Below are positions 1-64,000 of a DNA stretch of 64,000 nt, piece after piece. Below the pieces are notes generated by a model. That model was given only the letters and a program-made list of their open reading frames with translations, had not been told where the DNA came from and ran no database searches. How positions within the stretch are numbered: position 1 is the stretch's first letter; the number at the start of each line of letters is the position of its first letter. A program made the position numbers and the translations under genes. The stretch lies in the NCBI RefSeq assembly GCF_003581645.1, contig NZ_QXFK01000004.1:1-64000 (forward strand). Direction: 5' to 3'. The DNA is from Pelagerythrobacter aerophilus (GTDB taxonomy: Bacteria; Pseudomonadota; Alphaproteobacteria; Sphingomonadales; Sphingomonadaceae).

Positions 1-18
1 TCTGTGGATGGCTCCCGC

Positions 19-267
19 GTTGCAAGGGCAAATGCGATGTGCTGGCGCTTGGGTCGGGTGCAGACTTCTGTCCGGCCTGTTGATGCAGCCATGAAGTAGA
101 CTGCTGGCCCTGATGGTGTCCGCGAACTGGGTCCCGAACTGGTTTACAGGCTGTATCGCCTCGGCCATTCGCTGGGTTGTCCCGGTTCCCGGTCTGACCG
201 GTTCGCCATCATCTCGCTTTGCTCTCACAACTCCTGAAGTGGCTTTCGCCGCTATTCCGTTTTGCCT
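19..267 (-). ncRNA. Possible bridge RNA region of the IS1111 element
   Basis: About 250 nt lie between the transposase stop and the inner edge of the right-end inverted repeat, with no convincing gene; small overlapping reading frames do not resemble proteins. In IS110-family elements a non-coding end encodes a bridge RNA that pairs with target and donor DNA, and in the IS1111 subgroup it is the end downstream of the transposase. Position and length fit. I did not fold it or identify the guide loops, so this is family knowledge applied to position, not a direct observation. Confidence 0.3.
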
Positions 268-1302
268 CTACGCCGCCAACGCAGGCACGTGGCGCTCACG
301 ATAGACTTCCCCGCGGGTCATGATGGCCCAGACGATTCTCGCTGTTTTGTTTGCCAAAGCCACGGTGACCACCCGTGCGGGCTTGCGCGCCAGCAAGGCG
401 AGAACGTTGGGATCGACCGCCTCCGGTTTTCTTTTCGCGTTCCGCACCACTGCCGTCATGCCGACCACCAGGAGCTTACGAAGATACCTGTCGCCCATCT
501 TCGAGATGCGGCCGAGCCGCTCTTTGCCGCCGCTGGACTTCTGAAGCGGGGTTAGCCCCAGCCAGGCCGCGAACTGCCGGCCAGAGCGGAACTGAGATGG
601 ATCACTGACCGACGCTGCGAGTGCCGTCGCTCCGATCGGGCCAATGCCCGGGATCGTCATGAGGCGGGTGGCAACGTCGCTCTTGCGCTGCCACCCGATC
701 AGATCACGTTCGATCTCCCGTACCTGGGCGTGGACATCGAGGGCTTGCTGCGACAGCCGCTCAACGATGCGAAGAGCATCGGACGGCACGTCAGGCGCTT
801 CCCCGTCGACGATCGCACGTGCCTTCTCCAAAGCTCGATTGATGCCTTGGGGGATGTCGATGCCGAACTCGGCCAAAAGCCCTCGCATCATGTTGATTAG
901 CTGCGTGCGCTGCTTGACGAACAGATCCCGCGTGCGGTGCATCGACAGCGCCGCCTGCTGCTCCGCTGACTTCACCGGCACAAAGCGCATCGTGGGGCGC
1001 GTCACTGCCTCGCAGATTGCTTCCGCATCCGCAGCATCGGTCTTGCCGCGCTTCACGTAGGGCTTGACGTAAGCCGGCGGCATCAGCCGAACCTCATGGC
1101 CCAGCTTGATCAGCTCCCGAGCCCAGTAATGCGACGTGCCGCAGGCCTCCATGCCAACCACGCAAGGCGGAAGCTTCTCGAAGAAGGGAAGCATCTGCGA
1201 GCGCCGCAATGCCTTGCGAACAACGGCCGTGCCCTGTGCATCTACGCCGTGAACCTGGAAAACGTTCTTGGCCAAATCGAGACCGATCGTGCTAATATCC
1301 AT
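268..1302 (-). CDS. IS110-family DEDD transposase
   Basis: A 344-aa transposase. The RuvC-like N-terminal domain shows the four acidic residues of this family: D9 (GLDLAK), E52 (VGMEACG), D89 and D92 (KTDAADAEAI). The C-terminal Transposase_20 domain has PGIGPIGATAL and the serine-containing KSSGGKERLG. In this family the two domains together cut and rejoin DNA under guidance of an element-encoded RNA. The start at 1302 is chosen because MDISTIGLDLAK is the usual N-terminus and GGGAG lies about 8 nt upstream; an upstream in-frame ATG at 1356 would add 18 residues without family support. The frame is intact, so the element may be active. Confidence 0.92.
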   Translation of the reverse strand: MDISTIGLDLAKNVFQVHGVDAQGTAVVRKALRRSQMLPFFEKLPPCVVGMEACGTSHYWARELIKLGHEVRLMPPAYVKPYVKRGKTDAADAEAICEAVTRPTMRFVPVKSAEQQAALSMHRTRDLFVKQRTQLINMMRGLLAEFGIDIPQGINRALEKARAIVDGEAPDVPSDALRIVERLSQQALDVHAQVREIERDLIGWQRKSDVATRLMTIPGIGPIGATALAASVSDPSQFRSGRQFAAWLGLTPLQKSSGGKERLGRISKMGDRYLRKLLVVGMTAVVRNAKRKPEAVDPNVLALLARKPARVVTVALANKTARIVWAIMTRGEVYRERHVPALAA

Positions 1303-1391
1303 CTGGGTGGCTCCCATTTTGCTCGTGAATACCTGACGGTCTTCACACCTTGGCACCTAGATGCCGTGAGCGGGAGCCATCCACCTCATCT

Positions 1392-1538
1392 GGTTTTCGG
1401 CACGTCGTCAAACAGCCGCGATGACCAGAACTAGTCGTCCGCTGACCGACAGCTACCGATGGAATCCGGTCATGGTCCGACTAGGCACCGACCGCCAAGC
1501 CTCTAGCCCCGACCGCACCATTTAGGCGCAATATCAAG
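1392..1538. other. Intergenic stretch between IS element and HTH gene
   Basis: Between the inferred IS end and the 3' end of the minus-strand HTH gene I see no gene, repeat or clear terminator. Confidence 0.5.
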
Positions 1539-1889
1539 TCACATCACCTGATCGAGTGCGGCCATCGTTTCCGCCAGCACGCGCCTTAGCGATAGCAAGC
1601 TCGCGCCGAGCGACATTTCCGGCCTCTCTGCCATCAGCATCATCGCCTTGAGCACCGCATTGGATTCCCGCGCGAGCAGGATGAGATGCACGCCGCTCGG
1701 GGAATTGGTGCCGCTCAACCAATTCTTCGCGGTGCGCTCGCTTACGCCTGTCCACTTCATGATCATCTTCGCACCGTTGCGCGTCGATCCGAACTCAACC
1801 TTCAGAGCAGAGGCGATCACTTGCGCAAACTCTGTGTCCGTCAGCGCATCCCGGCCGACAGGAAACGGACTGCCTTTCTTTGGAAACAT
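1539..1889 (-). CDS. Small HTH-like protein, divergent from the recombinase operon
   Basis: A 116-aa protein whose middle (about residues 36-75: GSTRNGAKMIMKWTGVSERT, then AKNWLSG) reads as a helix-turn-helix, followed by a helical tail. Proteins with this signature recur in alphaproteobacterial mobile regions, but I know of no assigned function. It lies 75 bp from the start of the serine recombinase on the opposite strand, so the two promoters share one intergenic region. A regulator of the recombinase-ParB operon is a reasonable inference. Nothing here shows what it binds. Confidence 0.65.
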   Translation of the reverse strand: MFPKKGSPFPVGRDALTDTEFAQVIASALKVEFGSTRNGAKMIMKWTGVSERTAKNWLSGTNSPSGVHLILLARESNAVLKAMMLMAERPEMSLGASLLSLRRVLAETMAALDQVM

Positions 1890-1964
1890 GTTGCCTGCCC
1901 TTTGCTGTTAGGGTCGCGGAGTAGGACGGCGAGGGAGTATTCGAGCAAGATTAAGGCGTAGCCG

Positions 1965-3536
1965 ATGGTCATTGAGTGGAGGACGGCCAATGACACCCAA
2001 TCCGGGGATCGGTCTCCTAAACGAGCCGCCGAATACGTCCGCATGTCCACCGAACATCAGAAATACTCTACCGACAATCAGGCGGCGGAAATCCGTGCCT
2101 ATGCTGATCGGCGCGGTTTCGAAATCGTGCGAACCTATGCCGACGAAGGCAAGAGCGGCCTTCGTATTGACGGGCGATCTTCACTCCAGCAGCTGCTCGC
2201 CGATATCGACAACGGCAACGTCGATTTCGAGGCAATCCTCGTTTATGATGTTAGCCGCTGGGGCCGGTTCCAGGACCCTGACGAAGCCGCCCACTATGAA
2301 CTGCGTTGCAAGCGCGCGGGGATCGCCGTTCACTACGTCGCCGAGCAGTTCGAAAACGACGGCACCATCGGTTCGTCCATCATCAAGACCGTCAAACGTG
2401 CGATGGCGGGCGAATACAGCCGCGAGCTGTCGGTCAAGGTCTTCAAGGGACAGTGCCGCCTGATCACACTGGGCTACCGCCAGGGCGGCGCAGCCGGCTT
2501 CGGCCTACGCCGGATGCTGGTCGATGAACACGGCCAGCAAAAGGGCGTGCTGGAACGCGGCGATCACAAGAGCATCGCCACCGATCGAATTGTCCTCGTC
2601 CGCGGGCCTGAGGAGGAAGTGGCCACCGTCCAGGAGATCTACCGCCAATTCGTCGAGGACCGACGATCGGAACGCGAGATCGCCCATTGGCTCAACGAGC
2701 AAGGTATCCTGTCCGACCTTGGCCGTTCGTGGACACGCGGCGCGGTCCATCAAATCCTCATCAACGACAAGTACGCCGGACACAACGTCTGGGGCCGCAC
2801 ATCCTTCAAGCTGAAGACCCGCCACGTGCGCAACGATCCATCGGAATGGATCAGGCAGGACGACGCCTTTCCCGCCATCGTCTCTCAGGCCCAGTTCGAT
2901 CAGGCCCGCTTAATCGTCGAGGAACGATCAAAACGCCTGACCGACGATGAAATGCTCGCGCTGCTCTCGGACATCTTCAAGAAGAACGGCTACCTGTCTG
3001 GCCTCATCATCGACGAGTTCGAGGACGGCCCGTCAAGCAGCGCCTACCAGTCCCGCTTCGGCAGCCTGCTGCGCGCCTATTCGCTGATCGGCTTCGTGCC
3101 CGACCACGACTACCGCTACATAGAGATCAACCGCGCTTTGCGCCGGATGCACCCCTCGGTCGTCCAAGGCGTGATCGCGGGCGTGCGTGCTGCCGGCGGA
3201 ACCGCGATCCAGAGCCTCGAAGACGACACGCTACTCGTCAACGAGGAGATCACCGCCTCCATCGTCATTGCGCGGTGCAAACTGACACCCGGCGGCAGCC
3301 GCCGTTGGAAGATCAGGCTCGACGAAAGCCTGCGCCCGGACCTCACTATCTGCGTCAGAATGGACGAGGACAATATGAACGCGCACGACTTCTATATCCT
3401 GCCGCGCATGACCCTTGCCGAAAGCGTTCTGCGGCTCGCCGACCACAATGGCCTGTCGTTCGACGCCTTCCGCTTCGACACGCTGGACGGTTTCTTCGCG
3501 CTCGCAGAGCGCGCGCCGATACCGCGGGCGGCATAG
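1965..3536 (+). CDS. Serine recombinase (resolvase/invertase type, large)
   Basis: A 523-aa protein. The N-terminal resolvase domain (about 20-165) has YVRMSTEHQ with the likely nucleophile S28, then YADEGKSG and the arginine pattern VYDVSRWGRF. A Recombinase domain follows (about 190-330: GYRQGGAAGFGLRR ... SEREIAHWLNEQG). The C-terminal 180 residues carry no cysteine cluster, so the zinc ribbon of classical large serine integrases is absent. Near residues 356-379 PSSSAYQSRFGS-LLRAYSLIGF resembles the homing-endonuclease-associated repeat. The start at 1965 is the longest; an internal start before R20 is possible. It heads a three-gene operon, with ParB-like genes 3 nt downstream. It probably excises or inverts DNA; no target site is visible. 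Confidence 0.88.
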   Translation: MVIEWRTANDTQSGDRSPKRAAEYVRMSTEHQKYSTDNQAAEIRAYADRRGFEIVRTYADEGKSGLRIDGRSSLQQLLADIDNGNVDFEAILVYDVSRWGRFQDPDEAAHYELRCKRAGIAVHYVAEQFENDGTIGSSIIKTVKRAMAGEYSRELSVKVFKGQCRLITLGYRQGGAAGFGLRRMLVDEHGQQKGVLERGDHKSIATDRIVLVRGPEEEVATVQEIYRQFVEDRRSEREIAHWLNEQGILSDLGRSWTRGAVHQILINDKYAGHNVWGRTSFKLKTRHVRNDPSEWIRQDDAFPAIVSQAQFDQARLIVEERSKRLTDDEMLALLSDIFKKNGYLSGLIIDEFEDGPSSSAYQSRFGSLLRAYSLIGFVPDHDYRYIEINRALRRMHPSVVQGVIAGVRAAGGTAIQSLEDDTLLVNEEITASIVIARCKLTPGGSRRWKIRLDESLRPDLTICVRMDEDNMNAHDFYILPRMTLAESVLRLADHNGLSFDAFRFDTLDGFFALAERAPIPRAA

Positions 3537-3539
3537 GCC

Positions 3540-4433
3540 ATGACACGCCCCGCCCAGCGCGTGGAGATGATCCCGATTGACCGGATCACCGTCGTCAATC
3601 CGCGCGTCCGCAACAAGAAGGTGTTCAAGGGGATCGTCGAGAACATCGCCGAAATCGGCCTCAAACGCCCGATCACCGTTACCAGCCGCCACGGCGAGGA
3701 TGGTCCGCTCTATGATCTTGTTTGCGGCCAAGGGCGCCTCGAAGCCTTCCGCCAGCTTGGCCAGACCGAGGTGCCCGCGCTCATTGTAACGGCCGATCAG
3801 GAAGACTGTTTCGTCGCCAGCCTGGTCGAGAATTGTGCCCGCCGCCAGCACCAGGCCGTGGACCTGTTGCAAGACATCCTCGGGATGCGCGAGCGGGGAC
3901 ATTCCGACAGCGAAATCGCCGCCATGACCGGGCTTTCCGCCAACTACGTCTATATCGTGGGAAGGCTTTTGGAACGCGGCGAACGGCGGCTCGTCGCTGC
4001 CGTCGAGGCCGGTTATCTTCCCATCTCGGTCGCTCTCGAAATCTGCGAGGCGGATGACCAGGGCGTGCAGGCCGCGCTTCACAAAGCCTATGAAGACAAT
4101 CTGCTGCGCGGCCGTGCGCTCATTGCCGCGCGCCGTTTGGTGGAAGTCCGCAAGCGCTCCGGCAAGGCCGCCAAGCTCACCAAGCTGGTCGGCAAGAACG
4201 CGGCCACCACGCCCGAAGGCCTGGTGAAAGCCTTTCAGGAGGACACCGAACGCAAGCGGATGATGATCCGAAAGACCGAGGCAACGCGCAACCGCCTCAT
4301 CTTCATCGTCGAAGCGCTGGGCCAGCTATCGAACGACGAGACATTCGTCGCACTCCTCGAAGACGAAGGTCTGGCGGCAATCCCGACGCGCCTCGCCGAG
4401 CGGATTCACAACATGAGGATCGGCGTGCAATGA
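3540..4433 (+). CDS. ParB/RepB-family protein 1
   Basis: A 297-aa protein with an N-terminal ParB domain (about 10-105) containing GQGRLEAFR at 64-71 (the GxxRxxA box) and ENCARRQ at 98-104 (an ENxxR-type box). These are the two motifs that bind the nucleotide in ParB CTPases. A KorB/ParB helix-turn-helix follows (about 110-170, SDSEIAAMTGLSANYVYIVG) and then a RepB-like C-terminus. It starts 3 nt after the recombinase stop and overlaps the next gene by 4 nt, so it is almost certainly co-translated with both. No ParA ATPase is adjacent, so plain plasmid partitioning is unlikely; guiding or loading the recombinase is an inference. Confidence 0.85.
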   Translation: MTRPAQRVEMIPIDRITVVNPRVRNKKVFKGIVENIAEIGLKRPITVTSRHGEDGPLYDLVCGQGRLEAFRQLGQTEVPALIVTADQEDCFVASLVENCARRQHQAVDLLQDILGMRERGHSDSEIAAMTGLSANYVYIVGRLLERGERRLVAAVEAGYLPISVALEICEADDQGVQAALHKAYEDNLLRGRALIAARRLVEVRKRSGKAAKLTKLVGKNAATTPEGLVKAFQEDTERKRMMIRKTEATRNRLIFIVEALGQLSNDETFVALLEDEGLAAIPTRLAERIHNMRIGVQ

Positions 4434-5323
4434 CCCGAAGCAAACAACCGCGCAAAATTAAGCTGGCCTTTGAACGGACCAGCCTGCGAATTCCGCTTGA
4501 TCAAATCAAGCTTCTGCGCGCCATGCCCGAGCCAATGAGGAGGTCGGTCAAATACGGCCAGATCGCTGCTTCCATCCGCGAAGTTGGCATCATCGAGCCG
4601 CCCGTCGTCGTCCGCTTGCCCGGAAAAGAGGAGCGATACCGGCTCCTCGACGGACATATCCGCATCGACGTGCTGAAAGAGCGCGGCGACAAGGACGTGG
4701 TCTGCCTGGTGGCGACCGACGACGAGGCGATAACCTACAACAAGCGCATCAGCCGCATGGCTATCGTTCAAGAGCACAAGATGATCCTGAAAGCGCTTGA
4801 GAAGGGCGTTTCGGAGGAGCGCCTCGCGCGGGCGCTCAACGTCAACATATCGAGCATTCGCAGCAAGCGCCGCTTGCTCGACGGCATCTGCGAGGAGGTG
4901 GCCAAGCTGCTGCAAGATCGGATGGTGCCGCTCAACACCTTTCGCGAATTGAGAAAGCTGCGTCCGATGCGACAGATTGAAGTCGCCGAAACCATGATCG
5001 CGATGAACAAGTTTTCATGGCCCTATGCCAAATCGCTGATCGCAGCCACGCCGCAGCACCTGCTCGTCAGCGACAAGCGCAAGATTGTGCGGGGCCTGAG
5101 CGATGAGCAGGTCGAGCACATGGAACGCGAAGCGACGAACATCGACCGCGAGTTCCGCATGATCGAGCAGAGCTACGGAACCGACCACCTCGATTTGGTT
5201 CTAGCGACCGGCTACCTGGCCCGCCTGACCCAGAACGTGCGCGTGGTGCATCACCTCGCCCGCCATCATCCCGAACTGCTCGCCGAGTTCCAACGGATCG
5301 TGCAGCTCCGCGACGTTGCTTAG
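4430..5323 (+). CDS. ParB/RepB-family protein 2
   Basis: A second ParB-like protein of 297 aa, the same length as its neighbour but clearly diverged. The ParB box is LLDGHIRIDVLKERG at 72-86. A helix-turn-helix occupies about 125-153 (GVSEERLARALNVNISSIRS), followed by a RepB plasmid-partition-type C-terminal domain. The ENxxR-type second box seen in protein 1 is not recognisable; the matching position reads RISRMAIVQEHKM. One protein may therefore bind nucleotide while the other serves mainly in DNA binding (inference). Its ATG overlaps the previous stop (ATGA), which indicates translational coupling. Confidence 0.85.
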   Translation: MTRSKQPRKIKLAFERTSLRIPLDQIKLLRAMPEPMRRSVKYGQIAASIREVGIIEPPVVVRLPGKEERYRLLDGHIRIDVLKERGDKDVVCLVATDDEAITYNKRISRMAIVQEHKMILKALEKGVSEERLARALNVNISSIRSKRRLLDGICEEVAKLLQDRMVPLNTFRELRKLRPMRQIEVAETMIAMNKFSWPYAKSLIAATPQHLLVSDKRKIVRGLSDEQVEHMEREATNIDREFRMIEQSYGTDHLDLVLATGYLARLTQNVRVVHHLARHHPELLAEFQRIVQLRDVA

Positions 5324-5332
5324 CCAAGCGCG

Positions 5333-5674
5333 TTAGGCAGCCAGCGAGGGCGGCGTCCGCCGTGGCGGACGCGCGCGCGGCGCGACGGAAATCTTCACCC
5401 GGACATCCTGATTGAGCCGGTCGAGAATACGCATCAGCCGATCAATGGTGAACCGGTCAAGCTTGACCTGGCGAATGCGGGAAAAGTCCGCCGCTGCAAT
5501 GCCGGTGCGCGCCTCGGCCTCGCGCACCGTCAGCCGCTCGGTATCGAGCGCCTTGACGATTTCGGCGGCGAGGATCGCGCGGAGCTGGCGCAGGCTCGCA
5601 TCGGGCGCGCCAAAATCGGCAAAGACATTGCCGGAGCCGCGAACCAGCTCGAAATCATCATCTCGATCAGTCAT
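5333..5674 (-). CDS. HigA-type antitoxin, XRE-family HTH
   Basis: A 113-aa protein with an XRE-like helix-turn-helix at about 47-90 (LTVREAEARTGIAAADFSRI), of the short HTH_37 type paired with Gp49-like toxins. A basic arginine/proline-rich tail follows. It is the downstream gene of a two-gene operon and overlaps the toxin gene by 8 nt, the toxin-first order typical of HigBA. It should neutralise the toxin and repress the operon. It converges on the ParB operon with only 9 nt between the stops. Confidence 0.82.
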   Translation of the reverse strand: MTDRDDDFELVRGSGNVFADFGAPDASLRQLRAILAAEIVKALDTERLTVREAEARTGIAAADFSRIRQVKLDRFTIDRLMRILDRLNQDVRVKISVAPRARPPRRTPPSLAA

Positions 5675-6026
5675 CGAGCATCTCCTTCAACCGCTTTATC
5701 CGCTCACGCACGAGATCGATCTCGTGGCGCGGCGTCGAAATTCCCTTGGTCGACTTCTTCTGAAAGGCATGAACCACCCAGATGTCATCGCCCAATTGCA
5801 GCGCATAGACGACGCGATAAGCATCGCCGCGCTCCTTGATCGCCAGTTCCCAGACGCCCGCACCAAGCCCAGTGAGCGGCTTGGCGATATCCGGCGTCCC
5901 ACCATCGGCGACAATCGTCAGGGCATCCAAAGCCCTGTCGATTGCCCGCTGCGGAAACGCCTCGAAACCCTTCCGCGCCGCCTTGATCCAAGAGATCGGA
6001 CGCAACGTCGAACGCGGTTTAGCCAT
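5667..6026 (-). CDS. HigB/RelE-type toxin (phage Gp49-like)
   Basis: A 119-aa basic protein of the Gp49-like/DUF891 group. The signature strand-turn VVHAFQKKSTKGISTPRHEI followed by a helical tail (about 83-115) and the central GVWELAI--YRVVYA strands match RelE/HigB-fold ribonucleases, which cut mRNA on the ribosome. It is first in the operon, with the antitoxin 8 nt overlapping downstream. Toxin-antitoxin pairs commonly stabilise islands; here it sits between the recombinase-ParB module and the integrase. Activity is inferred from family only. Confidence 0.82.
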   Translation of the reverse strand: MAKPRSTLRPISWIKAARKGFEAFPQRAIDRALDALTIVADGGTPDIAKPLTGLGAGVWELAIKERGDAYRVVYALQLGDDIWVVHAFQKKSTKGISTPRHEIDLVRERIKRLKEMLDD

Positions 6027-6065
6027 ATGTAGTCAAATCTGCCAACATGTCAATTAGAGAGGGGA

Positions 6066-7304
6066 TCAAGCCACGGCCGTGAGCGGAACTTCGCGATCGA
6101 GCACTTCGACCGCCTTCAGCTTGTGACCAGGCGCGAGGTGCGCATAACGCAGCGTCATCGCATAGTCGCTGTGCCCGAGCAGTTCGCGAACGGTGTTGAG
6201 ATCGACTCCGCCCATCACCAGCCGCGAGGCAAAATGATGGCGCATGTCGTGCCAGCGGAATTGGGTAATGCCCGCATCCTTGAGCAGCCGCCGCCACGCG
6301 GTGTTGACCTGGCCGAACCGCTCGCCGTCATCGTTGACGAAAACCCGTCCCTCCTGCGTCGACGATTGCTCCCGCCAGCCTTGTAGAACAAGTGTCGCCT
6401 CGCGGTTGAGCGGGATATGCCGGGTGCGCCTCGATTTCGCGGTCGCGCCGGTCACCGTTAGGACCCGCCGTTCGAGATCGACGTTCGACCAGTCGAGGTC
6501 GAACAGTTCACCCCGCCTGGCGCCCGTGTTGATCGAGAGGAGAACTAGAGGCTTGAGGTGATCGGTGAAGGCCAAGGGCCGTAGGCTGGGCAGCTGAACG
6601 TAACCCCTTTCGCGCCGCCAATAGTTGGCAGAATCGCGTTCGGTGCGCCGGCGTTCCTCGCGCGCATCGAGTGCCCTGCGCAGCCAGGTTTCCTCGTCGT
6701 CGCTGAGAAAGCGCACCTTGCGGCAATCGTCGGTGCGCGACTTCTTGACCTTGGCCAAGGGACTTGCCGCGATCACCTCCCAATCGACCGCACGATTGAA
6801 CACCGCCTTGATCGACGCAATGTCTCGGTTGATCGTCTCAAGGCTGAGGCCACGTGCGATCTCGCCCGCGCGCCAGCGCTCAACGTCGAGCCCAGTCACT
6901 TCGTCGAGCCGCTTGCCGAGCAGCGCCTTGAAGGCGGTCTTCAGCCGATTGAGATTTTGCGCGTGCGCCCTTTGCGTGGCCCTTGCCCACGTCGCATAGT
7001 CGCCATCGAGAAAGCCGCGCAAAGTCGGCACTTCCTTCTTCGGCTTGCGCGCCGCGATGGGATCGATGCCGCGATAGACATCGGCGAGGATCGCGCGGGC
7101 GCTCTCGCGCGCTTCGGCCAGACCGAGAGCATCCGCCCTCCCCAGCCAGACGCGTTTGCCGCGCGCATACTCGCAGTAGAACGATTTCACCCCGTTCGGA
7201 GTGACGCGCAGGATCAGCCCTTTGAGGCGTGTGTCCCGGCAATCTTTCCGCTTGGCCGGAAGCGGCATTTTTTCGATCATCGCTTGGGTCAGAACCGCTC
7301 GCAT
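6066..7304 (-). CDS. Tyrosine-family integrase of the island
   Basis: A 412-aa site-specific recombinase with an N-terminal arm-binding region, a SAM-like core-binding domain (about 94-190) and a catalytic domain. Visible catalytic residues are R263 (NTGARRGEL), K290 (ATAKSRRTRHIPL), H352 and R355 (WHDMRHHFAS), H378 (LLGHSD) and Y387 (LRYAHL); the set is complete. The start at 7304 is preferred over an ATG at 7394 because GGAGGG lies about 7 nt upstream and the homologous N-terminus begins MRAVLTQ. It lies 187 bp from a tRNA-Pro fragment and reads away from it, the usual arrangement for an integrase beside its attachment site. Confidence 0.93.
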   Translation of the reverse strand: MRAVLTQAMIEKMPLPAKRKDCRDTRLKGLILRVTPNGVKSFYCEYARGKRVWLGRADALGLAEARESARAILADVYRGIDPIAARKPKKEVPTLRGFLDGDYATWARATQRAHAQNLNRLKTAFKALLGKRLDEVTGLDVERWRAGEIARGLSLETINRDIASIKAVFNRAVDWEVIAASPLAKVKKSRTDDCRKVRFLSDDEETWLRRALDAREERRRTERDSANYWRRERGYVQLPSLRPLAFTDHLKPLVLLSINTGARRGELFDLDWSNVDLERRVLTVTGATAKSRRTRHIPLNREATLVLQGWREQSSTQEGRVFVNDDGERFGQVNTAWRRLLKDAGITQFRWHDMRHHFASRLVMGGVDLNTVRELLGHSDYAMTLRYAHLAPGHKLKAVEVLDREVPLTAVA

Positions 7305-7490
7305 GCCACACCCTCCGCTTCCGCTGAAAATCGCTCTGGTGGTGCACTGGTGGTGCAACTTCATGCATCGCAGCGGAACATAGGGAGACCGCATGGAACA
7401 TGAAATATGCTCCTTAACTACCTGTTATAGGCTGATAAAACAAGCTTTTTAGGTTGCGCGACGAGGCATACCAGACCCCCAATTTTTCGG

Positions 7491-7536
7491 TCTGGGGGTG
7501 TGGGGGTCGCTGGTTCGAATCCAGTCGTCCCGACCA
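7491..7536 (+). other. Attachment site remnant: 3' half of tRNA-Pro(GGG)
   Basis: This stretch reads as the second half of a tRNA: anticodon loop ctggggg (7492-7498, anticodon GGG = Pro), 3' anticodon stem tgtgg, variable loop gggtc, T-arm gctgg-ttcgaat-ccagt, acceptor strand cgtcccg, A73 and CCA at 7534-7536. No matching 5' half (expected acceptor start CGGGACG) lies upstream, so this is not a working tRNA. Tyrosine integrases often target anticodon loops and leave a 3' tRNA copy at the far end of the island. The intact gene should lie left of the window. Anticodon identity is my reading of the loop alignment. Confidence 0.8.
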
Positions 7537-7611
7537 GTGGCCCGGTTTCATCGCCGATATTGCACCTCCGCCGCTTCGCACCTAGGCGCGGCGCGCAGGA
7601 GGATTTGCCCG

Positions 7612-8502
7612 ATGAACGCGTCAAGCACCCGCCCCCGCATGCGCTCGTGGCTGTTCGCCCCCGGCGACAGCGAGAAGAAGATGGCGAAGGCGGCCGACGG
7701 GCCTGCCGACATCGTGCTGCTCGACCTCGAGGATTCGGTCGCACCCGAGAGCAAGCCCATGGCGCGCGAGATGGTGCGCGATTTCCTTGCCGGGCGCGCC
7801 GATCGCGAGCGGCTGTGGGTGCGCGTAAACCCTCTCTCCGGCGGTGAGACCGTGCGCGATCTCGAAGCCGTCATGCCCTCCGCGCCGGGCGGGTTGTTCC
7901 TGCCCAAGGCCGAAGGGCGCGCGGACGTCGAGGCGCTGGACGAAATGCTGACGCCGCTCGAGCAGGCGCACGGGATCGCGCCGGGCTCGACCCGGGTGGC
8001 GGCGCTCGTCACCGAAACTCCCCGCGCGATGTTTCGCACCGGCGACTACGAAGGCGCGCCGCGGCTCGTCGCGATGAGCTGGGGGGCGGAGGACCTTTCC
8101 TCCGCGCTCGGTGCGCGGGTCCAGTTCCGGTCCGATGGCGGCTACATGCCGACTTATGAGCTCGCCCGCAGCCTGTGCCTGCTCGGCGCCGCGGCCGCGG
8201 GCGTGGCGGCGATCGAGACGATTCAGGCGGACTTCCGCGATCTCGACGGCTTGCGCGAACGTGCCGGAATGGTGCGCGGCCAGGGCTATCGCGGAATGCT
8301 CGCGATCCATCCGGCGCAAGTCGAGGTGATCAACGAGGCCTTTACGCCGGGCGAGGACGAGATCGCCCACGCCCGTGCAGTGATCTCGGCCTTCGCGGCG
8401 AACCCCGGCACAGGGACCGTGGGGCTCGACGGGGCGATGCTCGACCGGCCGCACCTCCTGCTGGCGCAGGCGCTCCTGGCGGACGCGGGAATCGACACCT
8501 GA
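7612..8502 (+). CDS. CitE-like HpcH/HpaI aldolase/citrate lyase family protein
   Basis: A 296-aa TIM-barrel lyase of the citrate lyase beta subunit/malyl-CoA lyase superfamily. Seen are RSWLFAPGDSEKKMAKA at the N-terminus, LDLEDSV (metal-side acid), WVRVNPL, PKAEG, and late AIHPAQVEVINEAFTP. These enzymes make or break C-C bonds in beta-hydroxyacyl-CoA substrates such as malyl-CoA. No citrate lyase alpha/gamma genes are near, so it is a stand-alone CoA-ester lyase of uncertain substrate. The start at 7612 has AGGAGG 9-14 nt upstream. It is the first core gene right of the island attachment site. Confidence 0.85.
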   Translation: MNASSTRPRMRSWLFAPGDSEKKMAKAADGPADIVLLDLEDSVAPESKPMAREMVRDFLAGRADRERLWVRVNPLSGGETVRDLEAVMPSAPGGLFLPKAEGRADVEALDEMLTPLEQAHGIAPGSTRVAALVTETPRAMFRTGDYEGAPRLVAMSWGAEDLSSALGARVQFRSDGGYMPTYELARSLCLLGAAAAGVAAIETIQADFRDLDGLRERAGMVRGQGYRGMLAIHPAQVEVINEAFTPGEDEIAHARAVISAFAANPGTGTVGLDGAMLDRPHLLLAQALLADAGIDT

Positions 8503-8510
8503 TTCGATAA

Positions 8511-8540
8511 AACCATTTTCCTACACGAACCATTTTGGTT
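8511..8540 (+). promoter_or_regulatory. Direct repeat/dyad upstream of the holin gene
   Basis: The 9-mer aaccatttt occurs at 8511-8519 and again at 8528-8536, 17 nt apart start to start; the second copy extends to the dyad aaccattttggtt. It lies 38-67 nt upstream of the holin start in an unusually AT-rich gap, so it could be an operator or promoter part. Could be chance. Confidence 0.25.
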
Positions 8541-8577
8541 ATATGGTCGGGCGAATCGCAAACAGCGGAGCGCAGCC

Positions 8578-8991
8578 ATGTCCATCATCGAATCGCTAAT
8601 CGGCCCGATCACCTCGATCATCGACAAGATCATTCCCGACAAGGAAGCGCGGGCGAAGGCCAAGCTCGAGCTGCTTGCGCTCGAAGGCACGCACGAACTG
8701 AAGCAGATCGAGGCGCGCCTTGCCGCGATCCTGGCCGAAGCCAACTCGCGCGATCCCTGGACCAGCCGGGCGCGGCCGAGCTTCCTCTACGTGATGTATG
8801 CGCTCATGCTCTTCGCGCTGCCCATGGGGGTGATCTCGGCGTTCGACGCGCAGGCCGCGCAGGACATCAGCGCCGGGATGACCGCCTATCTGCGCGCCCT
8901 CCCCACCGAACTCTACACTCTCTTCGGGACCGGCTACCTCGGCTATACCGCCGCGCGCCAGTGGGGGAAGGCGAAGGGCGTCGACAGTTGA
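8578..8991 (+). CDS. GTA-type 3TM holin
   Basis: A 137-aa protein that matches the family described as a holin of three membrane segments for gene-transfer-agent release. It has a short amphipathic N-terminus (SIIESLIGPITSIIDKIIP), a charged helix (KEARAKAKLELLALEG), then hydrophobic segments near 67-89 and 108-126. Holins open the inner membrane so that an endolysin can reach the cell wall. No endolysin or phage structural gene is in the window, which agrees with known GTAs, where lysis genes can sit apart from the structural cluster. An alternative is a prophage remnant. Confidence 0.75.
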   Translation: MSIIESLIGPITSIIDKIIPDKEARAKAKLELLALEGTHELKQIEARLAAILAEANSRDPWTSRARPSFLYVMYALMLFALPMGVISAFDAQAAQDISAGMTAYLRALPTELYTLFGTGYLGYTAARQWGKAKGVDS

Positions 8992-9016
8992 GGTTTCCTC
9001 GCGCTAAGCGGGCGGG

Positions 9017-9463
9017 ATGAGCGTGCCGATCACCAACACCGTCTATGTCCTCAACGGACCGAACCTCAACCTGCTCGGCATGCGCGAGCCCGAGATCTAC
9101 GGCGCGGACACGCTCGACGACATCGCCGCCATGCTGGAGGATCGCGCCCGCGAGCTGGGCCTCGAGATCGAGATGCGCCAGTCGAACCACGAGGGACATC
9201 TGGTCGACTGGCTGCACGAAGCCCAGGCCGAGGGGGCGAAGGCGGTGCTGCTCAACGCGGCGGCCTATACCCACACCTCGATCGCGCTGCTCGATGCAAT
9301 CAAAGCCATCCGCACGCCGGTGATCGAGGTGCACCTCTCCGATCCCTCGACCCGCGAACCCTTCCGTCACCATTCCTATGTCGGCCTTGCGGCGGCGAAG
9401 ACCGTCCAGGGCCTCGGCGCACGGTCCTATCTGGTGGCGCTGGAGGCCGTCGCGGAATTGTAA
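9017..9463 (+). CDS. aroQ: Type II 3-dehydroquinate dehydratase
   Basis: A 148-aa enzyme, the usual length of type II dehydroquinases. It converts 3-dehydroquinate to 3-dehydroshikimate in the shikimate pathway in the cytoplasm. Seen are [18 protein letters not shown] with catalytic Y28, [26 protein letters not shown], and [17 protein letters not shown] carrying the catalytic histidine. It sits directly upstream of accB-accC, an order common in alphaproteobacteria and other bacteria; the 77-bp gap to accB leaves co-transcription possible. Confidence 0.95.
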
Positions 9464-9540
9464 CTTCGCCGCCGCCCACCCCTTGCCAGTCCGGCCCGAG
9501 CCGCGCATAGGCGTCCGCCTGTAGCGAACAAGGGTTGTTT

Positions 9541-10026
9541 ATGGCCGAAAACAAAGGCAGCGCCGGGCGCAAGTCCGGCATGGACGTCGATACCGGGCTG
9601 GTCCGCGAACTGGCCGAACTGCTCGCCGAAACCGGGCTGACCGAGATCGAGGTGGAGGACGGCGACCGCAAGGTTCGCGTCGCACGCGGCGGCATGACCG
9701 CAGCACCGATGGCATACTCCGCGCCCGCTCCGGCCGCAGCGCCCGCGCCCGCCGCCGCCCCGGCAGAGCCCGTCGCTGCGCAGGACGATCCTGCGGGCGC
9801 TCTCAAGTCGCCGATGGTCGGCACCGCCTATCTCGCGGCCGAGCCGGGCGCCGATCCCTTCGTGAAGGTCGGCGACAGCGTGAAGCAGGGCGATACCCTG
9901 CTGATCGTTGAGGCGATGAAGGTGATGAACCCGATCACCGCCGACAAGTCCGGCACGATCAAGGCGATCCTGGTCGAAAACGCGCAGCCGGTCGAGTTCG
10001 ACCAGCCCCTGATCGTCATCGCCTGA
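9541..10026 (+). CDS. accB: Biotin carboxyl carrier protein of acetyl-CoA carboxylase
   Basis: A 161-aa carrier subunit. It has an N-terminal helical region ([20 protein letters not shown]), an alanine/proline-rich mobile linker (about 55-82) and a C-terminal biotinyl domain with EAMKVMN, the biotin attaching to K127. It shuttles carboxybiotin between AccC and the carboxyltransferase in the first step of fatty acid synthesis. The ATG at 9541 is chosen; a TTG two codons upstream is less likely. accC follows after 3 nt. Confidence 0.95.
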
Positions 10027-10029
10027 CCC

Positions 10030-11379
10030 ATGGGTATTTCACGCATCCTGATCGCCAACCGCGGCGAGATCGCGCTGCGTATCCACCGCGCGGCGCACGA
10101 GATGGGGATCGAGACGGTCGCGGTTCACTCGACCGCGGATGCCGATGCCATGCACGTGCGGCTTGCCGACCATGCGGTGTGCATCGGCCCCCCGCCGGCC
10201 GCCGACAGCTATCTCAACGTCGCGGCGATCATCTCGGCGGCTGAGATTTCGCAGGCCGACGCGATTCATCCCGGCTACGGCTTCCTGTCGGAGAACGCCA
10301 AGTTCGCCGAGATCGTCGAAGCGCACGACATCGCCTGGATCGGACCCAAGCCCGAGCATATCCGCACGATGGGCGACAAGGTCGAGGCGAAGCGCACCGC
10401 CGGCGCGCTGGGCCTTCCCCTCGTCCCCGGTTCCGACGGCGCGGTGTCCGACTATGACGAGGCGCGGCGGATCGCGGCCGAGATCGGCTATCCGGTCATC
10501 ATCAAGGCCGCGAGCGGCGGCGGCGGGCGCGGGATGAAAGTCTGCGCCGCCGAGGATCAGCTCGAAACGCTGATGAAGCAGGCCGGGAACGAGGCGAAAT
10601 CCGCGTTCGGCGACGCCACCGTCTATATCGAGAAATACCTCGGCAATCCCCGTCACATCGAGTTTCAGGTATTCGGCGACGGGCGCGGCAACGCGATCCA
10701 TCTGGGCGAGCGCGACTGCTCGCTCCAGCGCCGCCACCAGAAGGTGCTCGAGGAAGCGCCCTCCCCCGTGCTCACCCCCGAAGAGCGGGATCGCATGGGC
10801 ATGATCTGCGCCGATGCCATGGCGCAGATGGGCTATCGCGGCGCGGGCACGATCGAATTCCTGTGGGAAGACGGCGAGTTCTACTTCATCGAGATGAACA
10901 CCCGCCTGCAGGTCGAGCATCCGGTGACCGAGATGATCACCGGCATCGATCTCGTGCGCGAGCAGATCCGCGTCGCCGACGGCAAAGACCTGTCGTGCCG
11001 CCAGGAAGACATCGAGTTCAAGGGCCACGCCATCGAGTGCCGCATCAATGCGGAAGACCCGTTCACCTTCGCCCCCTCGCCGGGCAAGGTGAACTACTAT
11101 CACGCGGCGGGCGGCATGCACGTGCGCGTCGATAGCGGGCTCTACGCCGGCTATTCGATCCCGCCCTACTACGACAGCATGATCGCCAAGCTGATCGTCT
11201 ACGGCCGCAACCGCGAACGCTGCATCATGCGCCTCCGCCGCGCGCTGGAGGAAATGGTCGTGGAAGGCGTCAAGACCTCGATCCCGCTCCATCAGGAACT
11301 GATCAAGCAGCCCGACGTGCTGAACGGCGACTACTCGATCAAATGGCTCGAGGAATGGCTGAAGGAGCGGGAGGGGTAG
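10030..11379 (+). CDS. accC: Biotin carboxylase subunit of acetyl-CoA carboxylase
   Basis: A 449-aa ATP-grasp enzyme of normal length that carboxylates biotin on AccB using ATP and bicarbonate. Seen are [34 protein letters not shown], the glycine-rich ATP loop [37 protein letters not shown] and [14 protein letters not shown]. It is encoded 3 nt after accB and will be co-transcribed with it. The acetyl-CoA carboxyltransferase genes are not in the window. Confidence 0.96.
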
Positions 11380-11563
11380 CGGCGCCCTGCGCCAGGCATC
11401 GTCGTGCGAGACAAATGCTCGCATGCATTCACAGCTCTTCCTTCCTGCCCGTTCGCTCGTCCTCCTTGGGGACTGGAGAAGTTGGCGCGATCGCGGCAGC
11501 GGCGGAGCGCTATATGTCTCCGCCAATCGAGACTGTCAGATTCGACCTAGCCCGGTCCAATCA
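11380..11563. other. Intergenic region between accC and a convergent gene
   Basis: 184 nt between two stops. I see no gene and no strong hairpin followed by a T-run. Confidence 0.5.
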
Positions 11564-12265
11564 TTACGGCAGGACTCGGATCTCGTCTCCCGGAATACGG
11601 GTGAACGCTCCACCATCTCCATCAGCGGTGAATCTGATCAAAACTTCGACGGTTCGATCACAGGTCTCGATCGGCCACACCTCGGTCCAGCGGCCGGAAT
11701 AGCGAATACCGAAGATCTCTTCACCCAGATCGGGTTCCTCGGATGCTATTCGTGTGACGCCCAAGGATGCTCCATCTTCGTCACTGCAATCAATACCCGC
11801 GCGTCGCAGGGCGGCAGTGGCAGCCAGTCGAGCCGATGGGAGCGTATCGCCTATCAGCGAGTCCCACGCATGAGACGTTCCACGGTTGACCCTGATCGTC
11901 TTCAAGCTGTCGTCGATGTCTTGCATGACCATGTAGCGCACTGGCGCATCGTCACATCCCGGCATCCGCGCGGTTACGAACCAAGCATTCTTTACGGCGC
12001 CGCGCACGAGAGCACCGAACACATATCCATCAGCCGTAGCCGGTTTAACCGAATCGATCGTGACCGCTGAATCTGGGCAAGTGTCTCTAGCGGTATAGAT
12101 CGTCTCCGCCTTGTCACGGACTGCCGACTCCAAGACATCTGCACTAGGCGCGGGAGCGGCCTCGTTCCATGTCTCGAGCCTCTCCAGAACCAACGGGTGC
12201 TGCGCTTTCGCGACGCTAAGGGGCGCCACGAGGGCGAGAGGCAAGGCGAGGTAACCGATACGCAA
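11564..12265 (-). CDS. Exported protein of unknown function
   Basis: A 233-aa protein with a clear signal peptide (MRIGYLALPLALVAPLSVAKA, likely cut after AKA). The mature part contains four or more cysteines (DTCPDS, MPGCDDAP, GIDCSDED, IETCDRT), which would suit disulfides in the periplasm, and ends in a strand-rich part (WTEVWPIETC-VEVLIRFTADGDGGAF). I do not recognise a family by name. Its GC content looks lower than that of its neighbours. It is a single gene converging on accC. Confidence 0.6.
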   Translation of the reverse strand: MRIGYLALPLALVAPLSVAKAQHPLVLERLETWNEAAPAPSADVLESAVRDKAETIYTARDTCPDSAVTIDSVKPATADGYVFGALVRGAVKNAWFVTARMPGCDDAPVRYMVMQDIDDSLKTIRVNRGTSHAWDSLIGDTLPSARLAATAALRRAGIDCSDEDGASLGVTRIASEEPDLGEEIFGIRYSGRWTEVWPIETCDRTVEVLIRFTADGDGGAFTRIPGDEIRVLP

Positions 12266-12406
12266 TTCTTGATCCTAACTTGAAGTGATGCGGCTTGTGA
12301 AAGCCCGGATTGAAGGGCTGGACCAGCTACCATCCAAACGTAGCCGGAGGATGGACTCGGCAGGAGCATCTGACAGCGGCGCGCCTAAAAAAAGGCCGGC
12401 TATCCG

Positions 12407-12871
12407 CTACTCCAGCGGCACCCCAGGCTCATGCTTCGCCGTGCGGATCGTCAGCGAGGTCTTCACGCTTGCCACGTTCGGCGCGGGGGTCAGTTTGCTG
12501 GTCAGGAATTCCTGGAAGCTCTGGAGGTCGCGGCTGACGATCTTCAGGATGAAGTCGATCTCGCCGTTGAGCATGTGGCATTCGCGCACTTCGGGCAGGC
12601 CGCGCATGTGTTCTTCGAATTCGCGCAGCGCGTTCTCGGCCTGGCTCTTGAGGCTGACCATCGCGAACACGGTGATCGCGAAGCCCAGCTTCGATGCGTC
12701 GAGCTCCGCGTGGTAGCCCTTGATGACGCCTTCTTCCTCTAGCGCGCGGACGCGGCGCAGGCACGGCGGTGCGGTCAGGCCGACGCGGTGCGCGAGTTCG
12801 ACGTTGGTCACGCGCCCCTCGTTCTGCAGTTCGGCCAGCAAACGCCGGTCAATGTCGTCCAGATTCGCCAT
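12407..12871 (-). CDS. Lrp/AsnC-family transcriptional regulator
   Basis: A 154-aa regulator: winged HTH (about 4-60, DDIDRRLLAELQNEGRVTNV ... HRVGLTAPPCLRRVRALEEEGV) followed by the RAM/ASNC ligand domain (about 68-145, ITVFAMVSLKSQAE ... GEIDFILKIVSRDLQSF). Such proteins form octamers and respond to amino acids. The ATG at 12871 is chosen over a TTG at 12886. It is divergent from the histidine kinase gene across about 207 bp, which may hold both promoters. The regulated target cannot be read from context. Confidence 0.92.
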   Translation of the reverse strand: MANLDDIDRRLLAELQNEGRVTNVELAHRVGLTAPPCLRRVRALEEEGVIKGYHAELDASKLGFAITVFAMVSLKSQAENALREFEEHMRGLPEVRECHMLNGEIDFILKIVSRDLQSFQEFLTSKLTPAPNVASVKTSLTIRTAKHEPGVPLE

Positions 12872-13078
12872 TGTGGGTGCCCCCAACGGACGCGCAAACG
12901 CGCGGTACGTAATGAACTAAACTGGCCCCATCGTCGCCAGTTGGCTAATTTTATTATCCTTGCCAGCAATTGTCCCGCTTTGCAACGCGCTCTGAGAGCT
13001 GCTCCCGCTGTTTGGGGAAAGTGCTAAACGGCACATTCCCGGAACGCCTTCGGGCGCCTATAAGTTGCCGTAGGATCC

Positions 13079-14797
13079 ATGCAGTTCGACGATCGCCTTG
13101 CCACAGTGCTGCGCCACCGCGCGAGCGACGGGCGTGCCGCGCGCACGCAGTTCCGGCAATTGCTCGACCTGCTGGGCGCACGGCGCGGCGCGCATGACCG
13201 GAATCTGCTCTCCGCCGCCTGGCTGCGCCTGGGCGCGCTGGGGGAGACGATTCCGGCACCCGACCGTGCGGCGATGATTCGCGATACCGGCTGGCGCTTC
13301 CGCAATCCGGAGCTGGCCGCGCATCTCGCGGAGGACGAACCGGAAGTGGCCTCCGCTGCCCTCGTGCGGGCCGATCTCGCGGAAGAGGACTGGGAGGCGC
13401 TGATCCCGCGCCTGCCGATCCGAGCGCGCGGATTTCTGCGCCTGCGCAGCGGCCTGCCGCGGCGCGCGATGGACCTCCTCGACCGCCTGGGCATCCACGA
13501 TCGCGGCCTTCCCCTCCCCGACCTCGCCGTGCAGGCCGTGAGCGAGAGCGAGAGCCAGCGCGAAGACCCGCGCGCACGCGAGCCGCTCGAACTCACCATT
13601 CCGGCAAACCCGGCAAACGACAGCGGCGAGCCCGAGAGCGGGGAAGAAAGCGCCATCGGCGCGCTGGTCCGGCGGATCGAGGCTTTCCAGCGCGCCCGCG
13701 CGAAGGGCGCCCCAGCCGACACCTCCCCTCGCCTTCCGCTCGGCGAGCAGGAGGAAACGGCGCACCCGCCGCTGATGGGCTTCGCCTTCACTACCGACAG
13801 CGAGGGACGAGTCGACTGGGCCGAACCGCAAGTGGCGCCGATGGTCGTGGGCACTCGTCTGACGACCGACGAGATCCGCAGCGCGCTGAGGGCCTGGCAG
13901 CGGGTCGAGCGCGCGCCTGTCGAGCTACGCGGCGCACCGCAGATCGCCGGCGAGTGGATCGTCGACGCGGCTCCCCGCTTCACCGTCCCCGGCGGCCGGT
14001 TCTATGGTCTTGCGGGCAAGTTCCGCCGCCCCGCTCCGCATCCGGTCGCTAGCAGCAGCCTTGATGCCGGGATCGAGGCGGACCGGATCCGCCAGTTGCT
14101 TCACGAGCTGCGTACGCCCGTGAACGCGATCCAAGGGTTCGCCGAAGTGATCCAGCAGCAGGTGTTCGGCCCGGTGCCGCACGAATACCGCGCTCTCGCC
14201 GCCAACATCGCCGCCGACAGCGCCCGGATGCTGGCCGGCTTCGACGAGCTCGACCGGCTCGCCCGGCTGGAAACAGGTGCGGTCGAGCCGCTCGAGGGAG
14301 ATTGCGATTTCGCGCTGCTGTGCCGCGGACTGGCAAAGCAGCTCGAAGGCGTTCTCGCGCCGCGCATGGCGAAGTTCGAGGCGGACATTCCGCCGTCGCC
14401 GCTGGTCGTGCCGATGGCCCTGCGCGAGGGCGAGGCGCTCGCCTGGCGCCTGTTCGCCACGCTGGCGACCGCGCTCGGCGCGGGCGAGACCGTGGAAGTC
14501 GCGATGCGGGCAGAGGGCGATGCGATGGCGCTGACCGCCACGCTGCCCGCCGTGCTCGCGACTGAAGAAGACGTGTTCGCCGCCGCCCCACGTCCCGCAC
14601 CGGGCGCGCTGAGCGCCGGCATGTTCGGCGCCGGCTTCGCGCTGCGCCTGGTTCGCGCCGAAGCCCGCGCAGCTGGCGGCGACCTCGAACATGTGGACGA
14701 GCGCCTGCGGCTCACGCTGCCGCTATTGACCGCCGCAAGGGGCGATCCTAGCCCCGGTGCGAACCGCCAGGAAAGGCGCCGACCGCAAGCGCGCTGA
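13079..14797 (+). CDS. Histidine-kinase-like protein with decayed ATP-binding domain
   Basis: A 572-aa soluble protein. Residues 1-300 form a helical, charged region without membrane segments. The HisKA helix at about 335-400 has an intact H-box LLHELRTPVNAIQG with H342. The C-terminal ATPase region is degenerate: where the N-box asparagine should be I read AWRLFATLATALGAGE, the DxGxG box is missing, and only a G2-like GMFGAGFALRLV remains. It may not bind ATP and could act as a phosphotransfer or scaffold protein. No response regulator is adjacent. Its start is the first ATG after a 207-bp divergent gap. Confidence 0.72.
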   Translation: MQFDDRLATVLRHRASDGRAARTQFRQLLDLLGARRGAHDRNLLSAAWLRLGALGETIPAPDRAAMIRDTGWRFRNPELAAHLAEDEPEVASAALVRADLAEEDWEALIPRLPIRARGFLRLRSGLPRRAMDLLDRLGIHDRGLPLPDLAVQAVSESESQREDPRAREPLELTIPANPANDSGEPESGEESAIGALVRRIEAFQRARAKGAPADTSPRLPLGEQEETAHPPLMGFAFTTDSEGRVDWAEPQVAPMVVGTRLTTDEIRSALRAWQRVERAPVELRGAPQIAGEWIVDAAPRFTVPGGRFYGLAGKFRRPAPHPVASSSLDAGIEADRIRQLLHELRTPVNAIQGFAEVIQQQVFGPVPHEYRALAANIAADSARMLAGFDELDRLARLETGAVEPLEGDCDFALLCRGLAKQLEGVLAPRMAKFEADIPPSPLVVPMALREGEALAWRLFATLATALGAGETVEVAMRAEGDAMALTATLPAVLATEEDVFAAAPRPAPGALSAGMFGAGFALRLVRAEARAAGGDLEHVDERLRLTLPLLTAARGDPSPGANRQERRRPQAR

Positions 14798-14830
14798 ACG
14801 ATGCGGCCCTCGCATCCGGGAGTGCAGCGC

Positions 14831-15829
14831 ATGAACCAGCCGAAGACCACGCCTCCGCCGCCCGGCGCCAGGGCGCACTTCGCGAGCGGGTTCGGGCGCC
14901 GCGTCCTCCTGACCGTCGACACCGAAGAGGAATTCGACTGGAACGGGCCGTTCACCCGCGACCGGCACGGGCTCGACCACCTGCCGCGCCTGCGCAACTT
15001 CCAGGAGTTCTGCGAAGGCCTCGGCGTCGTACCCAACTATCTGATCGACTGGCCGGTGGCGACGTCTTCGCTGACGAAGGACATTCTCGCCGGACCCGTG
15101 GCCCGGGGCACTGCCGAAGTCGGCATCCAGCTCCACCCGTGGGTCAATCCGCCGTTCGAGGAGGAGGTGAATGAGCGCAACTCCTTCGCCGGCAACCTCC
15201 CACCCGATATCGAGCGCGCCAAGTTCCTGCGCCTGCGCGACGCGATCGCCGAGAACTTCGGCGCAAGCCCGCAACTCTACCGCGCGGGCCGCTACGGCTT
15301 CGGGTCCGAGACCACCGAGCTGCTGCGCGATGCCGGCGTCGGGGTCGACACCTCGTTCCGCCCACTGTTCGACTACAGCCACCGCTACGGCCCGGACTAC
15401 AGCGGCTATCCGCTCGAACCATTCTGGCTCGATGATGAGAGGTCGGTGCTCGAGCTGCCGCTGACGACGGTCTACTGGGGCATGCTGCGGCGGCAGGGGC
15501 GGCTGCTGCACCCGATGATCTCGCGCATGCCGAACATCAGCGGCGCCTTCGCGAAGCTTGGCCTGCTCGAGCGCATTCCCCTGACGCCCGAGGGAACCAC
15601 GATCGACGAGGCAATCCGCGCGCTCGACATGGCGCTTGACGACGGATTGCCGCTGATCGTGCTGTCGTTCCACAGTCCGTCGCTCGCGCCCGGATATACG
15701 CCCTATGTAGAAACCGACACCGATCTCGACGCGCTCTACGATTGGTTTCGCGCGGTTTACGCCTATCTTGGCCAGCACGGCGTCAAGCCGACGAGCGTGG
15801 CGGAGATCATGCGATCGGTGGCAACGTAG
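14831..15829 (+). CDS. Polysaccharide deacetylase-like protein (WalW type)
   Basis: A 332-aa NodB-fold protein. LTVDTEEEFDW holds the metal/catalytic acid, GIQLHPWVNPP the metal histidine, and YRAGRYGFG a conserved barrel strand; VLSFHSPSL lies near the end. Such proteins remove acyl groups from cell-surface sugars. WalW-type members usually accompany exopolysaccharide glycosyltransferases, but none is seen here. The start at 14831 has GGGAG 8 nt upstream; an ATG at 14801 would place the gene 4 nt from the kinase stop. It is probably co-transcribed with the kinase-like gene. Confidence 0.75.
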   Translation: MNQPKTTPPPPGARAHFASGFGRRVLLTVDTEEEFDWNGPFTRDRHGLDHLPRLRNFQEFCEGLGVVPNYLIDWPVATSSLTKDILAGPVARGTAEVGIQLHPWVNPPFEEEVNERNSFAGNLPPDIERAKFLRLRDAIAENFGASPQLYRAGRYGFGSETTELLRDAGVGVDTSFRPLFDYSHRYGPDYSGYPLEPFWLDDERSVLELPLTTVYWGMLRRQGRLLHPMISRMPNISGAFAKLGLLERIPLTPEGTTIDEAIRALDMALDDGLPLIVLSFHSPSLAPGYTPYVETDTDLDALYDWFRAVYAYLGQHGVKPTSVAEIMRSVAT

Positions 15830-15889
15830 CATCCCATCTTGCCACCCGCCGGGCCGCAAGCTAGGCGCGACACGCTGAACGGTATCCAT

Positions 15890-15963
15890 GGGCCTGTAGC
15901 TCAGTTGGTTAGAGCTGGCCGCTCATAACGGCTAGGTCGCGGGTTCGAGTCCTGCCGGGCCCA
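15890..15963 (+). tRNA. tRNA with CAT anticodon (elongator Met or Ile2)
   Basis: A complete cloverleaf: acceptor GGGCCTG/CGGGCCC (one T-G pair), D-arm GCTC/GAGC, anticodon stem GGCCG/CGGCT with loop CTCATAA (anticodon CAT) and T-arm GCGGG-TTCGAGT-CCTGC, then A73. G1-C72 is paired, so it is not the initiator. CAT may decode Met or, with lysidine at position 34, Ile AUA; sequence alone does not decide. The 3' end continues CCG, so CCA is not encoded. Confidence 0.93.
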
Positions 15964-15991
15964 CCGGATACCTGCAACGGCCAGATCAGGT

Positions 15992-16068
<77 letters not shown>

Positions 16069-16173
16069 ACTTCTCCCTCATTCGCACTTTAGACGCACCC
16101 GGAGCCGGGATTCTTGGCGAGCGGAGCCTGCGCGGCGTCCTTCGGATTTCTTCGACTCACGCCAAAAGATGCT

Positions 16174-16192
16174 ATTGCGAGCCAGTTGCAGC
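16174..16192 (+). promoter_or_regulatory. Possible Fur-type iron box
   Basis: attgcgagccagttgcagc, 39 nt upstream of the TonB receptor start, is an imperfect dyad with the TTGC/TTGCA spacing seen in some alphaproteobacterial Fur sites. The receptor and PepSY protein look iron-related, which makes Fur control plausible, but the match is weak. Confidence 0.28.
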
Positions 16193-16230
16193 ACTGCTAG
16201 CGGACCCGCCACACAGTTCAGGGGGATCCC

Positions 16231-18393
16231 ATGTTTGTCCGCGTTTCGTTGCCTGCTCTCGCCGTTGCACTCGCCTGGTCCGGCGGTGCCGCCGCGCAAT
16301 CGGCCGGTGCTGAGGCGGATAGCGACGCGGAAATCATCGTCAGCGCCACGCGCACCCAGCTTCCGCCGAGCGCGCTGCCGCTGACGATCGACGTGGTCGA
16401 TACCGAGGCGCTGCAGCAGCAGGTGCAGATCTCGGGCTCGACGGTCGATGCGGTCTCGGCCCTGCTGCCCTCGTTCTCCCCCACGCGCGAGAAGCTCTCC
16501 GGCTCGGGCGAGAGCCTGCGCGGCCGCTCGCCGCTCTACGCGATCAACGGCATCCCGCAGTCGACTCCGGTCCGCGACGGATCGCGCGACGGATACACGA
16601 TCGATCCGTTCTTTATCGACCGGGTCGAGGTGATCTACGGCTCCAACGCGCTGCAGGGCATCGGCGCCACGGGCGGCGTGGTGAACCAGGTCACCGTCGG
16701 TGCACCGGCGGAAGACGGCGTTGCGGCGCGCACGCTGCTGCAGGCCAGCGCAGCGGACGGTTTCGACGGCGCCGCGATGGGCGGCAAGATCGGCGCGCTC
16801 CTCGGCTACCGCGCGGGCCCGTTCGATGCGACGGTCGGCGCGACGTTCGAGCAGCGCGGCGCCTATCGGGACGGGCATGGCAACAATATCGGTGTCGACG
16901 GTACCCAGGGCGAGGTCCAGGACAGCGACTCCTGGTCGGTGTTCGGCCGCTTCGGCTATCAGCTCAGCCCGAGCGCGCGGTTCGAGGTGATCGCCAACCG
17001 TTTCGAGCTGCAGGGCAACGGCAACTACGTGCTCGTGCCCGGCAATCGTACCGAGGGCATCCCCGCCAGCAGCGAGCGCGGCGTGATTCAGGGCGATCCG
17101 CCGACGAACCGGGCCGAGCTGCTCTCCGCCGCCCTGACCGACGACGATCTTGGCGGCGGCGCGTTCGCGGTGCAGGCCTTCTTCAGCCGCACGCGCGACG
17201 TATTCGGCGGCCTGGTCACCGACACGTTCCAGGACCCGGCGATCGATCCGACCGGCAACCTGTTCGACCAGTCCGCCAACCTGTCGCGCAAGCTCGGCGG
17301 CAAGATCAGCTACGAGCGCGCCGTGCCCGGCTTCGAGGATCTGACCGTCACCGCCGGGTTCGATGCGCTGTTCGACCGCACCGAGCAGTATCTGGTCCAG
17401 ACCGGCCGCGCCTGGGTGCCGGAGACCGACTTCCGCAGCTTCGCGCCGTTCGCCCAGGCGAACCTCGCCCTGTTCGGCGGTGCCGTGCGCCTTGCGGGCG
17501 GCCTGCGGTACGAGGACGTCAAGCTCGACGTCGGCGACTACCGGACGCTCGCCTCCTACGGCGCGGACGATCCGGACGATCTTTCCACTTACGAGCCCGT
17601 CGCCGTCGGCGGCGGCAGCCCCTCGTTCAATGACGTGCTGTGGAACGGCGGCGTAATCGTGGAGCCGATTGCGGGCCTGCGCGCCTATGGCAGCTATGCC
17701 GAAGGCTATACGATCGCCGACGTCGGCCGCATCCTGCGCGGGATCACCGAAGACGACGTCGACATCGATAACTACCTCGCGCTCGAACCGGTGATCTCCA
17801 ACAACCGCGAGATCGGGCTCGAATGGAAGCGCTGGGCGATCGACGCGGGCGTCAGCTACTTCTGGTCGTCGAGCGATCTCGGCTCGATCCTGGTGCTCGG
17901 GCAGGACGGCATCTTCAGCGTCTCGCGCCAGCCGATCCAGATCGAGGGGCTGGAGGCCAATATCGCCTGGCGCACGCCGCTGCCCGGACTCACGCTCAGC
18001 GCGGCTTACAGCGATATCGAGGGTCAGACCGACAGCAACGATGAAGACGAGCTGGTGAACAACGATCTCGACGGGGCCAACATCTCGCCGGACCGGCTCA
18101 ATCTCTCCGCAGACTATCGCAACGGTCCGTTCAGTGCCCGTCTGCAGTCGCGCTTCTATCTCTCGCGCACGTTCAACGACGCCAGCGTGGACACGGACTT
18201 CGAAGGCTACACGCTGCTCGACGCCTACCTGGCCTACCAGACCGGCGCCGGCGAATTCGCGCTCGCGGTGCAGAACCTCGCCGACGAGTACTACCTCACC
18301 TACGACAGCGACACCGTGCGCACGTCGGACAACAACCGCTTCTACGCCGGTCGCGGGCGCACCTTCACCTTGAGCTGGCGCGGCGCCTTCTGA
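16231..18393 (+). CDS. TonB-dependent outer membrane receptor
   Basis: A 720-aa receptor with a signal peptide ending AAAQ, a TonB-box-like EIIVSATRT at about 35-43, a plug domain (about 45-160: GRSPLYAINGIPQ, FFIDRVEVIYGSNALQGIGA) and a 22-strand-type barrel ending in aromatic FTLSWRGAF. It imports a scarce ligand using TonB energy. The downstream PepSY membrane protein, whose start overlaps this stop (TGATG), points to ferric siderophore uptake. The exact ligand cannot be read. GGGGGAT lies just upstream of the ATG. Confidence 0.92.
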   Translation: MFVRVSLPALAVALAWSGGAAAQSAGAEADSDAEIIVSATRTQLPPSALPLTIDVVDTEALQQQVQISGSTVDAVSALLPSFSPTREKLSGSGESLRGRSPLYAINGIPQSTPVRDGSRDGYTIDPFFIDRVEVIYGSNALQGIGATGGVVNQVTVGAPAEDGVAARTLLQASAADGFDGAAMGGKIGALLGYRAGPFDATVGATFEQRGAYRDGHGNNIGVDGTQGEVQDSDSWSVFGRFGYQLSPSARFEVIANRFELQGNGNYVLVPGNRTEGIPASSERGVIQGDPPTNRAELLSAALTDDDLGGGAFAVQAFFSRTRDVFGGLVTDTFQDPAIDPTGNLFDQSANLSRKLGGKISYERAVPGFEDLTVTAGFDALFDRTEQYLVQTGRAWVPETDFRSFAPFAQANLALFGGAVRLAGGLRYEDVKLDVGDYRTLASYGADDPDDLSTYEPVAVGGGSPSFNDVLWNGGVIVEPIAGLRAYGSYAEGYTIADVGRILRGITEDDVDIDNYLALEPVISNNREIGLEWKRWAIDAGVSYFWSSSDLGSILVLGQDGIFSVSRQPIQIEGLEANIAWRTPLPGLTLSAAYSDIEGQTDSNDEDELVNNDLDGANISPDRLNLSADYRNGPFSARLQSRFYLSRTFNDASVDTDFEGYTLLDAYLAYQTGAGEFALAVQNLADEYYLTYDSDTVRTSDNNRFYAGRGRTFTLSWRGAF

Positions 18394-19499
18394 TGCGCCT
18401 GCTCGCCCTCCTGCACGGCTGGGCCGGGGGCATCGTCGGCCTGCTGCTGGCGGTGATCGGCCTCAGCGGCACGGTGCTGGTGTGGGAGGAGAGCTGGATC
18501 GGGCTGCCAGGGGCGGACGATCCGTTGACGGCGGACCCGGCCCTGATCGGACAGGCGGTGGCGGCGGCGATCGCGGAGGACCCTGCGCTCTCGCGCATCA
18601 CCTTCGCCAGCGACGACATGGGACTCCACCAGGCGATCTACGCCGACGGCGGCGGCGCCTATCTCACCCAGGCGGGCGCAGTTGTGGACCGGTGGGACAG
18701 TATGTGGGGCCGGCCGGAACTGTGGCTGTTCGACCTGCACCACTACCTGTTCATGGGAGAGGCCGGCGAATACGTGACCGGCGCGCTCGGCTTGCTGCTG
18801 CTGGCTTTCGCGGTGACAGGGCTGATCCTGTGGTGGCGCACCCGCAGGTCCTTCGCATTTCGCCTGTGGCCGGCCCGCTTCACCAAGGGAGCGATCATCC
18901 GCCAGCACCGCGATATCGGCGCGGTCGCCTCGCCGATCCTGATTCTGAGCGCGCTGACGGGCGCCTTCATGATATTTCCCGCCGTGTCGGATGCGCTGCT
19001 GACGCCCTGGGCCGAGCCCACGAAAGCAGCCGCCCCCGTGCCTGAAGGGCTTGCTCCCGGCACATCCGCCCCCGACTGGTCGACCGCGATGGCGAACGCG
19101 CAAGCCGCATTCCCCGAGGCCCGGTCGCGCCGTCTCATGCTTCCGAAGGAACCCGGCGCGCCGCTCACGCTGCGGATGAAGCAGAGCTTCGAATGGACGC
19201 CGAACGGCCGGACCTACGTCTATCTCGATCCGGCCACCGGCCAGGTTATCGGGACCGACGACCCGGCAACGGGCGATACCGCTTCGGCGATCACCGAAAA
19301 GTATTACCCGGTCCACGCGGGCAAGGTCGGCGGAGTGGCATGGCGGCTGGTGCTGACCTTCTCCGGCCTTGCGCTCGTGGTGCTCGGCACGCTCGCGACC
19401 TGGAGCTTCTGGTTCGGCAGCAAACGCTCGAAGTCGCGGAAGCGCCCGCGAGCGGCCAGCCCGCGCGCCTTCGTGCCGCGCCGGGCGGACCTGCCCTGA
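18393..19499 (+). CDS. PepSY-associated membrane protein (iron uptake)
   Basis: A 368-aa inner-membrane protein of the PepSY_TM family. Membrane segments are visible near 8-28 (GWAGGIVGLLLAVIGLSGTV), about 128-150 (GALGLLLLAFAVTGLILWW), about 178-200 and about 315-340. Between them are periplasmic parts with FDLHHYLFMGEAG and YYPVHAGKVGG. Conserved histidines suggest heme- or metal-linked reduction; relatives reduce or release iron from siderophores in the periplasm. Start and upstream stop share one base, so translation is coupled to the receptor. The C-terminus is basic and faces the cytoplasm. Confidence 0.85.
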   Translation: MRLLALLHGWAGGIVGLLLAVIGLSGTVLVWEESWIGLPGADDPLTADPALIGQAVAAAIAEDPALSRITFASDDMGLHQAIYADGGGAYLTQAGAVVDRWDSMWGRPELWLFDLHHYLFMGEAGEYVTGALGLLLLAFAVTGLILWWRTRRSFAFRLWPARFTKGAIIRQHRDIGAVASPILILSALTGAFMIFPAVSDALLTPWAEPTKAAAPVPEGLAPGTSAPDWSTAMANAQAAFPEARSRRLMLPKEPGAPLTLRMKQSFEWTPNGRTYVYLDPATGQVIGTDDPATGDTASAITEKYYPVHAGKVGGVAWRLVLTFSGLALVVLGTLATWSFWFGSKRSKSRKRPRAASPRAFVPRRADLP

Positions 19500-19560
19500 T
19501 CGCACGGCCCCGTAGCGCGGCGCCGGATTAGGGGTTACGGCTGGCGCGCTCCGGCGGGAC

Positions 19561-20925
19561 ATGCGCCGGAGGCCGCGAGGAGCCCAGGCGATTTCTACCC
19601 CCTCCCCTGCCGCTGCGCTCGACACCCGGGTCATCTGGGCGATCGCCCTTCCCGCGATGGCCACCAACGTCGCGACCGCCCTGATCGGGCTCGGTGACAT
19701 GTGGATCGTCGGCCGGCTGGAGGATGCCGCGGCACAGGGCGCCGTCGATGTCGGCGCACGGCTGTTCGCGGTGCTGTTCACCGTGATGAACTTTCTCAAG
19801 ACCGGGACGACCGGGCTCGTCGCACAGGCGGGGACGCGCAGCGGGGCGCACGAGCAGGCGGCGATATTGCTGCGGGGCGCGGCGATCGGGATAGCGATCG
19901 CGGCCCTGTTGCTGATCGCCAAGCCGGTGCTGATGCCGGTGCTGCTGGGGGTACTGGGCGCGCAGGGCGATGTGCTTGCGGCCGCCCGCACATACGCCGA
20001 GATCCGCTACTGGACCGCGCCGGGTGTGATGCTCAATCTCGCGCTGATCGGCTATCTCGTGGGACGGCGGCAGATGGCTGCGGTGCTCGTGTTCGAGGTC
20101 GCGTACAACCTGCTCAATGTCGCGCTGGGGCTGTGGTTCGTGCTCGGGCTCGACATGGGTATCGCCGGGGTCGGCTGGTCGAGCTTCGCCGCGGAATACG
20201 CCAAGCTCGCCGCGGTCGCGGCCTTCGTGCTGCGGGGCGAGCAGGGGCGCACGATCATCGATGCCGCGCGCGAGCGGACGGTGCTGCGGTGGGCGAGCCT
20301 CAAGCCATTCCTCTCGCTCAACCGCGACCTGTTTCTGCGCACCGTCGTGCTGATGGTGGCGCTGGCCGCGCTGACCCGGCTGAGCGCCGAGCGCGGGGCG
20401 GTGGTGCTCGCAGCCAACGGCATTCTCTACCAGATGTTCGTCTTCACCGCGCTGCTGCTCGACGGGTTCGAGAACGCCGCCCAGGTGCTGAACGGCGAGC
20501 GGGCGGGCGCAGCGGACCGCGAAGGCTTCGCGCGCTACATCAAGGCGATCCTGCTGCGCGGATTCGGCGCGGCGGCGCTGGTTGCCCTCGCCTTCGCAGT
20601 TCTGGCCGATCCGATCCTCGCCAGCTTCGCCGCGACCGACGCGGTGGCGGAGGCGGCCCAGCAGCAGGCATTCTGGCTGATCCTGATCCCCTTCGCCGGC
20701 GTCGCCGGCTTCGTGTTCGACGGCGTGTTCGTCGGCGCGAGCTGGACGCGGGCGCTGCTCGTTTCGATGCTCGGCGCCGCTGTGGTCTATGCCGGGGTAC
20801 TGTGGCTCGCCTGGCCGCACGGCAACTGGGGCCTGTGGCTCGCCTTCACGCTGTTCCTCGTCGCGCGCGCCACGATCCAGGCGGCGATGCTTCCCCGGCT
20901 CATGCGGCGCGAACTGGGCCGCTAG
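19561..20925 (+). CDS. MATE-family multidrug/metabolite exporter (DinF-like)
   Basis: A 454-aa protein with about 12 hydrophobic segments in two homologous halves. The first half shows LPAMATNVATALIGLGDMWIVG and the second begins near LNRDLFLRTVVLMVALAALT with an arginine/aspartate pair typical of the DinF branch. It exports cationic or organic compounds using Na+ or H+; the substrate is unknown. The start at 19561 gives a basic N-terminus before the first segment. Its end overlaps the convergent DUF421 gene by 4 nt. Confidence 0.88.
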   Translation: MRRRPRGAQAISTPSPAAALDTRVIWAIALPAMATNVATALIGLGDMWIVGRLEDAAAQGAVDVGARLFAVLFTVMNFLKTGTTGLVAQAGTRSGAHEQAAILLRGAAIGIAIAALLLIAKPVLMPVLLGVLGAQGDVLAAARTYAEIRYWTAPGVMLNLALIGYLVGRRQMAAVLVFEVAYNLLNVALGLWFVLGLDMGIAGVGWSSFAAEYAKLAAVAAFVLRGEQGRTIIDAARERTVLRWASLKPFLSLNRDLFLRTVVLMVALAALTRLSAERGAVVLAANGILYQMFVFTALLLDGFENAAQVLNGERAGAADREGFARYIKAILLRGFGAAALVALAFAVLADPILASFAATDAVAEAAQQQAFWLILIPFAGVAGFVFDGVFVGASWTRALLVSMLGAAVVYAGVLWLAWPHGNWGLWLAFTLFLVARATIQAAMLPRLMRRELGR

Positions 20926-21410
20926 CGTTGCTGCTCAACGCCCTCGAGCAGGCGCTCGCTGGTCGTTTCACCGTGCAGAACGCTGACGTCGCCGGTGGTT
21001 TCGAGCACGACCGCGCGCACTTGCGACATGTCGGAGACGTTGGCCTCGCGCAGCTTGGCGAACAGGTCGCTCTCCGCCACGCGGGTCCGGTCGAGCGCGC
21101 CACGAAGAATCTCGCCGTCGCGCATCAGCAGCACCGGTTCGTTCTGGATCACGTTCTCGATCGCCGGAGAGATCCTGCGCAGCCGTGCCGCGCTCCATTG
21201 CGCGACGAACAGGCCCGCCATCGCCACCAGCGGCTGGGCGAACCCGCTCCAGCTGTCCGCCTGCGACGCGCCGGCGACGAGACTGCCGAGCGCGATCGTC
21301 ATGACGAAGTCGAAGCTGGTCATCTTGGACAGCGAGCGCAGCCCGTTGACCCTGACGAGCAATACCACCCACGCGAGCGCGGCGACCGCGAGCAGCAGGC
21401 CGCGCGCCAC
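20922..21410 (-). CDS. DUF421 (YetF-type) membrane protein
   Basis: A 162-aa protein with two or three N-terminal membrane segments (ARGLLLAVAALAWVVLLVRV; FDFVMTIALGSLVAGA), the family hallmark LRSLSKMTSFDFV, and a C-terminal soluble YetF domain (NEPVLLMRDGEILRGALD ... LREANVSDMSQVRAVVLETTGD). Function is not established; YetF proteins are linked to spore or stress traits in other bacteria. The start is uncertain: GTG at 21410 is used, but similar residues (RPILFANDTLDIV) continue upstream to a stop at 21456, so a non-standard start is possible. Confidence 0.75.
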   Translation of the reverse strand: MARGLLLAVAALAWVVLLVRVNGLRSLSKMTSFDFVMTIALGSLVAGASQADSWSGFAQPLVAMAGLFVAQWSAARLRRISPAIENVIQNEPVLLMRDGEILRGALDRTRVAESDLFAKLREANVSDMSQVRAVVLETTGDVSVLHGETTSERLLEGVEQQR

Positions 21411-21472
21411 TATGTCGAGCGTATCGTTCGCGAACAGGATCGGCCGGTCCTTTCGTTACCGACCGATCAACG

Positions 21473-22849
21473 TCACTCGCCCTTGATCGGTCCCGGCTCG
21501 TTGGCGAGGATGCCGATCACCTGCGTCCACACCGCGACGTTCTGGCGGAGCTGCGCCGGGTCGATCTTGTCGAGCGTGTCGTCCGGTGTGTGGTGCAGAT
21601 CGAAGTAGCGCGTGCCGTCCTGCGACAGGTCGATGATCGCGCCGTTCTGGTCGCGCACGATGTTGATGTCCGCCCCGCCGGTTGCGACGCCGGTGCCGTT
21701 GGAAACGCCGAAGCGCGCCACGGCCGCCGCGATCTTCGCGTGGAGGTCGGGATTGCTCTCGCGGAAGTTGCTTCCGAACTGCCAGATGCGGTCCGCGCCG
21801 AAGTCGCTTTCGAGGCCGACCGCGATCGGCTCGGCGATGTGCGCGGCGGAATAGGCCTTGGAGCCCCACAGCCCCGTCTCCTCCGCTCCCGCGAACAGCA
21901 CGCGGATCGTGCGCAGCGGCTGGCCCGCGGCGGCGGCGTGCTTGGCGGCCGCGGCGACGATGCCGCAGCCCGCGCCGTCGTCGATCGCGCCGGTGCCGAG
22001 ATCCCAGCTGTCGATATGGCAGGCGACGAGCACCGGCGGCAGCGAGGGATCGCGCCCGACGATCTCACCCACGACGTTGCCGCTCGTGGTCGTGCCGAGA
22101 TCGCGCGGGGTGAGCACGAGCTTCATGCGGACCGGCCCCTTGGCGCGGTCGAACATCCGTTCCAGGTTGGCGGCGTCCGGGAGCGATAGCGCGCCCGCAG
22201 GGATCGGCGCCACGCCTTCGGGGAACGAGGTGCCGCCGGCGTGCGGGTTACGGTGATGGTCGGTGCCGACCGACTTGATCACGCTCCCGATCGCGCCCTT
22301 GCTCGCGGCGATCCCCGCGCCGACCCAGCGCGCCGGGCCGGCGAAGCCGTATTGCGAACCGTCCTGCGTCGGCGTCATCGAATGGCTGATATAGGCGATC
22401 TTGCCCTTGAGGCTCCCCGCCGGCGCGGCCTGGAGCGCCGCGACGCTTTCGAACTCGACCACTTCGGCGGTGATTCCCTCCGGCCCGGTCGAGGCGCTGC
22501 CGCCCAGCGCCGTCACATGGAACGGCTGCGGATAGGGGCTGACGATCTCGGCGGTCTCGGTGCCGCGGACCCAGGTCTCCATCTGGAACGGCTCGTCGGC
22601 GACGTTGGCGAAGCCGTTGGCCTTGAGCCATGCGACCGACCAGTCGCGCCCGCGCTTCTCCGCCTCGGTGCCGGCCTGGCGCGGCCCGACCTCGGTCGTG
22701 ATTCCCTCGACGAAGTCCCACGCGAGCGTGTCGCTTTCGAGCGCAGCATCGGCGCTTGCAGCGGCGGCGGGGGTTTCGGAAGCGACGGTCTGCGCGGCGG
22801 CGAGCGTCGGGAGCGATGCGGCGGCGAGCGCCAGTGCCAGAGTCCTCAT
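21473..22849 (-). CDS. Exported M28-family metallopeptidase
   Basis: A 458-aa di-zinc aminopeptidase/carboxypeptidase. The signal peptide (MRTLALALAAASLPTLAAAQ) decides the start at 22849; 65 upstream codons belong to another frame's gene. A PA-type insert lies in the middle. The M28 ligands are visible: ACHIDSWDLGTGAIDD (His and Asp), FAGAEETGLWG (catalytic Glu pair), LESDFGAD (Asp) and FDLHHTPDDT (His). It should trim peptides in the periplasm or outside. The start lies 113 bp from the divergent ettA start. Confidence 0.9.
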   Translation of the reverse strand: MRTLALALAAASLPTLAAAQTVASETPAAAASADAALESDTLAWDFVEGITTEVGPRQAGTEAEKRGRDWSVAWLKANGFANVADEPFQMETWVRGTETAEIVSPYPQPFHVTALGGSASTGPEGITAEVVEFESVAALQAAPAGSLKGKIAYISHSMTPTQDGSQYGFAGPARWVGAGIAASKGAIGSVIKSVGTDHHRNPHAGGTSFPEGVAPIPAGALSLPDAANLERMFDRAKGPVRMKLVLTPRDLGTTTSGNVVGEIVGRDPSLPPVLVACHIDSWDLGTGAIDDGAGCGIVAAAAKHAAAAGQPLRTIRVLFAGAEETGLWGSKAYSAAHIAEPIAVGLESDFGADRIWQFGSNFRESNPDLHAKIAAAVARFGVSNGTGVATGGADINIVRDQNGAIIDLSQDGTRYFDLHHTPDDTLDKIDPAQLRQNVAVWTQVIGILANEPGPIKGE

Positions 22850-22961
22850 GGGTGCGCTTGCTATCGGCGTCTTGCGGCCAAGTCCAGCTTGCCCGCGCCC
22901 GCCCCAACGCCTATCTGCGCGCCAACTCTCGAAACACCCGTTTTTACCCGAAGGACGACTG

Positions 22962-24641
22962 ATGGCCGCCCAATACGCATTCGTCATGAAGAACATGACC
23001 AAGACTTTCCCCGGCGCGCAGAAGCCGGTGCTGCAGGACATCAACCTGCAGTTCTACCAGGGCGCGAAGATCGGCATCGTCGGCCCCAACGGCGCGGGCA
23101 AGTCGACCCTGATGAAGATCATGGCCGGGATCGACACCGACTTCACCGGCGAAGCCTGGCCGGGCGAGAACATCACCGTCGGCTACCTGCCGCAGGAGCC
23201 GGAGCTCGACCCGTCGAAGTCCGTGCTCGAGAACGTCAAGGACGGCGCGCGCGACGTCGCGGACATGGTCGACCGCTTCAACGCGATCAGCGCCGAAATG
23301 GGCGATCCCCAGGACGACACCGATTTCGACGCGCTGATGGAGGAGATGGGCACGCTCCAGGAGAAGATCGACGCGGTCGACGGGTGGACGCTCGACAACC
23401 AGCTCGAAATCGCCATGGAGGCGCTGCGCTGCCCGCCCGGCGACTGGCCCGTCACCGATCTTTCGGGTGGTGAGAAGCGCCGCGTGGCGCTTACCCGCCT
23501 GCTGATCCAGAAACCCAGCATCCTGCTGCTGGACGAGCCGACCAACCACCTCGATGCCGAAAGCGTCGAATGGCTCGAAAACCACCTCAAGGAATATGCC
23601 GGCGCGGTGCTGATGATCACCCACGACCGCTACTTCCTCGACCACGTCGTCGGCTGGATTCTCGAGCTCGATCGCGGCAACTACTTCCCTTACGAGGGCA
23701 ACTACTCGACCTACCTGGAGAAGAAGGCCAAGCGCCTCGAGCAGGAATCGCGCGAGGAGAGCGGGCGGCAGAAATCGCTCAGCCGCGAGCTCGAGTGGAT
23801 CCGGCAGACGCCCTCCGCGCGGCAGACCAAGTCCAAGGCGCGTATCCGCAAGTTCGAGCAGCTTCAGGAAGCGCAGAACGACCGCAAGCCGGGCAAGGCG
23901 CAGATCGTCATCCAGGTGCCCGAGCGTCTCGGCGGCAAGGTGATCGAGGCCAAGAACATCTCCAAGGCCTATGGCGACAAGCTGCTGTTCGAGAACCTCT
24001 CGTTCATGCTGCCCCCGGGCGGCATCGTCGGCGTGATCGGCCCGAACGGCGCCGGCAAGTCCACGCTGTTCAAGATTCTCACCGGCAAGGAAGAACCCGA
24101 CAGCGGCAGCGTCGAGATCGGCGACACCGTGCGCCTCGGCTATGTCGATCAGAGCCGCGACCACCTCGACCCCAAGCACAACGTGTGGGAGGAGATCTCC
24201 GACGGGCTCGACTACATGAAGGTCAACGGCCACGACATGTCGACGCGCGCCTACGTCGGTGCGTTCAACTTCAAGGGCCAGGACCAGCAGAAGAACGTCG
24301 GCAAGCTCTCGGGCGGTGAGCGCAACCGCGTCCACATGGCCAAGATGCTCAAGCAGGGCGGCAACGTCCTGCTGCTAGACGAGCCGACCAACGACCTCGA
24401 CGTCGAAACGCTCGGTGCGCTGGAAGAGGCGATCGAGAACTTCGCCGGCTGCGCCGTGGTCATCTCGCACGACCGTTTCTTCCTCGACCGCTTGGCGACG
24501 CACATCCTCGCGTTCGAGGGCAACAGCCACGTCGAGTGGTTCGAAGGCAACTTCGAAGCCTACGAGGAAGACAAGCGTCGCCGCCTCGGCGACGCAGCCG
24601 ACCGTCCGACGCGTCTGGCCTACAAGAAGCTCACCCGCTGA
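22962..24641 (+). CDS. ettA: Energy-dependent translational throttle protein EttA (ABC-F)
   Basis: A 559-aa ABC-F protein of typical EttA length. There are two ATPase domains, each with Walker A GPNGAGKST and signature LSGGE(K/R)(R/N)R; Walker B boxes are LLLDEPTNHLD and LLLDEPTNDLD. The interdomain linker is the charged helical region near 245-300 (YLEKKAKRLEQESREESGRQ). EttA binds the ribosomal E site and gates the first peptide bonds according to ATP level. The start at 22962 has AAGGA about 7 nt upstream; the longer upstream frame antisense to the peptidase gene is not part of it. Confidence 0.95.
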   Translation: MAAQYAFVMKNMTKTFPGAQKPVLQDINLQFYQGAKIGIVGPNGAGKSTLMKIMAGIDTDFTGEAWPGENITVGYLPQEPELDPSKSVLENVKDGARDVADMVDRFNAISAEMGDPQDDTDFDALMEEMGTLQEKIDAVDGWTLDNQLEIAMEALRCPPGDWPVTDLSGGEKRRVALTRLLIQKPSILLLDEPTNHLDAESVEWLENHLKEYAGAVLMITHDRYFLDHVVGWILELDRGNYFPYEGNYSTYLEKKAKRLEQESREESGRQKSLSRELEWIRQTPSARQTKSKARIRKFEQLQEAQNDRKPGKAQIVIQVPERLGGKVIEAKNISKAYGDKLLFENLSFMLPPGGIVGVIGPNGAGKSTLFKILTGKEEPDSGSVEIGDTVRLGYVDQSRDHLDPKHNVWEEISDGLDYMKVNGHDMSTRAYVGAFNFKGQDQQKNVGKLSGGERNRVHMAKMLKQGGNVLLLDEPTNDLDVETLGALEEAIENFAGCAVVISHDRFFLDRLATHILAFEGNSHVEWFEGNFEAYEEDKRRRLGDAADRPTRLAYKKLTR

Positions 24642-24650
24642 CGTCCTTCT

Positions 24651-24670
24651 CCCTCCCGCTTGCGGGAGGG
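24651..24670 (+). terminator. Hairpin after ettA
   Basis: The 9-bp stem ccctcccgc/gcgggaggg with a TT loop lies 9 nt after the ettA stop. There is no T-run right after it, so it may act as a weak terminator or be a copy of a dispersed CCTCCCGC palindrome also seen at 37265-37278. Confidence 0.5.
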
Positions 24671-24781
24671 GCCGGGGTGGGCCTGCCTCCGCTGCCATCC
24701 CGCCAGAGGAAACGCAGCGGGGGAGGCTTTCTTTGTGAAACACTCGCTCGGCCCCGGCGTTCTCCTTCCGAGGAGAAGCCG

Positions 24782-25132
24782 ATGCGATCGACCCGGGAAG
24801 TCATCGAGGATCACCTCGCGCTGCGGCGCGAGCATGATCTGGGTGCGGATGTCGAGCGGAACTACGCCGACGACCTGCTCGTCATGGCGAAGGACGGCGT
24901 GTTCCGCGGCAAGGACGGGATTCGCAAGACGGCCCGCATCCTCCAGGAAAACCTGCCCGACGCCACCTATCGCTACGAACTGCTGCGGGTGGCCGACGAC
25001 TACGCCCTGCTCGGCTGGTCCGCCACCGCCGCCAACGGCGCGCGCACGCGCCACGGCGCCGACGCCTTCGTGGTGAAGGACGGCCTGATCGCCGTGCAGA
25101 TCATCCACTACGACGTGGCACCGCCGGACTAG
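24782..25132 (+). CDS. SnoaL-like (NTF2-fold) protein
   Basis: A 116-aa small alpha-beta barrel protein. EVIEDHLALRREHDLGADVERNYADD at the N-terminus and later KDGIRKTARILQENLP are typical of the SnoaL-like/NTF2 polyketide cyclase superfamily. The fold serves many functions, and catalytic residues cannot be assigned here. The start at 24782 has GAGGAGAAGCC just before it. It stands alone, converging on the DUF2267 gene. Confidence 0.75.
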   Translation: MRSTREVIEDHLALRREHDLGADVERNYADDLLVMAKDGVFRGKDGIRKTARILQENLPDATYRYELLRVADDYALLGWSATAANGARTRHGADAFVVKDGLIAVQIIHYDVAPPD

Positions 25133-25163
25133 GGCTTGCCCATGACGGGCGTGCTCGAAGCCC

Positions 25164-25601
25164 TCAGGCCACTTCCTCCGCGCTCCGCCAGAGGTCGCGG
25201 ATGCCCTCGGGCAGGATCGCCTTGACCTTTTCGACCTGCCCGGTGTCGATGTTGCGCGACAGCACATCGAACACCGTCCGGATCGCCTCCTCCGGATCGA
25301 CCGGCCGGGTGTCGGCCAGCCATTCGGTCACTTCGGCGACGAACGCCTCGCGGCTGCATCGGACCGGCTGGCGTGCGGGCTGGTACTGGTCGTAGTAGAC
25401 CCCGCGCACGAGAAGCGGAAGCTGCGCGCCCAGATGGGCGGCTTCCTCCACCGGCAGGCGATCGCGCAGCTTGTGCAGCACGGTGCTCAGCACTTTCCAT
25501 GCTGCCTGCCGGTCGGGGCCGAGCCGCTCCATGATCTGATCGAGCCAGATGTTGGTCGTCTGCAGGGTCTTGTCGAATACCTCGAGGCCGTTGGCACTCA
25601 T
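25164..25601 (-). CDS. DUF2267 protein
   Basis: A 145-aa helical protein matching DUF2267 (TLQTTNIWLDQIMERLG, AWKVLSTVLHKLRDRLP, LGAQLPLLVRGVYYDQYQP, VFDVLSRNIDTGQVEKVKAILP). The family resembles a tandem four-helix repeat, and its function is unknown. It is usually found with stress-related small genes, and here it lies 21 nt after the CBS gene on the same strand, so the two are probably co-transcribed. Confidence 0.85.
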   Translation of the reverse strand: MSANGLEVFDKTLQTTNIWLDQIMERLGPDRQAAWKVLSTVLHKLRDRLPVEEAAHLGAQLPLLVRGVYYDQYQPARQPVRCSREAFVAEVTEWLADTRPVDPEEAIRTVFDVLSRNIDTGQVEKVKAILPEGIRDLWRSAEEVA

Positions 25602-25622
25602 CGGTTTTCTCCTGTCTGCGGG

Positions 25623-26048
25623 TCAGGTCGCGTGGAGGCCGCCCGGCTGCGCGATCTGGTGCAATGCCTCGCCGCTGTCGCGCTCGTCCTTCTTGGCGAG
25701 GTCGCCGATCGAGACAATGCCGACCAGACGCTTGTCGCGGTCGACCACCGGCATCCGGCGAAGCTGCTGGTCGCCCATGTTCTCGAGCACTTCGTTGGCA
25801 TCGTCGTCGGCGTAGCAGTACCGGACCTCGCCGCTCATGGCCTCGCGCACGGGCGTGCCGCATTCGCGCCCCTTGGCCACGGCGCGAACCGCGATGTCGC
25901 GGTCGGTGATCATGCCCACGAGCCGGTCGTCCTGCCCAACCGGAAGGACGCCGGCATTGATGCGATCCATGATCGTTGCCGCCTGTTGAATCGTGTCGTC
26001 CGGGCTCGCCACCTGGACGTCTCTCGTCATACATTCGCTGACTTGCAT
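25623..26048 (-). CDS. Two-CBS-domain protein
   Basis: A 141-aa protein made of two CBS motifs: about 3-60 (MTRDVQVASPDDTIQQAATI ... LVGMITDRDIAVRAVAKG) and about 65-125 (AMSGEVRYCYADDDANEVLE ... RLVGIVSIGDLAKKDE). Paired CBS domains bind adenosyl nucleotides and act as energy or redox sensors. It is upstream of the DUF2267 gene in a likely two-gene operon. The partner it regulates is not evident. Confidence 0.9.
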   Translation of the reverse strand: MQVSECMTRDVQVASPDDTIQQAATIMDRINAGVLPVGQDDRLVGMITDRDIAVRAVAKGRECGTPVREAMSGEVRYCYADDDANEVLENMGDQQLRRMPVVDRDKRLVGIVSIGDLAKKDERDSGEALHQIAQPGGLHAT

Positions 26049-26234
26049 CGTTCGTCTCCGCTAGTTGGCTGGTTCGCCCCCTCACCATCCGGCGCGGGGC
26101 GCCGGGAGGCGCGGAGCAGGACGTGGAAAACGCCACGTCTACCTGGCCAATGGATGGCCAGCGATAACGTTGCATCGACCGCCGCAGACAGGCCACGGCT
26201 TGGCTCGGGAGCGCGCCGGTTCACCCTTCAACGG

Positions 26235-26316
26235 GTCATCACCCCAGCGAAAGCTGGGGTCGCGTGCAGCCAGATCGTACGGTGCGGAGAGCGATCCCAG
26301 CTTTCGCTGGGATGAC
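26235..26316. repeat. Dispersed double-hairpin repeat, copy A
   Basis: An 82-bp element bounded by gtcatc and gatgac. Near each end is a small hairpin, ccccagc-gaaa-gctgggg on the left and cccagc-tttc-gctggg on the right, and the two halves are inverted copies. It lies in the 310-bp gap before the ligA 3' end. The remaining gap (26049-26234, 26317-26358) shows no gene. Related copies are at 32470, 48297 and, by design, 61332. Confidence 0.85.
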
Positions 26317-26358
26317 GCGAGATCCACCGAGATGACGCGAGCGCGGGCGGCGGCGCCC

Positions 26359-28939
<2,581 letters not shown>

Positions 28940-28943
<4 letters not shown>

Positions 28944-29827
28944 CGTGCGGCCCTTCCGCCGCGCAGCACCCTCAGCATCGCGGGCTCGTTGGCGGTGTAG
29001 GTTTCGGAGCCGGGTGTGAGGATCGCGAAGTGGCTGGCGCCGGGGTTCTCGCGAACCTCCAGCCGCGCGCCGCCCGCGCGGATCGCGGCCTGCGCGGCGG
29101 TCGGCGGGGGCGGGAGGACGGCCTGGACGAACAGCAGCTCCTCGAGCCGCGGGGCATAGCTGGCAGGAGCGATGGCGGCGTAGCGGGCGGGCACGCGCGC
29201 CGGGTCGCCGCCCATGAACGGATCGACGGAGGAGAATTCGCACAAGACGTCGAACGCCTCGCGCTCCGCCCCGACATCGGCGGGGCCGTCGAGGACGATC
29301 GCGGCGCGCACCGCGAGCGGCGCGCGCGCGCCGAGAGGGCCGCCTTCCCCTTGCGCCGTCGCCAGCCATTGCGCCGGCAGAGCGCCCGCCGAGTGGCCGA
29401 CGAGCGTCACCCGCGCGCGGTCGATCGGATGCGCTGTCGCCGCCCGGTCGATCAGCGCGGCCGAGGCTTGCCAGTCCTCGAAGCTCCCCGGCCAGCCGCC
29501 CCCGTCACCGACCTCGCGGTAATCGACGTTGAGCGTGGCGATCCCCTGCCCCTGCCAGCGCGTCGCGAGCGGCGCCATATAGGCCTGGTTGGCCACGCCG
29601 GTCTTCCAGCACCCGCCATGAAAGATCACCGCAAGCGGAAACGGCCCATCCCCCTCCGGCAACCGCAGCTCCGCGAACCCGCGCGGATGATCCGCATAGC
29701 GCAGCACCGCATCCGGCTCCAACGGCGCGAGATGCGCATCGGTGCCGAACATGTCGCCGCTGGCGGTCTCGGCCGAGGACGAGCCCGCGGCCATCAGCAA
29801 GGCGATCCCGAGCGCGGCATGCCTCAC
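28940..29827 (-). CDS. Exported alpha/beta hydrolase (esterase-like)
   Basis: A 295-aa BD-FAE/carboxylesterase-type hydrolase with a signal peptide (RHAALGIALLMAAGSSSAE). The oxyanion motif is FHGGCWKTG, the nucleophile elbow GHSAG (TLVGHSAGALPAQW), and the late histidine GASHFAILTP. The start is GTG at 29827, overlapping the recN stop (GTGA) with GGAGGGG just upstream; this, not the long frame antisense to recN, is the gene. It is probably a periplasmic esterase of unknown substrate, co-translated with recN and the next gene. Confidence 0.82.
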
Positions 29828-31488
29828 ACCCCCTCCAGCAGCCGATCCGCCTGCGCGCGGGCCTCGGGCGTCACTTCGGCGCCCGAGAGCATGCGGGCGA
29901 TTTCCTCCTGCCGGCCGCTCTCGTCGAGCAGCTGGACGGAGGTCTTCGTGACAGTGCCCTCGCTCGATTTCGCGATCAGGTAATGCACCCGCCCGCGCGC
30001 GGCGACTTGCGGGCTGTGCGTCACCGCGAGCAATTGCCCGCCTTCCGCCAGCCGCGCGAGGCGTTCGCCGATCGCGCTCGCGACCGCACCGCCCACGCCG
30101 CGATCGATCTCGTCGAAGATCACCGTCGCCGCGCCGCCCTGCTCGGCCAGCGCGACCTTGAGCGCGAGGATGAAGCGCGACAGCTCGCCGCCGCTGGCGA
30201 TCTTGGCGAGCGGGGCGAAGTCCGCGCCCGGGTTGGTCGCGATCAGGAATTCGACGCTGTCCAGCCCGTGCGGGCCCCAGCGCTCCTCGGGCAGTTCGCC
30301 GACCGCCGTACGGAACCGCGCCGCGTCGAGCTTGAGCGGCGCCAGCTCCGCCGCCACCGCCTCGTCGAGCTTCGCCGCCGCCGCGAGGCGCGCCTCGTGC
30401 AGGGCGCCCGCGCGCGCGCGGTAGCGTTCGCCCGCCTCGCGCGCCGCCGCTTCGAGCGCGTCGAGTTCCGCCTCTCCGCCCTCGATCGCGTCGAGCGCGG
30501 CGCGGAACGCGCGCATCTTGTCGGGCAGCTCGTCGACCTCGCAGCGATGCTTGCGAGCCAGCGCGCGCAAGTCGAACAGGCGGGTCTCGGCGGCTTCCAG
30601 TGCCGCCGGATCGTGCACCAGCGCCTCCGCGGCCGCCTGAAGCTTCTCCTCGGCCTCGCCCGCCTCGATCACCGCGCGGTCGAGCGCCGTGAGCGCTTCG
30701 GCCAGAAGCGGGTGCTCGGGCGCGATCCGGTCGAGCCGCCGCGCCGCCACCCGGAGCGAGGCGAGCGGCGAGTCCGATCCGTCCCACACATGGCGCAGCT
30801 CCTCGAGATCGCCCGAGAGCCGCTCGCCTTTCTGCATGGCCGCGCGCGCTTCGGCCAGCCGCGCCTCCTCACCGGCTTGCGGCTCGAGCGCGGTGAGTTC
30901 CGCGAGATGCGCCAGCAGCAAGTCCTGATCGGCCTTCGCCTGCTCGATCTCCGCGCGTGCGCCCTCCAGCTGCTCTTCCGCCGCGCGCCAGACATCCCAC
31001 GCGCTCGCGACACCGGCGGTATCGGCCCCGGCATAGCGGTCGAGCAGCGCCCGGTGTCCGCGCGGATTGACGAGGCCGCGATCGTCGTGCTGCCCGTGCA
31101 GCTCGACCAGCGCCGGCGCGAGCGCGCGCAGCAGCGCCACGCTGACCGGCTGGTCGTTGACGAAGGCCTTGCTCCCGCCGTCGGCGCGCACCTGGCGGCG
31201 GATCATCAGCGGCTCGCCCGGCTCCACCGCGATCTCCGCGTCGCCGAGAGCTTCGGCAATCGCATCGGGCAGCCGCGCGAACTCGAAGCTCGCGGTCACG
31301 CTCGCACGGTCCTCGCCGGCGCGCACCAGCATGGTCTCCGCCCGGTTGCCGAGCACCAGCCCCAGCGCGTCGAGCAGGATCGACTTGCCTGCCCCCGTCT
31401 CGCCCGTGAGCACGCCGAGGCCGCGCCCGAAATCGAGATCGAGCGCTTCGATCAGCACGACGTTGCGGATGGACAGGCGGGTCAGCAT
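29824..31488 (-). CDS. recN: DNA repair protein RecN
   Basis: A 554-aa SMC-like ATPase of normal length. Walker A is GETGAGKS at 29-36; a long coiled coil spans about 150-370 (rich in Ala, Glu and Arg) and is split by a short hinge. The signature and Walker B region is SGGELSRFILALK ... TVIFDEIDRGVGGAVASAIG, with the switch VTHSPQVAARG. RecN tethers broken ends for recombination. In alphaproteobacteria bamD-recN-ligA commonly sit together, and here two extra genes lie between recN and ligA. Confidence 0.95.
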   Translation of the reverse strand: MLTRLSIRNVVLIEALDLDFGRGLGVLTGETGAGKSILLDALGLVLGNRAETMLVRAGEDRASVTASFEFARLPDAIAEALGDAEIAVEPGEPLMIRRQVRADGGSKAFVNDQPVSVALLRALAPALVELHGQHDDRGLVNPRGHRALLDRYAGADTAGVASAWDVWRAAEEQLEGARAEIEQAKADQDLLLAHLAELTALEPQAGEEARLAEARAAMQKGERLSGDLEELRHVWDGSDSPLASLRVAARRLDRIAPEHPLLAEALTALDRAVIEAGEAEEKLQAAAEALVHDPAALEAAETRLFDLRALARKHRCEVDELPDKMRAFRAALDAIEGGEAELDALEAAAREAGERYRARAGALHEARLAAAAKLDEAVAAELAPLKLDAARFRTAVGELPEERWGPHGLDSVEFLIATNPGADFAPLAKIASGGELSRFILALKVALAEQGGAATVIFDEIDRGVGGAVASAIGERLARLAEGGQLLAVTHSPQVAARGRVHYLIAKSSEGTVTKTSVQLLDESGRQEEIARMLSGAEVTPEARAQADRLLEGV

Positions 31489-31559
31489 GACTGGCCCGAT
31501 TCTCTAGCCGGAATGAGAATGCGCGTCACCAACCGGCGCGCGCTTGCGAACAGGCGCGA

Positions 31560-32366
31560 TCAGCTCGCGGTGACGCCGGCCGCGTGATCCTGCACCAGCT
31601 CGTAAGCCTTCTCGTACCATTCCGTGCCGGGATAGTTGGCCCCGAGGACGGCAGCGTACTTCACCGCTTCCTGTGGAATGCCCAGGGCCAGGCTGGTTTC
31701 GGTGAGGCGATAGAGCGCCTCGGGCGCGTGGCTGGTGGACTGGAAGTTGTCGACCACGTTCTGGAACCGGATCTGCGCCGCAAGCCACTTGCCGCTGCGC
31801 TCGTAGAAGCGCCCGATCTCCATCTCCTTGCCGGCGAGGTGATCGTTGACAAGGTCGAGCTTCAGCCGCGCGTCGGACGCGTATTCGGTCTGCGGGAAAC
31901 GCCGCGCCACTTCGTTCAGCGCGGTGCGCGCCTGCTCGGTGATCGCCTGGTCGCGGTGCACGTCGCTGATCTGCTCGTAGTAGCTGAGCGCAATCAGGTA
32001 GTAGGCGTACGGCGCATCCTTGTTGCCCGGGTGAATCGAAAGGAAGCGCTGCGCGCTCTGGATCGCCTGGTTGTAATCCTTCGCCACGTAATAGCTGAAC
32101 GCGCTCATCAACTGCGCGCGGCGGGCCCAGGGCGAATAGGGATGCTGGCGCTCGACTTCGTCGAACAGCGCGGCGGCAAGCTTGGCATTGCCGTTGTCGA
32201 GCCGCCGCTTCGCTTCCGCGTAGAGCGACTCCACGTCGCGCGCGACATAGGCGAGCGAATCCTTGGGTCCGCCGCCACCGCCGGCACAACCTGCGGTGAA
32301 GACAGTGGCCGCGCAGGCAGTGGCGGCGAGAGCGAGCTTGAGCGGCGAACGCGGACGTGTGGTCAT
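31560..32366 (-). CDS. bamD: Outer membrane assembly lipoprotein BamD
   Basis: A 268-aa lipoprotein. The lipobox FTAGC puts the lipidated residue at C27. TPR-like repeats follow (about 40-230: SLYAEAKRRLDNGNAKLAAA, HPYSPWARRAQLMSAFSYY, KDYNQAIQSAQRFLSIHPG). It is part of the BAM complex that folds beta-barrel proteins, such as the TonB receptor in this window, into the outer membrane. It is 71 nt upstream of recN, possibly one transcript. Confidence 0.94.
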   Translation of the reverse strand: MTTRPRSPLKLALAATACAATVFTAGCAGGGGGPKDSLAYVARDVESLYAEAKRRLDNGNAKLAAALFDEVERQHPYSPWARRAQLMSAFSYYVAKDYNQAIQSAQRFLSIHPGNKDAPYAYYLIALSYYEQISDVHRDQAITEQARTALNEVARRFPQTEYASDARLKLDLVNDHLAGKEMEIGRFYERSGKWLAAQIRFQNVVDNFQSTSHAPEALYRLTETSLALGIPQEAVKYAAVLGANYPGTEWYEKAYELVQDHAAGVTAS

Positions 32367-32469
32367 GGCAGCGGCCTATACCGCCGCACTCGCTGAACGC
32401 AAAGTGAAGTTGGCGAGAGAGCGGGCGGCCATCGGGTCATCGGCCATCCCCTGTCGCGTCATCATGAAC

Positions 32470-32548
32470 GTCATCCCAGCAAAAGCCGGGATCGCTCTCC
32501 ACCAGGCGGGACTTCGCTGCACCCGATCCCGGCTTTCGCTGGAATGAC
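32470..32548. repeat. Dispersed double-hairpin repeat, copy B
   Basis: A 79-bp element bounded by gtcat and atgac, with cccagcaaaagccggg near the left end and cccggctttcgctgg near the right. It is the same design as copy A with about 40 bp of unrelated sequence between the half-sites. It lies between the bamD start and the proB stop, so on the minus strand it follows proB at 24 nt and could end that transcript. Confidence 0.82.
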
Positions 32549-32571
32549 GGGGAGCTACTTACCCGCCCGCC

Positions 32572-33738
32572 TCACGGCGTCGCGGTCATCCCCTCGGGCG
32601 CGTCCCACAGCAGGTGCCGGTTATCGAGCATCACGAGATTGTTGGCGCGGATGATCTCGCCCTTGGTCTGGTAGCCCAGCAGTTGCTCGGGCGGGGTCTC
32701 GGGATTGACCAGCATCACCCGGATCTCCTCCGAGGTGAAGTCGCTGAGTCCGCGCGCGCGCTCCACACCATCGGTGTCGTAGAGGTGCAGCACGTCGCCG
32801 CGGGTGAAGTCGCCGTCCATCGCCTGGATGTCTTCGCGATGGATCGACCGCTTGTTCTGCACCAGCTCGTCGGCAAGTTCCTTCGCGACCTCGATGCTGC
32901 CCGCCATCTGCAGGCGGTTCGCGATCCAGCCGTCCTTGCCCGACATCGGGTTGGGATTGGGCAGGCAGCGGGTGCAGCGACGCTCGCCGTTCAGCACGGC
33001 GGACAGCGGGCGTTCGTATTCGCCGTTGGCGATATAGGTCATGCAGCCCGCTTCCTGGGCCATGTTCGCGGCCTTGAGCTTGGTCGTCATGCCGCCGGTG
33101 CCGAGCGTGCTCTTGCCGGTAGTGGCGGCCATGTATTCGCCCACGTCGTGGACTTCCTCGACCAGCTGGGCGCCGGGTTCGTCGGGGTTGCGATCGTAGA
33201 GGCCGTCGACGCAGGTCAGGATGATGAAGTCCTTTGCGCCCACCATCTGCGCCACTTTGGCCGCCAGCCGGTCGTTGTCGCCGACGCGGATCTCCTCGGT
33301 GGTGATGGAATCGTTCTCGTTGACGATCGGCACCACGCCCGCTTCCAGCAGCCGGTGCACGGTGTTGCGGGTGTTGAGGAACCGGCGGTGATGCTCGAAG
33401 TCGCCCAGAGTCAGCAGGACCTGCGCGATCTCGAACCCGTATTCGTGGCCGACCTGCTTGTAGGCGTTGAGCAGCAGAGGCATGCCGCAGGCGGCGGCCG
33501 CCTGCTTGTCGCTGACGCCGGCGGTCGCGGGCGTCTCGCCGACGATCTTGAGGCCCAGCGCGACCGCGCCGGAGGAGCAGAGGATCACGTTGTAGCCTTC
33601 GTTGCGAAGCCGGGTCACATCCTCCAGAAGCCGTTGAATGAAGCTGAAGCGGGGGGTGAGCAGGTCCGAATTCGCGAGCAGAGCGGAACCAATCTTGATG
33701 ACGATGTTTCGATTCTCGGCCACGACGATAAAATCCAT
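32572..33738 (-). CDS. proB: Glutamate 5-kinase
   Basis: A 388-aa enzyme with an amino-acid kinase domain (IVIKIGSALLANSD, LCSSGAVALG, PIVNENDSITTEE, FGDNDRLAAKVA-like VGDNDRLAAKVAQMVGA, GTGGMTTKLKAA) and a C-terminal PUA domain (about 290-360). It phosphorylates glutamate, the first step of proline synthesis. The start is uncertain: ATG 33738 gives a normal N-terminus but its AAGGA touches the ATG; ATG 33774 adds 12 residues and overlaps a dyad. It is divergent from proC. Confidence 0.92.
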   Translation of the reverse strand: MDFIVVAENRNIVIKIGSALLANSDLLTPRFSFIQRLLEDVTRLRNEGYNVILCSSGAVALGLKIVGETPATAGVSDKQAAAACGMPLLLNAYKQVGHEYGFEIAQVLLTLGDFEHHRRFLNTRNTVHRLLEAGVVPIVNENDSITTEEIRVGDNDRLAAKVAQMVGAKDFIILTCVDGLYDRNPDEPGAQLVEEVHDVGEYMAATTGKSTLGTGGMTTKLKAANMAQEAGCMTYIANGEYERPLSAVLNGERRCTRCLPNPNPMSGKDGWIANRLQMAGSIEVAKELADELVQNKRSIHREDIQAMDGDFTRGDVLHLYDTDGVERARGLSDFTSEEIRVMLVNPETPPEQLLGYQTKGEIIRANNLVMLDNRHLLWDAPEGMTATP

Positions 33739-33773
33739 TCCTTGAAAAATTCCGGTCGGTACGTAGATAGCCA

Positions 33774-33788
33774 TTGTGCAATGCACAA
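33774..33788. promoter_or_regulatory. Dyad operator candidate between proB and proC
   Basis: ttgtgc-aat-gcacaa is a 6-bp inverted repeat in the 164-bp AT-richer region between the divergent proB and proC starts, 36 nt upstream of the preferred proB ATG. Position suits a repressor site for both units. No family match is claimed. Confidence 0.35.
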
Positions 33789-33902
33789 CCGGGAACACGG
33801 AAAAAGTTCACTTGCGGCGCGGCATACGATTCTTGCGATCGAATTTGTCACGAACCGCTGCGACATTCCATCGAACTAGTCTTTTATAGTGAGGGGCGAC
33901 AC

Positions 33903-34691
33903 TTGAACTTCAATAACATACTCATGATCGGCTGTGGCAAGATGGGTGGTGCACTTCTCAATCACTGGATGAGCGGTGGCGAGAACTTTACCATCGTCGA
34001 TCCAGCACTCGAGTCCGCGCCCTCGCCCGCCCGGCTCGTCTCCGATCTCAACTCTCTCGGCCAGGAAAAGTTCGATGTCGTGATCGTCGCGATCAAGCCG
34101 CAGATGATCGACGATGTGCTCCCCGATTATGCCAGCCGGCTGGCCGATGGCGGCTACGTGCTGTCGATCGCCGCCGGCAGCGCGGCGCAGCGGATCGCCC
34201 GCGCGATGGCCGGGGCGCCGGTCGTGCGCGTCATGCCCAACCTGCCGGCAGCGGTCGGCCAGGGCGTCAGCGGGCTCTACGCCGACCCGGAGGCGAACGC
34301 CGACCAGCGCGCCCATGCGGCCGCGATGATGGAGCGCGCAGGCACCGTGGTGACCGTCGACGACGAGGACCGGCTCGACCGAGTAACCGCCGTCGCCGGT
34401 TCCGGCCCCGGCTACGTGTTCGAGATCGCCCGCGCCTATATTGCCGCCGCGCAGGAGCAGGGCTTCAGCGCGGAGGACGCGCGCGCCATGGTGCTGGGCA
34501 CGATGGCCGGCGCGCTCGCGATGGCGATGGAGGACGGCGCGCCCGACCTCGAAACGCTGCGCAATTCGGTGACCAGCAAGGGGGGCACGACCGCCGCCGG
34601 CCTGTCCGCGCTCAATGGCGACGAGACGCTTTCCGGCCTGATGCGTGCTACATTGCAGGCAGCTTACGACCGGGCGGTCGAGTTGCGCTGA
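33903..34691 (+). CDS. proC: Pyrroline-5-carboxylate reductase
   Basis: A 262-aa enzyme of normal length that makes proline from pyrroline-5-carboxylate using NAD(P)H. Seen are the Rossmann motif [46 protein letters not shown], and the C-terminal dimer helices with [15 protein letters not shown]. The likely start is TTG at 33903: GAGGGG lies 6-11 nt upstream, and the longer upstream frame runs through the divergent promoter region. proA follows 46 nt later on the same strand. Confidence 0.93.
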
Positions 34692-34737
34692 TACGCAGCG
34701 CGCTCCCGCCCATGACCCGAACGACACGAGGATTTCG

Positions 34738-36003
34738 ATGAACGACCAGACACTCGACCCGCAGATCCACATCCACGAACTCGGCCGCCGCGCGCGCGAG
34801 GCTGCACGCGGGCTCCTGTCCGCCAGCACCGAGGCGAAGAACACGGCGCTGCGCGAGGCGGCGAAGGCGCTCCGCAGCGGCACGCCCGCGCTGCTCGAGG
34901 CGAACGCGGCCGACGTCGCGAGTGTCGAGGGCAAGAAACCCGACAGCTTCGTCGACCGCCTGCGCCTGACCGAGGACCGCATCGAGGGCATGGCCAAGGC
35001 GCTCGAGGAAATCGCCGAGCTGCCCGACCCGGTCGGCCGCCAGCTCGCGACGTTCGAGCGGCCCAACGGCCTCAAGATCGAGCGGGTCGCCGTCCCCATC
35101 GGGGTGATCGGCATGATCTACGAATCCCGGCCCAACGTCGGCGCCGACGCTTCGGCACTGTGCCTCAAGTCGGGCAACGCGATCATCCTGCGCGGCGGTT
35201 CGGAAAGCCGCAACTCGACCCGCGAGATCGTCGCCGCGATGCGCGCCGGGCTCAAGGCCGCCGGCCTGCCGGAAGACGCGGTCCAGACCGTCCAGACCAC
35301 CGACCGCGAGGCCGTCGCCGAGCTGCTGCGCGCGGTCGACTACGTCGATCTCGTCATCCCCCGCGGCGGGCGCGGGCTGGTCGAGCTGGTGCGCGACCAG
35401 GCCAAGGTCCCCACCCTCCTCCACCTCGACGGCAACTGCCACAGCTACGTCCACGCGGCGGCCGACATCGACGAGGCGGTGCAGGTCATCCGCAACGCCA
35501 AGCTTCGCCGCACCGGCATCTGCGGGGCGACCGAGAGCATCGTCATCGACCGCGCGGTGGCGGGCGAAGTCGTCCCCAAGCTGGCCGACGCGATGGCCGC
35601 CGACTGCGAGTTGCGCGGCGACGCCGAGGCGGTCGCGCTCGATGACCGGATCAAGCCCGCGACCGAGGAAGACTGGGACACCGAGTATCTCGACCCCATC
35701 GCCAGCGTGAAGATCGTCGACGGCCTCGACGAAGGCATCGCCTGGGTCGACGAACACTCCAGCCACCACACCGACGCCATCCTGACCGAGGACGCCGACG
35801 CCGCCCGCCGCTTCCTGACCGCGATCGACAGCGCGGTGGTGATGCACAACGCCTCCACCCAGTTCTCCGACGGCGGCGAGTTCGGCATGGGCGCGGAAAT
35901 CGGCATCGCCACCGGCAAGATGCACGCCCGCGGCCCGGTGGGGCTCGAGCAGCTGTGCAGCTTCAAGTACCTGGTGCACGGGGACGGGCAAACCAGGGAT
36001 TAG
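34738..36003 (+). CDS. proA: Gamma-glutamyl phosphate reductase
   Basis: A 421-aa aldehyde-dehydrogenase-fold enzyme that reduces gamma-glutamyl phosphate to the semialdehyde, the step between ProB and ProC. Seen are [45 protein letters not shown], and the catalytic [11 protein letters not shown] with C262. The start has GAGG about 8 nt upstream. Together with proC it forms one unit divergent from proB, so the full glutamate-to-proline route is encoded within 3.5 kb. Confidence 0.95.
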
Positions 36004-36010
36004 TTTGTTT

Positions 36011-36237
36011 GCCTCAAGCGCCGGCGGCCGCATCCGCGGCCTTGGCTATCCTCGGGCCTGACGGCCCTGCGGGCGCGCGGTCGCGCTTGCGGTCGGCTGG
36101 TCGCCGACCGGGGCTTTCCCGGCCATGGCTGTCGAGAGCTGGTCCGGTCCGCGACCAGCGGACCGCAAGGCCGACCGGCCGCCGCGCCTACTGGCGCGGA
36201 AGCCAAGGGCCCGGATGGGCCCGCCGGCGCTTGAGGC
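36011..36237. repeat. 227-bp near-palindrome after proA
   Basis: The ends, gcctcaagcgccggcgg (36011-36027) and ccgccggcgcttgaggc (36221-36237), are a perfect 17-bp inverted repeat. The match continues imperfectly inward: catccg-g-ccttggct pairs across 36031-36048, and cttgcggtc-gctggtcgc-gaccgg pairs again nearer the centre at about 36124. The whole gap after proA (36004-36338) is essentially this structure and holds no gene. Transcribed, it would fold into one long hairpin; it could be a terminator, a mobile miniature element or a structured RNA. Confidence 0.8.
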
Positions 36238-36338
36238 CAAAACAAAAAACTCCGCGCGAACATACAAACCCGCGCCCGAAGTCCAGAACCTCAAAAATCC
36301 ATTTTCCTACATCGCGATTTTTTGCTCCACACTCGAAA

Positions 36339-37256
36339 ATGACCCGCAAAGCAGACAATCGCGAGGCCCGCCTGCCCCTCCCCGCAGGCGAACTGCCAGC
36401 CTTCACCCCCGTCCCCCGCGACCGCCCACGCCACGACGGCTGGACCGAGCAGCGCCAGCGCGCCTTCATCGAGGCGCTGGCCGACACCGGCAGCGTCGAG
36501 GCCGCCTGCCGCGCCGTCAACATGAGCCAGCCCGGCGCCTACGAGCTGCGCCGCCAGCCGGGCGCGGAGAGCTTCCGCGAGGCGTGGGAGGCCGCGCTCC
36601 AGCTCGGCGTCCAGCGGATCGAGGACGTGGCGATGGAGCGCGCGCTCAACGGCGTCGAGGTGCCCGTCTACTCCTACGGCAAGCTCGTCGGCAGCCGCCG
36701 CACCTACAACGACCGGCTGCTCATGTTCATGCTCCGCAACCGCGCGCCCGAGCGCTTCACCGAAGGCAAGGCGAAAGGCCTCGGCGCGATCGGCAGGATG
36801 GAACTCGAGCGCCTGAAGAAGCAGTGGCGCAAGGAATGGGAGGAGGAGAAGAAGCGCGAAGCCTCCTACGAGCACGAGGACGAGGTGCTCGCCAGCATCG
36901 ACCGCAAGCTGGGCAAGATGCGCGAACGCTTCCTCCTCTACATGAGCCCCCGCACCCGCGCCCTCCACGACGCCTACGAAGCCGCCCGGCGGGAGGACGA
37001 GGCCAACGGCTACGACCCCTACCAGGACCCGGAACACCCGGTCTCCCAGGCCTATCAGGACCGCGAGCGCGCCAAAGCGGCCCTCCCCGAGCTACCCCCG
37101 CCGGAGGGCCCCTGTCCCACGGCGGCGAACGACCGCGAGGCGCCGGAGAAGGAACCGGCGGAGGACGACGACGCCCCCGCGAAAGAAACGAACGAGCCCC
37201 CACCCGCCGAACCCACCGGCCCGCGCATCAGGTCGCTGAAGGATGATGGCTGGTGA
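36339..37256 (+). CDS. HTH protein resembling a phage terminase small subunit
   Basis: A 305-aa protein with an N-terminal HTH-like segment (about 25-70: WTEQRQRAFIEALADTGSVE, AACRAVNMSQPGAYELRRQP) of the kind found in terminase small subunits and in many sphingomonad hypothetical proteins. A charged coiled-coil-like stretch follows (KKQWRKEWEEEKKREASYEHE) and then a proline/glutamate-rich, probably disordered tail. No large terminase or phage gene is near. The start has no clear ribosome site. The function is unknown; DNA binding is an inference. Confidence 0.65.
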   Translation: MTRKADNREARLPLPAGELPAFTPVPRDRPRHDGWTEQRQRAFIEALADTGSVEAACRAVNMSQPGAYELRRQPGAESFREAWEAALQLGVQRIEDVAMERALNGVEVPVYSYGKLVGSRRTYNDRLLMFMLRNRAPERFTEGKAKGLGAIGRMELERLKKQWRKEWEEEKKREASYEHEDEVLASIDRKLGKMRERFLLYMSPRTRALHDAYEAARREDEANGYDPYQDPEHPVSQAYQDRERAKAALPELPPPEGPCPTAANDREAPEKEPAEDDDAPAKETNEPPPAEPTGPRIRSLKDDGW

Positions 37257-37319
37257 CCTCCTCCCCTCCCGCGGGAGGTGGGTCTGTTCTCCCACAGCAC
37301 TGGAAGCCAGGAGGAGGTC
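37255..37319. repeat. Nested palindrome after the HTH gene
   Basis: The outer arms gacctcctcc (37255-37264) and ggaggaggtc (37310-37319) enclose the perfect palindrome cctcccgcgggagg (37265-37278) and ccgg-rich sequence. The design recalls the hairpin after ettA. It starts at the stop of the HTH gene and ends 20 nt before the antitoxin pseudogene. Confidence 0.6.
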
Positions 37320-37339
37320 CGGTCCGCGGGAGACCAACC

Positions 37340-37626
37340 ATGAGCGTATTCGAAAGCATCCGGCAGGGGCTGGCCGAAGCCATCGACTTCGCCGAAGGCA
37401 AACCGACTGGCGCGCGCGTTCATCAGGTCGAGGTGCCTAAAGTCAACGTCGCCGCGATCCGTGCCAGCACCGGTCTGTGCAAGCCGCCTTCGCCTACAAC
37501 ATCGGCGTCGCCAAGGGTACGTTGCTCAATTGGGAACACGGTTGGCGGCAACCGACCGGACCGGCGCGGGTTCTTCTGGTAAGGGTCGTCAATCGGCCGT
37601 CGCTGGTGGGGGAGTTGCTGAGTTAA
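37340..37626 (+). pseudogene. Frameshifted HigA/NadS-type antitoxin
   Basis: The first frame reads MSVFESIRQGLAEAIDFAEG and runs to VNVAAIRASTGL, then loses sense at about 37478. Moving to the +1 frame restores QAAFAYNIGVAKGTLLNWEH and QPTGPARVLL up to TAA at 37626. This is the HTH of HigA-2/NadS antitoxins. Inserting one base in ctgtgcaa (ctgtcgcaa expected) would repair it, so a single-base deletion explains the break. No toxin gene is next to it. An intact start without a functional HTH makes it a recent pseudogene, barring a sequencing error. Confidence 0.8.
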
Positions 37627-37749
37627 ATATTCTGTCCTGGTAATTCCAGCACCACTGCCGCCGACTACCTGCGCCGTCAGCCGGTGGGCGGAGCGCTTCC
37701 GCAAGGCATGAACCCCGCGGTCGATCATTGCTTAATGCCCGGAGGAATA

Positions 37750-37782
37750 AGGGGGCCCGGCGACCGCCAAGCCCCCTGTTTT
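37750..37782. terminator. Bidirectional terminator-like hairpin
   Basis: The stem gggggc (37751-37756)/gccccc (37771-37776) with a 14-nt loop is followed by tgtttt on the plus strand and, read on the minus strand, by ttattc. It lies 10-42 nt beyond the stop of the 49-aa minus-strand gene and about 125 nt after the antitoxin pseudogene. The rest of 37627-37791 shows nothing I can name. Confidence 0.6.
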
Positions 37783-37791
37783 AGCTGTGAG

Positions 37792-37941
37792 CTACGCGAG
37801 CCGGACACATTCGGCGCAGCGCGGCTTACCTCCGGTACCATCGCGACGGTTTTCCCGTTCGATGTTGTTTCCGGTGTTGCAGTTAGTATTGTCGTGGTGG
37901 ACACTCTGTTTGATCGAGTGCCACGGACTCACCTTGGCCAT
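37792..37941 (-). CDS. 49-aa cysteine/histidine small protein
   Basis: A tiny protein beginning MAKVSPWHSIKQSVHHDNTN and containing TGNNIERENRRDGTGGKPRC then AECVRLA. Very similar small proteins are frequent in alphaproteobacteria; I know no function. Two histidines plus three cysteines (C-x-T...CAEC) could form a small zinc site. GGAGG lies about 6 nt upstream of the ATG at 37941, a strong ribosome site that supports translation. Upstream on the same strand is a chain of hairpins (see the next feature). Confidence 0.75.
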   Translation of the reverse strand: MAKVSPWHSIKQSVHHDNTNCNTGNNIERENRRDGTGGKPRCAECVRLA

Positions 37942-37983
37942 TTTCAGCCTCCGTTTTGACTTGGAGAAGTTTGAAGCGTAGAT

Positions 37984-38154
37984 GGCGAGCGTGCCGATTG
38001 GGCACGGCTCGCGGCGGTGACTCTTTAGCCTGTCCGGGTCGCTTGCCACACGACGCACCTCCTTTCCCAAAGGAGCGGCCTGCTGTTTTTTGCTTGGTAG
38101 GCGCCAGCAGGTCACTGAGTATCGCGACCGAGGCTTGATTCAGGCCTCGGTCGC
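37984..38154 (-). ncRNA. Structured leader or small RNA upstream of the 49-aa gene
   Basis: Four hairpins follow each other in 171 nt: 38124-38134/38144-38154 (perfect 11-bp stem gcgaccgaggc), 38079-38085/38105-38111 (cctgctg/cagcagg), 38059-38065/38069-38075 (ctccttt/aaaggag) and 37984-38011 (gcgagc-gtgcc with one bulge). On the minus strand they precede the 49-aa gene. The third exposes or hides an aaggagg sequence followed by a possible GTG mini-frame of 8 codons. A regulatory leader or riboswitch-like RNA is possible; direction and function are inference. Confidence 0.4.
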
Positions 38155-38247
38155 CACCCTCAGGCATAGACCCCAAATAAAAGTTGTCAAGTGTGTCACC
38201 ATACCCTACACAACATTCTGATTACAGCATACACAAGGTTATGTGGA

Positions 38248-39291
38248 ATGGAATTGCTTGGCTTGGCTGAAGTGGCCGACGTTCTCAGGGTGAGCAAGCA
38301 GAACGTCGCGAATTGGCGTGCCCGTCGTCAGGACTTCCCTCCACCCGTAGCAAACCTTAAAAGCGGGCCAGTCTGGAGTACGGACGCCATCGTTGAGTGG
38401 GCGGCGCGGGAAGGTCTAGAGATTGACCCACCAAAAGCGAGTGCAGCCAGTCAGCAAAATGAGACCCGCGCGACCGTCGTTGCAATGATGAACATGAAGG
38501 GCGGCGTGGGCAAAAGCACCTTGGCAGCAAATCTGGGATGGTACGGCGCCGCCAGACTCGACCATCGAGTCTTATTGGTCGACCTAGATCCACAGTTTAA
38601 CCTAAGCCAGTACGTATTGGGAGTGCAGCGCTTCGAAGAGCTACTCAACTCTGATGAGCCGACCATCGATGATCTGTTCCGTCCGATGACCGGAGACAAG
38701 CCTCCGGTCCATGCTTCCGAGCTAATACAACAAGTTACAAATTACGATGATGGTTCATGCCTGCATTTGATACCCGCTCGACTTGAGCTCGCATTTAATG
38801 TTCGCTTGGCTACCGAACGCGCACACATCCTCCGAGATTCGCTGGAGGACGTAATAACCAATTATGACGTCATAATTCTTGACTGCTCTCCGACGGAAAG
38901 CATCCTAACTTGGGCCGCTTATTATGCTTCTGACTATATCGTCGTGCCAGTAAAACCGGAATTTTTATCCACGATCGGACTACCTCTTCTCATAAAATCG
39001 GTAGATGCGTTCAAAGCTCAACATCCGGCTGATCGTTACCCAGACATCCTTGGCATTATTTTTAACGACAGCTCCGACAAGGTTGAACACCTGAAATCAA
39101 AACGGTTTGTCAGGGAAACCGCTCATGAATTTAATATTCCGATATTTGATAATGAGATCAGTCATTCGGACTCATATCCCGCAGGCGCCCGTAAAGGCCA
39201 ACCCATTTTTTGGACCAACAATGCTCGAGATCTGAAAAAATCGGAATTAGCAAGGGCCGCTAGGGAATTTTATCAGAAAGTTGGGTTATGA
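38248..39291 (+). CDS. HTH-ParA fusion ATPase
   Basis: A 347-aa protein. Residues 1-55 form a MerR/AlpA-like DNA-binding domain (LLGLAEVADVLRVSKQNVAN, WRARRQDFPPP). A ParA/MinD ATPase follows: deviant Walker A KGGVGKST at 84-91, LLVDLDPQFNLSQY, IILDCSPTES and VVPVKPEFLSTIGLPLLIKS. ParA proteins position DNA or protein cargo by ATP-driven binding. The start at 38248 is chosen because the domain begins at MELLGLAE. The region is visibly AT-richer than its neighbours, which suggests transfer. Its stop overlaps the next start by 4 nt. Confidence 0.85.
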   Translation: MELLGLAEVADVLRVSKQNVANWRARRQDFPPPVANLKSGPVWSTDAIVEWAAREGLEIDPPKASAASQQNETRATVVAMMNMKGGVGKSTLAANLGWYGAARLDHRVLLVDLDPQFNLSQYVLGVQRFEELLNSDEPTIDDLFRPMTGDKPPVHASELIQQVTNYDDGSCLHLIPARLELAFNVRLATERAHILRDSLEDVITNYDVIILDCSPTESILTWAAYYASDYIVVPVKPEFLSTIGLPLLIKSVDAFKAQHPADRYPDILGIIFNDSSDKVEHLKSKRFVRETAHEFNIPIFDNEISHSDSYPAGARKGQPIFWTNNARDLKKSELARAAREFYQKVGL

Positions 39292-39779
39292 CCACGAAAC
39301 GAGACAAGCTGATCAAAACGGTCGCGGAATTGGTCGCTTCACACAGCAAAGAGGATTGGGAATTCCTTGCTGCGCACTTCACGGCAGTCGCCCGGATAGC
39401 TGAACAGTGCGCGGAAATTGTACCGAAAAAAAATAAAGCTTCATCGCGGCGAAAGTCGACGACAAAAGGCACGACAAAAAAACGCTACAGCGCTAGCGAC
39501 CCTCTTGTAGCTCAACTCGCACACGTTCTATCTGACCCAAAACTTGGTGCGAATCTTGGTGTAATCAAGCAAATAGCCATTGCAACCGGTATTAAAGCTG
39601 ATCTTCCGAAAACCCGCGCTCAAATCGAGGATATGATACTAAAAAACCTCGACGAAAGCCCTGAGAAGTCTAGACAGGAAAAATTACAAATAGCTGTAAG
39701 CCATCTCGAAGACCGCCAAAACGATCAATCTGCTGATTATCAGAGGTGGGTTTCTTTGATCACAAAGAGCAAGAGTTGA
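39288..39779 (+). CDS. Unknown protein paired with the HTH-ParA ATPase
   Basis: A 163-aa basic protein. An N-terminal helical part (KLIKTVAELVASHSKEDWEF) is followed by a lysine/serine/threonine-rich linker at about 47-66 (KKNKASSRRKSTTKGTTKKR) and a C-terminal helical half (DPLVAQLAHVLSDPKLGANL ... KSRQEKLQIAVSHLEDRQND). I do not recognise a family and see no ParB box. ATGA coupling to the ATPase suggests it is the partner that ParA acts through, perhaps a DNA- or cargo-binding adaptor (inference). Confidence 0.65.
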   Translation: MTTKRDKLIKTVAELVASHSKEDWEFLAAHFTAVARIAEQCAEIVPKKNKASSRRKSTTKGTTKKRYSASDPLVAQLAHVLSDPKLGANLGVIKQIAIATGIKADLPKTRAQIEDMILKNLDESPEKSRQEKLQIAVSHLEDRQNDQSADYQRWVSLITKSKS

Positions 39780-39780
39780 A

Positions 39781-39972
39781 CTAGTCAAACAAATCGCGTT
39801 GTAGTGGCTTCTTCTCCGGGAATCGCTTACCGGTCAGGACCTCGGAAACCCGACCTTGGTTGATATTCAGTCTGGCCGCGATTTGATGATTGTAGAGGCC
39901 TTCCTCACGCTTGAGCCTACGTATCTCATCCGCAACTCTCTGAGTCATAGGCGTCGAAGGAGTTCCGGGCAT
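39781..39972 (-). CDS. Small HTH protein
   Basis: A 63-aa protein that is almost all helix-turn-helix: VADEIRRLKREEGLYNHQIA, ARLNINQGRVSEVLTGKRFP, then LQRDLFD. It has AAGGAAGG just before the ATG at 39972; a second ATG at 39948 is possible. It follows the winged-helix gene by 9 nt on the same strand and converges on the ParA operon with 1 nt between stops. It is probably a DNA-binding regulator of the islet. Confidence 0.7.
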   Translation of the reverse strand: MPGTPSTPMTQRVADEIRRLKREEGLYNHQIAARLNINQGRVSEVLTGKRFPEKKPLQRDLFD

Positions 39973-39981
39973 CCTTCCTTT

Positions 39982-40251
39982 TTAGTCAAGTTTGCTCACT
40001 TTGACAAATGCCTTTCGTGTACCGTCGACCTTACGCTCAACGAGTCCTCGTTTCATGAGGCCACCCAAGACCGAGTAAGTTAGGTAGTTCTTTTGCCTTC
40101 CTTGAAAATCAGATTCCAGCCCAAGCTCTTTGGCAATCTCATTGTTTATCGCACCAAGCGGACGAGTTGCCAAATATCGCATGATAGCCTTTTCTATCAA
40201 CTCGCGTCCTTCTATCGCTAGGGATCGATCGCTGCCCTTCTTTGCCGTCAT
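39982..40251 (-). CDS. Small winged-helix-like protein
   Basis: An 89-aa protein: EGRELIEKAIMRYLATRPLG, AINNEIAKELGL, NYLTYSVLGGLMKRGLVERK and a strand VDGTRKAFVKVSKL, together a winged-helix layout. Proteins of this shape occur beside restriction enzymes, but none is encoded here. It begins 5 nt after the lepA stop on the same strand and may be read from lepA. It is AT-richer than lepA, consistent with recent arrival at this spot. Confidence 0.65.
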   Translation of the reverse strand: MTAKKGSDRSLAIEGRELIEKAIMRYLATRPLGAINNEIAKELGLESDFQGRQKNYLTYSVLGGLMKRGLVERKVDGTRKAFVKVSKLD

Positions 40252-40256
40252 CGCAC

Positions 40257-42074
<1,818 letters not shown>

Positions 42075-42170
42075 CATAATTCCGCTGAGGGGTGCCTGGT
42101 GCAATGCAGCACCGTTCGCCTCGCCCCTTAGCGGTGGCGGAGCGGCCTGTCAGCCATCTGAATGGGCTGG

Positions 42171-44888
42171 CTAACCAGCGGCGGCGCGCCGTTCGCTGGT
42201 ATCATCGGGCAGCGGGCGATCGGTGAAAGGCGTGCTGGCCGGGCTGCCGAGATCGTCGGGGAGCGCCTCGTCGAACTCGACGCCCATGCGATTGTCGAGG
42301 CACCAGCGCGCCGTCGCGTCCGCAGTCAGCGTATCGGAGATGGCGATGCGGAAGCGCGTCCCCTCCGGCACGTTCCACAGCCCCTCGATCAGCGCGCCCC
42401 GAGCGGAGACGTTGCGGATGGTCCCGGCATAGTGCTGTCCCGCGTGTTCGAGCACGATCTTGCGCAGCATGGTCCGGCGCGGAGCGCGGGCGGAGCGCGG
42501 GCCGACGGCCTCCATCGCCAGGCCGCCCGCAAGGCGTTCGTCGGCGTCCTCCGGGCTCAGGGGCTTGGAGTAGATGTAGCCTTGGATATGGGTGCACCCG
42601 TGCGCCCGCACGAGATCGAGCTCGTCAAGCGTCTCGACCCCCTCGGCCGTGACGTCCATCCCCAGCGCTTGCGCCAGGCTGGTGATCGAAGCGATGATCG
42701 CGCCATTGCGGCTGCCCGGCTGGGTCGCACCGCGCACGAAGCTCTGGTCGATCTTGATCTTGTCGAACGGGGCCTTCTTCAGATAGCCGAGCGAGGAGTA
42801 GCCGGTCCCGAAATCGTCGAGCGCGAGCCGCACGCCGATCCGCTTGAGCGCCGCGAACATCGCTTCGTTGTCGGCATCGTCGTCGAGGAACACGCTCTCG
42901 GTGATCTCCAGTTCGAGCCGCGAGGGTGCGATACCGGCCTGGGCGACGGCATGGGTGATGATCGCCGGCAGCTGCGGATTGGCGAACTGGAGCGGGGAAA
43001 CGTTCACCGCGCAGCGCACTTCCTCCGGCCATTGCGCCAAGGCACTGCAGACCGTGCGGATCGCCCATTCGCCGATCGTTCCGATCAGGCCGGTGTCCTC
43101 CGCTATCGGGACGAACCTGGCGGGCGAGAGCCACCCGCGCCGCGGATGGTTCCAACGCAGCAGTGCCTCGAAACCGGTGATCCGCGCCGTCGCCGCATGC
43201 ACGACCGGCTGGTAGAACAGCTCCAAGCCGCCATTGGCGATCGCATCGCGCAAGTCGCGCTCCAGCGCGCTACGCTCCTCGGCGGCGGTGTGCAGGTCGT
43301 TGGAATAGAAGTGATACCGCCCGCGGCCGGCGTCCTTGGCGGCGTAGAGAGAGAGGTCGGCGTTGCGGATCAGGGACTCGCTCGAAAGCCCGTCGTCGGG
43401 GCAGATCGCGATACCGACCGACGAGCCGATCACTACCCGCTGCCCCTCGACCGAATAGGGCTGCGAGAGGGCATGGATGATCTCCTGCGCCAGATGCGCG
43501 AGCTTCTCGCGCGCGACGCGGCCCAGCAGGATCACCTCGAACTCGTCGCCGCCGAGGCGCCCCACACGGCCCGCCTGGCCCACGGTGCGCTCGAGCCGCT
43601 GCGCGACCTGCTTCAGCAGTGCATCGCCGGCGGGGTGGCCGAGGGTGTCGTTGACATGCTTGAAGCGGTCGAGGTCGAGCAGAAGGACGGCGCACTCCCG
43701 CTCGCGCTCCTGCGGGCTGCCGATGATCTTCTCCAGCGTCTGGGACATCTGGAACCGGTTGGCGAGGCCGGTGAGAGAGTCGTAGCGCGCGAGCCGAGTG
43801 GCGTTCTCCTGGCTGCGTTTCTTCTCCGTCAGATCGGTTCCCGAGCCGCGGAAGCCGCAGAAATTGCGGAAGCCGTCGTATACCGGACGACCGTTGATCG
43901 ACCACCAGCGCTCACCGCCCGTAACCGCGGCCTTCACCGCGAGTTCCTGGAACGACGAGCGGGCGGACAGGTGGAACGTCAGCGTCCGTTCGCCTTCGCG
44001 GTTCTCGTCGCCGAGATCGAACAGTTGCGAGAACGGCCGGCCGACGAGTTCTTCTTCGGCCCGCCCCAGCGTGAGGGCGACCGAGGGGGAAAGGTACGTC
44101 AGGTTGCCTCGCCGATCGGTCTCCCAGAACCAGCCCTGCCCCGTTTCCTCGTAGTCCTTGAGGATGCTTTGCGCACGGTCGCGGACGCGGGCGAGCGCCT
44201 CGCTTTCCTCCGCCTTCGCCCGCTCGAACCTGATCTGGTAAACCGCGACGATCGCACCGGCGATCACCCCAATTGCGAGGCCGGCATAGGCCAGGAACGA
44301 ACCATCGACGATCGCCGCGGGCGCCCAGCAACCGATCTTGCTGACGAAGACGAGCACGATCCGGTCGCTCATCAGCGCGGCGAAGAGGATATTGATGGTT
44401 ACCAGCCCGGCGACGCCGATCCGCCAGTCGAGCCCCCCGTGATACATCCAGTCCGCCAGACCAAGCCCAACGCCGGCGGCGGAGAGGCCGACGAGCGCAA
44501 TACCGAGCATCCGCTTCAGCGCAGGCGAGCGGTCGGCGCCATCACCCCACAGATTGACCGGCGTTCCGGCCGCAGCGAAAGAGATGGCCACCACAGCGCA
44601 GATCGCGGCGAGCACCGTGGGCAGCGTCAGGGTGACCACGCCCGCAAGCGCGAAGGCGGAAGCGATCGCGACCGCCATCCATGTCAGCGCGGGTGGAACC
44701 ACGGGAGGCGCCGCCGCCAACGCGGAAACTTTCGCCCGTTTGGTTTCGCGCCGGTCACGCTCGATGCGGCGCTCGGAATCGGATGAAATCCCGGGTGTGT
44801 CGCTTCCCGCGCCGCGTATGCCGAGGGACGAGCGCCGCCGTGCGGCCCCGACCGGTTCCGTTCCCCCCCTGACTGGCGCTCCACCCAT
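42171..44888 (-). CDS. Membrane GGDEF-EAL-PilZ signalling protein
   Basis: About 905 aa. A membrane region with several helices spans about 60-235; a PAS domain lies at about 246-370 (GWFWETDRRGNLTYLSPSVA); GGDEF is at about 385-555 with intact RLGGDEFEV; EAL is at about 565-815 with intact FEALLRW, NVSPLQ, ITESVF and DDFGTGYSSLGYL; a C-terminal PilZ domain lies at about 800-880 (RNVSARGALIEG). It can in principle make, degrade and bind c-di-GMP. The first PilZ arginine box reads RRTMLRK. The start is uncertain; ATG 44888 is used, but 45011 is also open. Confidence 0.9.
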   Translation of the reverse strand: MGGAPVRGGTEPVGAARRRSSLGIRGAGSDTPGISSDSERRIERDRRETKRAKVSALAAAPPVVPPALTWMAVAIASAFALAGVVTLTLPTVLAAICAVVAISFAAAGTPVNLWGDGADRSPALKRMLGIALVGLSAAGVGLGLADWMYHGGLDWRIGVAGLVTINILFAALMSDRIVLVFVSKIGCWAPAAIVDGSFLAYAGLAIGVIAGAIVAVYQIRFERAKAEESEALARVRDRAQSILKDYEETGQGWFWETDRRGNLTYLSPSVALTLGRAEEELVGRPFSQLFDLGDENREGERTLTFHLSARSSFQELAVKAAVTGGERWWSINGRPVYDGFRNFCGFRGSGTDLTEKKRSQENATRLARYDSLTGLANRFQMSQTLEKIIGSPQERERECAVLLLDLDRFKHVNDTLGHPAGDALLKQVAQRLERTVGQAGRVGRLGGDEFEVILLGRVAREKLAHLAQEIIHALSQPYSVEGQRVVIGSSVGIAICPDDGLSSESLIRNADLSLYAAKDAGRGRYHFYSNDLHTAAEERSALERDLRDAIANGGLELFYQPVVHAATARITGFEALLRWNHPRRGWLSPARFVPIAEDTGLIGTIGEWAIRTVCSALAQWPEEVRCAVNVSPLQFANPQLPAIITHAVAQAGIAPSRLELEITESVFLDDDADNEAMFAALKRIGVRLALDDFGTGYSSLGYLKKAPFDKIKIDQSFVRGATQPGSRNGAIIASITSLAQALGMDVTAEGVETLDELDLVRAHGCTHIQGYIYSKPLSPEDADERLAGGLAMEAVGPRSARAPRRTMLRKIVLEHAGQHYAGTIRNVSARGALIEGLWNVPEGTRFRIAISDTLTADATARWCLDNRMGVEFDEALPDDLGSPASTPFTDRPLPDDTSERRAAAG

Positions 44889-45130
44889 GCGGAGAAGATA
44901 CCGCCGATCCCTTGAAAAATCGGTTAATTGCGTGCCCCAGGCTGGCGGATCGCGCGGCGGAGTCTCCTTGCCAAGACAATTCGGGCCGGGCATGAGTCTG
45001 CCGGCGAACATTGCTGCCGCGGAGAAGAGGATGGCAGGATCCAGAACCGCGCCCGGTCCCGGCTCTCCGCCGCTCGGGAACGCGGTCCGACGGCAGCAGC
45101 TCCCCTTTCTTGCCGGAGTGCGACGCTGAC

Positions 45131-46447
45131 ATGCACCACATTGCGATTATCGGTTCGGGTCCCGCTGGCTACTACACCGCGGAAGCCGCGCAGAAGCATT
45201 GGGGCGATGACGTCCGCATCGACATCTTCGACACGCTGCCTGTCCCTTATGGGCTGATCCGCACCGGCGTCGCGCCCGATCACCAGTCGATCAAGGGCGT
45301 CAGCCGCCGCTACGAAGCGACCGCGCTGAACGAGAACGTGCGCTTCGTCGGCAACGTTACCGTCGGCAGCGACGTCAGCATGGACGAGTTGCGCGAGCTC
45401 TACGACGCGGTCGTTCTCGCGACCGGTGCGCCCAACGACCGGCCACTCGGGATCGAGGGCGAGGATCTCGGCAACATCTTCGGCAGCGCGGCATTCGTGG
45501 GCTGGTACAACGGCCATCCGCAATTCGCCGGGCTCGATCCCGACCTGTCGGGCAAGAACGCGGTCGTCATCGGCATGGGCAACGTCGCGCTCGACGTCGC
45601 GCGCATTCTCGCCAAGACCGAAGCCGAGTTCGCAGGGGCCGACATCGTCACGCATGCGCTCGATGCGCTGCGGGTCTCGAGCCTGCAAACGATTACCATC
45701 GTCGGGCGACGCGGGCCGCACCAGATCATGATGACACCCAAGGAGCTGGGCGAGCTCATGCACCTCGACCGCGCCACGCCGCGGGTCGATCCCGCCGACC
45801 TCCCGGAAGAAGCGGAGGACGCGATCCTGGAGCCGGGGCTGCGCAAGTCGGTAGCCCATCTCAGGAGCTTCGCCGCCATCCCCGAGAGCGAACGCGCGGA
45901 CAAGGCGATCGAGATCGACTTCGACATGTTCGCCTCTCCCCTCCGCTTCCTCGGCGAAGGCAAAGTAACCGGGCTGGAGGTCGAACGCACGAAAGTCGAA
46001 ACGGGGCGTGCGGTGGGCACCGGCGAAACCTACGTGATCCCCGCCGATCTCGTGGTCAGTTGCATCGGCTACCGCAGTTCGCCGATCCCCGGCGTTCCAT
46101 TCGACGAGCGCGCCGGTCGTTTCGCCAACGACGAAGGCCGCATTCTGCCGGGTATCTACTGCGTCGGCTGGGCGCGTCGCGGGCCGACCGGCACGATCGG
46201 CACCAACCGTCCCGACGGATTCGGCGTGGTCGAGAAGATTGCCGAGGATCTGACTTCCGGCGCGCTCGGTGCTGGCGGCAAGGAAGGCCGCACCGGCTTC
46301 AATGCGCTCGCCGAACAGCGCGGGCTCGACATCGTCACCTTCCGCGACTGGAAGAAAATCGAGGAAGCCGAAGCCAAGGCCGCCCGCGAAGGCGCCCCGC
46401 GCGAGAAGTTCGTGGACATTGAGGCGATGATCCGCGCGCGGGGATAG
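45131..46447 (+). CDS. Ferredoxin-NADP reductase, adrenodoxin reductase type
   Basis: A 438-aa two-dinucleotide-fold flavoprotein. Seen are the FAD site IAIIGSGPAGYYTAEA, FDTLPVPYGLIRTGVAPDHQ, the NADP fold VVIGMGNVALDVARIL with VGRRGPHQ, and the late GWARRGPTGTIGTN. The type is called FprA in mycobacteria and transfers electrons between NADPH and ferredoxin. The length is normal. It is divergent from the GGDEF-EAL gene; the amidohydrolase follows 64 nt downstream. The physiological ferredoxin partner is not in the window. Confidence 0.92.
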   Translation: MHHIAIIGSGPAGYYTAEAAQKHWGDDVRIDIFDTLPVPYGLIRTGVAPDHQSIKGVSRRYEATALNENVRFVGNVTVGSDVSMDELRELYDAVVLATGAPNDRPLGIEGEDLGNIFGSAAFVGWYNGHPQFAGLDPDLSGKNAVVIGMGNVALDVARILAKTEAEFAGADIVTHALDALRVSSLQTITIVGRRGPHQIMMTPKELGELMHLDRATPRVDPADLPEEAEDAILEPGLRKSVAHLRSFAAIPESERADKAIEIDFDMFASPLRFLGEGKVTGLEVERTKVETGRAVGTGETYVIPADLVVSCIGYRSSPIPGVPFDERAGRFANDEGRILPGIYCVGWARRGPTGTIGTNRPDGFGVVEKIAEDLTSGALGAGGKEGRTGFNALAEQRGLDIVTFRDWKKIEEAEAKAAREGAPREKFVDIEAMIRARG

Positions 46448-46511
46448 GTTCTGCCACTGGACTCACCAGTTGCGATATGAGACCTTCCTCTGCGGAGAGA
46501 GGAGGCGCACA

Positions 46512-48281
46512 ATGCCCGCATTCGACCTGATTATCCGCAACGGCACCATCGTCGACGGCACCGGCACGGAGCGCTTCACCGGCGACGTTGCGATCAGGGA
46601 CGGCCTGATCGTCCAGGTCGGCCCGGTCGATGGCGACGCGACGGAGGAGATCGACGCTGCCGGCAAGATCGTGACGCCCGGCTTCGTCGACATTCATACC
46701 CACTACGACGGGCAGGCGACGTGGGACCAGGAAATGGCACCTTCGAGCTGGCACGGCGTCACCACCGTGATCATGGGCAACTGCGGGGTCGGCTTCGCGC
46801 CGGCGCAGCCCGACCGCCACGAGTGGCTGATCGGGCTGATGGAAGGGGTGGAGGACATCCCCGGCACCGCCCTCGCCGAAGGCATCACCTGGGAATGGGA
46901 GACTTTCCCCGAATACCTCGACGCGCTCGAGAAACTGCCGCGTTCGATCGATGTCGGAACGCACGTCCCACACGGCGCAGTGCGCGCCTACGTGTTGGGT
47001 GATCGGGAGAAGCCCGGCGCGGTTCCGACCGAGGACGACATCGCCGCGATGGGCCGCATCGTCGAGGAAGGCGTGCGCGCGGGTGCGCTCGGCTTCTCCA
47101 CGAGCCGCACGGTGATCCACAAGTCGGTCGACGGCGAACTGGTGCCCGGCACGACCGCGACGCCCGAAGAGCTGGTCGCGATCGGCCGTGCCATGGGCCG
47201 TGCGGGCCACGGCGTGTTCGAAATGGCGAGCGATCTCAATCGCGAGTGGAACGAGTTCGACTGGATGGGCCGTCTGAGCCGCGAGACCGGCCTGCCGGTC
47301 ACGTTCGCCGCACTCCAGTCGATCGCCAAGGAACTTCCGCTGGAAGAGCAGATCGCGACCATGCGCGCAGAGAACGACAACGGCGCCAACATCGTCGCGC
47401 AGATCGCCTTGCGCGGCAACGGCATCATCATGGCCTGGCGCGGCACCGTCCACCCGTTCCGCTTCCGCCCGAGCTGGCAGGCGATCATGGATCTGCCGTG
47501 GGAGGAGCAGAAGGCCAAGCTGCTCGATCCGGCGTTCAAGGCGCGGCTGCTGTCGGAGGCAAACGATTTCTCCGGCGCGCCGCAGGATATGCTCGGCCTG
47601 CTGATGATCGTGGTCGCAGGGTGGACCATGCAGTTCGAGATGGACGAGGATTTCGACTACGAACCCGCCCCGGAGGCAAGCGTGCAGGCGCGCGCCGCCG
47701 CGGCCGGCATGAGCTGCGAGGAATATGCCTACGACATGCTCTGCCGCGACGACGGCGCGGGTTTCATCTACCTGCCGATCCTCAACTACGCCGACGGCAA
47801 TCTCGATTTCCTCGAGGCGCTGCAGCAGGCCGAGGACACGGTGAACTCGCTCTCGGACGGCGGGGCGCATTGCGGCACGATCTGCGACGCGGCGAGCCCG
47901 ACCTTCATGCTCCAGCACTGGGTGCGCGACCGCAGGCAGGCCGATCATCGCTCGGGCGGGCGCATAGCGCTCGAACACGCGATCAAGCGCCAGTGCGCCG
48001 ACACCGCGCGCCTCTACGGACTGGAGGACCGCGGCGTGATCGCCCCCGGCTATCTCGCCGATCTCAACGTGATCGATCTCGACCAGCTGAAGCTGGGCAA
48101 GCCCTGGCTCGCTTTCGACCTGCCGGCGGGCGGCAAGCGCCTGCTGCAGAAGGCGGAGGGCTACGTGGCGACGATCAAAGGCGGCGTGGTCACCTTCCGC
48201 GATGGAAAATGGACCGGCGCGACGCCGGGAGGCCTGATCCGCGGCCCGCAACGAGCCGCCATGCTCGAAGCAGCGGAGTAG
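46512..48281 (+). CDS. N-acyl-D-amino-acid deacylase-like amidohydrolase
   Basis: A 589-aa metal-dependent hydrolase of the D-aminoacylase branch. Seen are [19 protein letters not shown], the metal motif [53 protein letters not shown] (metal aspartate) and the exit strand [15 protein letters not shown]. These cytosolic enzymes remove acyl groups from D-amino acids or related amides. GGAGG lies 9 nt upstream of the ATG at 46512. The substrate is not certain. Confidence 0.85.
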
Positions 48282-48296
48282 CCTTTCCGCTCTCAT

Positions 48297-48322
48297 GTCA
48301 TCCCAGCGAAAGCTGGGATGAC
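48297..48322. repeat. Single-hairpin repeat, copy C
   Basis: A perfect 11-bp inverted repeat, gtcatcccagc and gctgggatgac, with a GAAA loop. It is one half-site of copies A and B. It lies between the convergent amidohydrolase and dnaN genes, 16 nt after the first and 57 nt from the second, where it could end both transcripts; neither side has a long T-run. Confidence 0.85.
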
Positions 48323-48378
48323 GGAGAGAAAACGGATTCGGCGAGCGCACGCGGCTTTCGCCGAGGTGGCGGACGCCG

Positions 48379-49506
48379 CTACACCCGCATCGGCATCAGC
48401 ACATAGAGCGCCGGGCTGCTGGCATCCTGCCGGATCAGCGTCGGCGCGCCGGCGTCGGCCAAGTGCAGTTCCACCGTGTCGCTGTCGATCTGGCTCAGGA
48501 TGTCCTTGAGATAGTTGGCGTTGAAGCCGATCTCGAACCCTTCGGCCGCGTAGTCGGCCGGGACTTCCTCGGCCGCGGTGCCGTTGTCCGGACTGGTGAC
48601 AGAGAGCGTGACCTTGTCCGTATCGAGCCCCATCTTCACCGCCCGGGTCTTCTCGGTGGCGATCGTCGCGACGCGGTCGACGCCTTCGTAGAAGCTCTTG
48701 GGATCGAGCTTGAGCAGCTTGTCGTTCCCGGTCGGAATCACGCGGCTGTAATCGGGGAAGGTGCCGTCGATCAGCTTGCTGGTCAGCACCACCCCGCCCT
48801 CACCGCCGAGCGTGAAGCGGATCTTGCTCGCCGACAGGTCGACCTGGACGTTGCCGTCGAGCGCTTCCTCGAGCAGCTTGCGCAGCTCCGCCACGGCTTT
48901 GCGCGGCACGATCACGTCGGGCATGCCCGCCGCGCCTTCGGGCTGCGCGATGGTGAAGCGAGCGAGCCGGTGGCCGTCGGTCGCCGCGGCCTTGAGGACC
49001 GGCTTGTCCTCGTCCGACACGTGCAGGAAGATGCCGTTGAGGTAGTAGCGCGTCTCTTCGGTCGAGATCGCGAAGCGGGTGCGGTCGATCAGCTCGGCCA
49101 GTGTCTTCGCAGGAATTTCGAAGCTCGTCGGCAGATCGCCCTCGACGATCACCGGGAAGTCGTCGCGCGGCAGCGTGGGGAGCTGGAAGCGGCTGCGTCC
49201 GGCCTTGACCGTCATGCGGTTGTCGGCGGTCTCCAGGCTCACTTGGCTCCCGTCGGGCAGCTTGCGCGCGATGTCGAACAGCAGGTGCGCCGAAACCGTG
49301 ACCGCGCCGGGCGCGTCGACCGATGCCGCGGCCATGTTCTCCACCACCTGCAGGTCGAGGTCGGTCGCCATGACCTTCAGCGCTCCGCCCTCTCCTGCCT
49401 CGATCAGCACGTTCGAGAGGATCGGAATGGTGTTGCGGCGCTCCACCACGGACTGGACGTGGCTGAGGCACCTCAGGAGCGTGGCACGTTCGATAGTGGC
49501 CTTCAT
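48379..49506 (-). CDS. dnaN: DNA polymerase III sliding clamp (beta subunit)
   Basis: A 375-aa clamp with three repeated domains. The N-terminus MKATIERATLLRCLSHVQSV is typical, ending MPMRV. Seen are ETRYYLNGIFLHV and FNANYLKDILSQI of the repeated folds. The dimer encircles DNA and holds the replicase and repair enzymes. It is not next to dnaA or recF here, as is common in alphaproteobacteria. Confidence 0.97.
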   Translation of the reverse strand: MKATIERATLLRCLSHVQSVVERRNTIPILSNVLIEAGEGGALKVMATDLDLQVVENMAAASVDAPGAVTVSAHLLFDIARKLPDGSQVSLETADNRMTVKAGRSRFQLPTLPRDDFPVIVEGDLPTSFEIPAKTLAELIDRTRFAISTEETRYYLNGIFLHVSDEDKPVLKAAATDGHRLARFTIAQPEGAAGMPDVIVPRKAVAELRKLLEEALDGNVQVDLSASKIRFTLGGEGGVVLTSKLIDGTFPDYSRVIPTGNDKLLKLDPKSFYEGVDRVATIATEKTRAVKMGLDTDKVTLSVTSPDNGTAAEEVPADYAAEGFEIGFNANYLKDILSQIDSDTVELHLADAGAPTLIRQDASSPALYVLMPMRV

Positions 49507-49658
49507 CGCGTATCAATTCCCCCATGCGCGCCCGCCGAAAGGTTCGGGGCCGGAATCGCCCGCGAGCGCCGGAAAGTGGCCAGTATCCTTAGTGACGAGG
49601 CGTGACGGGGCAAGAACGAATGGGCGTCAGTGCCGATTCCTTGGGGATAAATCCCCGT

Positions 49659-50411
49659 TCAGGATATCATCGCCATGCCGCCGTTCACGTGCAGCGTCTG
49701 CCCCGTGATGTAAGCCGCCTCGTCCGATGCGAGGTAGGCGACCGCCGCACCGATATCCTCGCCCTCGCCCATCCGGCCCATCGGGATGCGCGCGTTGAGC
49801 GCGTCCTTCTGCGCGTCGGGAAGCTGGTCGGTCATCGCCGTACGAATGAAACCAGGGGCGACGCAATTGACCGTGATCCCGCGACTCGCAAGTTCCTGCG
49901 CAAGGCTCTTGGACATGCCGACGAGCCCCGCCTTCGCCGCCGCGTAGTTCATCTGCCCCGGATTGCCGGTCGCGCCGACAACGCTGGTGATGCTGACGAT
50001 GCGGCCGTGCTTGGCCTTCATCATCGGCCGCGTGGCGGCACGCATCAGACGGAAGGCGGCCTCGAGATTGATCCGCATGACCGCGTCCCACTCCTCGTCC
50101 TTCATCCGCATGGCGAGGTTGTCGCGCGTCACCCCGGCGTTGTTCACCAGTATGTCGATCTTGCCCAGCGTATCGATCGTGGCGGGAATCAGCTCCTCGA
50201 CCTGGGTCGTGTTGGAAAGGTCGCAGGTGATCTCGACATGATCGCCCCCGACCTCCTCGTTGATCTGCTCGCGAAAACTGCGCAGCTTCGCGCTGTTCGA
50301 CCCGCTGAGCGCCAGCCGCGCGCCTTGCCGCGCCAGCGCATAGGCGATCGCCGACCCAATCCCGCCGCTGGCGCCGGTGACGAGGGCGGTCTTTCCTTCG
50401 AGCGAAAACAT
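49659..50411 (-). CDS. fabG: 3-oxoacyl-ACP reductase
   Basis: A 250-aa short-chain dehydrogenase. Seen are the cofactor motif VTGASGGIGSAIA, NNAGVTRDN, the active-site serine in VSITSVVGATGNPGQ, the catalytic MNYAAAKAGL (Tyr-x3-Lys), and the late CVAPGFIRTAMTDQL. It reduces beta-ketoacyl-ACP in each fatty acid elongation cycle. In most relatives it follows fabD closely; here a GxxExxY gene lies between. Confidence 0.95.
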   Translation of the reverse strand: MFSLEGKTALVTGASGGIGSAIAYALARQGARLALSGSNSAKLRSFREQINEEVGGDHVEITCDLSNTTQVEELIPATIDTLGKIDILVNNAGVTRDNLAMRMKDEEWDAVMRINLEAAFRLMRAATRPMMKAKHGRIVSITSVVGATGNPGQMNYAAAKAGLVGMSKSLAQELASRGITVNCVAPGFIRTAMTDQLPDAQKDALNARIPMGRMGEGEDIGAAVAYLASDEAAYITGQTLHVNGGMAMIS

Positions 50412-50424
50412 CCTTTTCTCCGAT

Positions 50425-50856
50425 TCAATTTGTTCGCGCAGAGGCCGCAGAGATCGCGGAGGGTTCCTGATCCGGCCGGTAGTCGTTCACAAGCCTGCGG
50501 ATACCCTCTTTCATCGTCAGGCCCGAAAAATTGAGAAGCAACCCTACGGGCTGCTTGGTCAACCGCAAATAGGTTAGCAATTGCTTCGCGTGCAGCTTGG
50601 TGAGCTTCTCGACCGATTTGATCTCGAGAATCAATCGGTTCTCGACAAGCAAGTCGATGCGGAACGCGCAACCGAAGTGGAGGTCGTCATAGTCGATCGC
50701 CACCGGGACCTGCCGTGCGACCGCATAACCGCGCTTGACCAGCGCCCCTGCGAGGACCGCCTCATACACGCTTTCCAGCAATCCTGGCCCCAACTCGCGA
50801 TGAATGCGAATCGCTTCCCCGACCACGTCCGAACTGATGGCGTCGATCGGCTGCAT
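50425..50856 (-). CDS. GxxExxY-family nuclease-like protein
   Basis: A 143-aa protein with the family motif GPGLLESVYE at about 23-32 and a PD-(D/E)xK-like core: FRIDLLVENRLILEIKSVEK (Asp, then Glu-x-Lys) followed by LTYLRLTKQPVGLLLNFSG. The family is widespread and of unknown function; a nuclease is a structural inference. The gene lies inside a 32-bp inverted repeat (50432-50463 and 50863-50894) between fabD and fabG. The left arm overlaps its own 3' end, encoding PSAISAASARTN. Confidence 0.82.
   Translation of the reverse strand: MQPIDAISSDVVGEAIRIHRELGPGLLESVYEAVLAGALVKRGYAVARQVPVAIDYDDLHFGCAFRIDLLVENRLILEIKSVEKLTKLHAKQLLTYLRLTKQPVGLLLNFSGLTMKEGIRRLVNDYRPDQEPSAISAASARTN
50432..50463. repeat. 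Left arm of inverted repeat around the GxxExxY gene
   Basis: gttcgcgcagag-gc-cgcagag-at-cgcggaggg matches the reverse complement of 50863-50894 at 28 of 32 positions. It codes for the last residues of the GxxExxY protein. Confidence 0.85.
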
Positions 50857-50862
50857 CCATTC

Positions 50863-50894
50863 CCCTCCGCGTCCTCTGCGCGCTCTGCGCGAAC
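50863..50894. repeat. Right arm of inverted repeat around the GxxExxY gene
   Basis: ccctccgcg-tc-ctctgcg-cg-ctctgcgcgaac; the partner of 50432-50463, ending 1 nt before the fabD stop codon. It lies upstream of the GxxExxY start and would contain its ribosome-binding region. Confidence 0.85.
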
Positions 50895-50895
50895 C

Positions 50896-51831
50896 CTACA
50901 AATCCTTCGCGAGCGCTTCGATATCCGCCATGGTGATGGCGCTGGTGGTGCCGGCTTCCTTGTCGATGCGGCCGATCATCGGGGCAAGAACCTTGCCGCC
51001 CAGTTCGACGAAGTGCTCGATGCCGGCGCGGCGCATGGCGAGCACGCTTTCGCGCCAGCGGACGCGGCCGGTCACCTGCTCAACCAGCAAGCGTTGCTCC
51101 TCGGCCGGGTCCGTCACCTGCTCCGCGGTGACGTTGGCGTAGAGCGGCAGAGTGAAGGCGCCGGGCGGGGTCTTCGCCAGCGCCTCGGCCATGGCGTCTG
51201 CGGCGGGCTGCATCAGGTCGCAGTGGAACGGCGCGGAGACCGGCAGCAGCACGCCGCGCTTGATTCCGTGATCCTTCACCAGAGCGACCGCGCGCTCGAT
51301 CGCGCCCTTATGGCCGGAAAGCACTACCTGCCCGGGATCGTTGTCATTGGCGACTTGGCACACTTCCCCTTCGGCAGCGGCGTCGGCCAGCGCCTGCGCC
51401 TTCTCCAGATCGGCGCCGAGCAGCGCGCACATCGCGCCCTCGCCCACCGGAACCGCCGCTTGCATCGCCTGTCCGCGCAACTTGAGCAGCCGTGCGGTAT
51501 CGGCAAGCGAGAATGCACCTACGGCACAGAGCGCCGTATATTCGCCGAGCGAGTGACCGGCGACGCAGTCGCCCTTGTCCGCCAGCGCGACGCCGAATTC
51601 GCGCTCCAGCACGCGCAGGGTGGCGATGGCGTTGGCCATGATCGCGGGCTGCGCGTTCTCGGTCAGTGTCAGCGCGTCTTCCGGCCCGTCGCGCATGATC
51701 TTTGACAGGCTCTGCGACAGCGCCTCGTCGACTTCCTCGAACACCTCGCGCGCGGCGGCGCTGGCGTCGGCGAGCTCGGCGCCCATGCCGACTTTCTGGC
51801 TCCCCTGTCCGGGAAAAACGAATGCACGCAT
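50896..51831 (-). CDS. fabD: Malonyl-CoA:ACP transacylase
   Basis: A 311-aa enzyme. Seen are FVFPGQGSQKVGMGAEL at the N-terminus, the nucleophile motif AGHSLGEYTAL, the QPAIMANAIATL region, and LLPVSAPFHCDLMQPAADAM with the catalytic histidine. It moves malonyl groups from CoA to ACP to feed fatty acid elongation. Upstream on the same strand, 24 nt away, is the divergently oriented start context of the LD-carboxypeptidase stop, so the four minus-strand genes may be one transcript. Confidence 0.95.
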   Translation of the reverse strand: MRAFVFPGQGSQKVGMGAELADASAAAREVFEEVDEALSQSLSKIMRDGPEDALTLTENAQPAIMANAIATLRVLEREFGVALADKGDCVAGHSLGEYTALCAVGAFSLADTARLLKLRGQAMQAAVPVGEGAMCALLGADLEKAQALADAAAEGEVCQVANDNDPGQVVLSGHKGAIERAVALVKDHGIKRGVLLPVSAPFHCDLMQPAADAMAEALAKTPPGAFTLPLYANVTAEQVTDPAEEQRLLVEQVTGRVRWRESVLAMRRAGIEHFVELGGKVLAPMIGRIDKEAGTTSAITMADIEALAKDL

Positions 51832-51855
51832 GTCAGTCTCCTTCGGCGGCGCGGC

Positions 51856-52680
51856 TTATGAGTGCGGGGCGCGCCCCGCAAGGCCGAACGGCACGATCTT
51901 GTTCGCCGCATCATGCCCGATGTCGGCCAGACCGAGGTAGGGGATATCCGCCTTCGCGCACCAGTATTGCGCGATCTCCTCCGCGCTCGCACCGAAAGGC
52001 CGATCATTTTCCGGGACCTCGGAAACCCGCCCCAGGCGCAGGCCCGCGATCCCGCGCAGGTGCTGGCTGATATGGAAGAACAGCCGGTCCACGGCGTAGA
52101 GGTGTTCCGACACCTCCTCCACCATCACCACATGGCCCGCGAGATCGGGCATCAGGTCGGTACCGCAGAGCATCGCCAAGGTCATCAGATTAAACGCCGC
52201 CGCGGGATGCCCATCGAGCGTCCCTTCGAGCCCCTCCTCACCGCCTGTCAGCCAGTCCAGCGCCCGCTGCACGGCCGCTGCGCCGCCGTCGCGCCGCACG
52301 TCGGCGACCATCGGTCCGTGAGCGGGGCGCCCGATCCCGGCGCGACAGAGCGCCGCCAGCAGATAGCCGGTATCCGAGTAGCCGAGGAACGGCTTGCCTT
52401 GCGCAGCGGCCTCCATCCGCGAGACCGCCTCCGCCGCGATCCGGTTGGAGCCATAGCCGCCGTGAGCGAACCAAACCGCGTCCACCGCGGGGTCGTTCGC
52501 ACAGTCGAGCAGTGCGGCAAGCCGCACTTCGTCGTCTCCGGCGAAATGCCCGTGTCGGGCGAAGCATTGCTCGTGAAACCGCAGCTCCACACTTTCGAAC
52601 TCAGCCGCGATCGCGAGCACAGCATCGGCATGCTCGCGCTCCAGCGGCTTTCCAGGGGCGCAAATGGCAATGCGTGTCAT
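51856..52680 (-). CDS. LD-carboxypeptidase (S66 family)
   Basis: A 274-aa cytoplasmic serine peptidase. The nucleophile region is FAHGGYGSNRIAAE, with FLGYSDTGYLLAAL and later MVEEVSEHLYAVDRLFFHI holding the catalytic glutamate and histidine. S66 enzymes remove the terminal D-Ala from recycled murein tetrapeptides. It is divergent from a Mur ligase gene with 54 nt between starts, which links both to peptidoglycan recycling. It is slightly shorter than the roughly 300 aa norm. Confidence 0.85.
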   Translation of the reverse strand: MTRIAICAPGKPLEREHADAVLAIAAEFESVELRFHEQCFARHGHFAGDDEVRLAALLDCANDPAVDAVWFAHGGYGSNRIAAEAVSRMEAAAQGKPFLGYSDTGYLLAALCRAGIGRPAHGPMVADVRRDGGAAAVQRALDWLTGGEEGLEGTLDGHPAAAFNLMTLAMLCGTDLMPDLAGHVVMVEEVSEHLYAVDRLFFHISQHLRGIAGLRLGRVSEVPENDRPFGASAEEIAQYWCAKADIPYLGLADIGHDAANKIVPFGLAGRAPHS

Positions 52681-52734
52681 ACACGGGACCTAGCGAGCTT
52701 GTGTCCGCCTGCACAACTGAATACGCAGCGGGCA

Positions 52735-54162
52735 ATGGACGATATCCCCACAGCCGACGAGCTTTTCACCCGCCCGTTCTTCTTCAGCGGGATCGGCGGA
52801 TCCGGGATGCTGCCGCTCGCGCAGATCGTGAAAGGGCGCGGTGGCGAGGTCGCAGGGAGCGACCGCAGTCGTGACCAGGGGCGCACGCCGGAGAAGTTCG
52901 CGGCGCTCGAGGCACAGGGCTTCGCGCTCCATCCGCAGGACGGCAGCGGGATCGTTTCGGCGGAACAGGTCTTCGTCGCCTCTGCCGCGATCGAGGATAC
53001 GGTACCCGAAGTGGTCCGTGCGAAGGAACTCGGCTGCCTCAGGATGTCGCGGGCCGAGCTCAACTCGATCCTGTTCAACACCAGCGGCGCCGGCCTCGCA
53101 GTGGCGGGCACGAGCGGCAAGTCCACCGTGACAGGCATGCTCGGCTGGATCATGCACGCGGCCGGCCGCGATCCGACGGTGATGAACGGCGCGGTGATGA
53201 AGAACTTCGTCACCGCCGAGCGCCCGAACGCCAGCGCGCTGGTCGGCGGACGCAGCATCTACGTCAGCGAAGTGGACGAGAGCGACGGGTCGATCGCGCT
53301 CTACCGCCCGGCGGTGGGCGTGCTGCTCAACGTCAGCCTCGACCACAAGGGGATGGACGAGTTGCGGCAGCTCTTCGGCGCGTTTCTCGCCCGCAGCCGC
53401 ATCGCGGTGATTAACGCCGACGACGCCGAGGCGCTGGCGCTGCTCCCGCATGCGAACGAAGTCATCACCTTCGGCATCGATCAGGAGAAGGCGCAGATCG
53501 GCGTCGTGCCCGGCTCGGTCGCCGAAGGGCCGCTACGGCAGGCAGCGATGATCGTCGACCGGCACGACGGCAGCGAGCATGCGCTCACGCTGGCGATGCC
53601 GGGCAAGCACAACCTCTCGAACGCGCTGGCAGCCATCGCCGCGGCGGCCGCCGCGGGCGTGCCGGTCGCGGCTTCGGTTGCGGCGCTTGCGGACTTCAAG
53701 GGGCTCGCGCGGCGGTTCGATCTCGTGGGTGTCAGCGCCTCGGGCATCGCGGTGATCGACGACTTCGGCCACAATCCCGAGAAATGCGCCGCCACCCTGC
53801 GCACGCTGAAGGCGCACGAAGGGCGCGTGATCGCCTTCTTCCAGCCGCACGGCTACGGCCCTCTGCGGCAGATGGGCGCCGAACTGGCCGAGACGTTCGC
53901 GCGCGAACTCGGGCCCGAGGATTGCACGATCCTGTGCGATCCGGTCTATTTCGGCGGCACGGTCGACCGCGGCGAGGGCAGCGAGCGGATCGTGCGGCTG
54001 ATCGAAGTGGCCGGCGGCCATGCCGAATACATCCCCACGCGCAAGGCCTGCGGCGACCGCATCGTCTGCCTCGCCCGACCGAACCACCGCGTGGTGGTCA
54101 TGGGCGCGCGCGACGACACGCTGACGACTTTCGCGCGCGAACTGCTGGAGCGGCTGGGTTAG
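52735..54162 (+). CDS. Mur ligase family protein (MurC/Mpl-like)
   Basis: A 475-aa ligase. The N-terminal Rossmann domain has FSGIGGSGMLPLAQIVKGRG; the central ATPase has P-loop GTSGKST at 125-131, DESDGSIALYRPAVGVLLNV and NVSLDHKG; the C-terminal domain has IDDFGHNPEKCAATLRTLK. Layout suits Mpl, which joins recycled tripeptide to UDP-MurNAc, more than MurC, whose genes sit in the dcw cluster. The P-loop serine-threonine ending replaces the usual GTHGKTT of MurC/Mpl. The facing LD-carboxypeptidase supports a recycling role (inference). Confidence 0.8.
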   Translation: MDDIPTADELFTRPFFFSGIGGSGMLPLAQIVKGRGGEVAGSDRSRDQGRTPEKFAALEAQGFALHPQDGSGIVSAEQVFVASAAIEDTVPEVVRAKELGCLRMSRAELNSILFNTSGAGLAVAGTSGKSTVTGMLGWIMHAAGRDPTVMNGAVMKNFVTAERPNASALVGGRSIYVSEVDESDGSIALYRPAVGVLLNVSLDHKGMDELRQLFGAFLARSRIAVINADDAEALALLPHANEVITFGIDQEKAQIGVVPGSVAEGPLRQAAMIVDRHDGSEHALTLAMPGKHNLSNALAAIAAAAAAGVPVAASVAALADFKGLARRFDLVGVSASGIAVIDDFGHNPEKCAATLRTLKAHEGRVIAFFQPHGYGPLRQMGAELAETFARELGPEDCTILCDPVYFGGTVDRGEGSERIVRLIEVAGGHAEYIPTRKACGDRIVCLARPNHRVVVMGARDDTLTTFARELLERLG

Positions 54163-54208
54163 GAAATCCGTAGGGCGATAGCGCCCGGGAGCCCCGCAGC
54201 GGCATCCA

Positions 54209-55648
54209 TTACCGGAACGGCGGCTCGTTGAACGCGCGCAGCTTGCGCGAGTGCAGGCGATTGCCCTCCTGTCGCAGCAGACGGCAGGTGGTCACGCCGA
54301 TCTGCATGTGCGCGGCGATGGCTTCCTCGTAGAACTTGTTCGCCTGCCCCGGCAGCTTGATCTCACCGTGGAGCGGCTTGTCGGAAACGCACAGTAGCGT
54401 GCCGTAAGGCACCCGGAAGCGGTAGCCCTGCGCGGCGATGGTGGCGCTTTCCATGTCGATCCCGACCGCGCGGCTGAGCGAGAGGCGGCGCGCGGACTGA
54501 GTATAGCGCAGCTCCCAGTTACGATCGTCGGTCGTGACGACCGTGCCGGTGCGCATCCGGCGCTTGAGGTCCGCGCCGTGGGTGCCGCTGACTTCCTCGG
54601 CCGCCTTGGCGAGCGCCTGCTGGACCTCGGCGATGGCCGGCAGCGGGATCTCCGGCGGAAGCACCGGATCGAGCACGTGATCGTCACGCAAGTAGGCGTG
54701 CGCGAGCACATAGTCGCCGATCTTCTGGCTCGGCCTGAGTCCGCCGCAGTGGCCGATCATCAGCCATGCCTCCGGCCGCAGGACGGCGAGGTGATCGCAG
54801 ATCGTCTTCGCGTTCGACGGGCCGACGCCGATGTTGACCAGCGTGATCCCGCCGCGGTCCTTCCCGATCAGGTGGTAGGCGGGCATCTGATGGCGACGCC
54901 AGGCGGTGTCCGACAGCTCCGAGCGCGCATTTTTGCGCGGGGTGTCGAGATAGAGCCCGCCCGCGCCGGCAAGCGCGATGCACTCGTCATTACCAAGCTG
55001 CTCGCCGGCCCAGTCGACGAATTCGTCGACGTAGCGGTGATAGTTGGTGAACAGGATGAAGCGCTGGAAGTGCGCCGGATCGGTGCCGGTGTAGTGCGCC
55101 AGCCGCGCCAGGCTGAAATCGGTCCGGAGTCCGTCGAACAGCGAGAGCGGGATCGGATCGCCCGGCGCGCCGAGTTCGATCCCGTCGGCCAGTTCGTCCC
55201 CGATATCGGCCAGCTCGGTCGAGGGAAAATGGCGGGCGAGCTCCTGCGGGCTGATGCCGGCCAGCTCGGCCCCCGCCTCGCCGTCGAGCACGTAGGGGAA
55301 CGGGATTTCCTGCCGCGAGGACACCACGTCCACGTCAACGTCGTAGTCGCTGGTGATCAGCCGCAACTGCTCGCTGAGGTAATCGGCGAACAGATGGGGG
55401 CGCGTGACGGTGGTGGTGTAGGTGCCCGGCGCGTTGAGCCGGCCATAGGCGCGGCTGCGGTCTTCCGGTCGGGTGCCGCCGCGAAAGCGCAAGCGGAGCT
55501 CCGGATACGCATAGCTGCCGTCGCTGCGCTTCTCGGGCTTCGGCAGGGTGCCTTCGCGGCCGAAAGCGATGATGTCGGCCCGCAGGCGGTGAACCGCCTC
55601 ATCGTAGAGGCGAGTGAGGTCTTCGATGATCTTTTCAGGTGATTCCAT
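54209..55648 (-). CDS. amn: AMP nucleosidase
   Basis: A 479-aa enzyme, the typical length. The N-terminal AMP nucleosidase domain has TYTTTVTRPHLFADYLSEQL; the C-terminal nucleoside-phosphorylase fold has VNIGVGPSNAKTICDHLAVL, LMIGHCGGLR and IDMESATIAAQGYRFRVPYG (active-site Met-Glu-Ser). It splits AMP to adenine and ribose-5-phosphate and helps control adenylate levels. It stands alone between the Mur ligase and the ribosomal operon. Confidence 0.95.
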   Translation of the reverse strand: MESPEKIIEDLTRLYDEAVHRLRADIIAFGREGTLPKPEKRSDGSYAYPELRLRFRGGTRPEDRSRAYGRLNAPGTYTTTVTRPHLFADYLSEQLRLITSDYDVDVDVVSSRQEIPFPYVLDGEAGAELAGISPQELARHFPSTELADIGDELADGIELGAPGDPIPLSLFDGLRTDFSLARLAHYTGTDPAHFQRFILFTNYHRYVDEFVDWAGEQLGNDECIALAGAGGLYLDTPRKNARSELSDTAWRRHQMPAYHLIGKDRGGITLVNIGVGPSNAKTICDHLAVLRPEAWLMIGHCGGLRPSQKIGDYVLAHAYLRDDHVLDPVLPPEIPLPAIAEVQQALAKAAEEVSGTHGADLKRRMRTGTVVTTDDRNWELRYTQSARRLSLSRAVGIDMESATIAAQGYRFRVPYGTLLCVSDKPLHGEIKLPGQANKFYEEAIAAHMQIGVTTCRLLRQEGNRLHSRKLRAFNEPPFR

Positions 55649-55728
55649 CGACGGCCATTAGCGCCTCTTGCGTGACAATTCCAAGTCCCGTCCGGAGGGA
55701 AGAAGGGCGCGTCCCCCTTCGCACGCAC

Positions 55729-55769
55729 AAAAAAGGGCGCGACCCTCGCAGGCCGCGCCCTCCTTTTTT
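55729..55769 (-). terminator. Terminator of the rpsF-rpsR-rplI operon
   Basis: The 7-bp stem gggcgcg (55735-55741)/cgcgccc (55754-55760) is flanked by six A's on one side and a T-run on the other, so it ends transcripts from both strands. It lies 15-55 nt beyond the rplI stop. Confidence 0.85.
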
Positions 55770-55783
55770 CCTGTCGGTGCGGG

Positions 55784-56413
55784 TCAGCCGTTGGCTTCGT
55801 CCGTAGCCTCGCCTTCAGCGGGGCTTTCCAGCATATCGGCCGGAATCTCGCCCGGTTCAAGCGTCGGATCGATGGCATTGGCCTGGGCCATTTCCTCGAT
55901 CTCGGCCTGCTCGTCGGCGAAGATCTGCGCGAGCACGTCGACACCCTGGCGCTGCAGTTCGGCCTCGTCTTCCGAGCGAGCGACGTTCGCCTTCACGGTG
56001 ACGTGGACTTCCGGGTGCAGCGCGACGGTGACGTCGTGCATGCCGAGCGTCTTGATCGGATGACCCATGATGACCTGGCGCTTGTCGATCTCATGGCCCT
56101 GCTCGGCAAGCCCCGCAACGACGTCACGCACGTTCACCGAGCCGTAGAGGTGGCCGGCATTCGACGAGGCGCGGATCAGCACGATCTCGACGCCATCGAC
56201 CTTCTCGCCCTGCTTCTCGGCATCGGTGCGGCGCTCCGCGTTTTCCTTCTCCAGGCGTTCGCGGTTGGCTTCGAAGACCTTCTTGTTCGACTCGTTGGCG
56301 CGCAGCGCCTTCTTCTGCGGCAGCAGGAAGTTGCGGGCGTAGCCGTCCTTCACGGAAACGACGTCGCCGATGTTGCCCAGATTCCCGATGCGTTCGAGGA
56401 GGATGATGTCCAT
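55784..56413 (-). CDS. rplI: 50S ribosomal protein L9
   Basis: A 209-aa protein with the L9 N-terminal motif [40 protein letters not shown], a long connecting helix and the C-terminal rRNA-binding domain ([10 protein letters not shown]-like [14 protein letters not shown]). Typical L9 has about 150 aa; the extra 50 acidic residues ([20 protein letters not shown]) are common in alphaproteobacteria. It is the last gene of rpsF-rpsR-rplI. Confidence 0.96.
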
Positions 56414-56426
56414 GTCTCTTCTCCTC

Positions 56427-56651
56427 TTACTTCACGATGTAGGGCAGCAGGCCGATGTGGCGCGCGCGCTTGATCGCCTTGGCGAGTTCGCGCTGCTTCT
56501 TGGCACTGACGGCGGTGATGCGGCTGGGGACGATCTTGCCCCGCTCGGACATGAAGCCCTGGAGCAGGCGCACGTCCTTGTAATCGATCTTCGGCGCGTT
56601 CTTGCCCGCGAACGGGCAGGACTTGCGGCGGCGGAAAAACGGACGGGCCAT
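56427..56651 (-). CDS. rpsR: 30S ribosomal protein S18
   Basis: A 74-aa protein of normal length. [40 protein letters not shown] and [20 protein letters not shown] are the S18 core. It binds the 30S platform together with S6. Its start overlaps the rpsF stop by one base. Confidence 0.97.
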
Positions 56652-57016
56652 CAGTCGCGCTCCTCACGTTCAGAGCGACGCTTCCGGTCGCGTTCGTTCT
56701 TGCGCATCATCACGCTCGGGCCGCTCTCGTGCTCGTCGACACGGATGGTCATGTAGCGGATGACGTCTTCGTTGATGCGGGTCTGGCGCTCGAGCTCTTC
56801 CACCACGGCGCCGGGGCCTTCGATGTTGAGCAGCACGAAGTGCGCCTTGCGGTTGCGGTCGATCTTGTAGGCGAGGGACTTGAGGCCCCAGGTCTCCGTC
56901 TTGGTGACCTTGCCGTCGTTCTTTTCGACGATTTCGGTGGCGGTTGCCGCCAGCGCATCGACCTGGCTCTGGCTCAGATCCTGACGCGCGAGAAAGACAT
57001 GCTCGTAAAGAGCCAT
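56651..57016 (-). CDS. rpsF: 30S ribosomal protein S6
   Basis: A 121-aa protein: [40 protein letters not shown] and [20 protein letters not shown]. It is the first gene of the operon; upstream is a 203-bp gap shared with the divergent DUF808 gene, in which the operon promoter should lie. I see no obvious S6/S18 autoregulatory leader without folding. Confidence 0.97.
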
Positions 57017-57219
57017 GCTTCGCTTCCTTCACTCTGTAATGCCGATCGCTGGCTGATCCGCGGGATTGCGGGGCCCCTCCGGCTTTCTTCCATTTCCCCG
57101 CCCGGAGACAGGGAAGGCGCGCACATAGCGGCATCGGCGTGGAATGCAAGGCATAGCTGGGCTTGTGCGGCAGGAACGCAGGCGGCAGGGCAGCGTAGAG
57201 CAGCGAAACAGGAGATTCC

Positions 57220-58164
57220 ATGCCCGGCGGATTGGTTGCGCTTCTCGACGACGTTTCCGTAATTGCGCGTGCCGCTGCGGGCTCCGTCGACGATGTCAGT
57301 ATAGCGGCGAGCAGGGCCGGTTCGAAAGCCGCGGGCGTGGTGATCGACGATGCGGCCGTGACCCCGTCCTACGTCACCGGCCTGTCGCCTGCGCGCGAGC
57401 TGCCGATCATCTGGAAGATCACCAAGGGCAGCCTGAAGAACAAGCTGCTGATCCTGCTCCCCGGCGCGCTGCTGCTGAGCCAGTTCCTGCCCGCAGCGAT
57501 CATCTTCATCCTCATGCTCGGGGGCGGCTTCCTCAGCTACGAGGGCGCCGAGAAGGTGATGGAGAAGCTGGGCGGCGAGAAGCACGGCAAGACGCTGGAG
57601 GATCCGATCGAGGACCCGGCCGCGTTCGAACAGCAGCGCGTCTCCGGCGCGATCCGGACCGACCTGATCCTGTCCGCCGAGATCATGGCGATCACGCTCA
57701 ACGAAGTCGCGGTCGAAACCTTCGTGGTCCGCGCGGGCGTGCTCGCGCTCGTCGGCGTGGCGATCACGTTCGTGGTCTACGGCGCGGTGGCGCTGATCGT
57801 GAAGATGGACGACGTGGGGCTGCACTTGTCCGAGAAGAGCTCCGCGCTCGCGCAGAGCGTCGGCCGTTTCCTGCTGCGCGCGATGCCTCGCCTGCTTACC
57901 GCCCTGTCGCTGATCGGCACGGTGGCGATGCTGTGGGTCGGCGGGGGGATCGTCCTCCATGGCCTCGCAGAGCTGGGCGTCTCCCAGCCGGAGCACCTCG
58001 TGGAGGACATCCGGCATGGGGTGGAAGCGGCGACGGGCGCCGTGGGCGGGGTGGCAGGCTGGATCACCTTCGCCGGACTGTCCGCCCTGTTCGGCCTTGT
58101 CCTCGGCGCGGTGATTGCCTTTGTCCTGCACAAAGTGCTGCGGATTGGAAGCGGCGCGCACTAG
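57220..58164 (+). CDS. DUF808 (YedI-type) membrane protein
   Basis: A 314-aa protein matching DUF808: MPGGLVALLDDVSVIARAAA, SKAAGVVIDDAAVTPSYVTG, then membrane segments near 90-110, 155-190, 225-245 and 275-305. YedI is an inner-membrane protein of unknown function. The length is normal. It has no co-directional neighbour close by and converges on the YbjN gene. Confidence 0.9.
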   Translation: MPGGLVALLDDVSVIARAAAGSVDDVSIAASRAGSKAAGVVIDDAAVTPSYVTGLSPARELPIIWKITKGSLKNKLLILLPGALLLSQFLPAAIIFILMLGGGFLSYEGAEKVMEKLGGEKHGKTLEDPIEDPAAFEQQRVSGAIRTDLILSAEIMAITLNEVAVETFVVRAGVLALVGVAITFVVYGAVALIVKMDDVGLHLSEKSSALAQSVGRFLLRAMPRLLTALSLIGTVAMLWVGGGIVLHGLAELGVSQPEHLVEDIRHGVEAATGAVGGVAGWITFAGLSALFGLVLGAVIAFVLHKVLRIGSGAH

Positions 58165-58285
58165 CGCGCACGCCGGAGCACCCGGCGCCCTCCGTAGGCA
58201 CCCGCGAGTAAGCGCCCCGTTTCATGGCAACCGGTCGGCGTTCCGCGAGGGCGGCACCGTCCCGACGCATGTTATCGAACTTCCT

Positions 58286-58777
58286 CTACTCCACGGTCTC
58301 GCCGGCAAAGGCCTCGCGCCGCGCCACGTCTATCGCATCGCTGAAGCTGAGCACGCTCGCGAGGAACACCGGCGCCGGGATGCCATCGCCTGTGATCACA
58401 TCCCATTCGATGTAGGGATCGCCCTCGTCGTCCAGAAAGGTGCTGCTGAACCGATACTTCCGGGCCAGTGCGAGGGCCTCCTCGGCGGTCCACGGTTCCT
58501 TGCGGTCGAAGCCGGCCGAGAACTGCAGCGCGTCGCAACCATCGTGGGACGTTTCGTCGCAGCCGTAGAAGTAAATCCGAGTCGACCATCCGGAAAGCCG
58601 GGTCAGGATCATCGGATCGCCCGTGCCGTCCTCTGTCAGCTCGGCATCGTACCCGGCCCCTTCGAGAGCGGCGAGAATGCCCTGGGGGTTCTTGGCGGCC
58701 ACCATCGCTTCGCCGGTCTGGGCGCCCAGCGGCGCCGCAGCAAGAACGAGCGCGCTGGCGGCAATCAGTCTCTTCAT
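58286..58777 (-). CDS. Exported YbjN-domain protein
   Basis: A 163-aa protein with a signal peptide (MKRLIAASALVLAAAPLGAQ) and a YbjN-like domain: PQGILAALEGAGYDAELTED, ILTRLSGWSTRIYFYGCDET, CDALQFSAGF and YRFSSTFLDDEGDPYIEWDV. Members have a chaperone-like fold; function is unclear. The start at 58777 is chosen at the signal peptide with GGGGGAA upstream. The two cysteines could be disulfide bonded in the periplasm. Confidence 0.82.
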   Translation of the reverse strand: MKRLIAASALVLAAAPLGAQTGEAMVAAKNPQGILAALEGAGYDAELTEDGTGDPMILTRLSGWSTRIYFYGCDETSHDGCDALQFSAGFDRKEPWTAEEALALARKYRFSSTFLDDEGDPYIEWDVITGDGIPAPVFLASVLSFSDAIDVARREAFAGETVE

Positions 58778-58905
58778 TCTGTCGGTTCCCCCCGTAAATT
58801 GGACTTGCAGACTGGCGGGAATCGGTCGTCGAGGCAACGTCAAAGGAGCGGGCGCCCTCCCGTTCCCGTCAATCCTCGGGGCTGCGAGTCAGGCACCGCC
58901 CGCTC

Positions 58906-59811
58906 TCATCCCTTCCCTTTGGTCTTTGTCTTGCCCGCCCTGGCATTGGCGGCGATGAAATCGATGATCATCCCCGCAATGTCCTTGCCGCTCGCGGCCT
59001 CAATTCCTTCCAGGCCGGGCGAGGAATTGACTTCCATGATGACCGGCCCGTGATTGCTGCGCAGCATGTCCACGCCGCAGACGTTCAGCCCCATGCGCTT
59101 GGCCGCGCGCACGGCGGTCGAGCGTTCCTCGGGCGTGATCCTGACCAGTTCCGCGCTGCCGCCGCGGTGGAGGTTGCTGCGGAAATCGTCGGGCGCGCCA
59201 GTGCGCTTCATCGCGGCGACGACCTTGCCACCGATCACCAGCGCGCGGATGTCGGTGCCGCCAGCTTCCTTGATGAACTCCTGCACCAGGATGTTGACGT
59301 TGGCGCCCCGGAAGGCCTCGATCACCGACTTGGCGCTCGCCTCGGTCTCGGCGAGGACGACGCCGATTCCCTGCGTGCCTTCGAGCAGCTTGATCACCAC
59401 CGGCGGCCCCTTGACCGCCTTGACGATCTCCTCGGTCTGTTTCGGGTCGTGCGCGAAGGCCGTCAGCGGTAGGCCGAGACCGTGCTTGGCGAGAATCTGC
59501 ATCGAACGCAGCTTGTCGCGGCTGCGGCCGATCGCGACGCTTTCGTTGAGCGGCCAGACACCGCTCATCTCGAACTGGCGCAGGATCGCGAGGCCGTAAT
59601 GCGTGATCGAGGCGCCGATGCGCGGGATCACCGCGTCGTAGCCGGTCAGCGTCTCGCCATTATAGGTTACCGTCGGGCGGTGCGAGGCGATCTGCACGTT
59701 GCAGCGCAGCGTGTTGAGCACGTCGAGCACATGGCCCCGCGCCTCCGCCGCCTCCACCAGCCGCCGGTGTGAGTAAAGGTTCGGATTCCGGGCAAGCATG
59801 GCAATCTTCAT
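58906..59811 (-). CDS. rimK: RimK-family ATP-grasp ligase
   Basis: A 301-aa enzyme of normal length. Seen are [40 protein letters not shown], the ATP-grasp loop [33 protein letters not shown] and the metal site [11 protein letters not shown]. RimK adds glutamates to the C-terminus of ribosomal protein S6 in gammaproteobacteria; S6 is encoded 2 kb away here. Its ATG overlaps the upstream protease stop (ATGA). Confidence 0.9.
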
Positions 59812-60272
59812 GGCACGCGATCTTTCCTCGGCATGCGCCCGGGCGACTGGAGCCACGAGCTGCCCGAATCAACGACAAACCGCCGGCGAAGTGCCGTGCG
59901 GCCGATAAGCAGGGGAAATTGCATGTCCGAGCGGTCGGCAAGACTGATCTCGGCACGAAATTCGACGGCGCCGATACGCATCGGCGTCTTCACGATCAAG
60001 CGCATTTGCGTCTCGCCGTTCGAGCTGGTGATCCCGCGCTTGTCTACCTGGACCGCCTCGCACACCTGACGCACGTGCTGGCGCCCGAAATCGACCGCGA
60101 AACGGACGTAATTCCGCCCGTCTCGTTCGAACCGGTCGAGCACGGTCGCGTGAAGCGACGAGGTCCGCGCGCCGGTATCGATCTTGGCCGGAACGGCGGT
60201 GAGGCCCAGTTCGGGTAAAGCCACCAGTTCGCGCCATCCGACCGCCGGCAATGGCTCCTTCTTCGCGCTCAA
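59808..60272 (-). CDS. RimB-like retropepsin protease (PF05618 type)
   Basis: A 154-aa protein of the family once called ATP-dependent zinc proteases. The aspartic-protease motif [14 protein letters not shown] has D32, and a second [20 protein letters not shown] closes the fold, so a retropepsin mechanism is more likely than zinc. In Pseudomonas RimB works with RimK. The start is TTG at 60272, overlapping the propeller stop (TTGA); no better in-frame start is seen. It forms a coupled operon with rimK. Confidence 0.8.
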
Positions 60273-61270
60273 CCGACGATCGCCAGCCCGTCGCCCCCGT
60301 CGCCGGTGGCCAGCCGCCGCAGCACCTTGCCGCTGGCGAAATCGACTTCGGCGATCGTGTCGGTGCCGGTCTCGGCGACGTAGATGCGCTCCCCATCCTC
60401 GGACCAGACGATCGTGACCTGCTGGCGCTCTTCCGCCTCCTGGCGGCCCGAGACCTCGATCGTGCGTACCGCGCGCGCCGTGGCGAGATCGATGACCGTC
60501 AGCGAACCATCGGCCATGTTGGAGGTCACCGCGACATCGCCCTGCGGCCGGACCGCGAGGCGCAGCGGGAAGTCGCCGGTCGCGACCTCGTGCCGCACCT
60601 CCAGTGTCTGCGGATCGACGGCGAACGCCTTGTCCGACCCCCGCGCGGAAACCCATAGAGTCTCGCCGTCCGGCGCGAGATCGATCCCTTCCGGCTCGAT
60701 GCCGACTTCCACCGAGCGCGGCGCGCGGCGGGTCAGCAAGTCGACCAGCGTCACCGTTTTCGAGCCGAGGTCGACCGTCCAGGCATGCCGCGCATCGGGC
60801 GCGACGGCGAGCATGTGCGTACCTTCCTGCCCGGTCGAGAATTCGAACGCCTCGGCATTCTCGCTGAGCGGATTGCGGATCCAGAAGATCGAGCGGCGTC
60901 CCTCGGCACTCGCGTAGAGATCGCCGTTCGCATGCCAGACGATCCCGTGCGGCCGCGCGTTCTCCCCCAGCTCGATCCGCTTGACCCGCGAGAGGTCGCT
61001 CGCGCGGAACACGTCGACGCTCGTGCCGCCGTAGCAGGCGAGCGCGACATGCGTGCCGTCGGGCGAGGTGGCGAGCTCGTGCGGGTTGGCGCAGCTATCG
61101 ACCCGCGCGACCTCTTTGCCGCTCGCGAGGTCGATCTTCGACAGCGAGTTGCCGAACTTGTTGGCGACGAACACCGCGGCCTCGCCACCGGCCGCCGATC
61201 CCGCGCCGGGCTCCTCGGCAACGGGCGCGCAGGCCGCCGCGGCCAGGCATAGAAGCGATAAAACCCGCAT
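60269..61270 (-). CDS. YVTN-type beta-propeller lipoprotein
   Basis: A 333-aa protein with lipobox LAAAACAP (lipidated Cys at 14) and seven-blade-like repeats: VFVANKFGNSLSKIDLASGK, TSPDGTHVALACYGG, LWVSARGSDKAFAVDPQTLE, IYVAETGTDTIAEVDFASGK. It is likely anchored in the outer or inner membrane facing the periplasm. Its stop overlaps the RimB-like start, so three genes are translationally coupled. Its part in the Rim pathway, if any, is unknown. Confidence 0.82.
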   Translation of the reverse strand: MRVLSLLCLAAAACAPVAEEPGAGSAAGGEAAVFVANKFGNSLSKIDLASGKEVARVDSCANPHELATSPDGTHVALACYGGTSVDVFRASDLSRVKRIELGENARPHGIVWHANGDLYASAEGRRSIFWIRNPLSENAEAFEFSTGQEGTHMLAVAPDARHAWTVDLGSKTVTLVDLLTRRAPRSVEVGIEPEGIDLAPDGETLWVSARGSDKAFAVDPQTLEVRHEVATGDFPLRLAVRPQGDVAVTSNMADGSLTVIDLATARAVRTIEVSGRQEAEERQQVTIVWSEDGERIYVAETGTDTIAEVDFASGKVLRRLATGDGGDGLAIVG

Positions 61271-61331
61271 GACGTCCTCCGAGCAGCCCTCCGTAGTGAG
61301 AGGGAGGATAACCGACCTTGCCGCCTTCTCC

Positions 61332-61408
61332 GAGTCCCCGCGAAGGCGGAGACCTCAGGATATCAGCGGAGCGCCAATGGCATGAGGTCCCCGCCTTCGC
61401 GGGGACTC
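61332..61408. repeat. Dispersed inverted repeat, type D
   Basis: A 77-bp element: gagtccccgcgaaggcgg (from 61332) with partner ccgccttcgcggggactc (to 61408), plus inner tgaggtc/gacctca. Each half holds the small hairpin ccgcgaaggcgg-like core, as in copies A and B, but the sequence differs. It lies between the M2 peptidase stop and the propeller gene. Confidence 0.8.
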
Positions 61409-61417
61409 ACACGGGGC

Positions 61418-63271
61418 CTACCAGCCCGTCGGCTTGCCCTTGTTCTGCTCGTCGAGCCAGGCCTTCAGCGGCGCGAAGTATTCGAGCATCGGCTTGGCGC
61501 TCATCTCGCGGGTGCCGGTGAACGCCTCGAGCGCGTCGGGCCACGGTTCGCTCGCGCCCATCTCCAGCATCTGCGCCAGCTTCGCGCCCACTTCCTTGTT
61601 GCCGTAGAAGCTGCAGCGGTGGAGCGGGCCCTTCCAGCCGGCCTGATCGCAGGCGGCCTTGTAGAACTGGAACTGCAGGATGCGCGCGAGGAAGTACCGC
61701 ATGTAGGGCGTGTTGCCCGGGATGTGGTACTTCGCGCCCGGATCGAAGGCGTCGGCCGGCCGCTCGACCGGCGGCGTGATGCCCTGATACTCGCGCCGCA
61801 GCTCGGTCCATGCGGTGTTGTAGTCCGCCGGAGCGATCGATCCGTCGAACACGCCCCAGCGCCACTTGTCGACCAGCAGGCCGAACGGCAGGAACGCGAC
61901 CTTGTCCATCGCCTGCCGCAGCAGGAGGCCGATGTCCTTCTCTGCGCCCGGCACCTGGCTGCGGTCGAGCAGGCCGATCTGGACGAGGTATTCAGGCGTG
62001 ATCGACAGCGCGACGAAATCGCCGATCGCCTCGTGGAACCCGTCGTTCGCGCCGTTGAGATAGAGGTACGGCTGCTCGTTGTAGGCGCGCTGGTAGTAGT
62101 TGTGCCCCAGCTCGTGGTGGATGGTGACGAAGTCGTCCGCATTCACCTTGATGCACATCTTGATGCGGATGTCGTCCTTGTTGTCGACGTCCCAGGCGCT
62201 GGCGTGACACACCACTTCGCGGTCGGCCGGCTTGGTGAACAGGCTGCGCTCCCAGAAGGTTTCCGGCAGCGGCTTGAAGCCGAGCGACGAATAGAAGCCC
62301 TCGCCGATCTTGACCATGTCGAGCGGCTCCTTGCCCTGCGCTTCCAGCAGCTCGCCGATATCATAGCCGAGATCGCCCGAACCCTCCGGCGCGACGATCG
62401 GGTAGATATTGCCCCATTCCTGCGCCCACATGTTGCCGAGCAGGTCGGCGCGGATCGGCCCGGTGGTCGGCTGCACCGCGTTGCCGTATTTCTCGTTGAG
62501 CTGCGTGCGCACGTAAGTGTGGAGCGCCTCGTACAGCGGCCGGGTCTCCTGCCACAGCCGCTCGGTCATGGCGGTGAATTCCTCGGGGTCCATGTCGTAG
62601 CCGGAGCGCCACATCGCCCCCACGTCGTCGAACCCGAGCTCGGTCGCGCCGCCGTTGGCGATCTCGACCATGCGGACGTATTCTTCCTTCATCGGCGCGC
62701 CGACGTTGTCGTGCCAGCTCGCCCACATCTCGGCGAACTCCTCGGGCGTGTGCTCGAGATTGCCCATCTCCGCCTCGATGTCGGAGCCGGAGATCTCCTG
62801 CCCGTTGAGCGTGCCGCGGCCCTTGCCGTACTGGCTCTGCAGGCTGGTCGCGATCTCGTTGAGTTCGGTCGCGGCGCCCGCCGTGGTCGGCGCGGGCAGG
62901 ACGATGCCGTTGCGCAGGATATCCAGCTTGCGCGCGACGTCGGGGTCGAGCCCCTGGATTTGTGCGTACTTCGCGGCCTCAAGCGCGTACTTGACCGACT
63001 TCTCGGTCCCTTCCGCACCTGCCTGCGCGGCGAGCGCGTCGGTATCGTCAGTGATGTAGGTCGCGTTGACCCAATAGACCCGGCTCGCGTCGACCGAGTA
63101 GTCGAACAGGTCCTTCTCCACCATGTCGACCCAGGCGGCCGCGCCCTGCGGCGTCATCGGATATTCCTGCTGCGCGGTCTGCTCGCCGGCGGGCGGGCTG
63201 GTATCCTGCGCGTGAGCGGGAACGGCGAGCGAGACGGCAAGCGCGGCAAGCGCGACGGGTGCGAACTTCAT
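61418..63271 (-). CDS. M2-family peptidyl-dipeptidase (ACE-like)
   Basis: A 617-aa exported zinc peptidase. The signal peptide (MKFAPVALAALAVSLAVPA) decides the start at 63271. The zinc motif is HHELGHNYYQ with H386-E387-x-x-H390, and the third ligand glutamate lies in NDGFHEAIGDFVAL. M2 enzymes remove C-terminal dipeptides and resemble angiotensin-converting enzyme. The length is normal for bacterial members. It begins about 72 bp before the convergent hydrolase fragment's stop on the same strand. Confidence 0.9.
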   Translation of the reverse strand: MKFAPVALAALAVSLAVPAHAQDTSPPAGEQTAQQEYPMTPQGAAAWVDMVEKDLFDYSVDASRVYWVNATYITDDTDALAAQAGAEGTEKSVKYALEAAKYAQIQGLDPDVARKLDILRNGIVLPAPTTAGAATELNEIATSLQSQYGKGRGTLNGQEISGSDIEAEMGNLEHTPEEFAEMWASWHDNVGAPMKEEYVRMVEIANGGATELGFDDVGAMWRSGYDMDPEEFTAMTERLWQETRPLYEALHTYVRTQLNEKYGNAVQPTTGPIRADLLGNMWAQEWGNIYPIVAPEGSGDLGYDIGELLEAQGKEPLDMVKIGEGFYSSLGFKPLPETFWERSLFTKPADREVVCHASAWDVDNKDDIRIKMCIKVNADDFVTIHHELGHNYYQRAYNEQPYLYLNGANDGFHEAIGDFVALSITPEYLVQIGLLDRSQVPGAEKDIGLLLRQAMDKVAFLPFGLLVDKWRWGVFDGSIAPADYNTAWTELRREYQGITPPVERPADAFDPGAKYHIPGNTPYMRYFLARILQFQFYKAACDQAGWKGPLHRCSFYGNKEVGAKLAQMLEMGASEPWPDALEAFTGTREMSAKPMLEYFAPLKAWLDEQNKGKPTGW

Positions 63272-63342
63272 GATCTGGGGCATCCTCTCATGCGGAACCG
63301 GTTTCGGCAGATACCGGTTTTTGAACCTCCGCCGGACGCGAA

Positions 63343-64000
63343 TCAAGCGGTTGCGCCGAGAAACTCCACCAGTGCATCACCCAGCGCGCCTTCGGTCACC
63401 GAGCTCATGTGCGTGCCGGGTATCTCCACATGGCGCGCATCGGGCAGCGCCTCGGCAAGCTTGGCCGCCGAGCCGTTGTCGTCGTCCTTGTCGCCGCACA
63501 GGACCATTGTCGGCATCGTGATCTTCGCCAATTCCTCGGGATCGGTGTCGTCCACCGCCTGAAGCAACAGCCGTGCGGCCACGCGGTCGATCTTCATCGT
63601 CTTCATGAAGCTGACCGCCATGAACGCCGGATCGCCGCGTTCGACCTCGTCGAAGCGGTCGATCGCGTCGATGAAGAACGCCGCGCGCCGGTTCCAGCCG
63701 GCCAGCCCCTCTAGGCCCATCCCACCCAGCACCAGCCGGCGCGGACGAAGCCCGTCGATCACCGCCCGCGCCGAAGTTCGCGAGCCAAGCGAGAAACCGA
63801 CCAGGTCGTAGTCCTCCAGCCCCAGTGCCTCGACCAGCGCCGCCGCATCCTTCGCCAGCACGCCCGGCGGATAGGCATCGGCCTCGTGCGGCTTGGCGCT
63901 GTCGCCGTGCGCCCGCAGGTCGGGCATCACCGCCTCGAACCCTGCGTCGGCCAGCTTCTGCGCATGCCCGAAGCGGATCCAGTTCATCTCCGCGCTCGAG
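63343..64000 (-). CDS. Alpha/beta hydrolase, 5' end outside the window
   Basis: At least 218 residues of an alpha/beta hydrolase. Reading continues open to the window edge (SSAEMNWIRFG), so the start is missing. The nucleophile elbow is GFSLGSRTSA, the acid is near LCGDKDDDNG and the histidine is in IPGTHMSSVTEGA. Similar proteins hydrolyse enol-lactones or esters; the substrate cannot be told. The missing part should hold the oxyanion HG motif. Confidence 0.8.
   Translation of the reverse strand, partial: SSAEMNWIRFGHAQKLADAGFEAVMPDLRAHGDSAKPHEADAYPPGVLAKDAAALVEALGLEDYDLVGFSLGSRTSARAVIDGLRPRRLVLGGMGLEGLAGWNRRAAFFIDAIDRFDEVERGDPAFMAVSFMKTMKIDRVAARLLLQAVDDTDPEELAKITMPTMVLCGDKDDDNGSAAKLAEALPDARHVEIPGTHMSSVTEGALGDALVEFLGATA

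Follow-up and report, generated by a model that had tools for sequence, protein, structure and literature searches.

Serine recombinase genes coupled to two ParB-like genes, and in many relatives to a structured RNA, on proteobacterial mobile elements

ParB clamps move or organise DNA together with ParA, or they silence and activate genes. The locus described here encodes two proteins of this kind, PB1 and PB2, which have the ParB_N and RepB domains in common with the RepB branch (PF07506) of the ParABS partition systems, and PB1 also carries the same nucleotide boxes as Spo0J and Noc. It differs from ParABS in that neither a ParA nor a ParA-binding-type motif was found in the searches given below, that the two ParBs are unlike each other, and that a recombinase is encoded in the same operon. 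Noc and other orphan ParB proteins likewise have the ParB-CTPase fold outside a parAB operon, whereas at our locus two paralogues are coupled to a recombinase; the words recombinase, resolvase and RepB do not occur in the main text of a survey of orphan ParBs. The recombinase, Rec, has the catalytic domain, the recombinase domain and the catalytic serine in common with large serine recombinases such as the phiC31, Bxb1 and SPbeta integrases. Two further systems invite comparison. IS110 transposases are encoded with a structured bridge RNA beside the gene, and many copies of our unit likewise show a recombinase gene adjoined by a structured RNA, yet the recombinase class is different, the RNA lacks a long variable guide loop, and it is missing in some clades. 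Gamma-Mobile-Trio elements resemble our unit in having three recombination genes and defence cargo, but none of the three proteins encoded by our unit was matched by a Gmt model; the GmtZ model matched only the tyrosine integrase of the island.

The window, a 64,000-nucleotide stretch of a Pelagerythrobacter aerophilus contig, contains the following features at the locus:

1539..1889, minus strand: HTH-type regulator of 116 aa (ORF; weak HTH_3 match; phrog_23106), member of the conserved four-gene unit
1890..1964, no strand: divergent intergenic stretch, presumed control region of HTH and Rec (from the sequence)
1965..3536, plus strand: Rec, serine recombinase of 523 aa, with a catalytic domain (~21-156), a Recombinase domain (216-321) and an unmatched C-terminal region (~330-523)
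3540..4433, plus strand: PB1, 297 aa, with ParB_N and RepB domains and NPR, GxxR and ENxxR boxes
4430..5323, plus strand: PB2, 297 aa, paralogue of PB1, with GxxR retained and a divergent box III without ENxxR
5333..5674, minus strand: HigA-like antitoxin (HTH_37), context outside the unit, with matches in genome loci L004-L007 and L030
5667..6026, minus strand: HigB/Gp49-like toxin, partner of the HigA-like antitoxin, context (profile match)
6066..7394, minus strand: tyrosine integrase of the carrier island, context, with close relatives in L005-L007 and L030
7503..7536, plus strand: tRNA 3' end adjoining the tyrosine integrase, where the island is presumed to be attached, context

The open reading frames agree with an earlier sequence-only reading of three tightly packed genes and a divergent HTH gene, as Rec and PB1 are separated by a 3-nt gap and PB1 and PB2 overlap by 4 nt. 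A copy of the tRNA end with 2 mismatches, found elsewhere in the genome, belongs to a tRNA-Pro gene, of which it forms the 3' end.

Rec matched the Pfam families Resolvase (PF00239, 1.4e-22) and Recombinase (PF07508, 1.7e-24), and the catalytic serine S28 was present in 80 of 81 aligned rows, the last having a gap. It had been noted as lacking the usual zinc ribbon, and indeed no CxxC motif follows residue 300 in any of the 81 rows, a count that covers ribbons of the CxxC pattern. Rec is thereby set apart from the known large serine recombinases, as it is by its own C-terminal part (~330-523), which matched no domain, by the ParB genes in its operon, and by often being other than the integrase of its carrier.

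PB1 matched ParB_N (2.2e-8) and RepB (PF07506, 9e-16), whereas PB2 matched RepB strongly (1e-41) and ParB_N only under the cut-off; the two are homologous along their whole length (hhalign, 96.5%). Both had been credited with GxxR and ENxxR boxes. For PB1 this stands, with G63, R66, E97, N98 and R101 conserved in 89/89 rows. PB2 retains GxxR in 86/87 rows and has ENxxR at box III in none of the 87, so the boxes of the earlier account apply to PB1 only. One alignment, to Noc, sets the invariant N104 of PB2 on the N of box III (hhalign places it otherwise), which is why PB2 may, judging from sequence, not be inactive; it is also why we dropped the idea that both the E and the N of this box were lost and claim only the absence of ENxxR.

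Islands, plasmids and prophages of Alpha-, Beta- and Gammaproteobacteria carry the unit, and every copy in which the three genes were all present has them in this order. A search with PB2 only gave 31 genome loci, and Rec, PB1 and PB2 stood in order at 25 of them (with a Rec fragment in L023); among the other six, L005, L018, L024 and L031 start at a contig edge, and L030 and L034 are PB2 remnants. Conversely, a search of 289 genomes from the class gave 21 places with a full-length Rec, 19 of them with PB1 and PB2 alongside; the two others are L070, which has PB1 and stops at a contig edge, and L061, which has neither. Seven of eight plasmid records examined carried the unit. All three genes were present in 36 of 58 viral loci, and most of the other 22 begin within or just before PB1/PB2. 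The HTH gene adjoined Rec at 23/25 three-gene genome loci and at 21/36 viral ones. The trio is thus a conserved unit, as had been proposed, and its gene order recurs across these three classes instead of being a rare co-occurrence. We found no publication on it in literature that covers few subscription-journal papers and preprints.

Regular company of a ParA and a parS-type locus had been named in advance as an observation that would speak against the proposal, and it did not appear. A tblastn search (1e-5) of 98 loci with four PF13614 frames from the Pelagerythrobacter aerophilus genome, one of them Soj-like, found no ParA near the unit, in a search run without a positive control that a very distant ParA could escape. 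The first 60 residues contained a ParA-binding-type motif in 0/89 PB1 and 0/87 PB2 rows; two PB1 rows have one outside this region. The palindrome that every copy was expected to have beside the operon failed to emerge in a scan of the stretch upstream of Rec: 17/84 loci had palindromes there, against 12.8 +/- 3.4 in random stretches, and we found no DNA site common to all copies. A palindrome at the HTH start is visible by eye in several clades and is not over-represented overall, so we claim no autoregulatory palindrome.

A structured RNA at the end of the operon is a new finding, missing both from the earlier reading and from the window's own copy. Directly behind PB2, 53 of 99 sources encode a ~110-nt RNA with strong covariation and no match in Rfam. 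Its sequence is mostly invariant with short loops, the variable loops spanning at most about a dozen columns, and none of the 45 rows has a long variable guide loop. The best score in the window copy (7 bits, E 0.47) is noise. The RNA is absent from the Rec clade of the window copy and so cannot be required everywhere. The tree is a quick one, and it mislabels the RNA at short loci where this lies beyond the sequence piece used. The RNA adjoins PB2 or a PB2 remnant, with the exception of five viral copies that lack PB2. In two such cases the RNA lies behind the operon's control region, and the stretch before it resembles the equivalent of 1890..1964 in other copies. Scans with filters off at five RNA-less viral loci gave weak matches only (E 0.03 or more).

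A recombinase with two ParBs and no detected ParA, carried by many mobile elements and joined in many relatives by an RNA, appears to be a mobile-DNA module of a new kind. We tentatively favour the view that mobile elements carry the unit as an accessory module for conflict or maintenance, with the ParB pair placing the recombinase on DNA. Likewise tentatively, we take it to be neither a partition system nor, in many carriers, an integrase. The HTH protein would repress the divergent promoter; PB1 and PB2 could form a mixed ParB-type complex, loaded on DNA with nucleotide bound by PB1, which would hold Rec there; and Rec might break or recombine DNA in the carrier's favour, the likeliest settings being conflict between elements and element maintenance. 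The RNA may be a further working or controlling part, as a few viral copies keep it without PB2. In a distinctly improbable version, the unit is a ribonucleoprotein recombination machine of a new class in which a nucleotide-switched ParB heteropair and the RNA jointly load and control Rec on DNA, the RNA acting in trans as antidote or non-autonomous partner, which would account for the viral copies that keep it without the operon. If the partnership of ParB and serine recombinase holds, it would, being conserved and widespread, amount to a new use of the ParB switch, and a Rec directed by ParB loading could be relevant to genome engineering; the covarying RNA family is tied to a recombinase operon and at times persists in its absence. 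All the parts are of a small size that lends itself to direct tests.

The sharp borders of the unit and the Agrobacterium direct repeats fit a self-moving cassette as well as an accessory module. Such a selfish cassette, which would use Rec to hop from site to site on other mobile elements and leave the PB2-less RNAs as non-autonomous remnants, seems to us somewhat unlikely. In most sphingomonad pairs the DNA similarity runs from the stop codon of HTH to that of PB2, and in some RNA-bearing pairs it ends just past the RNA, yet by eye the sphingomonad termini have no half-site in common beyond the stop codons. The plasmids pAtC58 and pAt1D1460 carry units that are 96.9% alike in different flanks, bounded in both by direct repeats of a ~28-bp site. 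By their best place, 31 further records each match one side only (24 the Fic side, 22 of which reach the site, and 7 the AbiEii side), but the same search gave no record with the two flanks joined and the unit missing. The repeats are clear only through this plasmid comparison, as a blind scan ranked the Agrobacterium copy first at 12.0 against a shuffled maximum of 12.5, with no other copy convincing. We rejected this T-arm-like site as a general target of Rec, since it occurs in exact form on eight plasmids without a Rec match and is missing from all other trio loci examined.

That Rec instead serves to resolve multimers or to maintain the carrier as a circle, with the ParB pair as a ParA-less centromere complex, is an unlikely reading; it draws on the RepB/ParB homology and on the presence of the unit on plasmids and excisable elements, but the ParA-binding-type motif is missing from the N termini of both ParBs, a 30-kb Paraburkholderia plasmid with the unit has genes of its own for replication initiation and for a ParA-family protein, and viral contigs and chromosomal islands carry the unit too. 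We consider it very unlikely that Rec integrates the carrier, PB1 and PB2 setting direction like recombination directionality factors. The folds nearest to Rec are those of the SPbeta, phiC31 and Bxb1 integrases, several viral records start or stop at the unit, and in L088 and L094 a tRNA stands at the unit end, the records containing neither a tyrosine integrase nor a second large serine recombinase. Against this, 23 of 50 viral records have another integrase (12 a tyrosine integrase above the cut-off, the 11 others a second large serine recombinase), as does the window's island with its separate tyrosine integrase, so Rec is often not the integrase of its carrier and we rejected that role as a general one. 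Kinship of PB1 and PB2 to the phiC31 directionality factor was rejected too, because gp3 matches only PF18897 (Gp3-like), which PB1 and PB2 do not, and shows no likeness to ParB in Pfam, PHROGs or PDB sequences.

For the favoured accessory module, the neighbours are also of interest. None of HTH, Rec, PB1 and PB2 matched a PADLOC family at 1e-3. An enrichment of defence genes near the unit is an impression drawn from raw, unmatched counts, and part of the PADLOC hits fall on models that cover helicases or methyltransferases broadly. Defence and toxin-antitoxin genes are present among the neighbours, the PADLOC-matched ones being DRT3b, DrmA/DrmD, AbiE, a type III methyltransferase and SoFic.

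The serine recombinase gene (Rec), the genes of the two ParB/RepB-type proteins (PB1 and PB2) and the divergent HTH gene were all recovered exactly where the sequence-only reading had placed them (HTH, 1539-1889, minus strand; Rec, 1965-3536, PB1, 3540-4433, and PB2, 4430-5323, plus strand). Pfam assigned resolvase catalytic and Recombinase domains to Rec, a ParB N-terminal part and the RepB domain PF07506 to PB1, and to PB2 the same RepB domain together with a sub-threshold ParB N-terminal match. All NCBIfam matches were below cut-off; among them Rec matched CcrB, and both PB1 and PB2 matched ParB models. For about 320 residues the predicted model of Rec (mean pLDDT 70, pTM 0.44; PB2: pLDDT 72, pTM 0.43) looks like a large serine recombinase, with the SPbeta integrase as best Foldseek match (1.3e-12); for residues 330-523 Foldseek returned no convincing structural counterpart, which the low model confidence makes weak evidence. 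In two genomes belonging to the same genus, an additional N-terminal Rec fragment immediately precedes the complete gene (G185:C110:6620-7027 and G279:C23:66469-66897).

The recombinase-ParB-ParB unit is a real and widespread module. Scanning genome contigs with PB2 yielded 31 loci, 25 of which hold Rec, PB1 and PB2 in this order (with a Rec fragment in L023), bearing out the coupling proposed from the window; of the rest, four start at a contig edge and two are PB2 remnants. In an overlapping set of 289 genomes of the window's class (G140, for example, contains locus L026), Rec matched in 19 genomes at 25 places, 21 of them full-length, and 19 of these 21 also had PB1 and PB2. The remaining two are L070, where PB1 is present and the locus runs off the contig, and L061, about 40% identical, which has neither. 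PB2 matched 109 plasmid records; seven of the eight that we opened showed an annotated recombinase followed by two partitioning/RepB-type proteins, and the eighth had no annotation at the PB2 place and no Rec match. One unannotated phage record contained all three genes by tblastn, as did 36 of 58 loci on viral contigs. Between the window and most sphingomonad copies, DNA similarity runs from the HTH stop to the PB2 stop, so the unit is passed on as one block in changing surroundings. The module is new in composition, and we found no description of it in the open-access literature.

PB1 and PB2 share homology along most of their length. The attribution of both GxxR and ENxxR boxes to each protein stood for PB1, whose G63, R66, E97, N98 and R101 are invariant in 89/89 rows, and failed in part for PB2, where GxxR is present in 86/87 rows and ENxxR at box III in 0/87. 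The HMMER alignment to the ParB-family protein Noc sets TYNKR(I/V) of PB2 on IENLQR, with E replaced by Y or F in 83/87 rows, N kept in all 87 and R replaced by I, V or L in all 87; hhalign places this stretch differently. One intact and one divergent partner suggest that PB1 and PB2 may form a mixed complex. The absence of a ParA beside the unit was supported: four own-genome frames, used as queries, found no ParA-family match in 98 fetched loci. Past the island end, a 373-aa frame of the window matches the ParA family (PF13614) at 38473-39021, at a distance of 33 kb from the trio; on a Paraburkholderia plasmid such a match and the trio are about 20 kb apart. A ParA-binding motif of the type named in a recent survey (PMC12704722) occurred within the first 60 residues in 0/89 PB1 and 0/87 PB2 rows, and outside them in two PB1 rows. 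The best fit is ParB-placed recombination, a mechanism we infer, in which the ParB pair would place Rec on DNA and recombination would serve mobile-element conflict or maintenance.

We also considered whether Rec is the integrase of its carriers. The left edge of the window is the start of its contig, near which lies the following gene, a possible cause of the contig break:
268-1356: IS110-family transposase gene
To the right of the unit follow a HigBA-type pair, a tyrosine integrase and a tRNA 3' end (7503-7536), which matches only one other place in the genome, the 3' end of a tRNA-Pro, at two mismatches; integrase and tRNA end are shared with L006 and L007. The window copy thus seems to be a passenger of an island having its own integrase. 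Among the neighbours of viral loci, tail, terminase and baseplate families indicate that at least part of the viral records are real prophages, and the single portal family tried matched only 5/50. These 50 records (8 of the 58 loci omitted) are fragments with predicted borders; a tyrosine integrase exceeded the cut-off in 12, and 11 further ones had a large serine recombinase other than that of the trio, which in 8 of them was separated from the trio by over 40 kb. L088 and L094 present the opposite case: their trio end carries a tRNA, and the record contains no further integrase.

On Agrobacterium plasmids pAtC58 and pAt1D1460, the unit is shared at 96.9% in different places, flanked at both ends by direct repeats of a tRNA T arm-like site near GGTTCRANTCCNNTCAAGG. 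Sites of this kind in direct repeat lie on Agrobacterium plasmids at the following places:
L146, 10940: T-arm-like site, direct repeat
L146, 14822: T-arm-like site, direct repeat
L149, 3439: T-arm-like site, direct repeat
L149, 7323: T-arm-like site, direct repeat
L149, 12879: T-arm-like site, direct repeat
In opened plasmids, likeness to the Fic or AbiEii side of pAtC58 ends at such a site, with other genes beyond. Of 17 records, 11 contained the exact pattern GGTTCRANNNNNNTCAAGG, with 31 occurrences in all (27 in forward and 4 in reverse orientation, against 0 for reversed-pattern controls); eight of these records are plasmids without a Rec match. Since the site lies at joints of gene cassettes even on plasmids lacking the trio, the unit is one among several cassettes there.

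A distance and length rule gave 180 non-viral neighbour ORFs in 26 loci; of the 113 scanned, from 23 loci, 13 matched the family of tyrosine integrases, and PADLOC hits included DRT3b, DrmA/DrmD and AbiE. From 20 viral loci 134 ORFs were aligned, and PADLOC on 70 of them returned, among others, three type III methyltransferases and two Fic proteins. These defence counts are raw, uncontrolled tallies, and many remaining neighbours are ordinary genes.

Directly 3' of PB2, on the same strand, a conserved non-coding stretch is present in many copies. For 45 of 49 anchor-found stretches (omitting L085 and three copies whose first 140 nt are identical), RNAalifold gave 26 pairs, 10 with compensatory changes. 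With a structure that we specified, itself derived from the 45 aligned sequences, 98.5% of cells pair and both-side changes occur at 10 pairs; such changes fill 62 cells, against 14.2 +/- 2.9 in shuffles, which ignore relatedness, and at most 9 with slid partners, which keep it, the cells being sequences and not events. The observed level of further pair types was reached by 14/500 shuffles. A structured single-stranded DNA site would also covary, so that action as an RNA is the likelier, though unproven, reading. Rfam at its cut-offs gave no match for the stretch from eight loci, and a permissive scan for one locus chance-level matches only.

The RNA model matched 53/99 sources, in all 53 directly behind PB2 (e.g. 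L088:5571-5690), and had no match in the window and 15 other sources of its Rec clade and nearest kin (L004-L014, L029, L030, L032, L033); a Sphingobium plasmid copy from another clade (L038) has the RNA. In the 289 genomes there were 15 matches in 12 genomes, all adjoining PB2 or part of it. On viral contigs a sequence pattern found 43 stretches, 32 beside PB2, 6 within 160 nt of a stored edge and 5 where no PB2 was found (positions with the RNA on the plus strand):
L164, 480: RNA copy without PB2
L182, 2199: RNA copy without PB2
L183, 950: RNA copy without PB2
L159, 3790: RNA copy without PB2
L162, 9489: RNA copy without PB2
The sequence preceding the RNA in L182 and L164 is similar to the HTH-Rec control region of other copies, scoring 69 and 52 where random or shuffled controls reached at most 26 and 22, and the other three show no such likeness (29 vs 27, 23 vs 26, 24 vs 25). 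In L133-L136, PB2 was detected only partly beside the RNA, in three of them by its 3' end.
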